Positions 1 to 64,000 of a DNA stretch of 64,000 nucleotides are shown piece by piece. The position numbers were made by a program, and so were the translations under genes. Below the pieces are notes generated by a model that did no database searches, was not told the origin of the DNA, and saw nothing but the letters and a program-made list of their open reading frames with translations. This DNA is from an uncultured Pelagibacteraceae bacterium (GTDB lineage: Bacteria; Pseudomonadota; Alphaproteobacteria; Pelagibacterales; Pelagibacteraceae). The number at the start of each line of letters is the position of its first letter. The stretch's first letter is position 1. Where the stretch lies: the NCBI GenBank assembly GCA_902550805.1, contig CACDAL010000004.1, positions 27,177 through 91,176 of the forward strand, read 5' to 3'.

Positions 1-201
1 GCCTTTGTAAAAACTCTCTGGTGCATCAATGCCTGAAAATCTAATTTTTTTTTTACCTATTTGAATTGTATCTCCATCTATAACTCTATCCAAACCTTTG
101 CCAAAAAAAGTGGCTTTAATTTCAAAACAGTAAGAATTTGATGTGCTTATAAAAAATAAAATAAATGCAAAATTATTTAAAATCAGACTTAGCTTTTTCA
201 T
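1..201 (-). CDS. Staphylococcal-nuclease-like (thermonuclease) protein, N-terminal part, truncated by window edge
   Basis: Reverse-strand translation from ATG at 201: MKKLSLILNNFAFILFFISTSNSYCFEIKATFFGKGLDRVIDGDTIQIGKKKIRFSGIDAPESFYKG; the RVIDGDTI...RFSGIDAPE motif is typical of SNase domains and a signal-peptide-like N-terminus precedes it. Not in the supplied ORF track. Confidence 0.8.
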   Translation of the reverse strand, partial: MKKLSLILNNFAFILFFISTSNSYCFEIKATFFGKGLDRVIDGDTIQIGKKKIRFSGIDAPESFYKG

Positions 202-481
202 TAAGCTCATCCATTTTTTTTCTAATGTCTTCGTCTAAAATATTATGATCTTTCAGATCTTCTTTAACTTTTCTAAATACATCGTCATCTCCTGCTTCTG
301 CAAAATCAGCTTTTATTACCGCTTCTATATATTCTTTTTCCTGATCAGAATCTTTACCTAAAATTTGTGAAACCCATTGACCTAAATATTTATTTCTACG
401 AGCGCTTACTTTAAACTGCAGTTCTTCATCATGTACAAACTTTTTTTCAAAACTTTTTTCTCTTTCCTCAAAAGTACTCAC
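173..481 (-). CDS. DUF1476 family protein (alphaproteobacterial F1-ATPase zeta/inhibitor subunit-like)
   Basis: 102 aa, FEEREKSFEKKFVHDEELQFKVSARRNKYLGQW is the typical DUF1476 N-terminus; GTG start overlapping the upstream stop (GTGA). Confidence 0.85.
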   Translation of the reverse strand: MSTFEEREKSFEKKFVHDEELQFKVSARRNKYLGQWVSQILGKDSDQEKEYIEAVIKADFAEAGDDDVFRKVKEDLKDHNILDEDIRKKMDELNEKAKSDFK

Positions 482-849
482 TTTAACCTCCTAAAAATAA
501 ATAATTTAAATAAAATTAAAGATAATAATACTCCCAATATATTTCCAAGTAAATCTGCAACTTCAAAACTCCTGATGGGGATAATTATATGAAGTAATTC
601 TAAAAGTATTGATAATGATATTAAATAATAGGATATTTTTTTTAAATCTTTTGAAAAAGATAAAAATCCTATAGCTGATAAAATAAAAAAAACATAAAAA
701 TGATTGGAGGAAACTAAAAAATCTCTTGTTAGCTGAGGTTGAATATAACAATCATTATACAAGAAACATCCCATAATACTTCCTGGATATAAATAGAAAA
801 TAATTAGTATAATGTTTAATACGTAAAATGAATTCTTTAATATTTTCAT
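478..849 (-). CDS. VanZ-like small membrane protein
   Basis: 123 aa with several hydrophobic segments and ...EVADLLGNILGVLLSLILF at the end, as in VanZ-like proteins. Confidence 0.6.
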   Translation of the reverse strand: MKILKNSFYVLNIILIIFYLYPGSIMGCFLYNDCYIQPQLTRDFLVSSNHFYVFFILSAIGFLSFSKDLKKISYYLISLSILLELLHIIIPIRSFEVADLLGNILGVLLSLILFKLFIFRRLK

Positions 850-875
850 AATTATTCTATATTAAATTTTCATAT

Positions 876-1592
876 ATGAGTCATCTTATACTTGTAAGAC
901 ATGGACAAAGTGAATGGAATTTAGAAAATAGATTTACCGGTTGGGTGGATGTCGATTTAGCACCCAAAGGAAAACTTGAGGCTTGCAAAGCGGGTGAATT
1001 AATAAAAAAACTTGATGTAAGTATTGAACATTTTTTTTGTTCTTATCAAAAAAGAGCTATTAATACTTTAAAATTGATATTGAACACTATGAGAATTAAA
1101 GATGATAAAATAGTTAAAGCATGGGAATTGAATGAAAGACATTACGGATCTTTAACTGGTTTAAACAAAGATGAAATGAAAAAAAAATTAGGTGAAGATA
1201 AAATTCATATTTTTAGAAGATCTTGGGATATGCCTCCAGATCCTTTAAGTAAAAACAATCCTTATCATCCTTTAAATATTGAAATTTATAAAAATATACC
1301 AAAAGAAAAAATACCTGACACTGAGTCATTAAAAGATACATATGATAGAGTAATTCCATATTTCAAAAAACATATAGAAAAAAAGATAAGTGAAAATGTT
1401 ATAATTTCTGCTCATGGAAATTCTATTAGATCTCTCTGCAAATTTTTATTTGAAATAAATAATGAAGAAATTTCAAATTTAGAAATTCCAACAGGCAATC
1501 CTCTAATTTTAAAATTTGATGATAATATTAAATTATTAGATGCAAAATATTTAGATCAGGAAAGGGCAAAAGATTTAATTAAATTTAATTAA
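876..1592 (+). CDS. gpmA: 2,3-bisphosphoglycerate-dependent phosphoglycerate mutase
   Basis: LVRHGQSEWNLENRFTGWVDVDL and ISAHGNSIRSL motifs. Confidence 0.95.
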   Translation: MSHLILVRHGQSEWNLENRFTGWVDVDLAPKGKLEACKAGELIKKLDVSIEHFFCSYQKRAINTLKLILNTMRIKDDKIVKAWELNERHYGSLTGLNKDEMKKKLGEDKIHIFRRSWDMPPDPLSKNNPYHPLNIEIYKNIPKEKIPDTESLKDTYDRVIPYFKKHIEKKISENVIISAHGNSIRSLCKFLFEINNEEISNLEIPTGNPLILKFDDNIKLLDAKYLDQERAKDLIKFN

Positions 1593-2272
1593 TTCAATTT
1601 ATTATATATATCAATGTCTGTTACATGGGTAAATTCACTTAAACTTTCATATCCATATAATTCTTTTTTATCTAATAAATCATTCCAAATTTCAGACATT
1701 GAAAAAATATTATTTTCCACTTTTTCAAATATTTTTCTATTTAATATCTGACAACCGGTATATATAAATTCATTTTTACTTTCTTTGTATAGTTTGCCAT
1801 TATTCAAATTAAAATCTCCTTTAAATCGAGTGTCAAAACTTCTGTTTTTTTTTACCACCATAAGTAAATTTTTTATTTTATTTTTAAAATAAAATTTTTC
1901 CATTTCAAAAAATGTATTCATATAATTTGAATTCCATAAAGTATCTGGATTCAAAGTAAGAAAATCTTCTTCCTCAGATTTTTTAATTAAATTATATATA
2001 CCACCACCAGTATCTAATATTCTTTCACCATCATTTATAATATCTATATTTAAAGAATTGTTTTGTTTTTCAATAAAATTATTGATTTGATCACTTAAAT
2101 AAAATGTATTTATTTTTAATTTGGTTATCCCAACAGATTCAACAAATTTTAATGTATTGTCCAATAAGTTCAAATTTTTAACATTTAACAATGGCTTGGG
2201 GACATTATTTGTTATCGGTGCTAATCTTTTTCCGTAGCCTGCACATAATATTAAAGCTGTTTTAATTTTCAT
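1589..2272 (-). CDS. murU: Sugar-phosphate nucleotidyltransferase (MurU-like)
   Basis: TALILCAGYGKRLAPITNNVPKPLLNV nucleotidyltransferase signature; adjacent to an AmgK-like kinase. Confidence 0.8.
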   Translation of the reverse strand: MKIKTALILCAGYGKRLAPITNNVPKPLLNVKNLNLLDNTLKFVESVGITKLKINTFYLSDQINNFIEKQNNSLNIDIINDGERILDTGGGIYNLIKKSEEEDFLTLNPDTLWNSNYMNTFFEMEKFYFKNKIKNLLMVVKKNRSFDTRFKGDFNLNNGKLYKESKNEFIYTGCQILNRKIFEKVENNIFSMSEIWNDLLDKKELYGYESLSEFTHVTDIDIYNKLN

Positions 2273-3221
2273 AATTTCTAATTTTTTCTGGAAAATTCTT
2301 ATCTATAATTTTTTTTAATTCACTAAACTTTCTATTATTATTAATTCTATTTTCTATTAATTTCCAAGCATAAGGTATGAGTTTTAAATATTTATGTTTT
2401 CGATCTCGCGCGGAAAGTCTTGAAAAAATTCCAATTATTTTAAAATTTCTTAATATCGATAAAATTTCAAAATCGTTTTTAAATTTGTTCTTATCTAATG
2501 ATTTATTTATTTTAATAAATTCATTAAAAATTTTATCCTTTAATTTTTTATTTGTCTTAAGTCGAACATCGTCAATTAATGATGCCAAATCATATGCTAT
2601 ATTGCCATAAACTGCGTCCTGACTATCTATTAATCCAAAACCCTTTTTGGTAACCATTATGTTTGAAACATGAAAATCACGGTGAATAAAGATTTTTTTT
2701 TTGTAAATCAAACTATTTAACAAATTTTTAAATATCTTTGATATCTTTCTTTTTATAACATTCTTTCTTTCACCTTTTATAAATTTAGGCAAATACCATT
2801 TCAAAAATAAATTTGATTCATTAATCAGAATTTCTTTGGAATAGTTTGGAATTTTATATTCTGTATTTAAAAATGTTTTTATTTTTTTTGTTTTTATTTT
2901 TTGAATCTTTTTGAGCAATAAAAGAATTTTTTTATAAAAAAATAATTGATTTACTTTTTTTTTTCTTAAAAATTGTGAAACAATTAAGTCACCAAAGTCT
3001 TCAATCTCTATATAATTTTTATTATAATTGTTGTTTATCAATTTTGGAGCTAGTAATTTTTTTTTTATTAAAAGTTTGTTTATTGCGGCATAAATAACTA
3101 AATTAATTTTTTTTTGTTTTTTGCAATAAACTATAACTGAAGTCTGTTTTAAATTTTTTTTTCTATAAAAAGATCTAAAAGATGCGTCACCTGATAATTT
3201 TTTTAAGTTATTTAAGTTCAT
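2262..3221 (-). CDS. amgK: Aminoglycoside-phosphotransferase-fold sugar kinase (AmgK-like)
   Basis: SGDASFRSFYR, IHRDFHVSNIMV, GLIDSQDAVYGNIAYDLASL motifs; next to MurU-like gene. Confidence 0.8.
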   Translation of the reverse strand: MNLNNLKKLSGDASFRSFYRKKNLKQTSVIVYCKKQKKINLVIYAAINKLLIKKKLLAPKLINNNYNKNYIEIEDFGDLIVSQFLRKKKVNQLFFYKKILLLLKKIQKIKTKKIKTFLNTEYKIPNYSKEILINESNLFLKWYLPKFIKGERKNVIKRKISKIFKNLLNSLIYKKKIFIHRDFHVSNIMVTKKGFGLIDSQDAVYGNIAYDLASLIDDVRLKTNKKLKDKIFNEFIKINKSLDKNKFKNDFEILSILRNFKIIGIFSRLSARDRKHKYLKLIPYAWKLIENRINNNRKFSELKKIIDKNFPEKIRNYEN

Positions 3222-3690
3222 CTAAGAAACTAATTTTTCCGTTTGTTGAAATAGTAAGAAATCTTTTATTGTAATCTTCATCATATTCAAAATGTAAATC
3301 TAATATATTATTTATTTTATAATTTTTAATTATTTCAGGCCATTCAATTAAAGTAATTTGTTCTGAAATATTTTCAAAAATACCAAGACTATTTAATTCT
3401 TTTTCATCACTAATCCTATATAGGTCATAATGCCTAATAATTAATGATTGTAAGTGATACTCATTAACTAAATTAAAAGTTGGGCTAGGCACCTCTGTAA
3501 TTGATTGTTTGTTTCTTGTTTGCAAAAAGTTAATTAGGTATTTAATAAAAGTTGATTTACCAACTCCTAATTCTCCTTTAAAAAATAAAATATCACCAAT
3601 TTTAATGTTATTGGATAATATTTTTGCAATAGATTTTGTCTTGCCTTCTTCTGAGATATTAATTCTGCTACTTCTAGTAGCGGTAAGCAT
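3208..3690 (-). CDS. tsaE: tRNA threonylcarbamoyladenosine biosynthesis ATPase TsaE
   Basis: [41 protein letters not shown]. Start reset from 3768 to the internal Met at 3690 ([13 protein letters not shown]), leaving a 17-bp overlap with ahcY. Confidence 0.88.
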
Positions 3691-4966
3691 CTGGTTTATA
3701 AGGTCCTTCCGGTGTAACACTAATATAATCTGCTTGATCTTTAGACAATTTAGTAAGTTTAGCACCAACTTTTTCTAGATGAAGTCTTGCTACCTTTTCA
3801 TCAAGGTGTTTTGGCAATACATATACTTTTTTTTCATACTTGTCAGAGTTATTCCATAATTCAATTTGCGCAGTAACTTGATTTGTAAATGAAGCACTCA
3901 TAACAAAACTTGGGTGTCCAGTTGCACAACCTAAATTTACCAATCTCCCTTCGGCTAGTAAAATGATTCTCTTGCTGTCTGGAAATGTTATTTCATGTAC
4001 TTGAGGTTTAATTTCATCCCATTTATAATTTTTTAAAGCTTCGACTTGAATTTCATTATCAAAGTGACCAATATTACAAAGTATTGCCCTATCTTTCATT
4101 GCTCTCATATGATCTGCGGTAACTATATCTTTATTTCCAGTCGCTGTTACTACTATGTCCGCTTCTTTAATCATTTCATCCATTAATACTACCTCATAAC
4201 CTTCCATAGCTGCTTGTAATGCACATATAGGATCTGTTTCAGTTACCATTACTCTTGCTCCACTTTGACGTAAAGATGCTGCACTCCCCTTTCCAACATC
4301 TCCGAAGCCTGCAACAATTGCAACTTTGCCTGACATCATAACATCTGTTGCTCTCTTAATCCCGTCAACTAAACTTTCTCGACAACCATATAAATTATCA
4401 AATTTTGATTTTGTAACAGAATCATTAACATTAATGGCTGGAACTAATAAAGTTCCTTCTGATTCCATTTTCTTTAGAGCTAAAACTCCAGTGGTAGTTT
4501 CTTCCGAAAGTCCTTTAATTGATTTTAATAAATCTTTATAATCTTTGTGCATTAAAGCTGTTAAATCCCCACCATCATCAAGAATCATATTTGGTTTCCA
4601 ATCCTTTTTTCCTTCGATTGTTTGTTTAACGCACCACCAGTACTCTTCTTCAGTTTCTCCTTTCCACGCAAATACTGGAATCCCAGCTTTAGCTATTGCT
4701 GCTGCTGCATGATCTTGTGTTGAAAATATGTTGCATGAAGACCATCTTACCTCTGCTCCCAATTCAACTAATGTTTCTATAAGAACTGCTGTCTGAATTG
4801 TCATGTGAAGGCAACCTAATATTCTTGCTCCTTTAAGCGGCTTCTTTCCTTTATATTCTGTTCTCAATGCCATTAAGCCTGGCATTTCAGTTTCTGCTAG
4901 TGAAACTTCTTTTCTTCCAAATTCTGCTAAATTAATATCTTTAACTTTGTAGTCACTCATATTCAT
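3674..4966 (-). CDS. ahcY: Adenosylhomocysteinase
   Basis: [56 protein letters not shown]-terminal KPDAYRY. Start likely 4966 or 4960, not 4999. Confidence 0.97.
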
Positions 4967-5025
4967 TAATCCTTTCAGGTAAAGTTGGTTTTTTAACAAT
5001 ATTATTTATATTAATCAACTTCTGA

Positions 5026-6561
5026 TTATACAATTGGAAAAGTAATTTCTACTTTTGCACCCTTGTTCTTATTATTTGTGGCTTTTATATCAGCATTATG
5101 AAGTTCAACAAGATTTTTTACAATATTTAAACCCAGTCCAGAATGTTCACCAAATTTTTCAGGTCTATTACTGTAAAATCTATCAAAAATTTTATTTGTG
5201 TCCTTTTCGCTAAACCCAATACCTTCATCTAAAACAACTAATGATAGTCTACCATCTTCTTTTTTGGAAATTTCTACAGTTATTTCCTGATTGTCTTTAC
5301 TAAAAGAAATAGAATTTTCTAAAAGATTAGCAATTATCTGCTCTATCCTACTTTCAATACCAAGAATTTTATATTCTTTTGCACCGTTTGTTTTAAGTTT
5401 AATACCAATTGATCTTTTTGACTCATAAATACTATTGAAATCATCAACGACTGACTTAACTATATTTTTTAGATCAACTTTTATCATCTTTTCAGATGAA
5501 ATAGCCGCTTCATCTTTTAACATTTGTGAATAATCAGTTATTAATCTTTCAATTCTTTCTACATCATGGGATATAATTCCCACTAACTTATTTCTTTGAT
5601 CTTTATTCTCAGTTTCTGAAATAATTTCAGAAGCACTTTTTAAAGATGTTAAAGGATTTCTAATTTCATGAAGTAAATCAGTTGAGTAGTTTTCAGCTGT
5701 AGCAATTCTTTTATTGAGTTCATTTGTCATTTCATCTAATGATTTAGATAAAATACCCAATTCATCATTTCTATTTTTTATATTTTCTATGTTTGATTTT
5801 TCTTTACTTTTGTCTTTTATAATTTTTGTGTAAGTAACAAGATTCCTTATAGGTTTTAAAAAATATCTATTTAAAACAAATGAAAATATCAATATTACAA
5901 TGCCCACAACTATTGCTGTTCTAATTATAAAATTTTTTCTTTCATTGATTGCGGCTTTCACATCATTTGCATTTTCAATAATAGCTAGATAGCCAACATT
6001 TTTATTATTTGTTATGACATTTCTTATAGTTATTAATAAAAAATGATCATATGATTCTTCTATAAATGTATATGGCTTTCCAAACTGGCTTGAATTTGAA
6101 TAATTTTTCAATTTTAAAATAATTTTAGAAGATTTATTTTTTTTCTTAATTTCACTTTTTTTTTCCTTTTTATTTATATCTTTATTTAGATCATTCATTT
6201 CCACTATATCTAATCTTTTTGAAAAAGCTCTAGGATCTAAATCTAATGTGTCTGTATCTCCAATTAACTTAAAATTATTATCAAAAATTTGTACTCTATC
6301 CAAATTTTGAAAAAGAAATCTGGTAGAAAATAAAAATTTTCTTATATCTTTTTCATTAAATTCGATTTTTAACCTATTAAGATTTTCTATTGTATTATTT
6401 AAGGTTTTAATGTGATTAAAGGTTTTATCTTTTATTAATGATGATTGAATACTATTAAAATAAATTAATGTTAAAATTCCAATAACTAATAAAACAAGAA
6501 AATTAATAAAAAGGAATTTTTTTAAAATAGATAAATTTTTTATAAATATACTTAACATCAC
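5026..6561 (-). CDS. chvG: Sensor histidine kinase, ChvG-like
   Basis: HAMP-like linker, DLLHEIRNPLTSLKSA H-box, GLGLNIVKNLVELH G-box; next to ChvI-like regulator. Confidence 0.82.
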   Translation of the reverse strand: MMLSIFIKNLSILKKFLFINFLVLLVIGILTLIYFNSIQSSLIKDKTFNHIKTLNNTIENLNRLKIEFNEKDIRKFLFSTRFLFQNLDRVQIFDNNFKLIGDTDTLDLDPRAFSKRLDIVEMNDLNKDINKKEKKSEIKKKNKSSKIILKLKNYSNSSQFGKPYTFIEESYDHFLLITIRNVITNNKNVGYLAIIENANDVKAAINERKNFIIRTAIVVGIVILIFSFVLNRYFLKPIRNLVTYTKIIKDKSKEKSNIENIKNRNDELGILSKSLDEMTNELNKRIATAENYSTDLLHEIRNPLTSLKSASEIISETENKDQRNKLVGIISHDVERIERLITDYSQMLKDEAAISSEKMIKVDLKNIVKSVVDDFNSIYESKRSIGIKLKTNGAKEYKILGIESRIEQIIANLLENSISFSKDNQEITVEISKKEDGRLSLVVLDEGIGFSEKDTNKIFDRFYSNRPEKFGEHSGLGLNIVKNLVELHNADIKATNNKNKGAKVEITFPIV

Positions 6562-7256
6562 TTAACATTCCAACGATATCCACTTCCATATCTTGTTTCA
6601 ATTGCAGAAAAATTGTTATCTATTTTTTTAAATTTTTTTCTGATTCTTTTGACATGACTATCTATGGTCCTATCTTCTATATCGGTATCTTCTCTGTAAG
6701 CAACATCCATTAGTTGTGATCTTTCTTTAATAATGCCAGGTCTTTTTGCAAGTTCTTTGACAATTAAAAATTCAGTTGTGGTTAACTTGTCAGGAAGCTG
6801 CTTTCCATCCCACTCACACTCTAACTGTAGTGGGTCTAATTTTAATTTTCCATGAGAAATAATATTTTTATTTTCTTCAATATTATTATCTTTTTTCCTC
6901 AGCTGAACTCTAATTCTTTCAATTAAAACTTTCGTTGAAAAACCTCCAGATTTTTTTACAAAATCATCCGCACCGAGTTTTAAACCTAATAATTCATCAA
7001 CCTCATCATCTTTTGAAGTTAAAAAAATTACTGGCATTGATGTTTTTTTTCTTAATTTTTTTAATAACTCTTCACCGTCCATTCTAGGCATCTTTATATC
7101 TATAACTGCTAGATCTGGAGGAGTTCTTGATAAACCTATTAATGCACTTTCTCCATCTAAATAAGTTTGTATATTAAAACCTTCCTTTTCAAGAGATATG
7201 CTTAAACTTGTTAAAATATTCCTATCATCATCTACAAGAGCAATTGTATGTTTCAT
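6558..7256 (-). CDS. chvI: OmpR/PhoB-type response regulator, ChvI-like
   Basis: Receiver IALVDDDRNILTSLSISLE...DIKMPRMDGEELL and C-terminal winged helix RTIDSHVKRIRKKF. Confidence 0.85.
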   Translation of the reverse strand: MKHTIALVDDDRNILTSLSISLEKEGFNIQTYLDGESALIGLSRTPPDLAVIDIKMPRMDGEELLKKLRKKTSMPVIFLTSKDDEVDELLGLKLGADDFVKKSGGFSTKVLIERIRVQLRKKDNNIEENKNIISHGKLKLDPLQLECEWDGKQLPDKLTTTEFLIVKELAKRPGIIKERSQLMDVAYREDTDIEDRTIDSHVKRIRKKFKKIDNNFSAIETRYGSGYRWNVK

Positions 7257-7307
7257 AAATAATATTAAAAATACTAAATTGTTCTAATTTGGGCAATTGA
7301 TTGTTTA

Positions 7308-10082
7308 TTAATGAAGTTCACCCCAATTATCACCACTATTAACATCTACTAACAAAGGAATTGAAAATGAGTGTAAATCACTCTCTTTTACACTTGTCAT
7401 TGTTTCTTTAATTAGCTTTATTGATAAATTTATATCTTTGATATCTGACTCAAAAATTAGTTCATCGTGAATTTGAAGTAACATTTTTAAATTTTTTTTT
7501 TTATTTAAATAAATTTGACTATTCAATCTAATCATTGCCATCCTCATTATTTCTGAAGCAGAACCTTGTATAGGAGCATTTATTGCGGCTCTTTCTTGAA
7601 AGTTTCTTACATTGAAATTTTTATCATTGATTCCAATTATATGAGTCTTTCTGCCAAATAAATTAGTTACATATCCATTTTTCCTGCAAAATTTAATTGT
7701 ATTCAGCATATAATCTTTAATTTCAGGAAATTTTACAAAATATGAATTTAGAAATTCTTCTGCTTCATTATTTGAAACTCCGATTTGTTTTGCTAAACCA
7801 TATTGAGATATTCCATAAATAATACCAAAATTTATTGCTTTAGCTTTTCTTCTCATATCTGAATTTACTTTTTTAATGCTAATATTAAAAACTTGGCTTG
7901 CGGTAATTGAATGAATGTCCTCATTATTTAAAAATGCTTTTTTTAATTCTTTTACATCTGCTAGATCGGCAAGTATTCGCATTTCAATTTGATTATAATC
8001 TGCTGAAATTAACTTTTTATGTTTTTCTGAAACAAAAGCTTTTCTAATATTTCTACCATCATCTGTTTTAATAGGTATATTCTGCAAATTTGGATCGCTA
8101 GAGGCCAATCTCCCAGTGGTAGTAGCGGCTAATAGAAATGAAGTATGAACTCTATTTGTTTTATGGTTTATGTGCTCTGGTAAAGAATCCGAATAAGTAT
8201 TTTTAAGTTTGCTCGCCTGCCTCCAGTCTAATACTAACTTGGGCAATTCATTTCCCTTGAATGCTAAATCTTCTAAAACAGCAGCACTTGTTGCAAAACT
8301 TCCTTTTTTTGTTTTTTTTAATGATGAAATTTTAAGCTCATTATACATAATTTCACCGAGTTGTTTTGTGGATCCTATATTAAATTCTTTTTTTGAAATT
8401 TTATAAATTTTTTTTTCTATCTGATTAATTTTATCTGCAAATTTCATGGATAGCTTATTTAAAAAAGATTTGTCTAATTTGATACCATTTATTTCCATTA
8501 AAGCTAATATTCTGATTAATGGTTTTTCAAAAATTTCATAAATATTGATCAAATTTTCAGATCTTAAAGATTTTAAAAATATTTTATAGAGTCTATAAGT
8601 AATATCGGCATCTTCAGCTGCATAATCTTTTGCTACATCAATATCTACTTCGCTAAAATTTATCTGCTTTTTTCCTACTCCTACTAAATCTTTAAATTTT
8701 ATAGTCTTATGACCTAAATGTATCTCAGATAAAATATCCATGTTATGTCTATTTTTTCCAGCATCAAGCACGTAAGACATAAGCATAGTATCTTCCATGG
8801 AGTTTATATCTATTCCTCTATTGTAAAATATTATGTAGTCAAATTTAATATTTTGTCCTATTTTTTTTATACTTTTATCCTCAAGATAAGGCTTCAAAAT
8901 TTCTAGAACTTTTTTCTCATTTAAATTTTTTCCGTTTTTGTGATTAATGGGAATATAACAAGCATTTCCAATTTTATTTGAAATAGAAATACCTACCAAT
9001 ACTGCTGAATGAGGATCTAATGAGTTAGTTTCTGTATCTATCGAAAACTCACCATTATCTTCAGAATCTTTAAGCCAGTTCTCTATTTCATTTTCTTTTA
9101 TTATAAGTTGGTAATCTTTCTTGCTAATTTTTGAATAAAATTTTTTATTTTTTTCACTTGTATCTTCTTTAATAAATTTAGTTTCTCCATATGTTGAAAT
9201 CACTGAACTTAAAAGTCTATTAAATTCCATTTCTCTCAAAAATTCATAAAGTTTATCTTTGTCTATTTGTTTTAACTCAAATTCACTAATTTTATTTTTT
9301 ACCGGAACATCTCTTTTTAAAGTTACTAGTTTTTTACTAAGTATAGCTTTCTCTTTATTTTCAATAATTGTCTCTCTTCTTTTATTTTGCTTAATTTTAT
9401 TTGCATTTTTTAAAAGATTTTCTAATGTTTTATATTCATTAATTAATTCTGCAGCAGTCTTAACTCCTATACCTGGAACGCCGGGCACATTATCTGAGCT
9501 ATCTCCTGCTAAAGCTTGAACATCCACTACTTCTTTGGGCTTAACTCCAAACTTTTTATTTACATCTTCTTCATTTATAAATTTACTTTTCATTGGATCG
9601 AAAATTCTCACATTTTTTTTGTATAGCTGCATCAAATCTTTATCTGATGAAACAATAGTAACTTTTGCTCCCTCAGATAAAATTTGTTCAACATAAGTTG
9701 CTATTAGATCATCCGCCTCATAATTAAGTAGCTCTATCGAAGGTAAATTAAATGCTAATACAGATTTTCTTATATAGTCAAATTGAGGAACAAGATCATC
9801 TGGAGCTTCAGATCTATTGCCCTTATATTCAGGGTATATTTCATTTCTAAAATTTTTTCTCGCTGAATCAAAAATAACCGCAAAATGAGTTGGTCTTTCT
9901 AAATTCTCACTTGATTTAGTATCCTCTAATAATTTAAATAACATATTGCAGAATCCGCTTACAGCACCAACTGGAAGACCGTCGCTCTTTCTTGTTAAAG
10001 GAGGTAAAGCATAATAAGCTCTAAATATGTAACCAGATCCATCTATCAAATAAAAATGATCAGTTTTTTTAATTTTGCTCAT
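7308..10082 (-). CDS. polA: DNA polymerase I
   Basis: 5' nuclease domain (FYLIDGSGYIFRAYYALPPL), 3'-5' exonuclease-like domain, polymerase motifs TTTGRLASSDPNLQNIP, RRKAKAINFGIIYG, QIHDELIFE. Confidence 0.97.
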   Translation of the reverse strand: MSKIKKTDHFYLIDGSGYIFRAYYALPPLTRKSDGLPVGAVSGFCNMLFKLLEDTKSSENLERPTHFAVIFDSARKNFRNEIYPEYKGNRSEAPDDLVPQFDYIRKSVLAFNLPSIELLNYEADDLIATYVEQILSEGAKVTIVSSDKDLMQLYKKNVRIFDPMKSKFINEEDVNKKFGVKPKEVVDVQALAGDSSDNVPGVPGIGVKTAAELINEYKTLENLLKNANKIKQNKRRETIIENKEKAILSKKLVTLKRDVPVKNKISEFELKQIDKDKLYEFLREMEFNRLLSSVISTYGETKFIKEDTSEKNKKFYSKISKKDYQLIIKENEIENWLKDSEDNGEFSIDTETNSLDPHSAVLVGISISNKIGNACYIPINHKNGKNLNEKKVLEILKPYLEDKSIKKIGQNIKFDYIIFYNRGIDINSMEDTMLMSYVLDAGKNRHNMDILSEIHLGHKTIKFKDLVGVGKKQINFSEVDIDVAKDYAAEDADITYRLYKIFLKSLRSENLINIYEIFEKPLIRILALMEINGIKLDKSFLNKLSMKFADKINQIEKKIYKISKKEFNIGSTKQLGEIMYNELKISSLKKTKKGSFATSAAVLEDLAFKGNELPKLVLDWRQASKLKNTYSDSLPEHINHKTNRVHTSFLLAATTTGRLASSDPNLQNIPIKTDDGRNIRKAFVSEKHKKLISADYNQIEMRILADLADVKELKKAFLNNEDIHSITASQVFNISIKKVNSDMRRKAKAINFGIIYGISQYGLAKQIGVSNNEAEEFLNSYFVKFPEIKDYMLNTIKFCRKNGYVTNLFGRKTHIIGINDKNFNVRNFQERAAINAPIQGSASEIMRMAMIRLNSQIYLNKKKNLKMLLQIHDELIFESDIKDINLSIKLIKETMTSVKESDLHSFSIPLLVDVNSGDNWGELH

Positions 10083-10132
10083 ATAATAATGTTATCTTAA
10101 TTTTTCTTAATGTTATAAATGTATAACCACTT

Positions 10133-11062
10133 ATGAATAAAAAAAATGTTTTAACTGTTAAAAACTTAAATAAAATTTATTCAAAAAAAGGATCAAGTCG
10201 CATAGAAGCATTAATAAATTTAAACTTAGAGGTGAAACGGGGTGAAATATTTGGACTACTTGGACCAAATGGTGCAGGCAAAAGTACTTTTATAAATATT
10301 CTTGGAGGGACGGTAATAAAAACAAATGGAGAAGTGAATGTTTGGGGTTTTAATTTAGACAAAAATCCAAGACAAGTAAGAGCTTCGATAGGAATAGTTC
10401 CTCAAGAAGTAAATATAGACCCGTTTTTTAGTCCAAAAAATTTATTAGAATTGCAAGCAGGTTTATATGGAATAAAAAAAAAAGATAGAATTACGAATTC
10501 GATATTAAATTTAGTATCTCTAGAAAAACAAGCTAATAGTTATTCAAGAAGCTTATCTGGAGGTATGAAAAGAAGATTATTAATAGCTAAAGCAATGGTA
10601 CATCAGCCACCAATAATAATTTTGGACGAACCTACGGCGGGAGTTGATGTAGATTTAAGACAAACATTATGGGAAAATGTTAGATCTCTTAATAATCAAG
10701 GAGTAACAGTTATACTTACTACCCATTATTTAGAAGAAGCAGAAAAAATGTGTGATCGCATTGGAATATTAAATAATGGTCAATTAGTAGCCCTGGATAC
10801 AACAAAAAATTTACTAGGTAGGATAAAAAGAAAAATAGTTAATTTTTCTACAGATAAAAAAGTAAATATGAATAACGATAGCCTAGAATCTTTAAAAATT
10901 ATATCAAATGAAGAAAATTTATTTAGTATTTCTTATGAAAAAAATAAAATTAATATTGATACAGTTATTTCTACCTTAAAAGAACAAAATATAAAAATAT
11001 ATGATATTTCAACAGATGATGGGGATTTGGAAGATGTTTTTTTGAGGCTAACAAAAAACTAG
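10133..11062 (+). CDS. ABC transporter ATP-binding protein (CcmA/DrrA type)
   Basis: Walker A LLGPNGAGKSTF, signature LSGGMKRRLLIAKAM, Walker B IIILDEPTAGVD. Confidence 0.92.
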   Translation: MNKKNVLTVKNLNKIYSKKGSSRIEALINLNLEVKRGEIFGLLGPNGAGKSTFINILGGTVIKTNGEVNVWGFNLDKNPRQVRASIGIVPQEVNIDPFFSPKNLLELQAGLYGIKKKDRITNSILNLVSLEKQANSYSRSLSGGMKRRLLIAKAMVHQPPIIILDEPTAGVDVDLRQTLWENVRSLNNQGVTVILTTHYLEEAEKMCDRIGILNNGQLVALDTTKNLLGRIKRKIVNFSTDKKVNMNNDSLESLKIISNEENLFSISYEKNKINIDTVISTLKEQNIKIYDISTDDGDLEDVFLRLTKN

Positions 11063-11096
11063 ATTAATAAAAAAAAAAATAGTAGACTGGAATAAA

Positions 11097-11648
11097 ATGG
11101 AACTTGTAAAAACAATATCTAATAATAAACTAATTAAATCGATTTTAGTTGTATTTATTGGTTCAATTTTATTAACAATATCTGCTAAAATAAAAATTCC
11201 TTTCTACCCGGTTCCGATGACAATGCAAACTTTTGTTGTATTATTTTTAGGAATCGCGTTTGGATATAAAATTGGAGTAGCTAGTGTATTGCTTTATCTT
11301 ATTGAAGGAATTGCAGGACTGCCTGTATTTTCCAACTCTCCGGAAAAAGGTATAGGAATTGTATATTTTGTAGGGCCAACTATGGGTTACTTAATTGGTT
11401 TTGTTTTTTCATCTTTTCTTGCAGGCTACTTTAAATATAATTCAAATTATTTTGTTAATTTTATAAAAATATTATTTTCTACTTCAATAATTTATATTTT
11501 TGGAGTGTTATGGCTTGGAAATTTAATCGGCTGGGATAAACCAGTATTACAATTGGGTGTTTTTCCATTCTTGCTTGCAGAGATATTTAAAATGTTGCTT
11601 CTAGTTTTATTAATTAAAAAAATAATTAATTTTAGAAATTTTATTTAG
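11097..11648 (+). CDS. bioY: BioY-family biotin transporter
   Basis: KIPFYPVPMTMQTFVVLFLG, EGIAGLPVF, GPTMGYLIGF motifs. Confidence 0.92.
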   Translation: MELVKTISNNKLIKSILVVFIGSILLTISAKIKIPFYPVPMTMQTFVVLFLGIAFGYKIGVASVLLYLIEGIAGLPVFSNSPEKGIGIVYFVGPTMGYLIGFVFSSFLAGYFKYNSNYFVNFIKILFSTSIIYIFGVLWLGNLIGWDKPVLQLGVFPFLLAEIFKMLLLVLLIKKIINFRNFI

Positions 11649-12204
11649 GAGATCTTTTTGATAAGATTCTTTGCAAAGTTCTTCTGTGCATTTTCAATCG
11701 TCTAGCAGTCTCAGATACATTTCTATTACATAATTCAAAAACTCTATGAATATGTTCCCATTTAACTCTATCTGCTGACATTGGATTTTCAGGTGGTGCT
11801 GCTTTTTTATTAGGATCTGCTAATAATGCTTTTTCAACATCGTCTGCATCTGCTGGTTTGGAAAGATAATCAATTGCACCTTCTTTTATTGCTAATACAG
11901 CCGTTGGAATATTTCCATACCCCGTTAACATTACTACCCTGCTGTTAGAATTATTTTTTTGAATTTCTTTTACAACCTCCAAACCATTTCCATCGTTTAA
12001 TCTCAAATCTACAACAGCAAAGGCAGGTTTTTTAGATTTTACTGAATCGATTCCAATTTTTACACCCTCAGCTTGTGAAACTAAAAAGCCTTTTTTCTCC
12101 ATAGCCCTAGCTAATCTTTCCCTAAATGGGTTATCATCATCTACTATAAGTAGCGATTTATCTTCAAATTCACTTATTTTATTAATTTTTTCTATTTCAG
12201 GCAT
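11641..12204 (-). CDS. regA: Response regulator RegA/PrrA/ActR-like
   Basis: Receiver LLIVDDDNPFRERLARAMEKKGF and Fis-type HTH RVFELCNRNVSETARRLKMHRRTLQRILSKRSP. Confidence 0.9.
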   Translation of the reverse strand: MPEIEKINKISEFEDKSLLIVDDDNPFRERLARAMEKKGFLVSQAEGVKIGIDSVKSKKPAFAVVDLRLNDGNGLEVVKEIQKNNSNSRVVMLTGYGNIPTAVLAIKEGAIDYLSKPADADDVEKALLADPNKKAAPPENPMSADRVKWEHIHRVFELCNRNVSETARRLKMHRRTLQRILSKRSPK

Positions 12205-12298
12205 AAACGTTATATGGAAGTAATTTTATTAATTTCAATGGAATTATTTACTTTACTTTAAGCCACTTATCCCCTAAATGCTGAATTTATATTAAATT

Positions 12299-12325
12299 TG
12301 CACACTTAATGTGCAGTTTTTTTTT
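12299..12325 (+). promoter_or_regulatory. Hairpin plus T9 in the leader of the ODC gene (putative attenuator, 5' stabiliser or operator)
   Basis: Direct read: TGCACA-CTTAA-TGTGCA then G and nine T, 25 bp upstream of the ODC ATG at 12351, in a divergent intergenic region. Confidence 0.55.
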
Positions 12326-12350
12326 GTTAAATTTTTTTTGAGGGAACAAA

Positions 12351-13529
12351 ATGCAAAAATTTAAGTCAGTTGATGATCTGGTTAATCAACTGAAACCAAC
12401 AGAACCTGTATATTGTATTAGAATAAATTCGATACAAGTAGCTTCAAAATTTTTTCAAAAGAAATTTCCCGGAAAGGTTCTTTATGCAGTAAAAACTAAT
12501 CCTCATCCTATAGTTTTAAAAACAATTGTCGAAAGTGGAATTAATAACTTTGATGTAGCTTCAATAAAAGAAATAGAAGTAATTAAAAATATCAACCCTA
12601 ATGTAAAATGTTCTTTTATGCACACTGTAAAAAGCAGAGAATGCATTAAGGCAGCATATTTCAAACATGGAATAAAAACATTTTCTTTAGATACTAAAGA
12701 TGAGTTAATCAAAATCATAGAAAGTACAAACCAAGCAAAAGACTTGGAATTATTTGTTAGAATTTCAGTTTCAAATGAACATGCTGAAATAGACTTATCA
12801 AAAAAGTTTGGAGCAATAAGCTCTGAAGCTGCTGGATTGTTAAGACTTGCAAAACAATATTCTAAAAAAATAGGGTTAAGTTTCCATGTTGGCTCTCAAT
12901 GTATGCATCCGATATCCTATTCTAAAGGTATTTTGGAAATTGGAAATATTATTAAAAGAACTAAAATTGTTCCAGATATAATTAATATTGGCGGTGGATT
13001 TCCAACAATTTATCCTGATTTAGTTCCGCAGTCATTACAAAATTATTTTGAAGAAATAAAAAAATCATTAAAAAATTTAAAAATTGAAAAAATGCCAGAA
13101 GTGATTTGCGAACCTGGCAGAGCAATTGTTGCTGAAAGCGGTTCAACAATTGTTAGGGTCAATTTAAGAAAAAAACAAAAATTATATATTAATGATGGTA
13201 CATACGGAACTCTTTTTGATGCTGGTGTTCCAAACATTGTATATCCTTCAAGACTAATTGCCAATGGAAGAGTTGTTTCAAAAAAATTTACTTCATTTGA
13301 TTTTTATGGACCCACATGTGATAGTATGGACTATATGAAAGGTCCTTTTATATTGCCAAACAATATTAAAGAAAACGACTATATTGAATTAGGACAACTG
13401 GGAGCTTATGGTTTGACATTTAGAACTCACTTTAATGGATTTTATTCAAACAATATTTGTAAAGTAGAGTGTGAGCCAATAATGACAATGTATGACAAAG
13501 AGACTAAAAATGAGTTTCTTGTTGCTTAA
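12351..13529 (+). CDS. Ornithine decarboxylase (PLP fold III)
   Basis: VLYAVKTNPHPIVLK, FHVGSQ, NIGGGFP, CEPGRAIVAESGS, FYGPTCDSMD motifs of eukaryotic-type ODC / fold III decarboxylases. Confidence 0.88.
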   Translation: MQKFKSVDDLVNQLKPTEPVYCIRINSIQVASKFFQKKFPGKVLYAVKTNPHPIVLKTIVESGINNFDVASIKEIEVIKNINPNVKCSFMHTVKSRECIKAAYFKHGIKTFSLDTKDELIKIIESTNQAKDLELFVRISVSNEHAEIDLSKKFGAISSEAAGLLRLAKQYSKKIGLSFHVGSQCMHPISYSKGILEIGNIIKRTKIVPDIINIGGGFPTIYPDLVPQSLQNYFEEIKKSLKNLKIEKMPEVICEPGRAIVAESGSTIVRVNLRKKQKLYINDGTYGTLFDAGVPNIVYPSRLIANGRVVSKKFTSFDFYGPTCDSMDYMKGPFILPNNIKENDYIELGQLGAYGLTFRTHFNGFYSNNICKVECEPIMTMYDKETKNEFLVA

Positions 13530-14572
13530 TGTCAGATAATAAAAACTTAACTCATAACAGAAAAAAAGACCTTTTAAGCAAAGAAGTAAAACACATAGAT
13601 ATTACTTCTTTTGATGCAAGAAAAATAATTTCTTCGATGGAAAAAATGTCTTTTGTTTCAAGAGAAACTGCTAATGCAGCAAATATTTTCAATGAAATGC
13701 TCAAAGATAATAACTGTACTATTTTTTTAACTTTAGCTGGATCTACATCTGCCGCTGGATGCATGCATGTATATAGAGATATGATTAAATACAATATGGT
13801 TGATGCTATTGTGGCTACCGGAGCTTCTATAATTGATATGGACTTTTTTGAAGCTTTGGGATTCAAACATTATCAAGGTTCTCAATTCCAAAATGACACC
13901 GAGTTAAGAGAAAACTATATAGATAGGATATATGATACTTACATCGATGAGAATGAATTGCAAATGTGTGATAAAACAATTGGTGAAATTGCAGATAATT
14001 TAGAACCAAAAAGCTATACATCTAGAGAATTTATTAATGAAATAGGAAAATATTTAAAATCAAATTCCAAAAAAAAAGAATCTTTAATTGAAATGGCATA
14101 TGATAACAACGTGCCTATATTCTGTCCGGCTTTTACAGACTCTAGTGCAGGTTTTGGTTTGGTAATGCACCAAGAAAGAAACCCAAAAAAACACATTACT
14201 ATAGACTCTATAAGAGAATTCCGTGAATTAACTGAAATAAAAATAAAATCTAAAGGGTCTGGATTGTTTATGATTGGTGGAGGCGTTCCAAAAAATTTTA
14301 TTCAGGATACAGTAATCTGTGCAGAACTTTTAGGTGAAGAAGTTGATATGCACAAATATGCAGTACAGATAACAGTTGCTGATTCAAGAGATGGAGCCTG
14401 CAGTAGTTCAACTTTAAAAGAAGCAAGTTCTTGGGGAAAAGTAGATGTTACAAAAGAACAAATGGTTTTTGCTGAAGCTACTAGCGTTTTACCATTAATA
14501 GTTAGTGATGCTTATCATAGAGGTGAATGGAAGAATAGAGATAGAAAAAATTTCAATAACATATTCGGTTAA
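13529..14572 (+). CDS. Deoxyhypusine synthase family protein (possible homospermidine synthase or other aminobutyl/aminopropyl transferase)
   Basis: TLAGSTSAAG, VATGASIIDMD, FCPAFTDSSAGF, EASSWGKVDV...FAEATSVLPLIVSDAY; the SWGK lysine corresponds to the deoxyhypusine synthase catalytic lysine context. Confidence 0.9.
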   Translation: MSDNKNLTHNRKKDLLSKEVKHIDITSFDARKIISSMEKMSFVSRETANAANIFNEMLKDNNCTIFLTLAGSTSAAGCMHVYRDMIKYNMVDAIVATGASIIDMDFFEALGFKHYQGSQFQNDTELRENYIDRIYDTYIDENELQMCDKTIGEIADNLEPKSYTSREFINEIGKYLKSNSKKKESLIEMAYDNNVPIFCPAFTDSSAGFGLVMHQERNPKKHITIDSIREFRELTEIKIKSKGSGLFMIGGGVPKNFIQDTVICAELLGEEVDMHKYAVQITVADSRDGACSSSTLKEASSWGKVDVTKEQMVFAEATSVLPLIVSDAYHRGEWKNRDRKNFNNIFG

Positions 14573-14575
14573 AAA

Positions 14576-15451
14576 TTGAACTACTTGTCTAACAAATTGG
14601 GTTTTCTCGGAATTGATAATAAATTCAATTTTAAAGAAAAAGTTGTTGTTGTCCCTTTTGGTTTGGAAAAAACAGTTAGTTATGGTGGAGGCACGAAGAA
14701 TGGACCTAAAGAAATTATTAAAGCTTCACATCAAGTAGAGCTTTATGATGAGGAGCTTAATTGTGAGCCTTATAAAAAAATTGGAATCAAAACTTTAAAA
14801 TCGTTTAAAATAGATAGAAATATAAAAAAAGCTTTAAATCAAATTTCAAAAATTAATGAAGAAATATTAAAAAAAAAAAATTTTCCCTTAACTCTTGGAG
14901 GCGAACACTCAATAACACCCGGTTGTATAGCTCCATTTGCTAAAAGGTATAAAAATTTATGTCTATTACACTTTGATGCGCATGCCGATCTAAGAGAAAG
15001 CTATAATGGAGAAAAATTTTCACATGCATCAGCAATTAGAAGATGTTTAGATTATAAAAATGTATCTGTCATATCCTTTGGAATTAGAAATATTTCTAAA
15101 AATGAAATAACTTATTTAAAAAAAAACTCTTCAAGAATAAATATTTTTTGGGCAAAAGATAAAAATAAATGGAATTTAAATAAATTCAAAAAAATGATTA
15201 AGAATAAAAGTGTTTACTTAACATTTGACGTTGATGGACTAGATTCAAGTATTATGCCAGCCACAGGTACTCCAGAACCTGGAGGACTTCTTTGGGATGA
15301 AACTTTAGGAATAATTAAGATAGCGGCAAAAAATTCAAATATAGTAGGAGCTGATATTAATGAATTATCACCAATAAAAGGATTTAACTCTTACAATTTT
15401 TTAGTTGCAAAATTAGCATATAAAATTTTAACTTATAAATTTTTATACTAA
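14576..15451 (+). CDS. speB: Agmatinase/ureohydrolase family protein
   Basis: LTLGGEHSITPG, LHFDAHADLRESYNG...SHASAIRR, TFDVDGLDSSIMPATGTPEPGG metal-binding motifs; TTG start. Confidence 0.88.
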   Translation: MNYLSNKLGFLGIDNKFNFKEKVVVVPFGLEKTVSYGGGTKNGPKEIIKASHQVELYDEELNCEPYKKIGIKTLKSFKIDRNIKKALNQISKINEEILKKKNFPLTLGGEHSITPGCIAPFAKRYKNLCLLHFDAHADLRESYNGEKFSHASAIRRCLDYKNVSVISFGIRNISKNEITYLKKNSSRINIFWAKDKNKWNLNKFKKMIKNKSVYLTFDVDGLDSSIMPATGTPEPGGLLWDETLGIIKIAAKNSNIVGADINELSPIKGFNSYNFLVAKLAYKILTYKFLY

Positions 15452-15453
15452 TC

Positions 15454-16002
15454 TTAAACTGCTTTTAAAACTCTTAAAAATAATCTAAATGGAATCAGCA
15501 TTAATAATGCTACCAATATTTTTACCAATAAATCACCGAAGGATAGTGTAACCCATGGCATATTTGTTCCATAAAAGGATATTGAAAAAAATAAAAATGT
15601 GTCAACTATTGAACCAAAACATGAAGAAGTTAAAGGGGCAATAAACCATTTTTTTCTTCTAAGTTGATCAAATATTTGAATATCTAATAATTGAGCAACT
15701 ATGAAAGCTGTTCCTGAACCTATTGCAATTCTTAATGAAATTAAATCTGAAAAATTTGTTGAAAATAAAAGGGTAGACGAGATACCAATTACAAAACCAA
15801 TATATACAATTTTTCTTGCAATTATTTTTCCATAAACTCTGTTTGCTAAATCGGTTATCAAGAATGCTATGGGATAGCTAAATGCGCCATAAGTTAATAT
15901 CTTATTTAGCCCATAATGATTAATAGGAAATTGAACTAAAAAATTTGACAACAGAACAACCACTCCCATCATAAATGAGAGTGTTAAAAAAAATCTACTC
16001 AT
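15454..16002 (-). CDS. VUT family / queuosine precursor transporter (YhhQ-like)
   Basis: PIAFLITDLANRVYGKIIARKIVYIGF and several hydrophobic segments typical of the family. Confidence 0.82.
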   Translation of the reverse strand: MSRFFLTLSFMMGVVVLLSNFLVQFPINHYGLNKILTYGAFSYPIAFLITDLANRVYGKIIARKIVYIGFVIGISSTLLFSTNFSDLISLRIAIGSGTAFIVAQLLDIQIFDQLRRKKWFIAPLTSSCFGSIVDTFLFFSISFYGTNMPWVTLSFGDLLVKILVALLMLIPFRLFLRVLKAV

Positions 16003-16283
16003 TAAGCTGATTTGCTAATTAATGATTTTTTAAGTTTTTTTAACCTTGAGGACAAATCTCTAGATTTTACAGATTTAAGAAATTCATCAAAACTACCTTT
16101 TTTATCTACAGATCTAACTCCTGCGTTCGATACTGTAAGTTTTAAACTTTTTTTTAAAATTTCACTTTTAAATTTTACTTTTTTAAGATTTGGCAAAAAT
16201 CTTCTTTTTGTTTTATTATTAGCATGACTAACATTGTGACCTTTAAGAGGTATTTTTCCAGTAAGTTCGCATTTCTTTGACAT
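16002..16283 (-). CDS. rpmB: 50S ribosomal protein L28
   Basis: [33 protein letters not shown]; start moved from 16340 to Met at 16283. Confidence 0.95.
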
Positions 16284-16326
16284 AAAATATGTGACTATAT
16301 AAGATTTATGACCCAGCCCGTCAAGG

Positions 16327-17367
16327 TCAATTTTTTGCACCTATTGTTTCAGAAATATTTTTTATTCCTTGATTTTTTAAAATATCATTTAATTCATTGC
16401 TAATTTTTAAAGCAATATTTGGTCCTTTATAAACCATTCCTGTATATAACTGAACTAAACTAGCTCCATTTAATAATTTTTCAAAAGCACTTCTTCCTGA
16501 ATCGACACCCCCAACTCCGATTATTTTAATATTTTTTCCAAATATTTTATAAAAATTTCTAATTAGTTCATTTGATCTTGTTTCAATTGGTTTTCCTGAC
16601 AGCCCTCCTTTTTCTAATTTATTAATATTTTTTAAACTATTTCTATTTCTGTCGGTTGTGTTTGAAATGATTGCAATATCTACGGAATATTTTATTAAAA
16701 TACTAGCTAGAGTTTCAACTTTATTATTTTCTATATCTGGAGAAATTTTTAATGCTATTGGGATATTAGATTTCAATTTTTTTTTTTCTTTTTGAATTGC
16801 ATCTAATAATTCTTCTAATTCATTTTTATTGTGAAAATCTCTTAAGCTTTCAGTATTTGGGGATGAAATATTTATTGTTATATAATCACCAAGATCATAA
16901 AATTTTCTAAAACATTTTAAATAATCTTCAATTCTATTTTCTGTATCTTTATTTGGGCCAATATTTATTCCTAAAAAACCATTAGGTAAAATTTTTTTTA
17001 TTCTTAAACTAATTTCATCTGAACCAGAATTATTAAAACCTAATCTATTAATTAAAGCCTTATCTTCTTCTAGCCTAAAAACTCTGGGCTTTGGATTGCC
17101 GTATTGTGCTTTTGGAGTAACTGTTCCAACTTCAACAAAACCAAATCCTAAATTAAATAAAGAATTATAGACTTCTGCATTTTTATCAAATCCAGCAGCT
17201 ACACCTATTGGAGTTATAATATTTTTACCAAATAATTTAGTGCCTAATAAAGATGTTTCTTTAATTCTATTTGATGGAAATAAATTTAATTTTAATGTTT
17301 TGATCGCTATTGAATGAGCTACTTCTGGACTAAATTTAAATATTAAAGGTCTTAATTTTTTAAACAT
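16327..17367 (-). CDS. pyrD: Dihydroorotate dehydrogenase (quinone, class 2)
   Basis: [54 protein letters not shown] motifs. Confidence 0.95.
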
Positions 17368-18928
17368 TGTTTAATTTATCTTTTATAAGTTTTTTTGTTT
17401 CATTAACTCCAAAAAAGCTTATAAAAAAACCCATTCTTGGGCCATTTTCATCTCCAAATACAACTTCATAGATTAATTTAAACCAATCTCTTAAGTTTTC
17501 TTTATACCCGTTTTCTTTTCCAACACTGTAAATATTTGTTTGAATATCCTCTGGCTGCATACCATCATCACAATTATCTAGAGCTTTAATTAATGCCTCT
17601 AAAGCATTTTTTTCAACTTTATTTGGTTTCTTATATATTTTTTTAGATTTTATTACGTCATTAAAATATTTAATTGCATAATTAATTAACTTATCAAATA
17701 TAGGATAATCTTTTTCTGAAATATCTTTTTTATATTTTTTTACAAATTTCCATAACAGTTCCTTGGATTCAGCATTACTTGCTTCAACAAGATTCAAAAG
17801 CATAGAAAAAGGCATAACTGAATTTTCAGTTGGCATTTTTCCATTATGAACGTGCCAGACAGGATTTAATAGCAATTGTAATTCATTTTGGCTTTTTCCT
17901 TTTTCAATAAAATCAAGATATTCATCAACGGCCTTTGGAACTATTTCTTTATAAAGTTTTTTTGCACGTTTTGGATTTTGATACATAAAAAGCGACAAAC
18001 TTTCAGGTGAAGCATATTCTAACCATTCGTCAATTGTTATTCCATTTCCTTTTGACTTAGATATTTTTTCACCTTTTTCGTCTAAAAAGAGTTCGTAAGC
18101 AAAACCTGAAGGATTTGATTTTCCTAATAATTTTATTATCTTGGTTGATAAGATTGCACTTTCAATTAAATCTTTGCCATACATTTCAAAATCAACATCA
18201 AGCGCATACCACCTCATAGCCCAATCAACCTTCCATTGTAATTTACAATTTCCGTCTAGTATACTTTTCTCTAATTTGTTCCCTTTATTATCAAAAATAA
18301 TTTTAGAATTTTTTTCATCTATATCCAAAATAGGTATTTCTAAAACAGTTCCTGTATCTGGACAAATTGGAAGGAAAGGAGAATATGTTTTTTGCCTTTC
18401 TTTTCCAAGTGTTGGCATAATTATATCCATTATTCCTTGATAATTTTTTAATATAAGTTTTAAAGTAGAATTAAAATGTCCAGATCGATAGAGCTCAGTT
18501 GAACTTTTAAATGTATATTTAAAGTTAAATTTATTTAAAAAATTTTTTAACATTTCATTATTATGTTCGCCAAAACTTTTATATTTTTCAAATGGATCTG
18601 GAATTTGAGTTAAAGGCTTGTGTAAATTATTTTGTAGTTTTTCTTGATTTGGAATATTTCCAGGAACTTTTCTTAATCCATCCATATCATCAGAAAATGT
18701 TATAATTTCTTTCGGTAGATCGGTGAGTTGATTAAGAGCATTTACAATCATAGATGTTCTGGCAACTTCACCAAATGTTCCTATATGAGGTAAACCGCTA
18801 GGGCCATATCCTGTTTGAAGAATTATTTTTCCCTTAGCGTCAATATTTTCTTTTCTCTCTCTGAGAACTTTTTGAGCCTCTACAAATGGCCAAGCATTTG
18901 TTTTTTCTATGTTAGCTTTATCTATCAC
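17360..18928 (-). CDS. lysS: Lysyl-tRNA synthetase, class I
   Basis: GYGPSGLPHIGTFGEVART, KISKSKGNG; class I LysRS layout. Confidence 0.93.
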   Translation of the reverse strand: MIDKANIEKTNAWPFVEAQKVLRERKENIDAKGKIILQTGYGPSGLPHIGTFGEVARTSMIVNALNQLTDLPKEIITFSDDMDGLRKVPGNIPNQEKLQNNLHKPLTQIPDPFEKYKSFGEHNNEMLKNFLNKFNFKYTFKSSTELYRSGHFNSTLKLILKNYQGIMDIIMPTLGKERQKTYSPFLPICPDTGTVLEIPILDIDEKNSKIIFDNKGNKLEKSILDGNCKLQWKVDWAMRWYALDVDFEMYGKDLIESAILSTKIIKLLGKSNPSGFAYELFLDEKGEKISKSKGNGITIDEWLEYASPESLSLFMYQNPKRAKKLYKEIVPKAVDEYLDFIEKGKSQNELQLLLNPVWHVHNGKMPTENSVMPFSMLLNLVEASNAESKELLWKFVKKYKKDISEKDYPIFDKLINYAIKYFNDVIKSKKIYKKPNKVEKNALEALIKALDNCDDGMQPEDIQTNIYSVGKENGYKENLRDWFKLIYEVVFGDENGPRMGFFISFFGVNETKKLIKDKLNNV

Positions 18929-19014
18929 GACAATGTAAATAACTTATAAAATAACGTTTTTAATAATTCTTATAGAGTTGAAATTTATTTACCATAAAAT
19001 AATATTTAATCAAA

Positions 19015-20463
19015 ATGTCCAATTATAAAACTGTTTTTTTTACATTAGGAGTTCTTCAAATTATTTTGGGGATATCTATGATATTCCCCATTTTAGCACA
19101 ATATTTTTATAATAGAATAGATTCGGCTTTTATAAGTTCTAGTTTGGTAACAATTATATTTGGAATATTGTTTTTTTTATTAAATCTTGATCATGATAAA
19201 AAATTAAATTTGCCTCAAGCATTTCTTTTAACTGCTTTATCATGGTTAAGCATAGCAGTATTTGGTTCACTTCCTTTTGTATTTTCTGAATTAAATTTAA
19301 GTTTTACTGATGCTTTTTTTGAAAGTATGTCAGGAATAACTACAACTGGATCTACTGTAATAACTAATTTGAATGAGGCTCCTAAAGGAATTTTGCTTTG
19401 GAGGGCAATGCTTCAATGGTTAGGTGGAATAGGAATAATTGTAATGGCTATTACGTTGATGCCAATTATGAATATTGGAGGAATGCAATTATTTGTAATA
19501 TCAACAAGCAATACTCCTGAAAAAATATTACCAAAATCAAAAGAAATTTCTATTAGGCTAATTTTAATCTACACATTTTTAACAATTGTTTGTGCTTTAT
19601 TTTATAAAATATTTGGAATGGGTTTTTTTGATAGCGCTGTTCACTCTATGACAACTATAGCAACTGGAGGTTTTTCAAATTATAATGAGTCAATCGGCTA
19701 TTTCAATAGTTCATTGATCGAACTTACTTCAATCATATTTATTATATTAGGAAGTATTCCTTTCATTGCTTATATAAAATATCTTAATGGTGATAAAAAA
19801 ATATTCTTAAAAGACTCACAAATAAAAGCATTTTTTAAAATTATTATTTTTTCAATTTTATTAATATATTTTTATTTATCTATAAAAAATCATAGCTTAT
19901 TTGATGTAAATTTAAGAGCAGTTTCATTTAATGTTATTTCTATTTTAACTGGAACTGGTTATGTGACTCAAAATTTTAGTGAATGGGGTCAATTTCCATT
20001 AATATATTTTCTTATTTTAATGTTTATAGGAGGTTGTGCCGGATCAACAGCCTGTGGAATAAAAATATTTAGAGTTCAAATTTTATATCAATTTATATCA
20101 AATCAATTAAAAAAAATAATTTATCCAAGAGGAATATTTAATATTAAATATGAAAAAAATAATGTTGATGAAAAATTTATGGCTTCAATTATATCATTTA
20201 TTTTTTTGTATATTTTAATTTTTTTTATTATTACAGCATTGTTATCTATTAATGGGTTAAATTTTGTAACCGCTATATCTGCGGCAGCAACTTCTATCTC
20301 AAATGTTGGCCCAGGTTTAGGTGAAATAGTAGGTCCAAATGGAAATTTTTCCCAATTAAACAACGTTTCTAAGTGGATTTTAAGTTTGGCGATGATTTTA
20401 GGTAGATTAGAGTTGTTTGCTGTATTAGTATTATTTATTCCATCATTTTGGAGAAAATATTAA
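19015..20463 (+). CDS. trkH: Potassium uptake protein TrkH family
   Basis: FFESMSGITTTGSTVI, LQWLGGIGIIVMA, MTTIATGGFSNYN, GGCAGSTACGIKIFR. Confidence 0.93.
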   Translation: MSNYKTVFFTLGVLQIILGISMIFPILAQYFYNRIDSAFISSSLVTIIFGILFFLLNLDHDKKLNLPQAFLLTALSWLSIAVFGSLPFVFSELNLSFTDAFFESMSGITTTGSTVITNLNEAPKGILLWRAMLQWLGGIGIIVMAITLMPIMNIGGMQLFVISTSNTPEKILPKSKEISIRLILIYTFLTIVCALFYKIFGMGFFDSAVHSMTTIATGGFSNYNESIGYFNSSLIELTSIIFIILGSIPFIAYIKYLNGDKKIFLKDSQIKAFFKIIIFSILLIYFYLSIKNHSLFDVNLRAVSFNVISILTGTGYVTQNFSEWGQFPLIYFLILMFIGGCAGSTACGIKIFRVQILYQFISNQLKKIIYPRGIFNIKYEKNNVDEKFMASIISFIFLYILIFFIITALLSINGLNFVTAISAAATSISNVGPGLGEIVGPNGNFSQLNNVSKWILSLAMILGRLELFAVLVLFIPSFWRKY

Positions 20464-21836
20464 TGATTAAAAAAAAACAAAGCTGGATAGAATCTTTATT
20501 AGTTTACAAAGATATAAGAATGCTAAGAATTTTACTTCTTGGGGCTATAAGTGGTTTTCCTTGGGTATTAATTGCAAGTAGTTTAAGCCTTTGGTTAAAA
20601 GAAGAAGGACTTAGTAGATCAACAATAGGATGGGCTGGATTAATTTTTGGTGTTTATGCTTTTAATTATTTGTGGGCACCAATAATAGATAGAATTCAAA
20701 TACCAATTTTAACAAAAAAACTTGGCCATAGAAGAGGATGGATAGTTTTAATGCAAATTGCAATTTTGCTAAGCTTAATAGTTTGGAGTTTTATAAATCC
20801 AACACAAAACTTAGCACTATTAATTACTGTTGGGCTAATTATTGCAATTGCTTCGGCTACACAAGACATAACAGTTGATGCGTTAAGAATTGAGCAAATT
20901 AATGCTAATGAGGGAAAGTCTATGGCAGCTGGTGCTGCAATGGCAGTAGTTGGATGGTGGACAGGTTACAAGCTAGGCGGCGTAATAGCCTTATTCAGTG
21001 CAGAATATTTTGAAAAAATAGGTATAGCTGATTATTGGCAAGCTACATTTTTAGTTTTAGGAATTGTAATAATTTTAATGAATATAGGTTTAATGTTTGT
21101 ACATGAACCAATTGAAACTGATAGACAAGCAAAACAAAAAGAGACTGATAAACTGATAGAAGAAAAACTTGGATCAAGTAATATTATAACAAATTTTATT
21201 GCTTACATTACAGGAACTATTGGTGGACCTATAATTAGTTTTTTTAGAAAAAATGGATTTGCTATTGCTGTAGGAATTTTAGGATTTGTTTTCTTGTTTA
21301 AAATTGGTGAGGCGTTTCTTGGACGTATGTCTATTGTTTTTTATAAAGAAATTGGATTCTCCAAAGGACAAATTGCTATTTACTCAAAAGGACTTGGGTG
21401 GATTACAACCGTTGTTTTCACATTGTTAGGTGGAATAATGGCAATGAGAGCAGGAACTATCAAAACAATGTTCTTTGCGGGAGGATTAATGGCTCTAACA
21501 AATTTACTATTTGCTATTTTGGCTTGGACAGGTAAATCTGAATTATTATTTGCAATTGCTGTAGTAGCTGATGATATTACGGCTGCTTTTGCAACAGTTG
21601 CATTTGTTGCCTTCATATCATTGTTGGTTGATAGAACCTATACCGCAACTCAATATGCGTTGCTTGCTTCAATTGGAACTGCCGGAAGAACAACTCTTGC
21701 CTCGTCTTCTGGTGCATTAGTTGATTGGTTAAATGGAGACTGGGGAACATTTTTTGTATTAACAACAATAATGGTTATACCATCTCTAATTTGCTTATGG
21801 TTTATAAGGCATAAAGTAAAAATTGGTGAAAAATAA
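20463..21836 (+). CDS. MFS transporter, AmpG-like
   Basis: GAISGFPWVLIASSLSLWLKEEGLSRSTIGW, LWAPIIDR, GHRRGWIVLMQI, SATQDITVDALRI. Start MIKKKQSW at 20463. Confidence 0.85.
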   Translation: MIKKKQSWIESLLVYKDIRMLRILLLGAISGFPWVLIASSLSLWLKEEGLSRSTIGWAGLIFGVYAFNYLWAPIIDRIQIPILTKKLGHRRGWIVLMQIAILLSLIVWSFINPTQNLALLITVGLIIAIASATQDITVDALRIEQINANEGKSMAAGAAMAVVGWWTGYKLGGVIALFSAEYFEKIGIADYWQATFLVLGIVIILMNIGLMFVHEPIETDRQAKQKETDKLIEEKLGSSNIITNFIAYITGTIGGPIISFFRKNGFAIAVGILGFVFLFKIGEAFLGRMSIVFYKEIGFSKGQIAIYSKGLGWITTVVFTLLGGIMAMRAGTIKTMFFAGGLMALTNLLFAILAWTGKSELLFAIAVVADDITAAFATVAFVAFISLLVDRTYTATQYALLASIGTAGRTTLASSSGALVDWLNGDWGTFFVLTTIMVIPSLICLWFIRHKVKIGEK

Positions 21837-22551
21837 TTTTTTTTGTAATTATCCTTATATTAATATCTACGAAAAGCCTTTTAAAAATTCAAAAATAAGT
21901 TCTCAGATTTTATATGGAGAAAAATTTAATGTTTTAAAAAAAATAAACAAATTTTTAAAAATACAAACTTCTTACGATAAATATTTTGGATATATCAAAT
22001 ATAGAAAATACAAAAAAAAACTAAATCCTACACATAAAATAAATGTTTTAAAAACTAAAATATACAAATCAAATAAATTTTTGCCCTTTTCAAGCAAAAT
22101 TGAAATTTTAAAAAAGAAAAAAAATTATGCAATGTATGAAAATAATAAATGGATAAATTCTAAAAGTATAACTCCTATAAATAAGAAAGAAAAAAATTTC
22201 TTAAAAATTTTAAAATTGTACTTAAATTGTAGATATAAATGGGGAGGCAAAACATATAATGGCATTGATTGCTCTGCTTTAATACAATTGATTTATAAAT
22301 TTAATAACAAATTTTTTCCAAGAGATACAATTGATCAAATAAAATTTAAAAAAGGTTTTGCTACAAAAAAAAAATTTAAAATTGGAGACATTATTTATTG
22401 GAAAGGACACGTTGCAATTTGTATTAATTCAAAAGAATTAATTCACGCATACGGGCCTAGAAAAAAAGTTTTAATCATGCCAATAAAAAAAACGATAAAA
22501 CTGATAAAAGATACAGCAAATCTTGAAGTAAAAAAAATTTTTTCTATTTAA
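21823..22551 (+). CDS. NlpC/P60 family cell-wall peptidase with SH3-like N-terminus
   Basis: YKWGGKTYNGIDCSALIQLIYK, FPRDTIDQ, GDIIYWKGHVAICI. Confidence 0.88.
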   Translation: MVKNNFFCNYPYINIYEKPFKNSKISSQILYGEKFNVLKKINKFLKIQTSYDKYFGYIKYRKYKKKLNPTHKINVLKTKIYKSNKFLPFSSKIEILKKKKNYAMYENNKWINSKSITPINKKEKNFLKILKLYLNCRYKWGGKTYNGIDCSALIQLIYKFNNKFFPRDTIDQIKFKKGFATKKKFKIGDIIYWKGHVAICINSKELIHAYGPRKKVLIMPIKKTIKLIKDTANLEVKKIFSI

Positions 22552-23447
22552 ACTTCTTTTCTACCAAAGTCTGGTTTTGAAATGTCTTGTTTTAAATGGA
22601 TTATCTGTTTTCTTACCTTTTTTGAATTAACTAATATTCTTCTTAAATCTCTATCATTTAGATTATTTATATTTTTTTTAAATACTTTTAAGTTTTTTAT
22701 AAACATATCAATTGTACTAATCATATTTTTTTTATTATTAAAAAATATATCTCTCCACATAATTTCATTAGAAGCTGCGGTTCTAGAAAAATCTCTAAGA
22801 CCTCCGGCACTAAATTGAATAATATTTTTTCTATTTTTTTTTTGAAAATCTTGAGCAGTTTTAATAAGATTATACGCGATTAAATGTGGTAAATGACTTG
22901 TTATTGAAAATATTTTATCATGCTCAATTGGATCCATGAAAATAACTTTTGATCCAAGTTTATTCCAGAATCTAACTACTTTTTTCATCTTATTTTTATT
23001 TTTATCACTAATAATAATGCACCATTTATTTAAAAATAAATTTTTACTACCGTTTTCTGGGCCACTAACTTCAGAGCCTGAAATTGGATGGCTCAAAATC
23101 CAGTCTAAAGATTTATTTAATTTCTTATTTTTTAATTTTAAAACATTTTGTTTTGTTGACCCAACATCGGTGATTATGCTTTTTTTACTTAAAAATTTAT
23201 TGAAATAAGGAATAATTTTTTCATACTCACTCATAGGCGTAGATAATATAACAAAATCAATATCGGACATTCTTTGATCTAATCTATTTAAAATAATTAT
23301 TTTTGAATTAATTTTTTTTATTTTTGATATATGTTTTTTTGATTTTTCATAAACAAATATTTTTTTAGATATTTTTTTATTAAAAGAGTCTCTTAATATT
23401 GAAGATCCAATCAATCCACATCCAATAATTAATATTTTTTTAAACAT
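22548..23447 (-). CDS. tyrA: Prephenate/arogenate dehydrogenase
   Basis: ILIIGCGLIGSSILRD, DVGSTKQNVL, SHPISGSEVSGPENG, SHLPHLIAYNL. Confidence 0.9.
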   Translation of the reverse strand: MFKKILIIGCGLIGSSILRDSFNKKISKKIFVYEKSKKHISKIKKINSKIIILNRLDQRMSDIDFVILSTPMSEYEKIIPYFNKFLSKKSIITDVGSTKQNVLKLKNKKLNKSLDWILSHPISGSEVSGPENGSKNLFLNKWCIIISDKNKNKMKKVVRFWNKLGSKVIFMDPIEHDKIFSITSHLPHLIAYNLIKTAQDFQKKNRKNIIQFSAGGLRDFSRTAASNEIMWRDIFFNNKKNMISTIDMFIKNLKVFKKNINNLNDRDLRRILVNSKKVRKQIIHLKQDISKPDFGRKEV

Positions 23448-24525
23448 TTTTAAAAATAGATTTCATCTTATTTAAGAAAAATATATTTTCTTTTTTATTT
23501 CCTATTGTAAACCTTAAACAATTTTTAATTCCATAAGATTTCATCTCTCTTAAAATTATTCCAAAATCTTCAAGTTTTTTTCCAACTTTGTCGGCTGAAA
23601 CCTTGCATTCATTAAAATTTAGCAAGAAAAAATTTGGACCAATTTTATTTGATTTTATTTTATATTTTTCCAATTCCTTTTTTATTTTTTTGCACCATAA
23701 AGTATTATGCTTAACAGATTTTTTTATAAATTCTTTATCTTTTAAAGCTTCTATCGCACATAATTGAGCAATTTTATTTACATTAAAGGGCGGTTTTATT
23801 TTATATAATTCATCTATTATTTTCTTATATCCATATCCCCAACCTACTCTTAAAGAGGCAAGTCCATGAATTTTTGAAAACGTTCTTAGAATAAATACAT
23901 TTTTTTTATTTTTAAAAATTTCTAATCCAGATTTATAATCTTTATTAATCATATATTCAAAATAAGCATCATCAACGACTAGTAATATACTGCTTCTAAG
24001 ACTTTTTCTTAACTCTATTAACTCTTTATGAGCTAAATAAGTTCCTGTTGGATTATTTGGGTTTGCCAAAAATACTATTTTAGTTTTTTTTGTTACTTTT
24101 TTTAATAATTCTTTGATCGAAATTTTAAAATTAATCTCTTTTGAATATATTACTTTAGCATCTACAATTTTTGCATAAATTCTATACATTAAAAAACTAT
24201 ACTGCGGGACTATTACCTCATCTCCTTTTTTTAAAAAAAGCTGACATAACATTTGAATTATTTCGTCAGAACCAGACCCGCAAATAATTTGATTTTGATT
24301 ACATTTATATTTTTTTGAAATTACTTTTGTTAAACTTTTAAATTTACCGTCTGGGTATTTTGAAATTTTTTTATCAAAAGTTTTCAAAATTTTCTGAACT
24401 TTTTTTCCTATTCCCAAAGCAGACTCGTTAGCGGAAAGTTTTATAACTTTTTTACTATTTTTTGAAATAGATCGTCCAGGCTTATAAGCTACTAAATTTA
24501 TTTTTCTAAAATTTGGAATGGTCAT
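23440..24525 (-). CDS. hisC: Histidinol-phosphate / aromatic aminotransferase
   Basis: KLSANESALGIGKK, CGSGSDEIIQMLC, ANPNNPTGTYL, RTFSKIHGLASLRVGWGYG. Confidence 0.92.
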   Translation of the reverse strand: MTIPNFRKINLVAYKPGRSISKNSKKVIKLSANESALGIGKKVQKILKTFDKKISKYPDGKFKSLTKVISKKYKCNQNQIICGSGSDEIIQMLCQLFLKKGDEVIVPQYSFLMYRIYAKIVDAKVIYSKEINFKISIKELLKKVTKKTKIVFLANPNNPTGTYLAHKELIELRKSLRSSILLVVDDAYFEYMINKDYKSGLEIFKNKKNVFILRTFSKIHGLASLRVGWGYGYKKIIDELYKIKPPFNVNKIAQLCAIEALKDKEFIKKSVKHNTLWCKKIKKELEKYKIKSNKIGPNFFLLNFNECKVSADKVGKKLEDFGIILREMKSYGIKNCLRFTIGNKKENIFFLNKMKSIFKNV

Positions 24526-24589
24526 TTTGCAATTTTACTAATAAATAGTTAATTAATTTAATAATACAATCAATTAATTCTTAAAGAAA

Positions 24590-24618
24590 TTGACATATAA
24601 ATTTGTATCTAGTAAAAG
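24590..24618 (+). promoter_or_regulatory. Candidate sigma70 promoter for metX
   Basis: TTGACA at 24590-24595, 17-bp spacer, TAAAAG at 24613-24618 (weak -10); a start about 6-7 bp downstream would fall at the 5' end of the riboswitch stem. Confidence 0.5.
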
Positions 24619-24620
24619 CT

Positions 24621-24681
24621 TTTTGCGCTGATTTAAACTGAATTGCGGAGCGCTATAAAAAACCTGCTAAACAAGTTTTTT
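24621..24681 (+). ncRNA. SAM-II-type riboswitch upstream of metX
   Basis: P1 GCGCT(24625-24629)/AGCGC(24649-24653); pseudoknot helix GCGG(24645-24648)/CUGC(24664-24667); conserved-looking GATTTAA loop, A-rich strand and GCTAAA tail; located just upstream of metX, the classical SAM-II location. Confidence 0.88.
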
Positions 24682-24708
24682 ACCCCTCAATTCAACAAAC
24701 GAATTTAT

Positions 24709-25842
24709 ATGAACGATTTAGGTAAGGTAAAAAAAATAATAATAAAAAATCCATTAAAATTAGATTGTGGAAAAGAAATTTCAAATTTCCCTTTAGCATA
24801 TGAAACGTATGGGAAGTTGAATGAAAAAAAAGATAATGCCATTTTAGTTTTTCATGCACTAACTGGTGATCAGTTTGCCTCTGGCACTAATCCAGTTACT
24901 AATAAAGAAGGATGGTGGAGTCATGCTTTAGGATCTGGTAAGGCACTTGATACTGAAAAGTTTTTTGTAATATGTGCTAATGTCATTGGCGGATGCCTGG
25001 GCTCATATGGACCTAACACAATTGATACAAAAACAAACAAACTCTTAGGAACAAATTTTCCAATTATAACAATAAACGACATGGTAAACGCACAATACAA
25101 TCTATTAGATTTTTTTAAGATTGAAAAATTATTTGCTGTTGCCGGAGGATCGATGGGTGGTATGCAAGTTTTACAATTTGTTTCAAACTTTCCAAACAAA
25201 GCTCAAGTAGCAGTACCTATAGCTTGTACTGCAAGCCATTCTGCACAAAATATTGCATTAAATGAACTTGGAAGACAAGCAATTATGGCTGATGGAAATT
25301 GGCAAAATGGTTTATATGCAGAAAAGGAAAAAAATCCCGACAAAGGATTGGCGGTAGCAAGAATGGCGGCTCACATTACTTATTTATCAAAAAAAGGACT
25401 CCAGGAAAAATTTGGAAGAAAACTTCAAGAAAGAGATAATATAAAATTTGGTTTTGATGCGGACTTTCAAATTGAGAGTTATTTAAGGTATCAAGGATCA
25501 GTTTTCGTAGATCGTTTTGATGCAAATAGCTACCTGTATATAACAAGAGCAATGGATTATTTTGATTTAACTAAGAAGTTTAATGGAAATTTATCAAAAG
25601 CATTTGAAAAAAGTAAAACAAAATTTTTTGTAATATCTTTTACATCTGATTGGCTTTATCCAACATCTGAAAATAGAGATATTGTCATTGCTTTAAATGC
25701 AATTGGTGCCGATGTTGGTTTTGTAGAAATAAAATCTGACAAAGGGCATGATTCATTTTTATTAAATGTTCCAGATTTTCTTAACACTCTAAAAAATTAT
25801 TTAAGCAGTACTTATTTTAATCTCAATGAAAAAAGAATATAA
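24709..25842 (+). CDS. metX: Homoserine O-acetyltransferase
   Basis: YETYGKLNEKKDNAILVFHALTGD, AVAGGSMGGMQVLQF, GHDSFLL. Start corrected to ATG at 24709; upstream part of the supplied ORF (TTG 24643) lies inside the riboswitch. Confidence 0.95.
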   Translation: MNDLGKVKKIIIKNPLKLDCGKEISNFPLAYETYGKLNEKKDNAILVFHALTGDQFASGTNPVTNKEGWWSHALGSGKALDTEKFFVICANVIGGCLGSYGPNTIDTKTNKLLGTNFPIITINDMVNAQYNLLDFFKIEKLFAVAGGSMGGMQVLQFVSNFPNKAQVAVPIACTASHSAQNIALNELGRQAIMADGNWQNGLYAEKEKNPDKGLAVARMAAHITYLSKKGLQEKFGRKLQERDNIKFGFDADFQIESYLRYQGSVFVDRFDANSYLYITRAMDYFDLTKKFNGNLSKAFEKSKTKFFVISFTSDWLYPTSENRDIVIALNAIGADVGFVEIKSDKGHDSFLLNVPDFLNTLKNYLSSTYFNLNEKRI

Positions 25843-26425
25843 AATTATATCTGAATTAATTCAAAGTGAATCAAAAACACTCGATGTTGGATGTGGAAAT
25901 GGAGAATTAATCAAATATTTGCTTGAAAATAAAACTATAAATATAAGAGGCTTAGAAATTTCTAAAAAAAATGTTCAAAATTGTTTATCAAAAGGTTTGC
26001 CCGTAATAGAAGGAAATGCAGAAAATGATTTAACTCAGTTTCCGGATCATTCTTTTGACTATGTTATTTTAAGCCAAACACTTCAAGCTTTTTTAAGACC
26101 AGAAAAAGTTATTGGTGAATTATTAAGGGTTGGAAAAAAAGCAATAGTAACAATTCCAAATTTTGGTCATTGGAAAGTTAGAATCGAGTTATTGTTAAAA
26201 GGAACAATGCCAGTAACTGAAAATCTTCCTCACGAATGGCACAATACGCCTAATTTGCACATGTGTACTATTAAAGATTTTTTTAATTTTTGCGAAAAAA
26301 GAAATATTGAGATTTTTAAATCTTTAGCATTAAATAAAGAAAAAATTACAAATATTAATAAATCAAATTTAAAATATAAAAACCTAATATCAGAATTAGG
26401 AATATTTCTAATAAATAGAAAATAG
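25826..26425 (+). CDS. metW: Methionine biosynthesis protein MetW
   Basis: LDVGCGNGELIKYLLENKTINIRGLEISKKNVQNCLSKGLPVIEGNAENDL...FDYVILSQTLQAF; directly downstream of metX. Confidence 0.93.
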   Translation: MKKEYKIISELIQSESKTLDVGCGNGELIKYLLENKTINIRGLEISKKNVQNCLSKGLPVIEGNAENDLTQFPDHSFDYVILSQTLQAFLRPEKVIGELLRVGKKAIVTIPNFGHWKVRIELLLKGTMPVTENLPHEWHNTPNLHMCTIKDFFNFCEKRNIEIFKSLALNKEKITNINKSNLKYKNLISELGIFLINRK

Positions 26426-27145
26426 ATGAAAATCAAAATAATTAAATGCTTGCAAGATAATTATTCATATCTTTTAATAGATGAAGAAAATAATTACGCA
26501 TGTGTAGTTGATCCAAGCGAGCCAAAACCAATCATCAATTATATTGAAAAAAATAATATAAAATTAAAATTCATATTAAATACCCATCACCATTTTGACC
26601 ACGTGGGAGGAAACAAAGATTTAAAAAAAAAATACAATTCGCAAGTAATAGGGTTTAAAAAAGATAAAAATAGAATTCCTGAGATTGATATTTGTTTAGA
26701 CAATAACGAAATTTGGAAAAACGAAAAATTTGAAGCAAAAATTTATCATATACCCGGACATACAACTGGACATATTTGTTATCATTTTTATAATCAAAAT
26801 ATTTTATTTACGGGAGACACCTTATTTTCATTAGGATGTGGAAGAATATTTGAAGGTACTTATAGCCAAATGTTTTCATCTTTAAAATTAATCAAATCTT
26901 TTCCTAAAAATACAAAAATTTATTGTGGTCATGAATACACATTAAAAAATTCTGATTTTTGTTTAAAATACGATTCGAATAATTCTGCTTTGAAAGAAAA
27001 AATTTTATCAGTAAAAAACTATTTAAATAAAGGTCTAACATCAATGCCAACAACGCTTGAGGACGAACTTAGTTGTAATATTTTTTTAAAATCAAAAGAT
27101 ATTGAAACATTTTCAAAATTGAGAGATTTAAAGGATAATTTCTAG
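26426..27145 (+). CDS. gloB: Hydroxyacylglutathione hydrolase (glyoxalase II)
   Basis: NTHHHFDHVGGNKDL, HIPGHTTGHICYHF, FTGDTLFSLGCGRIFEGT, YCGHEYTLKN. Confidence 0.93.
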   Translation: MKIKIIKCLQDNYSYLLIDEENNYACVVDPSEPKPIINYIEKNNIKLKFILNTHHHFDHVGGNKDLKKKYNSQVIGFKKDKNRIPEIDICLDNNEIWKNEKFEAKIYHIPGHTTGHICYHFYNQNILFTGDTLFSLGCGRIFEGTYSQMFSSLKLIKSFPKNTKIYCGHEYTLKNSDFCLKYDSNNSALKEKILSVKNYLNKGLTSMPTTLEDELSCNIFLKSKDIETFSKLRDLKDNF

Positions 27146-27155
27146 CTTATTCAGC

Positions 27156-27183
27156 TTGACTAAAATAGACCTCTGATTATATT
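27156..27183 (+). promoter_or_regulatory. Candidate sigma70 promoter for rplU-rpmA
   Basis: TTGACT (27156-27161), 16-bp spacer, TATATT (27178-27183), 26 bp upstream of rplU ATG. Confidence 0.6.
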
Positions 27184-27208
27184 GCTGGATATAAAAATAG
27201 GATAAACA

Positions 27209-27610
27209 ATGTCATTCGCAGTAATAAAAACAGGTGGAAAACAATATAAAGTAAAAACTGGAGAAATAATCAAAATAGAAAGATTAGTAGACTCTAAACC
27301 TGAAACAAAAGTAGAATTTAAAGAGATCTTAGCTTACGGCGATGACAAAAGTATAGAATTAGGAGAGCCAATATTATCAGGCGCAAAAGTAGAAGCTGAT
27401 TTATTAGAAAATGGAAAAAATAGAACTGTTCTAATATTCAAAAAAAGAAGAAGAAAAAATTCTAGAAGAAAAAATGGACACAGACAACAATTTTCATTAA
27501 TTAGAATTAATAAAATTTATTCAAAAGATGGTAAAGTCATATCTGAAGCTGAAAAAATGAAAAAAAAAATTAAAAAGGAAGAGCCTCAACAGGCTACTAA
27601 AATAAAGTAA
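27209..27610 (+). CDS. rplU: 50S ribosomal protein L21
   Basis: FAVIKTGGKQYKVKTGEIIKIE, VLIFKKRRRKNSRRKNGHRQQF. Confidence 0.97.
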   Translation: MSFAVIKTGGKQYKVKTGEIIKIERLVDSKPETKVEFKEILAYGDDKSIELGEPILSGAKVEADLLENGKNRTVLIFKKRRRKNSRRKNGHRQQFSLIRINKIYSKDGKVISEAEKMKKKIKKEEPQQATKIK

Positions 27611-27618
27611 GGTAGAAT

Positions 27619-27873
27619 ATGGCAACAAAAAAAGCAGGAGGATCATCCAGGAATGGAAGAGATAGTGCGGGTCGAAGACTTGGCGTAAAAAAATATGGCG
27701 GTCAAGTAGTAATACCTGGCAATATTATTGTTAGACAAAGAGGTACAAAAATATTTCCTGGTGAGAATGTTGGCATGGGAAAAGATCATTCTATTTTTTC
27801 TGTAATTAAAGGTAAAGTAGAATTTAAAAAAAGAAAATCAGATAGAACTTACGTTTCAGTAAAACCCAATTAA
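27619..27873 (+). CDS. rpmA: 50S ribosomal protein L27
   Basis: [29 protein letters not shown]. Confidence 0.98.
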
Positions 27874-27891
27874 TATTCACAACTAATTTAA

Positions 27892-29979
<2,088 letters not shown>

Positions 29980-29983
<4 letters not shown>

Positions 29984-31230
29984 TGAATAAATTATTAAAT
30001 AAAATTGGTATAAAAGCAAAAAATGCTCTTAAGGATAGGCTAAATACAAAAATTAAAAATAAAGTTTTACAAGATTACTTAAAATTAATTAAACAAAATA
30101 AAAATAAATTAATAAATGAAAATAAAAAAGATATTAAATCTGCAGAAACAAAAAAATTAAAAAAAAATTTTATTAAAAGACTTTCTTTAAATGAACAAAA
30201 AATAAATTCTATAATTAAATCAATAAAAACCATCAGTAAATTTAAAGATCCTGTCGATTTTGAAATCGAAAAATGGAAGAGACCTAACGGACTCAAAATT
30301 AAAAAAGTAACAATACCAATAGGTGTGATAGGTGTTATCTACGAAAGTAGGCCAAACGTTACTGCTGATGTTTCAACACTATGCTTTAAATCAGGCAATA
30401 GTGTAATATTGAGAGGTGGATCAGAGGCATATTTTAGCAATAAAATTTTGGCAAATCTATTTAGAAAAGCATTACAAAAAAATAAAATAAATAAAAATTT
30501 TGTACAATTCATAGATAATAAAAATAGAAAATTAGTTGATTTTATGCTTTCAAAAATGAATAGTTATATTGATGTAATAATACCAAGAGGAGGAAAAAAT
30601 TTAGTAAAAAAAGTACAAGATTTATCCTCAGTACCAGTAATTGGACACCTTGAAGGAATATGTCATACTTATATCGATAAAGATATAAATCTTAAGATGG
30701 CAAAAAGAATTGTGGTAAATGCCAAACTACGAAATACGAGCATCTGTGGAGCCACAGAAACTTTACTTATTCACAAAAAAAATTCAAAATTTATCAATGA
30801 TATTTTAAATGAATTAACAAAAAGTGGATGTGTTATTTATGCTGATAGAAAAATTAAAAAAATTTATAAAGGAAAATCAAAATTAGCAAACGCAAAGATT
30901 TGGTCTACTGAATTTTTGTCAGCCAAAATTTCTGTAAAATTAGTTAATAACATTAATGAAGCCATTAACCATGTAAATAAATATGGAACTATGCATACTG
31001 ATGCTATAATCACAAAAAATAAAGTATCAGCGAAATATTTTATAAAAAATGTAAAAAGTTCTATAGCAATACATAACTCATCAACACAATTTGCAGATGG
31101 TGGAGAGTTTGGATTTGGTGGAGAGGTTGGAATATCTACAAATAAATTGCCGCCAAGGGGTCCTGTTGGTCTAAGTCAACTCGTCAGTTATAAATATGAA
31201 GTGTATGGATCAGGTCAAATTAGAAAATAA
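29980..31230 (+). CDS. proA: Gamma-glutamyl phosphate reductase
   Basis: PIGVIGVIYESRPNVTADVSTLCFKSGNSVILRGGSEA, HTDAIIT, FADGGEFGFGGEVGISTNKLPPRGPVGL. Confidence 0.97.
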
Positions 31231-31741
31231 AAAAAAAATTGGAATACTTGGTGGAACTTTTGATCCGGCACATAAAGGACATATAAAAATATCAAAATTT
31301 GCAAAAAAAAAATTTAAACTTGATAAAGTTATATGGGCAGTTACAAAAAAAAATCCATTTAAAACAAAAAGTTCACTCAGTCTAAAAAAAAGATTAAGTT
31401 ATGCAAAAAAAATAAATTTAAAAAATAAATTTATAAAAATTGGTTTTTATGAGAATAAAATAAAATCAAATAAAACTATAAATTTAATAAAATTTTTTTT
31501 AAAAAAAAATAAAAATACAGAAATATATTTTATTATGGGAGCTGACAATTTGATAAATTTTCACAAATGGGAAAAATGCAATTTAATAACTCATCTTTGC
31601 AAAATACTTGTTTTTGATAGAGATGGGTATAAATCAAAATCTATAAAATCATCATCTTTTAAAAAATTTAATAAAAAAGGCCTAGAATTTATTAAATTCA
31701 AAAAAGTTAAAATTTCATCTTCTCAATTAAGAAAAATTTGA
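31205..31741 (+). CDS. nadD: Nicotinate-nucleotide adenylyltransferase
   Basis: IGILGGTFDPAHKGHIKISKFAKKKF, IMGADNLINFHKW. Start 31196 or 31205. Confidence 0.92.
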   Translation: MDQVKLENKKKIGILGGTFDPAHKGHIKISKFAKKKFKLDKVIWAVTKKNPFKTKSSLSLKKRLSYAKKINLKNKFIKIGFYENKIKSNKTINLIKFFLKKNKNTEIYFIMGADNLINFHKWEKCNLITHLCKILVFDRDGYKSKSIKSSSFKKFNKKGLEFIKFKKVKISSSQLRKI

Positions 31742-31758
31742 TACTCTAAATTCAATTA

Positions 31759-32109
31759 ATGGATAAAATTTCTAATCTTAAAAAAGAAATAATTAATATT
31801 TTAGATTCAAATAAAGCTTTAGATATAGTCACCATAAACCTTGAGGGAAAATCGTCTATGGCAGATTACATGATTGTAGCAAGCGGCACATCTTCTAGGC
31901 ACATACAAGCATTATCTGAACAAGTTTTTGAAAAATTTAAAAGAGATGGAATAGAAAATTGTAAAATTGAAGGAAAAGACAGTAATGACTGGAAATTAGT
32001 TGATGGAATTGATTTAATTGTTCATATTTTTAATCCAGAAAAAAGAAAATTTTATGAATTGGAAAAAATCTGGTCAGAACTTATTCCTAAAGAAAAAGTA
32101 ATTATATGA
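31759..32109 (+). CDS. rsfS: Ribosomal silencing factor RsfS
   Basis: SSMADYMIVASGTSSRHIQALSEQV, DWKLVDGIDLIVHIFNPEKRKFYELEKIW. Confidence 0.93.
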   Translation: MDKISNLKKEIINILDSNKALDIVTINLEGKSSMADYMIVASGTSSRHIQALSEQVFEKFKRDGIENCKIEGKDSNDWKLVDGIDLIVHIFNPEKRKFYELEKIWSELIPKEKVII

Positions 32110-33251
32110 AAAATTTATTTAAAAAATTGTTAATTCCATTTTTGTTTTTTTTAATTCAAACTAACACAAGCAATTCTGCAAATAAGAATGATATTTATAA
32201 GAAAATTGATTTATTTAGTGAAGTATTGGAAAAAATTGACAAAGAATATGTTGAAGATGTAAATCAGAGTGATGCCTTAGATGCTGCGATTAACGGTGTG
32301 CTACAATCTTTAGATCCTTATTCGGCTTACATGTCTCCTGAATTATTTGAAAATTTGCAAACCGAAACAAGTGGAGAGTTTGGAGGATTAGGTATTGAAG
32401 TTGGTATGGAACACGGAGTAGTAAAAGTAATATCTCCACTTGATAATTCTCCAGCTTCAAGAGCCGGAGTTAAGGCTGGAGACTACATTGTAAAAATTAA
32501 TGACATTCAAGTTCAAGGAAAATCTCTAAGTGAAGCAGTAGATATAATGAGAGGCCCAGTAGGAAGCGATATTGAAATTACCGTAAGAAGAAGAGGTGAA
32601 AAAAAAGCTCTAAACTTTAAAATTACTAGAGAAATAATAAAAGTTGCCTCTGTAAAATCTAGAATTATTGATCAAAAAACTGGATATCTAAGATTAACTT
32701 CATTTAACGATAACAGCAGTAAACAATTAAAAAAGGAAATTAAAAAATTTAAAAAAAATACAAAGATTAAAAATTATATTTTGGATTTGAGAAATAATCC
32801 TGGCGGACTTCTTTCGCAAGCAATTAAAATTTCAGATTTTTTTTTAGATAATGGAGAAATAGTGTCAACAAAAAGTAAAAGAAAAAGTGAAAATAGAAAA
32901 TGGTTTGCAAAAAAAGGCGACTTAATAAAGAATGATACAATAATTGTATTAATTAATTATGGTTCAGCATCTGCAGCGGAAATAGTTGCTGGAGCGCTTA
33001 AAGATCACAAAAGAGCTATTTTGATTGGAGAAAATACTTATGGAAAAGGTTCCGTACAATCAATTATACCATTGAAAAATGATGGGGCTATTAGATTAAC
33101 AGTATCAAAATATTATCTTCCTTCTGGTAAATCTATTTCAGAAATTGGTGTAACTCCAGATTTTAAAATTTTAGAAAGTTCAGATGATTTTAAATTAAAT
33201 TCTGAAACAGATAACCAATTAAACTTTGCACTAAAACTTCTTAACGGATAG
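32106..33251 (+). CDS. ctpA: Carboxy-terminal processing protease (S41 family)
   Basis: PDZ segment GGLGIEVGMEHGVVKVISPLDNSPASRAGVKAGDYIVKIND; LRNNPGGLLSQAIKISDFFL; NYGSASAAEIVAGALKDH; GKGSVQSI. Confidence 0.95.
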   Translation: MKNLFKKLLIPFLFFLIQTNTSNSANKNDIYKKIDLFSEVLEKIDKEYVEDVNQSDALDAAINGVLQSLDPYSAYMSPELFENLQTETSGEFGGLGIEVGMEHGVVKVISPLDNSPASRAGVKAGDYIVKINDIQVQGKSLSEAVDIMRGPVGSDIEITVRRRGEKKALNFKITREIIKVASVKSRIIDQKTGYLRLTSFNDNSSKQLKKEIKKFKKNTKIKNYILDLRNNPGGLLSQAIKISDFFLDNGEIVSTKSKRKSENRKWFAKKGDLIKNDTIIVLINYGSASAAEIVAGALKDHKRAILIGENTYGKGSVQSIIPLKNDGAIRLTVSKYYLPSGKSISEIGVTPDFKILESSDDFKLNSETDNQLNFALKLLNG

Positions 33252-33253
33252 TA

Positions 33254-33730
33254 ATGAAAAAAAAATATCAAAATTTACCACTAAGAAGTGGTGTAGGAAT
33301 TGTTGTATTAAATGAAAGAAATCAAATATTTATTGCTAAAAGAATTGATAATCCAAAAAATTTTTGGCAAATGCCTCAGGGAGGTATTGATGAAGGAGAA
33401 GATTTTTATCAGGCGGCTCTTCGTGAATTAGAAGAAGAAACTAGCATAAAAAATGTTAAATTAATAAAGGAAATAGAAAGATTTACCACCTATTACCTTC
33501 CAGACTATCTACTGGGGATTATATGGAAAGGAAGATATAAAGGACAAAAACAAAAATGGTTTATAGTAAAATTTAATGGCGATGAAAAAGAAATAAACAT
33601 TAACACAAAAAATCCAGAATTTTTAGATTGGAAATGGGTAAATATTGAAAATTTAACTGATGAAGTGGTAAAATTTAAACTTCACGTCTACAAAAAAATA
33701 AAAGAAGAAATTAAAAAAGTAATTAATTAA
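33254..33730 (+). CDS. rppH: RNA pyrophosphohydrolase (Nudix)
   Basis: GIVVLNERNQIFIAKR...WQMPQGGIDEGEDFYQAALRELEEETSI Nudix box. Confidence 0.93.
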   Translation: MKKKYQNLPLRSGVGIVVLNERNQIFIAKRIDNPKNFWQMPQGGIDEGEDFYQAALRELEEETSIKNVKLIKEIERFTTYYLPDYLLGIIWKGRYKGQKQKWFIVKFNGDEKEININTKNPEFLDWKWVNIENLTDEVVKFKLHVYKKIKEEIKKVIN

Positions 33731-34120
33731 TGTTTAAAGATTTTAAAACTTCAACCTTACTATTTAACAAAAACTTTTTCTGATCGTCAATTTCTTTTTT
33801 AGATAATTCTTTTTCTGCTTCTTCAATAGAATTAGTAATGTGTTTTTTGTCTGAATTTTTAAGATTAAAAACAGAACTAGTAAGTATAGAAAGAGAATTG
33901 TCTTTAAACTCAACTATTCCATCCTCAACATAAAAATTTTCTTCTTCTGATCCAGTAAAAACCTTAATTATTCCCGGCTTTAAGAATGATATTATAGAGA
34001 TATGATCTTTTAAAATTCCCATTTCTCCTTCAAATGCGGGAACAACTACTTCTGAAACATTTTCTTTTGAAAGAAAAGATTTGTCTGGATTTACAATCTC
34101 TATCTTAAAACCTTCACTCA

Positions 34121-34121
<1 letters not shown>
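33723..34121 (-). CDS. atpC: ATP synthase epsilon subunit
   Basis: VVPAFEGEMGILKDHISIISFLKPGIIKV; position at end of atpHAGDC. Confidence 0.94.
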
Positions 34122-36417
<2,296 letters not shown>

Positions 36418-36424
36418 TTTTCTA

Positions 36425-37957
36425 TTATTTTAAGGTTCCTTTTAATTCAGTAATAACTCCTGTTAAAGATTTTTCCATATCTTCTTCGAGTTTACCTGAC
36501 TTGCTTATTGAATCTAAAATTTCTGGTTTTTCAGATTTGCATTTTTCTATAATTTTATTTTCAAAATCTGCTATATTTTTTTGTTCAATATCATCTAGAT
36601 GACCTTTTACACCACAAAATACTGAAATTACTTGTTCAGCTACAGTCATAGGTGAATATTGTTTTTGTTTTAATAGTTCTGTTAGTTTTGAGCCTCGATT
36701 TAGAAGTTTTTGAGTAGAAGCATCCAGGTCTGATCCAAATTGAGCAAATGCTGCCATTTCTCTATATTGAGCAAGCTCAAGTTTCATAGAGCCGGAAACT
36801 TTTTTCATTGCTTTTGTTTGAGCAGAAGATCCAACTCTAGACACTGATAATCCCACATTAATTGCTGGTCTTATGCCTTGATTAAATAGTTCTGTTTCCA
36901 AAAATATTTGACCATCAGTAATCGAAATTACATTCGTAGGTATAAACGCAGAAACATCTCCACCTTGAGTTTCAATTATTGGGAGTGCTGTTAAAGATCC
37001 TCCTCCGTGTTCATCGCTTAATTTAGCTGCCCTTTCAAGCAATCTACTATGTAAATAGAATACATCGCCTGGGTAAGCCTCTCTGCCCGGAGGTCTTCTT
37101 AACAAAAGAGACATTTGTCTATAAGCAACTGCTTGTTTTGAAAGATCATCATATATAATTAGTGCATGCATTCCATTATCTCTAAAATACTCTCCCATAG
37201 TGCAACCTGTATAAGGAGCTAAAAATTGTAGTGGAGCAGCATCTGAAGCTGTAGCAGCAACAATAGTTGTATATTCCATTGCCCCAGCTTCTTCTAATGT
37301 TTTTTCAATTTGTCTAACAGTAGATCTTTTTTGACCTATTGCTACATAAACACAATATAACTTTTGTTTCTCATCATTAGATTCATTTATTTTCTTTTGG
37401 TTTATAATTGCATCTATAGCAACAGCCGTTTTGCCTGTTTGTCTATCACCTATAATCAATTCTCTCTGTCCTCTTCCAATTGGAACCAAACTATCAATAG
37501 ACTTTAGTCCCGTTTGCATTGGTTCGCTAACTGATTTACGTGGAATAATTCCAGGAGCCTTTACTTCTACTCTGCTTCTTTTAACTCCTTTGTCTAATGC
37601 TCCCTTTCCATCTATTGGATTTCCTAACCCATCAACAACTCTTCCCAGCAACTCTTTTCCTACAGGAGTATCTACAATTGCTCCTGTTCTTTTAACTGTA
37701 TCTCCTTCTTTAACAGCTCTATCATCTCCAAAAATTACAACACCAACGTTATCACTTTCTAAGTTTAAGGCCATACCTTTAGATCCATCTGAGAATTCTA
37801 CCATTTCTCCAGCTTGAACATTGTCCAAACCATATATTCTAGCAATACCATCTCCAACGGAGAGAACTTGGCCAACTTCAGAAATTTCAGCCTTATCTCC
37901 AAATTTATTTATCTGTTCTTTTAATATTTTTGTTACTTCTGACGGATTTATTTCCAT
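36425..37957 (-). CDS. atpA: ATP synthase alpha subunit
   Basis: [74 protein letters not shown]. Confidence 0.99.
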
Positions 37958-38512
37958 TTATGCCTCTATCATTTTCTTTTCTATTTGTTGTAATTTATTT
38001 TTTATCGAAGTATCAATCATTATACTTCCTACTTTTATGATTAAACCTCCAATTAAACTTGGATCATATTTGTGGTTTAATTTTATATTTGAACCAAAAG
38101 TAGTCGACAGTTCATTTTTAATATTATTAATTTCACTTTCGTTTAAATTTTTTGCAGCAGATAGTTCTGCCTGAATTTCACCTCTGGCATTGGAACAAAT
38201 ATTTAAAAAATCAATTAATATTTTTTCAACGTAAAAAAATCTTCTTTTTGAAATTATAAAGCCAAGAAATTTTTTTAACAATTCATTAAATTTAAACTGG
38301 TCAGAAATTATATTTATTACTTTTAATTGATTTTCTATTTTATTTGTAGGATCTTTAATAAGATCTTTGAAATCTATACTTTTATTAATCAATTTAAGTA
38401 TTGAAGAAACTTGATTTTCAACATCATTTATTGAATTATTTTCAGAGGCTAATTCGTATAAAGCTTGTGAATAACTATTCTTAGTTGATAAATTAGAATT
38501 GTTTTTGCTCAA
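37958..38512 (-). CDS. atpH: ATP synthase delta subunit
   Basis: YSQALYELASENNSINDVENQ..., DPSLIGGLIIKVGSIMIDTSIKNKLQQIEKKM. Start uncertain; the supplied 38569 is TTG, an internal TTG at 38512 (MSKNNSNLSTKNSYSQALYELA) fits the family better. Confidence 0.88.
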   Translation of the reverse strand: MSKNNSNLSTKNSYSQALYELASENNSINDVENQVSSILKLINKSIDFKDLIKDPTNKIENQLKVINIISDQFKFNELLKKFLGFIISKRRFFYVEKILIDFLNICSNARGEIQAELSAAKNLNESEINNIKNELSTTFGSNIKLNHKYDPSLIGGLIIKVGSIMIDTSIKNKLQQIEKKMIEA

Positions 38513-38569
38513 TTTTTGCTCACTATTTGAAGATGTTATAAAAATTTCGCTTAAATAACATACGTACAA

Positions 38570-38586
38570 TGAGTCTTCAAGACTCA
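38570..38586. repeat. Perfect inverted repeat between priA and atpH
   Basis: TGAGTCTT-C-AAGACTCA, 8-bp arms. Confidence 0.85.
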
Positions 38587-38615
38587 GATTTAAAAATATA
38601 CATTAATTTGCTACG

Positions 38616-40571
38616 CTAATTGAAGCTTATAGGGTCAACATCAACTGTTAGTTTTATTTCTGGTGGTAAATTATATTTTTTTAGTATTTTTCTAAGATTT
38701 TTTTGAATTTTTGAGGTTTTTTTTGCTCTAATCAATATTCTTTGCCTAAATTTATTTTTAATTTTATAAACTGGAGCTTCCACAGGTCCTAAAACTTTTC
38801 CATTAATTTTATTCAATAAAAATTCTTTTAAATTTAATGATTCTTGTTCTAGTTTGGACTCATTTGATGAATTTAATATTAGTGAAATAAATCTTTCTAC
38901 AGGTGGTAGATTATTTATTTTTCTTAGTTCCAATTCTCTATCTAAAAAAATAAATGGATCTTCGTTTGTCATTTGATTGATAATTTCAGAATTTAAATCG
39001 TATGTCTGAAAATAAACTGTGGCTGGTTTGCCAGTTCTTCCCGCTCTTCCGGAAAGTTGATGATAAAGTTGAAGATTTTTCTCTGCACTTCTTAAATCAT
39101 GACCACGAGAAGTTAGATCTATATCCAAAACAATAATGCAATTTAAATTTGGAAAATGAAATCCTTTTGATATTAACTGTGTTCCAACAAGTATATTTAT
39201 TTCACCTGAAATAATTTGATCCAAAGTATTTTTTCCTGATGCTTTATTCATTGTGTCGCTAGAGAAAATTAATGTCTTTTGATTTGGAAATAATATTTTT
39301 ACATCTTCTGCGATTTTTTCAACTCCTGGTCCACTAAATACAAAATCACAAATATCATTCTTTGTACATTTTCTTTTTAAACTGGATGAGTGACCACAAT
39401 AATGACAAAGAAGTTTTTTTTTATTTTTATGATAAACAAGATTAATTGAACAATTGGGACAAGAAAAAACATTTAAACATTTTTTGCATAAAACATAGGG
39501 AGCAAAACCTCTTCTGTTTATAAAAAAAAGAACCTGATCTCCCCTATCTAAATGCTCTTTAACTTTTTCTAGGGTCTTAATAGAAATAAATGTTTTTTTA
39601 GCTAATTTATTTTGATTAAGATCAATAATTTGATGTTTAGGCAAATTTGCATCCTTATATCGATTAATTAATCTTGAGAAAGAATATTTTTTATTTTTAA
39701 TATTTGCAAAAGTATCAATGGAAGGTACAGCGGTAACTAAATTAATTGGTATATTTTCACTATTAGCTCGTGCAATGGCCATGTCTCTTGCATTATAAGT
39801 TACTCCTTCATCTTGTTTAAAAGATTGATCATGTTCTTCATCAACAACGATTAAACCTAGTTTTTGAAATGGCAAAAACAAAGCAGATCTTGCCCCAATC
39901 ACTACTTTTATTTCGCCACTTGCAAGACCGCTCCAAATAATTTTTTTTCTCTTTGGTGTTATTTTAGAGTGCCAAACAGCCGCTTCAAAACCAAAAAAAC
40001 TTTTGAATTTTTTTTCAAATTGTCCAGTAAGACCTATTTCTGGTAATAAAATTAAAGATTGTTTTTCTTGAAGTGTAATTTTTTCAATTGCTTTAAAATA
40101 AACTATTGTTTTCCCAGATCCTGTTGTTCCTTGCAATAAATGTACTCTAAATGAATTGTCGTTTTTAACTAATTCTTTGAAAGCATTTTCTTGTTCACCA
40201 GAAAGATTAAATTGCTCTTTTTTAATCTCTATTTGATATTTTTGATATTCACTATTTTTTTGTTTTTCAAAGGCTTTTCCACTTAAAAAATGGAGTTTAA
40301 GTGCCATTCCTAATGGAACTAAATTATATTCTGAAAACCAATTTAAAAAATCAACTGTTTGCTGTTTTAAAGGTTTGATATTTAGCTTTTCTTCAATTGA
40401 TTTAATTTGAAATTTTTTATTATCATTTGCCTCAAAATGATCCCAAACAACCCCAGTGATTGTTTTTTTACCAAATGGAACATTTACATAATCTCCTGCT
40501 TTTAATTTTAATGAGCTGAAATATGTAAATGGATGATCAAAAATATTTGGTAATAAAACTGGGTATTTCAT
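38616..40571 (-). CDS. priA: Primosomal protein N' (PriA helicase)
   Basis: LLQGTTGSGKTIVYFKAIEKI, VVDEEHDQSFKQDEGVTYNARDMAI, zinc-binding CKKCLNVFSCPNCSINLVYHK...CHYCGHS, GAGRTGKPATV-like segment. Confidence 0.96.
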   Translation of the reverse strand: MKYPVLLPNIFDHPFTYFSSLKLKAGDYVNVPFGKKTITGVVWDHFEANDNKKFQIKSIEEKLNIKPLKQQTVDFLNWFSEYNLVPLGMALKLHFLSGKAFEKQKNSEYQKYQIEIKKEQFNLSGEQENAFKELVKNDNSFRVHLLQGTTGSGKTIVYFKAIEKITLQEKQSLILLPEIGLTGQFEKKFKSFFGFEAAVWHSKITPKRKKIIWSGLASGEIKVVIGARSALFLPFQKLGLIVVDEEHDQSFKQDEGVTYNARDMAIARANSENIPINLVTAVPSIDTFANIKNKKYSFSRLINRYKDANLPKHQIIDLNQNKLAKKTFISIKTLEKVKEHLDRGDQVLFFINRRGFAPYVLCKKCLNVFSCPNCSINLVYHKNKKKLLCHYCGHSSSLKRKCTKNDICDFVFSGPGVEKIAEDVKILFPNQKTLIFSSDTMNKASGKNTLDQIISGEINILVGTQLISKGFHFPNLNCIIVLDIDLTSRGHDLRSAEKNLQLYHQLSGRAGRTGKPATVYFQTYDLNSEIINQMTNEDPFIFLDRELELRKINNLPPVERFISLILNSSNESKLEQESLNLKEFLLNKINGKVLGPVEAPVYKIKNKFRQRILIRAKKTSKIQKNLRKILKKYNLPPEIKLTVDVDPISFN

Positions 40572-40603
40572 AAAAGAATATTAATTATTATATAGGTTCT
40601 TAA

Positions 40604-42001
40604 TTAAGAATGGATCTGTCTTTTTTCTACTGATAGAGCCGCTTCTTTAATAGCCTCTGAAAAAGTTGGATGTGCATGACAAGTTCTAGCAATATCTTCT
40701 GAACTTGCACCAAATTCCATTGCAACTGCCATTTCAGCAATCATTTCTCCAGCATGTAGACCTATGATATGCACACCTAAAATTTTATCAGTTGTTGCAT
40801 CTGCAAGAATTTTTACAAATCCTTCTGGTTCATCAATTGCCTTTGCTCTTGAGTTTGCTATAAATGGAAATTTTCCAACTTTATAATTATTCTTATTTAT
40901 TTTTAATTGTTCTTCTGTTTTGCCAATTGACGCAACTTCGGGAGAAGTATAAATAACACCTGGGATAATATCATAATTTACATGTCCTGATTGACCAGCA
41001 ATTATTTCTGCAACAGCAATTCCCTCTTCTTCTGCTTTATGAGCAAGCATAGGTCCCTCAATAACATCTCCAATTGCATAGATATTTTTAATATTCGTTT
41101 CAAAATTTTTACTTACTTTAACTCTTCCTTTTTCGTCAGTTTGGACTCCAACATTTTCTAAATTTAAATCTTTGGTATTTGGTTTTCTTCCAACGGAGAT
41201 TAAAACAACATCCACATCTATCTTATTTTTCTTATTTTCTTTATCAACAGTTTCAATACTTACACCATTTTGAGTTTTTGTAATTTTTTCTACTTTCGTA
41301 TTTAATTGAAATTTTATTCCTTGTTTCTTTAAAATTTTCATGAATTCGTTTGAAATTTCTCTATCCATTCCAGGCGTGATATGATCTAAAAATTCTATCA
41401 CTTCTACTTCAGTTCCTAATCTTGACCAAACTGATCCCATTTCTAAACCGATATAGCCGCCACCAACGATAACCATTTTTTTTGGCAATTTAGAAAGCGA
41501 TAAAGCGCCAGTTGAAGAAATTATTTTTTCTTCATCAAATTCCATGCCAGATATTGAGATGGGCTCTGATCCTGTGCCGATTATTGTTTTATCTGTTTGA
41601 ATAGTTTTTTCCTTACCTTCGGAAGAGATTGATATTTCATTTACACTTTTAAATGATCCTTTGCCTTTAAAATATGTAACTTTATTTTTCTTAAATAAAA
41701 ATTCGATACCTTTTGTTAAAACAGTTACAGCTTTTTCTTTATTTTTCATCATTTTATCAAGGTTTAATTTAACTTCTCCAACCTCAATTCCAATTTTTTC
41801 AAAATTTTTAGCTTTTAGATAATTTTCTGACAAATTTAGTAAGCTTTTTGAAGGAATACACCCTACATTTAAACATGTTCCCCCTAGAGATCCTCTTGAC
41901 TCTATACAGGCAGTTTTTAACCCTAATTGGGATAGTCTAATCGCGCAGACATAGCCGCCAGGTCCACCTCCAATTATTGTTACATCAAATTTTTCTGACA
42001 T
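40604..42001 (-). CDS. lpdA: Dihydrolipoyl dehydrogenase
   Basis: GGPGGYVCAIRLSQLGLKTACIESRGSLGGTCLNVGCIPSKSLL, YAIGDVIEGPMLAHKAEEEG, CHAHPTFSEA. Confidence 0.97.
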   Translation of the reverse strand: MSEKFDVTIIGGGPGGYVCAIRLSQLGLKTACIESRGSLGGTCLNVGCIPSKSLLNLSENYLKAKNFEKIGIEVGEVKLNLDKMMKNKEKAVTVLTKGIEFLFKKNKVTYFKGKGSFKSVNEISISSEGKEKTIQTDKTIIGTGSEPISISGMEFDEEKIISSTGALSLSKLPKKMVIVGGGYIGLEMGSVWSRLGTEVEVIEFLDHITPGMDREISNEFMKILKKQGIKFQLNTKVEKITKTQNGVSIETVDKENKKNKIDVDVVLISVGRKPNTKDLNLENVGVQTDEKGRVKVSKNFETNIKNIYAIGDVIEGPMLAHKAEEEGIAVAEIIAGQSGHVNYDIIPGVIYTSPEVASIGKTEEQLKINKNNYKVGKFPFIANSRAKAIDEPEGFVKILADATTDKILGVHIIGLHAGEMIAEMAVAMEFGASSEDIARTCHAHPTFSEAIKEAALSVEKRQIHS

Positions 42002-43282
42002 TTATATATTTAAAAATAATCTTCTAGGATCCTCTAAATTCTCTTTAACTGTTTTTAAAAAAGATACAGAATCTTTACCATCTATAATTCTGTGATCATA
42101 AGATAAGGCTAAATACATTATCGGTTTGATTTTTATTTCGCCATTATCAGCTATGGGTCTTTCTACAATATTGTGCATTCCTAAAACTCCTGATTGGGGA
42201 GGGTTTAAAATTGGAGTTGACAACATAGAACCATATACTCCTCCATTACTTATTGTAAATGTTCCTCCTTGAAGGTCTTCAATCGTTAAAGTTCCATTTT
42301 TTGCTTTATCAGAAAGTCTCTTAATTTCTTTTTCAATATCTGCAAAAGACATTTCGTCCGCATTTCTTAAAACCGGAACCACAAGTCCTTTTTCAGTTCC
42401 AACTGCAAAACTAATATTATAGTAATTTTTATAAATAATATCTTGATTTTCAACTTCAGCATTGATTGCTGGAAATAGCTTTAATCCTACTACACATGCT
42501 TTAACAAAAAATGACATAAATCCCAATTTTATTCCATATCTGCTTTGGAAATCTTCTTGATTTTCTTTTCTCATAGAAATTATGCCCGACATATCAACCT
42601 CATTAAAAGTTGTTAACATTGCAGCATTTTCCTGTGCTTCTTTAAGCCTCTTAGCTATTGTTTGTCTTAACCTTGTCATTTTAATTTTTTCTTCTTCTCC
42701 GTACTGAATTTTTCTTTGGCTAGGTTGTGGATTTGCACCCATCAAACTAATCAAATCTCCTTTTAAAACTCTTCCATCCTTTCCAGTACCTTTGACTTCA
42801 TCTAAATTAATTTTTTTTTCAGAAACTATTTTTCTAACTGCTGGTGATAAAACTTTATTGTCCAAAGTATTTTCTTTTGCATGAACTTCTTCTGTTAATA
42901 CTAAAGGTTCTTCCTCATTTAATAATAGAGCTTCTTCTTTTTTATTTATTGGTTCAATTTTTTTTTCAATTTCTAGATTAATAATATTTTTTGATTTTTG
43001 TGGTTTTATATTTTGTTTTAATTTCATTTTGTTTTCTTCGGTCGAACTTTCAGAAATAATTCCCAATACAGATCCTACTTGAACTATATCTCCATCTTTT
43101 GAATTTACTTCTGATAAAATTCCGTTTGATGGTGCGGGAACCTCCAAATTAACTTTATCAGTTTCTAGCTCAACAATTGATTCATCCGCCATTACTATGT
43201 CACCTTTATTTTTTAACCACTTTAAAACTGTTGCTTCGGTAATACTTTCTCCTAATGTCGGAACTAAAATTTTTTCATTCAT
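42002..43282 (-). CDS. sucB: 2-oxoglutarate dehydrogenase E2 (dihydrolipoyl succinyltransferase)
   Basis: [38 protein letters not shown] lipoyl domain; [21 protein letters not shown]. Confidence 0.97.
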
Positions 43283-46177
43283 TTAATCAAACACTTTATT
43301 AATAATCTCTTCTTGTTCTGAAAGATGTCTTTTTGCATAACCAGTTGCTGGTGACGCATCCGGACTCCTTCCTATGTAAGATATATTTCTATTTTTAGCC
43401 TTAATAGTATCTAAAGTCCAATGTATATAGTCTCTGACAGAAAACCACGCTCCCATATTTTTAGGTTCTTCTTGACACCAATAAAATTTAGCGTTTTTTG
43501 CGAAAGGTCTCATCTCTTTTACAAGGCTCTTTGCTGGAAAAGGATAAAGTTGTTCAATTCTAAAAAATATTACATCATCTTTTTTTAATTTTTCTCTTAC
43601 TTCCAATAAATCGAAATAAACTTTTCCAGAACATAGAATTACTTTTTTAATTTCTGAATTCTTTTTTAATTTAATAAATCCTTTAGATTTTGGATCAATT
43701 GAATGATCCCACATAACTCTATGAAATGAATTTTCTTTACTAAAATCTTCTATATTTGATACACAATATTTATTTCTGAGTAGTGATTTTGGTGTCATAA
43801 TTATTAATGGTTTTCTGAAATCTCTGTGCATTTGCCTTCTAAGCGCATGAAAATAGTTTGCTGGAGTAGTGCAGTTCATTACTTGCAAATTATCATTTGC
43901 ACATAATTGTAAAAATCTTTCCAATCTTGCGGATGAATGTTCTGGTCCCTGACCTTCATAACCATGCGGTAACAACATTACTAAACCCGAAGCTCTTTTC
44001 CATTTTCTTTCTCCTGATGAAATAAATTGATCAATAATAATCTGAGCACCATTGGCAAAGTCTCCAAATTGTGCTTCCCATATAGTAAGGGTATTTGGTT
44101 CAACTAAACTATAACCATATTCAAAACCCAAAACTGCTAATTCGGAAAGAAAACTATCGACTATTTCAAAGTTTTTTTGATTCTTTGAAATATTATTTAA
44201 TGGAATATATCTTGAATTATTTAATTGATTTCTCAAAATAGAATGCCTTTGACTGAAAGTTCCTCTTCCAGAATCTTGACCCACAAGTCTCACTGGATAT
44301 CCTTCTTCTAACAATGAACCAAAGGCTAATGCTTCTGCAGTTGACCAATCAATATCATATCCCTTTTGGACTACCTGTTTTCTTTTTTCAAAAATTCTAT
44401 TTATAGTTTTATGTATATTTATTTCTTTAGGTATTGTGTTAATATTTTCAGAAATTTTTTTAAGGATATTTTTGTCAGCTCCAGTAACTCCTCTTTTATC
44501 TTTACCCTTTTCAGGTTTATATCTAGACCAAGTTCCTTCGAACCATTCAATTTTTGGCTTATAATCTTTCGCATTTTTAAATTGATTGTCTAGTAAATAT
44601 TTCAAATTACTAATTTGATTATCTAATTCTTCGTTAGTTAATAATCCTTCACTAATCAATTTTTCTCCATAAATTTTAACCGTAGATGGATGAGATCTAA
44701 TTTTTTTATACATAAGAGGTTGAGTAAAAGAAGGTTCGTCTCCTTCATTATGACCAAATCTTCTGTAGCAAACTAAATCGATCACTACATCTCTATTAAA
44801 TTTTAATCTAAATTCTGTTGCAATTCTTGTGACATAAACAACGGCTTCTGGGTCATCTCCATTAACATGAATAATTGGTGCTTCAACCATTTTGGCAATA
44901 TCAGAAGGATGTGGCGAAGATCTTGCAAAACGTGGGCTAGTTGTAAAACCTATTTGATTGTTAACAATAATATGAATAGTTCCTCCGGTATTATGACCGG
45001 GTAAACCTGACATAGCAAAACATTCTGCTACAATTCCTTGGCCAGCAAAAGCGGCATCTCCATGAATTAAAATTGGTATAACTTTATTCCTCTTTTTGTC
45101 TTTGTGAAAAAATTGTTTTGCTCTAGTCTGTCCTAAGACTACAGGATTTACAGCTTCTAAATGTGATGGATTGTCAGTTAAACTAACATGAACAGAATTT
45201 CCATCAAACTCTCTATCTGATGAAGCTCCTAAATGATATTTGACATCTCCAGCAGCATCTTCTTCTTCAACATTATTAATTTCTCCAGTAAATTCGTTAA
45301 AAATCCTTTTATAAGATTTCTGCAAAACATTTGCTAGCACATTTAATCGACCTCTGTGAGACATTCCTATTTTTACTTCTTTGATTTTTGACTGTCCTCC
45401 TATTTTAATTATTTGTTCTAATGCAGGTATTAAACTTTCAGCACCATCTAGTCCAAATCTTTTAGTTCCAACATACTTTGTGTGTAAAAATTTCTCAAAA
45501 CCCTCGGCTTGAATAAGTTTATTTAAAATTGCATTTTTTCCATTTTTGGTAAATTGTAACGCATTTTCATCTTTTTCTATTCTATCTCTAAACCACTTCC
45601 TTTCTGTTGGATTGGCAATGTGCATATATTCATAACCAACGGGACCACAATAAATTTTTCTCAAAAAAGATAATATTTCTCTTATATTTGAATATTCTTT
45701 GTTTATTACTCCATCTAAATAAATTTTTTTTTGATAATCTTCTTTTTTAAATCCATAATTTTCTGGATGAAGTTCATCTAAATATTCACTTTCTCTAATC
45801 TCTAGTGGGTCAAGTTTTGACAATAAATGTCCTCTTTGTCTATATGATCTAATTAAGGAAACTGCTCTAATAGAATGGCTATTTGTTTTTGTTAAACTTA
45901 TTTGATCATCTTGGTGATCTAATATCTTTTTTTTGTCAATTTCTTTTTCAATTTCGTTTAATTCTATTTTTCTTTTTACTGGATTCCAAGATGGTCCTTT
46001 TAATTCTTTAACTACTAAATCTACCTCTTCTCCGATATCCAAAAAATAATTTTTCCAACTTTCTGGAAGATCGGAATCTCCATTAATAAATTTTAAATAC
46101 ATTTTCTCTATAAATGCACTATTGGATTTGTTTAAAAATGATGTTTTTTTATATTCTAGATTTTTTGATGCGGACAT
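43283..46177 (-). CDS. sucA: 2-oxoglutarate dehydrogenase E1
   Basis: IGMSHRGRLNVLANVLQKSY, HGDAAFAGQGIVAE, VCYRRFGHNEGDEPSFTQPLMY, LPHGYEGQGPEHSSAR. Confidence 0.98.
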   Translation of the reverse strand: MSASKNLEYKKTSFLNKSNSAFIEKMYLKFINGDSDLPESWKNYFLDIGEEVDLVVKELKGPSWNPVKRKIELNEIEKEIDKKKILDHQDDQISLTKTNSHSIRAVSLIRSYRQRGHLLSKLDPLEIRESEYLDELHPENYGFKKEDYQKKIYLDGVINKEYSNIREILSFLRKIYCGPVGYEYMHIANPTERKWFRDRIEKDENALQFTKNGKNAILNKLIQAEGFEKFLHTKYVGTKRFGLDGAESLIPALEQIIKIGGQSKIKEVKIGMSHRGRLNVLANVLQKSYKRIFNEFTGEINNVEEEDAAGDVKYHLGASSDREFDGNSVHVSLTDNPSHLEAVNPVVLGQTRAKQFFHKDKKRNKVIPILIHGDAAFAGQGIVAECFAMSGLPGHNTGGTIHIIVNNQIGFTTSPRFARSSPHPSDIAKMVEAPIIHVNGDDPEAVVYVTRIATEFRLKFNRDVVIDLVCYRRFGHNEGDEPSFTQPLMYKKIRSHPSTVKIYGEKLISEGLLTNEELDNQISNLKYLLDNQFKNAKDYKPKIEWFEGTWSRYKPEKGKDKRGVTGADKNILKKISENINTIPKEINIHKTINRIFEKRKQVVQKGYDIDWSTAEALAFGSLLEEGYPVRLVGQDSGRGTFSQRHSILRNQLNNSRYIPLNNISKNQKNFEIVDSFLSELAVLGFEYGYSLVEPNTLTIWEAQFGDFANGAQIIIDQFISSGERKWKRASGLVMLLPHGYEGQGPEHSSARLERFLQLCANDNLQVMNCTTPANYFHALRRQMHRDFRKPLIIMTPKSLLRNKYCVSNIEDFSKENSFHRVMWDHSIDPKSKGFIKLKKNSEIKKVILCSGKVYFDLLEVREKLKKDDVIFFRIEQLYPFPAKSLVKEMRPFAKNAKFYWCQEEPKNMGAWFSVRDYIHWTLDTIKAKNRNISYIGRSPDASPATGYAKRHLSEQEEIINKVFD

Positions 46178-46213
46178 CTGTTTATTTTTATTATTATTAT
46201 AACAAAAGTGTTT

Positions 46214-47089
46214 TTAATTAGACAATTTATTAAATAATGTTTTTCCAATTTCAGAAGGAGATTTTGCGATTGTAATGCCACTTTCTTCCATTTTTTTAAT
46301 TTTATCATCGGCACCGCCCTTACCGCCAGAAATAATAGCTCCCGCATGCCCCATTCTTCTGCCTGGAGGTGCTGTAATTCCAGCTATAAATCCTACTATG
46401 GGTTTTTTTATTTTATGATTTTTAAAAAAATCTGCAGCTTCTTCTTCTGCGGTTCCTCCTATTTCCCCAATCATTAAAATGGAATTTGTTTCTTCATCAT
46501 TTAAAAATAAATCTAAACAATCAATAAAATTAGTACCATTAATTGGATCTCCACCAATCCCAATGCATGTGGATTGACCTAGTCCATTTTTAGTTGTTTG
46601 ATCAACTGCTTCATAGGTTAATGTTCCTGATCTCGAAACAATTCCTACAGATCCTTTTTTATGAATATTTCCTGGCATTATGCCAATTTTACATTCATCT
46701 GGAGTTATTATGCCTGGACAATTAGGTCCGATTAACCTTGAATTAGAATTAGTTAATTTTTTTTTTACTTTCAACATATCCAAAACAGGTATTCCTTCAG
46801 TAATACAGACTATCAGTTCCATAGATGAGTCAATTGCTTCTATGATAGCTGAAGCTGCAAATTTTGCAGGTACATAAATCATTGTTGCATTTGCTCCTGT
46901 ATTGTCTTTTGCTTCTTTAACTGTATTGAAAACAGGTCTTTCTAAATGAATTTGTCCTCCTTTTTTTGGTGTGACACCACCGACTAAATTTGTACCATAT
47001 TTAATTGCTTGCTCTGAATGGAATGTTCCATGAGCCCCAGTAAAACCCTGACAAATAACTTTTGTTTTCTTGTTAATTAAAACCGACAT
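46214..47089 (-). CDS. sucD: Succinyl-CoA ligase alpha subunit
   Basis: [67 protein letters not shown]. Confidence 0.98.
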
Positions 47090-47092
47090 AAT

Positions 47093-48253
47093 TTATTTTA
47101 TTGCTTCAACTACTTTCTTTGCCGCATCTGATAAATCTGTTGCGGAAATAATTTTTAATCCTGAATTCTCTAAAATATTTTTTCCTTCCTCAAAATTTGT
47201 TCCTGCTAATCTAACAACCAAAGGTACTTTTATTTTAATTTCTTTTGCGGCTTCAACTACTCCTTCGGCTAGAACATCACATCTCATTATGCCTCCAAAT
47301 ATGTTAATTAAAATTCCTTTAACATTTTTGTCAGATAATATTATTTTAAAAGCAGAAGACACTTTTTCTTTAGATGCTCCTCCTCCAACATCTAAAAAAT
47401 TGGCAGGCTCTTCACCATGCAATTTTATGATATCCATTGTAGCCATTGCAAGACCGGCACCATTCACCATACAACCAATACTTCCATCTAATTTTATGTA
47501 AGCCAAATCATGTTTGCTTGCTTCTATTTCTGTTTCTTCTTCTTCATTTAAATCTCTTAATTCTAAAATCTCAGGATGTCTGAAAAGAGCATTGTCATCA
47601 AAATTCATTTTTGCATCTAAACAAATAATTTCATTTTCTTTAGTTAAAATAAGAGGATTAATTTCAACTAAATTTGCATCATTTTCGACAAACATTTTAT
47701 AAATAGACTTAATCAAATTTATAGCCTGGAAATTTGCATCTTTATCTAATTTAAAAATCTCAGTCACTTTCTCACAATTTTCATATGAGATTTCATCACT
47801 ATATTCAATTTTTGTAGTTATAATTTTTTCAGGATTTTTACTTGCAACTTCCTCTATATCCATGCCCCCTTGATCACTAGATATAAAGGCAATTTTAGAT
47901 GTTGCTCTATCAACCAAGCAAGATAGATAAAATTCTTTATCAATATTTGAAGTTTCTTCTACGTAAAGTCGTTTTACTTCTCTTCCGTTTGGACCTGTTT
48001 GGTGTGTTACTAATGTTTTACCTAATAATTCCGTAGCTTCTTTTTCTAACTCATCTAAATTTGCAGTTAATTTAACACCACCTGCCTTTCCTCTACCACC
48101 GGCATGAATCTGGGCCTTTAATACGAATTTTTCTGTATTTAAGGATTTTGCTTTTCTTATTATCTCTTTAACATCAAGAGCAAAAACTCCTTTGGGAACT
48201 TGTATTCCATACTTTTTTAAAATTTGTTTAGCCTGATGCTCGTGGATATTCAT
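47093..48253 (-). CDS. sucC: Succinyl-CoA ligase beta subunit
   Basis: MNIHEHQAKQILKKYGIQVPKG, IHAGGRGKAGGVKL, NIFGGIMRCDVLAEGVV. Confidence 0.98.
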   Translation of the reverse strand: MNIHEHQAKQILKKYGIQVPKGVFALDVKEIIRKAKSLNTEKFVLKAQIHAGGRGKAGGVKLTANLDELEKEATELLGKTLVTHQTGPNGREVKRLYVEETSNIDKEFYLSCLVDRATSKIAFISSDQGGMDIEEVASKNPEKIITTKIEYSDEISYENCEKVTEIFKLDKDANFQAINLIKSIYKMFVENDANLVEINPLILTKENEIICLDAKMNFDDNALFRHPEILELRDLNEEEETEIEASKHDLAYIKLDGSIGCMVNGAGLAMATMDIIKLHGEEPANFLDVGGGASKEKVSSAFKIILSDKNVKGILINIFGGIMRCDVLAEGVVEAAKEIKIKVPLVVRLAGTNFEEGKNILENSGLKIISATDLSDAAKKVVEAIK

Positions 48254-48256
48254 TGA

Positions 48257-50715
<2,459 letters not shown>

Positions 50716-50739
50716 TGTCGCAATTATTTAATTAAGTAA

Positions 50740-51513
50740 TCAAGTCGTTGCAAGCATTTTCTTTATTTCAGCTATTGCTTTTGCTGGATTTAAGTCTTTA
50801 GGACATGCATTAGTGCAATTTAAAATAGTATGACATCTATATAGCTTCAATTCATCTGCTACCTTTTGTAATCGTTCTTTTCTTTCTTCATCTCTACTAT
50901 CAATTATCCATCTATAAGCCTGCAACAAAACTGCAGGTCCTAGATATTTTTCACCATTCCACCAATAACTTGGGCATGAAGTTGAACAACATGCACACAT
51001 TATGCATTCATAAAGTCCATCTAATTTTTCTCTATCTTCTATTGATTGTAAATTTTCCGTTTCGTTATTTTTATTAGAAGATTTAAGCCATGGTTCTATG
51101 GACTCATATTGTTTGTACAATGTGCTCAAATCACCTATTAAATCTTTTAAAACTTTTAAATGTGGCAAAGGATAAATATTTATATCACCTTCTAATTCAG
51201 AATGAGATTTAGTACACGCAAGACCATTTTTTCCATTCATATTCATAGCACAAGAACCACATACACCATGAGAGCATGATCTTCTGTAGGCTATAGAAGG
51301 GTCAATTTCATTCTTAATTTTATTTAAAATATCTAAAACTTTTGATGAGCAATTATCCATGTCTACTTCATAAGTATCAATTCTTGGATTCTCATTTTTC
51401 GATGGATCCCATCGATATATATTTACCTTTCTAATATTTTTAGAACCTGTTTTATCTTTATAATAATCGCCCTGAAGAACTTTTGAATTAGGAGGTAAAT
51501 TTATTTGAACCAT
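50740..51513 (-). CDS. sdhB: Succinate dehydrogenase iron-sulfur subunit
   Basis: [65 protein letters not shown]. Confidence 0.98.
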
Positions 51514-53288
51514 TAATAAACTCTTTCTTGAGGTGGAAAATACTGAACTTCATTAGTCAATGTAGATGTATTTACTGGTCTATAATCAATTTTAGTATTA
51601 GTATCATTAAGCCAAGTTAAAGTATGTTGCATAAATTTTTTATCATCTCTATTCGGAAAATCTTCTCTTGCGTGAGCACCTCTGCTTTCTTTTCTATTAT
51701 AAGCAGAATCCATAGTTGTTATTGCTTGTCTAATTAAATTATCAAATTCTAGCGTTTCAACTAAATCAGTATTGAAAATTAAAGACTTATCTTTTACCGA
51801 TATTGAATCCATTCCTTTAAAAGGATCCCTTATCTCTTCAACTCCTTCTTTTAGAGTTTTTTCAGTTCTAAAAACTGCACATTTTGATTGCATTGTTTTT
51901 TGCATTGAGGCTCTCAATTCTGAAGTTGGGTTTGATCCGTGTGAATTTCTAAGTTTGTCAAATCTATCTAAACACTTATCTGTTTCGCTTTGAGGAATTT
52001 CTTCATGTTTCATTTCAGGTTTAATTATTTCCGCAGCTCTTTTTGCTGCGGCTCTTCCAAAAACTACAAGATCAATTAAAGAGTTAGATCCAAGTCTATT
52101 TGCGCCATGGACAGAAACACATGCCGCTTCACCTATAGCCATTAGACCAGGTATAACTTGCTCGGAACCATGTAAAGTAAGAACTTCCGCTTTATAGTTA
52201 GTTGGTATACCTCCCATATTATAATGTACTGTAGGCACAACTGGTATAGGTTCTTTTGTGACATCAACGTTTGCAAATAGTCTTGAAGATTCAGATATTC
52301 CTGGCAATCTATTTTCAATAACCTTAGGATCTAAATGATCTAAATGTAGATGCACATGGTCTTTTTCTTTTCCAACACCTCTTCCTTCGTTAATCTCAAT
52401 AGCAATCGATCTACTAACAACATCTCTTGACGCAAGGTCTTTTGCTTTTGGGGCATAACGCTTCATGAATCTTTCTCCTTCTGAATTAACTAAGAAACCA
52501 CCTTCTCCTCTAACGCCCTCTGAGATTAATGTACCGTGTCCATAAATTCCTGTTGGATGAAACTGCACAAATTCCATATCTTGCAAAGGTAGACCTGCTC
52601 TTAATACCATGGCATTGCCATCACCTGTGCATGTGTGTGCAGCAGTGGAAGAATAATAAATTTTACCATAACCACCTGTAGCAATTATTGTTATATGAGA
52701 TCTAAATCTATGTATAGTTCCATCATTCAAATTCCATGCTATTAATCCTTTGCATGTCCCATTCTTCATTAACAAATCTAGCGCAAAGTACTCTATAAAA
52801 AATTCTGTATTATGTTTAAGCGCTTGACCATACAAAGTATGAAGTATTGCGTGTCCAGTTCTATCAGCCGCAGCACAAGTTCTTTGAACAGTTTCATTTC
52901 CATAATTTTTTGTCATTCCACCAAAAGGTCTTTGATAAATTTTTCCGTCCTTTGTTCTGCTAAAAGGAACTCCATATTTTTCCAGTTCTAAAACGGCCCT
53001 AGGCGCTTCTTTACATAAATATTCTATACAGTCTTGATCTCCCAACCAATCAGATCCTTTAACCGTATCATACATATGCCAACGCCAATCATCTTCACCC
53101 ATATTTCCTAAAGCTGCGGATATTCCTCCTTGGGCTGCAGAAGTATGACTTCTGGTAGGAAAAACTTTTGAAATGCAGGCTGTTTTTAGTCCTGCCTCAC
53201 TTAATCCAACGGCCGCCCTAAGACCTGCACCACCTGCGCCGAGTACCACAACATCGTACTCGTGATCTATAATTTTGTATTCACTCAT
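51513..53288 (-). CDS. sdhA: Succinate dehydrogenase flavoprotein subunit
   Basis: [59 protein letters not shown]. Confidence 0.99.
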
Positions 53289-53614
53289 ATTCTTAAATTA
53301 AAAATAATAATAATTGTAATTAATGGAAATATTATAGCAAAGATATTTAGCGCTTTATTTGCAGCATTTTTGAGTTTTTCATCTTCAATATAATCCTCGA
53401 ATACCTCGCTAATACTTAGTGATGAAAAAAAATATGAAAAAATTAAAAACAAGCTAAATAATAATTTTGATGGTTGAGTTGATAGAAAGCTTACTATTTC
53501 ACTATAATTTTTATCATAAAATGATGCAAAATTTATAATAAACCAAATCATTAATGGAATTAAGATAGCTGAACTTATTTTCAAAAATAACCATTTCTTT
53601 GTTACTACTCTCAT
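53285..53614 (-). CDS. sdhD: Succinate dehydrogenase membrane anchor subunit
   Basis: Small hydrophobic protein between sdhC and sdhA; called mainly by position. Confidence 0.75.
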
Positions 53615-53622
53615 TAAATCTA

Positions 53623-53997
53623 TTAACTCCCAATTATATAAATAAATACTGTTAGTATAAATGAACCAAAAATAACCATTAATCCTGAAATCTTACTAGT
53701 TCTCAATTCAAAACCATATCCAAGATCCATTAATAAATGTCTAATCTCTGCTAATATTTGAAAACTGAAAGACCATATAATTCCAATAACTAGAAATTTA
53801 CCAAAAAAAGATTTTAAAAAAAATTTGATAATTTCATAGTTAGTTTCTCCCAATAGTAAAGAGGCTACCCACAAACAAATTAAAGTAATTACCAATATAT
53901 TAATAATTCCTGTTATTCGATGAGATATTGAAACTAAAGAAGATATATGCCAAGAATAAATTTGTATATGTGGAGATAAAGGATTGTTATTGTCCAT
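53623..53997 (-). CDS. sdhC: Succinate dehydrogenase cytochrome b556 subunit
   Basis: NPLSPHIQIYSWHISSLVSISHRITGIINI and LAEIRHLLMDLGYG are SdhC motifs. Confidence 0.93.
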   Translation of the reverse strand: MDNNNPLSPHIQIYSWHISSLVSISHRITGIINILVITLICLWVASLLLGETNYEIIKFFLKSFFGKFLVIGIIWSFSFQILAEIRHLLMDLGYGFELRTSKISGLMVIFGSFILTVFIYIIGS

Positions 53998-54997
53998 AAA
54001 AATCTTTTTCTATTAAAGCTTCAGCTATTTCAACTGCATTTAGTGCCGCTCCTTTAAGTAGATTATCAGAAACAATCCACAAGTTTATAGAGTTGGGCTG
54101 AGACTCATCTAATCTAATTCTTGAAATAAAAGTTTCGAATTTGTCTTCAGCTTCGACAGGAGTTATATATCCCCCATCTTTATGTTCATCAACAACCTTG
54201 CAACCGGGAGAAGTATATAAAACATTTCTAATTTCTTCTAAATTACATTTTTTATTAAATTCTACATTTGCACTTATAGAATGTGATACTAGAACAGGTA
54301 TTCTTACACAAGTAGAAGTAACTTTAATCTTTTTATCTAAAATTTTTTTTATTTCATCTGTAGTTTTTTGTTCTTCTTTAGTATAGCCATTTTCCAAAAA
54401 ACTATCGATATGAGGAATGGCATTAAATGCAATCTGTTTTGTAAAATATTTTGACTCTAATTTTTTATTTTCAAAATGCTCTTGAGTTTGAGATAACAAT
54501 TCATCCATAGGAGCTTTTCCTGCACCAGATACAGATTGATAAGTTGAAACAACTATTCTCCTAACATCATATAAATCATGTAGAGGCTTTAAAGCGACTA
54601 CAACTGGAATTACTGAACAATTTGCATTTGAAATTATATTTTTATTTTTTACCTTAGCCAATTCTTTTGAATTAACTTCTGGAACTACCAAAGGAATGTC
54701 AGGATCTTTTCTAAAAAATTTTGAATTATCAATTACAATGGTTTTTTCAGCTGCAACATTAGCCCATTTTTCTGCAATAGCGCTTCCTGCAGCAAAAAAA
54801 GCAATTTTTACTTTTGAAAAATCAAATTTTTCAAGATCAATAACGATATGTTCTTTACCATTAAAATTAATTTTTTTCCCTTCACTTTTTGATGAGGCAA
54901 TTAAAAATAATTCAGAAATTTCAAATTTTTTTTTTTCCAAAACTTCTATTAATTTTCGTCCTACGTTTCCGGTCGCACCTACAATTGCTATATTCAT
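53987..54997 (-). CDS. asd: Aspartate-semialdehyde dehydrogenase
   Basis: MNIAIVGATGNVGRKLIEVLEKKKF, ISNANCSVIPVVVALKPLHD, STYQSVSGAGK, RIPVLVSHSISANVEF. Confidence 0.96.
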   Translation of the reverse strand: MNIAIVGATGNVGRKLIEVLEKKKFEISELFLIASSKSEGKKINFNGKEHIVIDLEKFDFSKVKIAFFAAGSAIAEKWANVAAEKTIVIDNSKFFRKDPDIPLVVPEVNSKELAKVKNKNIISNANCSVIPVVVALKPLHDLYDVRRIVVSTYQSVSGAGKAPMDELLSQTQEHFENKKLESKYFTKQIAFNAIPHIDSFLENGYTKEEQKTTDEIKKILDKKIKVTSTCVRIPVLVSHSISANVEFNKKCNLEEIRNVLYTSPGCKVVDEHKDGGYITPVEAEDKFETFISRIRLDESQPNSINLWIVSDNLLKGAALNAVEIAEALIEKDFYGQ

Positions 54998-55017
54998 GAT
55001 ATCCTAAAACTTTTATA

Positions 55018-56127
55018 CTAAATGAAAGGTAAATCGCAAACTTTTCCATCAAAAGAATTACCATTTATCTCAATTTTTACTGTTTGAGACACTTTCCAGA
55101 ATGGTTTTTTTAACATTGCTATTCCAATAACTTTTCCAAAATAAGGTGAATAGCAGCCAGACCTTAATTCGCCAATTATTATATTATTTTCATCTTTTAA
55201 AGTAATAGATCCAGTTACATTTATTTCTTTAGCTTCAATTTGAACCCCCATTAATTTTTTTTTAATTCCTTCTGACTTAATTTTTTTTAAATTTTCTTTT
55301 CCTAAAAAATTTACATCTGAATCTATATTAACAAATTTATCAAAACCACATTCGAAAGGATTGTCATTTATATCCATATCATTACCATAAGATAATAATG
55401 CACTTTCAATTCTTTCAATAAGATTTGGGCATCCTGGTTTAACATCAAATTCTTTACCTATTTCAAATAGATGATCATATAATTCTAAACCTGAATTTGT
55501 ATTTTCTACATATATTTCATATCCGCCCTGCTTGGACCATCCAGATTGAGCAATTAAATGTTTTGTTCCTTTAAAATCAAAATAATCAAAACCAAAAAAT
55601 TTTAATTTTGTAATTTCTTTTCCAAAAACTTTTTCCATTAATTTAAATGATTTTGGACCTTGAACGGCCATTATATTTACGTCTGGTTCAAATATCTGAA
55701 CATCAAATTTGTTTCCTATTGCCAAACCTTTGGCAAATAAAATTACATCTGAATCTGCAATTGATATCCACCATCTGTTATTACTTATTCTAAGAATCAC
55801 AGGATCATTAATTATATTTCCTTTATCATCAATGATTGGACAATAATAACATCTTCCATCTTTTGATTTTGATAAATCTCTACAAGTCATTAACTGTATT
55901 AATGTTGCAGAATCGTTTCCAATTATTTCGACTTGTCTTTCTCCAGCAACATCCCAAACTTGTACATTTTTTTTTAGATGATGATACGATTCTTCTATTG
56001 ATCCAAATGCAGCAGGTAACAACATATGATTATACGAACTGTAAGCGGTAACTCCTTGTTTTTCTATTCTTGATGTATAAGGAGTGCTTCTTAACCTTCT
56101 TGATTTAGCAACGGAAAATGTTTTCAT
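55018..56127 (-). CDS. dmdA: Dimethylsulfoniopropionate demethylase (GcvT-fold, THF-dependent)
   Basis: 369 aa GcvT-like protein starting [68 protein letters not shown], resembling Pelagibacter DmdA as I recall it; next to dmdB- and dmdC-like genes. Confidence 0.92.
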
Positions 56128-56159
56128 ATTTTAATTTTAAATATTTTTTTTTTAAGAAA

Positions 56160-57788
56160 TCAAGATAGATCCTTGACTCTTTTTCTTAGTTCAAATTTTT
56201 GAATTTTACCTGTTGAAGTTTTTGGTAGTTCACAAAAAACTACATTTTTTGGAACTTTAAACTTAGCAAGAGTTTCTTTACAAAAATCAATTAACTCTTT
56301 TTCTGTAACTGGCTTATCTTTTACTGACTCTATAAATGCACAGGGTACTTCACCCCATTTTTCATCTGACTTAGCAACTACTGCAGCAATAGATACCGAA
56401 GGGTGTTTTGATAAAGTGTTTTCTATTTCAATTGATGAAATATTTTCACCTCCAGAAATAATAATATCCTTAGATCTATCTTGAATTTTTACATACCCAT
56501 CCGGATGCATCACGGCTAGATCTCCAGTATGAAACCAACCACCTTTCATAGCTTTATCAGTAGCATCTTTATCTTTATAATAGCCTTTCATAACCACATT
56601 TCCTCTGATCATTATTTCTCCAATTGTTTTGCCATCTTTTGGGACTTCCTTCATAGTTTCTGGGTCCATAATTGTTGCCCCTTCTGTATTAGGATATCTT
56701 ACTCCTTGTCTAGCCTTAATTTCATTTTGTTTTTCTTCTTCTAATTCATTCCATTCTTCATTCCATGCACATTGCGTTACATGTCCGTAAGTTTCCGTTA
56801 AACCATAAACGTGCATTACTTCAAAACCAAGGCTTTTCATTTTTTTAAAAATTATACTTGGTGGTGGGGCTCCAGCAGTTAATACATAAACTTTTTGTTT
56901 TAATTTTTTTCGATCATTTTCGGGTGCTCCTGTAATCATATTAAGCACAATTGGAGCTCCACCAAAATGAGTTACATTATATTTTTCGATTAGTTCGAAG
57001 ATTTTTTTAATATCTATGTTTCTTAGACAAATTGTTTTTCCATTTAACATTGGAACAGTCCAAGGATAACACCAACCATTACAATGAAACATTGGCACAA
57101 CTGTTAAAAAATTTAATCTATTTGGCATATTCCAAGCTGTTGCACTGCCTGTTGACATCAAATATGATCCCCTATGATGATAAACAACTCCTTTTGGATT
57201 TCCTGTTGTTCCCGAGGTATAACTTAATGAAATAGCTTGCCACTCATCCTCTGGCATTTTCCAAATATAATCTTCATCACCAGTATTTAAAAATTCTTCA
57301 TATTCTAAATCACCAATTTTTTCCAATTTTGATTGATCTGCATACTTATCATTTATATCAATTATTATAATTTTTTTATTTATAACACTTAATGCTTTTT
57401 TAACTTCTAAATGTAGTTGTCTATCTACAACCAAAACTTTAGCATCGCTATGATCTAAGATGTAAGCTATTGTTTTAGCATCTAATCTAATATTAATTGT
57501 ATTTAATACTCCTCCAGTCATAGGAACGGAATAATGAGCTTCAAAAATTTCAGGAGTATTAAAAGCTAAAAATGAAACTGTGTCTCCTTTACTAACACCA
57601 ACCTTTTCTAATGCGCTTGCAAATTTAACACATCTTTTATACACATCGCTCCAAGTATATTTTCTATCTTCGTAAACTAATGCTTCATAATTAGGATAAA
57701 TATCTTTAGCTCTTTGTAAAAAAGATAGAGGTGTTAATGGAACAAAATTTGCTTTATTTTTTTCTAAATTTGTATCGTAATGGTTCAT
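56160..57788 (-). CDS. dmdB: 3-methylmercaptopropionate-CoA ligase (AMP-binding acyl-CoA synthetase)
   Basis: AMP-binding motif SLSYTSGTTGNPKGVVYHHRG, GWFHTGDLAVMHPDGYVKIQDRSKDIIISGGENISSIEIE; between dmdA and dmdC. Confidence 0.88.
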   Translation of the reverse strand: MNHYDTNLEKNKANFVPLTPLSFLQRAKDIYPNYEALVYEDRKYTWSDVYKRCVKFASALEKVGVSKGDTVSFLAFNTPEIFEAHYSVPMTGGVLNTINIRLDAKTIAYILDHSDAKVLVVDRQLHLEVKKALSVINKKIIIIDINDKYADQSKLEKIGDLEYEEFLNTGDEDYIWKMPEDEWQAISLSYTSGTTGNPKGVVYHHRGSYLMSTGSATAWNMPNRLNFLTVVPMFHCNGWCYPWTVPMLNGKTICLRNIDIKKIFELIEKYNVTHFGGAPIVLNMITGAPENDRKKLKQKVYVLTAGAPPPSIIFKKMKSLGFEVMHVYGLTETYGHVTQCAWNEEWNELEEEKQNEIKARQGVRYPNTEGATIMDPETMKEVPKDGKTIGEIMIRGNVVMKGYYKDKDATDKAMKGGWFHTGDLAVMHPDGYVKIQDRSKDIIISGGENISSIEIENTLSKHPSVSIAAVVAKSDEKWGEVPCAFIESVKDKPVTEKELIDFCKETLAKFKVPKNVVFCELPKTSTGKIQKFELRKRVKDLS

Positions 57789-57789
57789 G

Positions 57790-59553
57790 CTAATTAAATT
57801 TAAAATCCATTATATATTTGCTTCCAGTGGTTGCCGATTTGAAATGACTATCAGCTCTTGGTAAAACTCTATTAAAATAAAAATTGGCAGTTTGTATTTT
57901 ATCTTCATAAAAATCTTTGTTGTTTTCATAATCTTTAAAACTAACTTCTAAAACTTTTATCCAAGCATGAGCTGTTGCAACCAAACCTAAAACTTTCAAA
58001 TAATCATTACAAGCTGCACTTGCGTCATCCTTAGAATCTTTTATTTTTTCTTTAATCCAGGTAGTAAATTTATTTAACATATCTAAATAATGATCCAATT
58101 GTTTCTTATATGATTGTATTTTTTTATCTTTAAAATTAGTTTCTTCTTTAACTAAATTTAAATATTTATCAATTATGTCACCATTTTTAGTTATTAGTTT
58201 TCTAAAAACTAAATCTGCTGCTTGAACTGAGTTTGTACCCTCATAAATTGGCGTAATTCTATTGTCTCTATATAATTGTTCAATACCAAGATCTTTTGTA
58301 AAACCATAACCTCCGTGAATTTGCATTGCTTCGCTTGTAATTTCCATTCCCATATCTGTAAACATTGATTTAACTACAGGTGTCATTAATGAAACAAAAT
58401 CAGAGGCTTCTTGTTTTACATTTTCATCGCTATGATTAAGACTAACTTCCGTCTGTTGTGATAACCAAAAACACAATGCTCTTTCTCCCTCAATTATTGA
58501 TTTCATGCTAAGTAAAGACCTTCTTATATCGGCATGATCAATTATAAAATCTGCACCATTTTCAGATTTTGTGTTATTTGCTTTTCCTTGTTTTCTTTCT
58601 TTTGCATAAATTAATGAGTTTTGATAAGCAATTTCAGAAATCCCAAGTCCTTGTATTCCAACCACAATCCTTTCTAAATTCATCATTGTAAACATAGAAT
58701 TAAGACCTCTATTTTTCGGTCCAATCATATATCCGACAGCTTCATCAAAATTTAAAACACATGTGGCCGATCCTTTGATGCCCATCTTGTTTTCTATAGA
58801 TCCGGTGGATACACCATTTCTCGAACCTACAGTTCCATCTTCTTTTACAATAAACTTAGGAACAAGAAACAAGCTTATGCCTTTTGTTCCTTTTGGAGAA
58901 TCACTTGCTCTAGCTAAAACTAAATGTATAATATTTTCAGTAAGGTCATGATCACCTGAAGTAATAAATATTTTTTGTCCACTAATTTTATATATCCCAT
59001 CAGTTTGTTCTTCTGCCTTTGTTTTTAATAGACCTAGGTCAGTGCCACAGACTGGCTCCGTAAGACACATTGTGCCACTCCATTTACCTTGAACCATTTT
59101 TGGAAGATATATATCTTTTATTTCATCACTTGCATGACGTAAAATACAATTATAAGCGCCTATAGTTAGTTCGCTATAAAGTTTAAAAGCAAGGCAAGTC
59201 GATGATAGCATTTCGTCAAAAAAAGTACTGACGGTTTTGGGCATTCCTTGGCCACCATATTTTGGATCGCAAGACAAAGAGATCCATCCGTCTTCAATGA
59301 ATTTTTCATACACTTCTTTATATCCTGGAGAAGTTCTCACTACTCCATTTTCCAATACTGGAGGAGTTTCGTCTCCTGATTTAGCTAAAGGTAATATTAA
59401 ATTTTGATTAATTTTTGCGGCTTCTTCTAAAATATCTTTTACTAACTCTGAATTTACTTCTTTATATTTTTTAATCTCATTATATTTTTGATTATTTCTT
59501 AATTTATTAAAAAGAAACATCATATCATCAAGAGGAGCAATATAACTTGGCAT
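57790..59553 (-). CDS. dmdC: 3-methylmercaptopropionyl-CoA dehydrogenase (acyl-CoA dehydrogenase family)
   Basis: GTMCLTEPVCGTDLGLLKTKAEE, IHGGYGFTKDLGIEQLYRDNRITPIYEGTNSVQAADLV; 587 aa long form; neighbour of dmdB. Confidence 0.88.
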   Translation of the reverse strand: MPSYIAPLDDMMFLFNKLRNNQKYNEIKKYKEVNSELVKDILEEAAKINQNLILPLAKSGDETPPVLENGVVRTSPGYKEVYEKFIEDGWISLSCDPKYGGQGMPKTVSTFFDEMLSSTCLAFKLYSELTIGAYNCILRHASDEIKDIYLPKMVQGKWSGTMCLTEPVCGTDLGLLKTKAEEQTDGIYKISGQKIFITSGDHDLTENIIHLVLARASDSPKGTKGISLFLVPKFIVKEDGTVGSRNGVSTGSIENKMGIKGSATCVLNFDEAVGYMIGPKNRGLNSMFTMMNLERIVVGIQGLGISEIAYQNSLIYAKERKQGKANNTKSENGADFIIDHADIRRSLLSMKSIIEGERALCFWLSQQTEVSLNHSDENVKQEASDFVSLMTPVVKSMFTDMGMEITSEAMQIHGGYGFTKDLGIEQLYRDNRITPIYEGTNSVQAADLVFRKLITKNGDIIDKYLNLVKEETNFKDKKIQSYKKQLDHYLDMLNKFTTWIKEKIKDSKDDASAACNDYLKVLGLVATAHAWIKVLEVSFKDYENNKDFYEDKIQTANFYFNRVLPRADSHFKSATTGSKYIMDFKFN

Positions 59554-59579
59554 TTGGTCAGTCTAGAATAAATGATTAA

Positions 59580-60686
59580 TTATTGCAATTTTGAAATTAT
59601 AGCGTCGCCCATTTCAGATGTTGAAACTTCTTTTGTTCCTTTTGATAATATATCTTTAGTTCTTAAACCTTCATCTAAAACATCCTGAACTGCTTTTTCT
59701 AAAGTATCTGCTTCTTTATCTAAATCCAAAGAATATCTAAGAGCCATTCCAAAACTTAAAATAGTTGCAATTGGATTTGCAGTTCCTTTTCCAGCGATAT
59801 CTGGTGCTGAACCATGAACTGGTTCATATAATGACCTCATATTTCCATCTTTATCTTTTGAGCCTAAAGAAGCTGAAGGCAAAAGTCCCAAAGAACCTGT
59901 TAGCATTGCCGCCTCATCAGAAAGCATATCTCCAAAAAGATTATCGGTAACTATCACATCAAATTGTTTGGGATTTCTAACTAATTGCATTGCGCAATTA
60001 TCCGCTAGCATATGATTTAATTCTACATCTTTATATTCTTTTTCATGAATAGCTTGAACTTCCTCTTTCCAAAGTTGGCCTGCCTCCATTACATTAGATT
60101 TTTCGCAAGATGTAACTTTATTATTTCTCTTTCTTGCTAAATCAAATGCAACACGTGCTACTCTCTCAATTTCGCTTGTAGTATAAACATGAGTATTTAT
60201 CCCTTTTCTTTCTCCATTATCTATAGGTTTAATTCCTCTTGGTTCACCAAAATAAATTCCCCCTGTGAGCTCTCTTACAAACATTATATCTAAATTAGAA
60301 ACCAATTCTGGTTTTAAACTTGATGCATCAACTAATTGTTTAAAACAAATGGCAGGTCTAAGATTAGCAAATAATTTTAATTCTTTTCTTAACTTTAATA
60401 ATGCTCTCTCTGGTTTTTTTGAAAATTCAAGATTGTCCCATTTTGGGCCACCAACCGCACCTAGTATTACGGCTTCACTTTCTAATGCTTTGTAAAAAAC
60501 CTCATCTGTAATAGGTGTTCCATGCTTATCATATGCAGCTCCTCCAACTAATTCTTCATCAATTTCAAAATCTAATGATTTGTTTTTATTAAACCAATTT
60601 ATTATCCTTTTTACCTGTCCAATAACTTCCGGGCCAATACCATCTCCTGGCAATAATAAAAATTTTCTTTTTTTAATTTTAATCAT
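59580..60686 (-). CDS. leuB: 3-isopropylmalate dehydrogenase
   Basis: [80 protein letters not shown]. Confidence 0.98.
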
Positions 60687-61284
60687 TAAATACCCATGGT
60701 TTTGAAGATTTTAATTTTTTTTCAAAATAAATAATCTTTTCTGATTTATCTAATGACAAAGCAATATCATCTAAACCTTCAATTAGACATTTTTTTTTGA
60801 ATTTATCTACTTCAAAATTAATTTCTTTATTTCCAAAAACAATTTTTTGATCTGACAAATCTACTAGAATTTCTTCTTTCCTATTGGAATACTCTGAAAT
60901 TTCTTTTATTTCGTCCTCGCTTATCGTTATTGGTAAAATCCCATTTTTAAAACAATTATTATAAAAAATATCTGCATAGCTTGAGCTGATTACGCATGTA
61001 ATTCCAAAATCCAAAAGAGCCCAGGGCGCGTGCTCTCTAGAAGATCCACATCCAAAATTTTTACCAGCAATTAAAATTTTAGAATTATTATATGGACTAT
61101 TGTTTAATATAAAATCATCTATTAATTTACCATTCTCGTCATATCTCATTTCAAAAAATAAATTTTTTCCTAAGCCTGTTCTCTTTATTGTTTTTAAAAA
61201 TTGCTTTGGTATTATCATATCTGTATCAATATTAACTATTGGAAGATAAGCTGGAATACTTTTAAGTTTGGAAAATTTTTTCAT
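60679..61284 (-). CDS. leuD: 3-isopropylmalate dehydratase small subunit
   Basis: [57 protein letters not shown]. Confidence 0.97.
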
Positions 61285-62688
61285 TTAATTTTGATACTTT
61301 CTAACATCATCTAAATTTCCAGAAATAGCAGCTGCAGCGGCCATTGCGGGACTCACAAGATGAGTTCTTCCTCCACGTCCTTGTCTTCCTTCAAAATTTC
61401 TATTTGAAGTAGAAGCACATCTTTCTTCTGGTTTAAGTTTATCGGCATTCATTGCTAAACACATTGAACAACCAGGTTCTCTCCATTCAAAACCTGATTC
61501 TATAAAAATTTTGTCTAAACCCTCTTGCTCCGCTTGTTCTTTTACTAAGCCAGAACCAGGCACAATCATAGCATGAACGCTTGAAGATACTTTTTTATTT
61601 TTTAAAATTTTTGCAGCTTCCCTTATGTCTTCAATTCTTCCATTGGTACAACTGCCAATAAAAACCTTATCTATTTTAATATCCTTGATTTTGGTATTTG
61701 GTTTTAATCCCATATAATTTAATGATCTGGAAATTGAGTTTTTTCTATCTGGATCATTCTCATTATCAGGACTTGGTACTTTACCATCAATTTCAACAAC
61801 ATCTTGAGGCGAAGTTCCCCAGGTTACCATTGGTTTAATTTCCGATCCTTCTAAAGAAATTTCCTTATCAAATTGTGCTTCTGGATCAGATTTTAAACTA
61901 CTCCAATATTCAACTGCTTTATCCCAATTATCTTTTTTTGGAGACATTGGTTTATCTTTTAAATATTCAAATATCTTTTCATCGGGCTGAATTAACCCTG
62001 CTCTAGCTCCTCCCTCAATAGTCATATTACAAATTGTCATTCTTTGCTCAACACTTAAGCTAGAAATTAAATTGCCAGCATACTCAATAACGTAACCTGT
62101 TCCACCTGCAGTACCAATTTTTCCTATAATTTGTAAAATTACATCTTTTGAAGTAACTCCAATTGGTAAATTACCATTAACATTAATTCTAAAATTTTTA
62201 GATTTTTTCTGAACTAATGTTTGTGTAGCCAAAACATGTTCAACTTCAGATGTGCCTATCCCAAATGCTAGCGCACCAAAGGCTCCGTGAGTAGCAGTAT
62301 GACTATCTCCACATACAATAATATTTCCGGGTTGTGTGAATCCTTGTTCTGGTCCAATTATATGAACTATTCCTTGTCTTTTATCGTTCATGCCGAATAA
62401 TTCAATGCCAAACTCTTTACAATTTTTATCAAGTGTTTCTACTTGTATTCTTGAATCTTCATCTTCAATTCCTTTTGATCTATCAGTTGTTGGTACATTA
62501 TGATCTGCAACTGCAAGTGTTAGTCTAGGATGTCTAACTTTTCTGTTTGCATTTCTTAACCCCTCAAATGCTTGTGGACTTGTAACTTCGTGGATTAAAT
62601 GTCTATCTACAAAAAGTAATGAAGTTCCATCTTCTTGGGTATGCACCAAATGATCATTCCAAATTTTATCGTATGTAGTATCTGACAT
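61285..62688 (-). CDS. leuC: 3-isopropylmalate dehydratase large subunit
   Basis: [87 protein letters not shown]. Confidence 0.98.
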
Positions 62689-62699
62689 TGAGAAAAAAA

Positions 62700-63299
62700 T
62701 TATTTTTTCTTTTCTAGATTTTCCTTAGGTTTTTCTGCTTTAGGAGCTTCTGTTTTAACTTCTGCTTTAGGAGCTTCTGTTTTAACTTCTGCTTTAGGAG
62801 CTTCTGTTTTTAAATCTTCTTTGGGAGCTTCTGTTTTTAAATCTTCTTTGGGAGCTTCTGCAGATTTTTCATCCGTAGCAAGCATAACATTTTCCTCAGT
62901 AACTTGCTGAATTCTTGTTTCAATTTCTATACCAATTTTCTTTTTAATTTTTTCTGCAATTCTAGCTGATTTTCCAGTTCTATCTCTTAAATAATATAAT
63001 TTAGCTCTTCTTACTTGCCCTGATCTAATAACTTTTATTGTATCAACTATAGGACTATATAAAGCGAAAGTTCTTTCAACGCCTTCACCAAAAGAAATTT
63101 TTCTTACAGTAAATGAAGAATTAATATTTCTATTTTTTTTTGCTATACAAACTCCCTCAAAATATTGAATTCTATCTCTTTTTCCTTCTGTAATTCTCAC
63201 TCCAACTTTTATAATATCTCCAGGGAAAAATTCAGGGTGTTTTCTTTCTGAAATTATTTTGTTAACTTTTGATTGATTAATTTCTTCTATGTTCTTCAT
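62700..63299 (-). CDS. rplS: 50S ribosomal protein L19 with repetitive charged C-terminal extension
   Basis: [67 protein letters not shown] core; tail (EAPKEDLKT)/(EAPKAEVKT) repeats. Confidence 0.95.
62734..62861 (-). repeat. 27-bp tandem repeat (about 4.7 units) within rplS 3' end
   Basis: Units at 62734, 62761, 62788, 62815, 62842: tctgctttaggagcttctgttttaact / tcttctttgggagcttctgtttttaaa; encodes 9-aa repeat. Confidence 0.95.
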
Positions 63300-63311
63300 T
63301 CTAATTCTCTT

Positions 63312-63995
63312 TTAATTCTTTTTATATTTTTGCCACAAATCTGGTCTTCGGTCGCGTGTTATAGCCTCAGATTGAGATAAACGCCAGTCTTTAATTTTAG
63401 CGTGATCTCCAGATAATAGCACTTCTGGTACACTTTTTTTCTCCCAAATTTGAGGTTTAGTAAACTGAGGATATTCTAAAAGTCCATTTTCAAAACTTTC
63501 TTCTTTTGTCGAATTTTCATTTCCCAAAATTCCAGGCACAAACCTAAGAATAGAGTCTAAAACTACAAAAGCTGCAACCTCTCCTCCAGATAATATAAAA
63601 TCACCAATACTAACTTCTTCAATGTTTCTGCTCTCAATAACTCTCTCATCCACTCCCTCGAAGTGGCCACAAATTAAGTTTAAAGATTTTTCATTTGAAA
63701 TTTCTCTGGCATATTCATAATTAAATAATTTACCTCTTGGACTTAAATAAATTATTTTTTCTTTTTCTTTTATATTTTCATCTAATGATTTGGCCAAAAC
63801 ATCTGCTTTTATTACCATTCCACTGCCACCACCATAAGGAGTATCATCAACCACCTTGTGTTTGTCGTTAGCATAATCTCTAATATTTACTGTTTCTAAA
63901 TTCCATGTCTTACCCATTGCCTTACCAAACAATCCTTTATTTAAATAACCGGGAAAATATTCTGGGTACAAAGTAAATATTCGAGATAGAAACAT
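63312..63995 (-). CDS. trmD: tRNA (guanine37-N1)-methyltransferase
   Basis: FTLYPEYFPGYLNKGLFGKA, DDTPYGGGSGMVIKADVLAKSL, GHFEGVDERVIE, SIGDFILSGGEVAAFVVLDSILRFVPG. Confidence 0.98.
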   Translation of the reverse strand: MFLSRIFTLYPEYFPGYLNKGLFGKAMGKTWNLETVNIRDYANDKHKVVDDTPYGGGSGMVIKADVLAKSLDENIKEKEKIIYLSPRGKLFNYEYAREISNEKSLNLICGHFEGVDERVIESRNIEEVSIGDFILSGGEVAAFVVLDSILRFVPGILGNENSTKEESFENGLLEYPQFTKPQIWEKKSVPEVLLSGDHAKIKDWRLSQSEAITRDRRPDLWQKYKKN

Positions 63996-64000
63996 TTTAT

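Follow-up and report, generated by a model that had tools for sequence, protein, structure and literature searches.

A hairpin directly followed by a run of thymines lies upstream of an ODC gene in a SAR11 genome, between two divergent genes, which raises the question of what such a structure does there. The window, i.e. the whole stretch of 64,000 nucleotides that was analysed, contains this hairpin, here called P1, in a gap of 146 bp (12205-12350) that by direct reading separates the RegA-like and ODC genes. The ODC ATG is at 12351, 25 bp past the end of the first T-tract. A preliminary description had given the hairpin with its nine thymines, the coordinates, the 25-bp distance and the divergent RegA-like neighbour just as we read them, and had put forward three roles: a polyamine-responsive attenuator, a 5' stabilising hairpin or a DNA palindrome.

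Judging from the sequences compared here, we consider it very probable that the hairpin is a genuine control element. With slightly less than even confidence, it can be speculated that it is part of a cis-acting leader RNA of the ODC-DHS-agmatinase operon, in which, within this genus, P1 and the U-tract would form a weak promoter-proximal intrinsic terminator, i.e. a leaky attenuator.

The polyamine locus

The genes next to the gap are the following.

11641-12204, minus strand: RegA/PrrA/ActR-type response regulator gene, the divergent neighbour (NCBIfam NF033791, ActR/PrrA/RegA, 308 bits, above the cut-off; Pfam)
12351-13529, plus strand: ODC gene, gene 1 of the operon, PLP-dependent ornithine/arginine/DAP decarboxylase family (Pfam PF02784/PF00278)
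13529-14572, plus strand: deoxyhypusine-synthase-like gene, gene 2 of the operon (NCBIfam: 1,9-bis(guanidino)-5-aza-nonane synthase; Pfam)
14576-15451, plus strand: agmatinase/arginase-family gene, gene 3 of the operon (Pfam, NCBIfam)

No NCBIfam model scored above its cut-off for the ODC of the window, and the name is therefore taken from the operon context and from the way in which SAR11 homologues are annotated, as speC (PMC8437039). In the genomes of family f2 (G121-G173), a neighbour within the order, only weak ODC matches were found (E about 1e-10 to 1e-18), which suggests that these genomes may be without an ODC of the window's type.

A RegA homologue is located beside ODC in 235 of the 236 ODC loci checked. 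This adjacency may stem from the gene order of SAR11 in general or point to a regulatory link, and as it is so conserved, synteny cannot separate RegA from the leader.

The leader in the window

The leader is made up of the following elements.

12252-12257, plus strand: predicted -35 element TTTACT (mostly TTTACA in relatives, some TTGACA)
12273-12280, plus strand: predicted -10 region CCTAAATG (CATAAATG, CTTAATTG or TATATG in relatives; conserved 15-17 nt past the -35)
12298-12316, plus strand: hairpin P1, with 5' arm TTGCACA (12298-12304), loop CTTAA (12305-12309) and 3' arm TGTGCAG (12310-12316)
12317-12325, plus strand: first T-tract, T9, immediately 3' of P1 (T6-T10 across 199 leaders, mostly T8)
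12326-12339, plus strand: GTTAAA (12326-12331) and second T-tract, T8 (12332-12339); [AG]T1-3A[AG]A-T7 in 173 of 175 leaders
12340-12344, plus strand: Shine-Dalgarno (SD) GAGGG, by direct reading

In a terminator scan the hairpin is picked up on either strand and the T-tract on the plus strand only, with 2 terminators found against 0.1 in shuffled sequence. The folding z-score of the whole leader is -2.0 in the window. Genes were called by a simple script in 451 kb of this genome, and 82 divergent starts there have a gap of at least 50 bp; a terminator-like hairpin lies within 120 nt upstream of two of them, and P1 is the better scoring of both. A pairing of CCCC (12271-12274) with the SD, seen when the whole gap is folded, was dropped because the CCCC sits in the predicted promoter.

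A sigma-70 consensus scan of the window gave no good site. In a permissive scan, the promoter-like hexamer TTTAC[AT]/TTGAC[AT] occurs in 197/197 leaders of the same genus and in 40/40 leaders of sister genera, its usual distance to the ATG being 96-102 nt. It is followed at 15-17 nt by a TAAATG/TAATTG-like -10, the spacing depending on the hexamer chosen. From these elements transcription would be predicted to start at about 12285-12288, placing P1 at about +12 to +30 and the end of the U-tract at about +39. The TATATT that the preliminary description took as a possible -10 is indeed present at 12288-12293, but it is not the conserved promoter element, and a -35 at a suitable distance from it is missing. 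The consequence drawn from it, a hairpin close to +1 with no space for a classical sensor, holds equally for the promoter predicted from TTTAC[AT]. Only about 10 nt separate the predicted +1 from P1, and no mutually exclusive antiterminator was found upstream of P1 or overlapping it.

Conservation and covariation in the genus

ODC searches gave 175 Pelagibacteraceae leaders, nearly all from the GTDB genus of the window, and the set was later enlarged to 197. The layout of promoter-like CTTTACAT, P1, T-tract, [AG]TTAAA, second T-tract, SD and ATG is present in 173/175 leaders when searched with a regular expression (T5+, [AG], T1-3, A[AG]A, T7), and the two leaders that it misses deviate in the spacer alone. 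The U-tract begins 0-1 nt after the P1 stem and is a T8 in 145/199 leaders. The second T-tract with its TTAAA, which is absent from the preliminary description, is as conserved in the genus as the first one and has no terminator hairpin of its own.

The stems fall into sets without shared sequence (TTGCATA/TATGCAG-like, AAGTTTTTT/AAAAGACTT-like and TTTTAGA/TCTAAAA-like), and in a second clade set the stems are unrelated (AAGUUUUUU/AAAAGACUU and others) with the position of the hairpin unchanged. Among the 27 distinct sequences of the first stem set, standard pairs fill 98.9% of the cells vs 92.9% after shuffling, a percentage that is biased upward because the sequences were picked for carrying that stem. 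The compensatory changes are stronger evidence than the paired cells: both sides have changed in 4 of the 7 pairs, and all four Watson-Crick types occur at the basal pair. The covariation score is 0.336 vs 0.189 in shuffles that keep the relatedness of the sequences (0/500 shuffles as high), and in slid controls the paired fraction drops to 14-56%. Conservation and covariation, by which the preliminary description had suggested judging the hairpin, are both borne out by these comparisons. P1 with its T-tract is not a product of chance, and the decisive evidence for this is comparative.

The predicted folding of P1 has a mean z of -2.8 over 36 dereplicated leaders. Its mean energy is -8.3 kcal/mol (range -13.3 to -1.5), compared with about -16 to -18 kcal/mol for four strong hairpins of terminator type that lie between co-directional genes of the same genome. 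In 121 genomes of the genus the exact double-tract string is nearly restricted to ODC leaders, and the four non-ODC sites that were examined resemble coding sequence; the string TGCATA-N5-TATGC-T7 is found almost exclusively at ODC leaders as well. A regulon sharing the leader element was rejected, as both strings occur almost solely at ODC leaders.

Could P1 instead act at the DNA level, as an operator bound by RegA or by another dimeric regulator? It contains a perfect 6-bp palindrome (TGCACA/TGTGCA), its TGCATA..TATGCA core is kept within one clade set, and RegA is encoded next door in nearly all of the loci compared. However, the core is missing in other clades, where a different stem occupies the same site, and the T-tract follows the palindrome on one strand only. 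Further, over 56 distinct stems 42 G-U but only 3 A-C combinations are found (about 14:1, with G-T and A-C scored alike), whereas a DNA palindrome predicts no strand bias. The wholesale replacement of the stem with retained pairing and the excess of G-U over A-C thus argue for an RNA element and not an operator. Consequently, from the roles proposed earlier, an element acting at the RNA level of the leader is retained while the palindrome is not; the operator reading is disfavoured by these alignments and very improbable.

Leaders of the sister genera

In 12 other Pelagibacteraceae genera, ODC is 59-82% identical to that of the window, and the leaders share the -35-like block and are of similar length. 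Most of these leaders have no U-tract after the hairpin; U-tracts are instead located inside it (e.g. AAGGTTTTTTTT...AAAAAACCTT). The mean folding z is -0.8, and hairpins are plausible here as predicted structures. Genera g41 and g44, with one leader each, resemble the genus of the window. In g32, g33, g34, g36 and g38 a short GUGU:ACAC-type helix was recognised by eye and is partly predicted; it could place the SD in a loop.

A different feature is shared by most of the sister leaders. In 32/40 of them (among L267-L305) an AUG is located exactly 5 nt before the ODC start, i.e. as AUG-NN-AUG, and opens a uORF of 11 or 18 aa that is out of frame and overlaps ODC. The conservation of the uORF peptide is not independent evidence, since the uORF overlaps the ODC reading frame, while the conserved start codon lies in non-coding sequence and can be taken as independent. 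In the genus of the window an AUG at -5 is present in 24/197 leaders, with a uORF of 11-12 aa; the window itself has no second AUG, and ACA is found at -5 (12346-12348). In genus g35 (L287-L290) the aligned ODC start is TTG, there is no AUG at -5 and the leader is diverged. It may be that translational control is the shared theme of the lineage, and that the terminator-like form is derived.

A proposed weak terminator near the promoter

P1 has the stem-loop with a U-tract directly after it by which an intrinsic terminator is recognised, and a covarying stem with an adjacent T-tract is most likely explained by a weak terminator near the promoter. The hairpin would fold as RNA polymerase leaves the promoter, and together with the U-tract it would in a fraction of the rounds act as a weak intrinsic terminator, releasing an RNA of approximately 40 nt. 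Termination would in this way set, and perhaps regulate, the amount of ODC mRNA, and the readthrough transcripts would carry the U-rich ribosome-binding site and possibly a second helix, P2. Any regulation would have to come from outside the leader, as the stretch of about 10 nt before P1 is too short for an aptamer or an antiterminator; candidate inputs would be polymerase factors, an RNA-binding protein, or ions or polyamines that act on the weak hairpin. Neither an antiterminator nor a sensor is visible in the leader, nor is there a conserved leader peptide, and no feature of the leader points to polyamines or ornithine as the signal.

Some observations speak against a terminator. Some stems look too weak to terminate, at least from their predicted energies (the weakest has -1.5 kcal/mol). 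Termination also does not account for the second T-tract, which is conserved to the same degree as the first. Finally, the sister hairpins have no U-tract after them and weak z-scores, so termination cannot be the function in the whole family.

Alternative explanations

A leader that acts on translation or mRNA stability is nearly as likely as a terminator, given that the U-tract is missing in the sister genera and that some other role has to be found for the second T-tract; by itself we would give it about one chance in three. Here, P1 would be a 5' structural element, the U-rich tracts a landing site for the ribosome (S1) or an RNA chaperone, and initiation at ODC would be controlled by P2, in which UUAAAUUUUU pairs with codons 2-5, or in the sister genera by the GUGU:ACAC-type helix and the overlapping AUG-NN-AUG. 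The two strands of P2 are the following.

12327-12336, plus strand: 5' strand of the possible helix P2, TTAAATTTTT, a perfect 10-bp complement of 12355-12364
12355-12364, plus strand: 3' strand of the possible helix P2, AAAAATTTAA, codons 2-5, nearly invariant

The conservation of the second T-tract and TTAAA beside the SD fits this reading, as does the frequent AUG at -5 in the sister leaders, and in reporters of the odc1 motif, compared below, both starts are used (PMC8632094). The 10-bp complementarity of P2 is the second longest among 448 genes examined, and over 37 leaders its predicted pairing probability is on average 0.68 vs 0.29 with the UTR segment shuffled, being higher in 35/37. 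In the window, however, the probability is 0.29 against 0.32 in the control, and P2 leaves the AUG on average more unpaired, not less. Its strands hardly vary, so covariation lends no support, and the codons for KF encode a conserved part of the protein. P2 is downstream of P1 and compatible with its folding; as a predicted helix it is possible. A role of P2 in occluding the SD was retained only as an alternative, in view of this low variation and of the more open AUG. In another gene (G000:C2:32366, in L229), the 5' region and the first codons are complementary over 11 bp (TTTTTTTATTT/AAATAAAAAAA). Against translational control it also counts that the second AUG is rare in the genus of the window and missing in the window, and that this reading alone leaves the U7-10 directly after the hairpin unaccounted for.

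Polyamines stabilise AU helices and triplexes, and the operon makes polyamines. They could thus be sensed directly without a conventional aptamer, by stabilising the weak AU-rich P1 or P2, or a U.A-U triplex formed by both U-tracts and the A-tract of codons 2-3, all three tracts being conserved; termination or initiation would change and ODC would be lowered as feedback. If true, this would be a minimal feedback device on the first gene of polyamine biosynthesis. Yet there is no ligand-binding pocket and no room for a conventional aptamer, the A-tract codes for the conserved KF, and a literature search gave no precedent, making this reading very improbable. The least probable reading is that P1 terminates an independent short RNA or a leader peptide and does not belong to the ODC leader. 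The terminator-like end would fit, but the predicted transcript is only about 40 nt, the small ORFs over P1 in some relatives (ATGAAACTTGCATAC...) are broken by in-frame stops in others, and the window's ATG at 12278 falls in the -10 region. A leader peptide over P1 was also rejected as a candidate, small ORFs such as ATGAAACTTGCATACGTG... being present in some relatives and interrupted in others.

Significance

SAR11 bacteria rank among the most numerous cells of the ocean and have few regulators. They take up polyamines heavily, and PotD belongs to the proteins that they contain in the greatest abundance (PMC8437039). A leader RNA conserved on the first gene of the operon would show how synthesis is balanced against uptake in a streamlined genome. 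Further, a series leading from an odc1-like double start to a terminator-like form would reveal a regulatory RNA that switches its mode of action.

Comparison with known leader RNAs

The odc1 (uORF-25-1) motif is found before alphaproteobacterial ODC genes and has a pseudoknot and an extended hairpin P1 whose right shoulder contains the ribosome-binding site; of its two UUG codons, which are 2 nt apart, the first opens an 11-aa uORF (Brewer et al. 2021, PMC8632094). The leader of the window resembles it in its location upstream of an ODC gene; most sister genera, but not the window, also have a second start 2 nt before the main one that opens an out-of-frame uORF, often of 11 aa. However, the SAR11 leaders that were read directly have no CUGCCCC...GGGGACUUCC...ACCGCAAGGCAG core, no extended P1 and no pseudoknot, and their double starts are AUG, not UUG, while the window has no uORF start. 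The sister leaders are therefore odc1-like in the arrangement of their starts alone and are not members of the motif. An odc1-like UUG-AA-UUG with an 11-aa uORF and the core is present in one non-SAR11 family (G185, G600 and G698; L311, L313 and L312). The ODC of G185, an alphaproteobacterium outside SAR11, is 45% identical to that of the window and has a similar CTTTACAT..ATARATGC block upstream. Rfam 15 gave no match at E<=5 for the odc1-like leader L176 (the same leader as L311), and odc1 seems to be absent from that library.

The speF element (RF00518) is likewise located upstream of alphaproteobacterial ODC genes, those of COG0019 (Corbino et al. 2005, PMC1273637), and the preliminary description had considered the window's leader as a possible reduced counterpart. 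It differs in having a complex structure of 153 positions in a leader of up to 400 nt (PMC1273637). A search with Rfam including speF found nothing in the window or in 17 relatives, and speF was found in 0/61 genomes of the genus, which leaves the proposed kinship without a match. As Rfam also gave nothing at eight distant ODC-like loci, the positive control was taken from a class-wide search, in which the speF model matches in 3/115 Alphaproteobacteria genomes. By these searches and readings, the window's leader is a member of neither odc1 nor speF.

5' terminators are reported to be weaker than 3' terminators (Naville and Gautheret 2010, PMC2965389). With its GC-poor 7-bp stem and T-tract in the 5' UTR, P1 resembles such 5' intrinsic terminators or attenuators (PMC2965389), and it is weaker than the co-directional intergenic terminators. 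It differs from them in having no visible antiterminator fold or sensor and in being unusually near to the predicted start.

As with the candidate structured RNAs described in the main texts of two earlier surveys (Meyer et al. 2009, PMC2704228; Stav et al. 2019, PMC6429828), the leader belongs with leader RNAs that are confined to SAR11. These main texts contain no mention of an ODC or polyamine leader, and, as far as the main texts of the searchable literature go, an ODC control element of this sort appears to be new. The surveys selected intergenic regions that are long and rich in GC, a reminder that AT-rich leaders of SAR11 such as the present one can be overlooked when RNAs are searched for by GC content.
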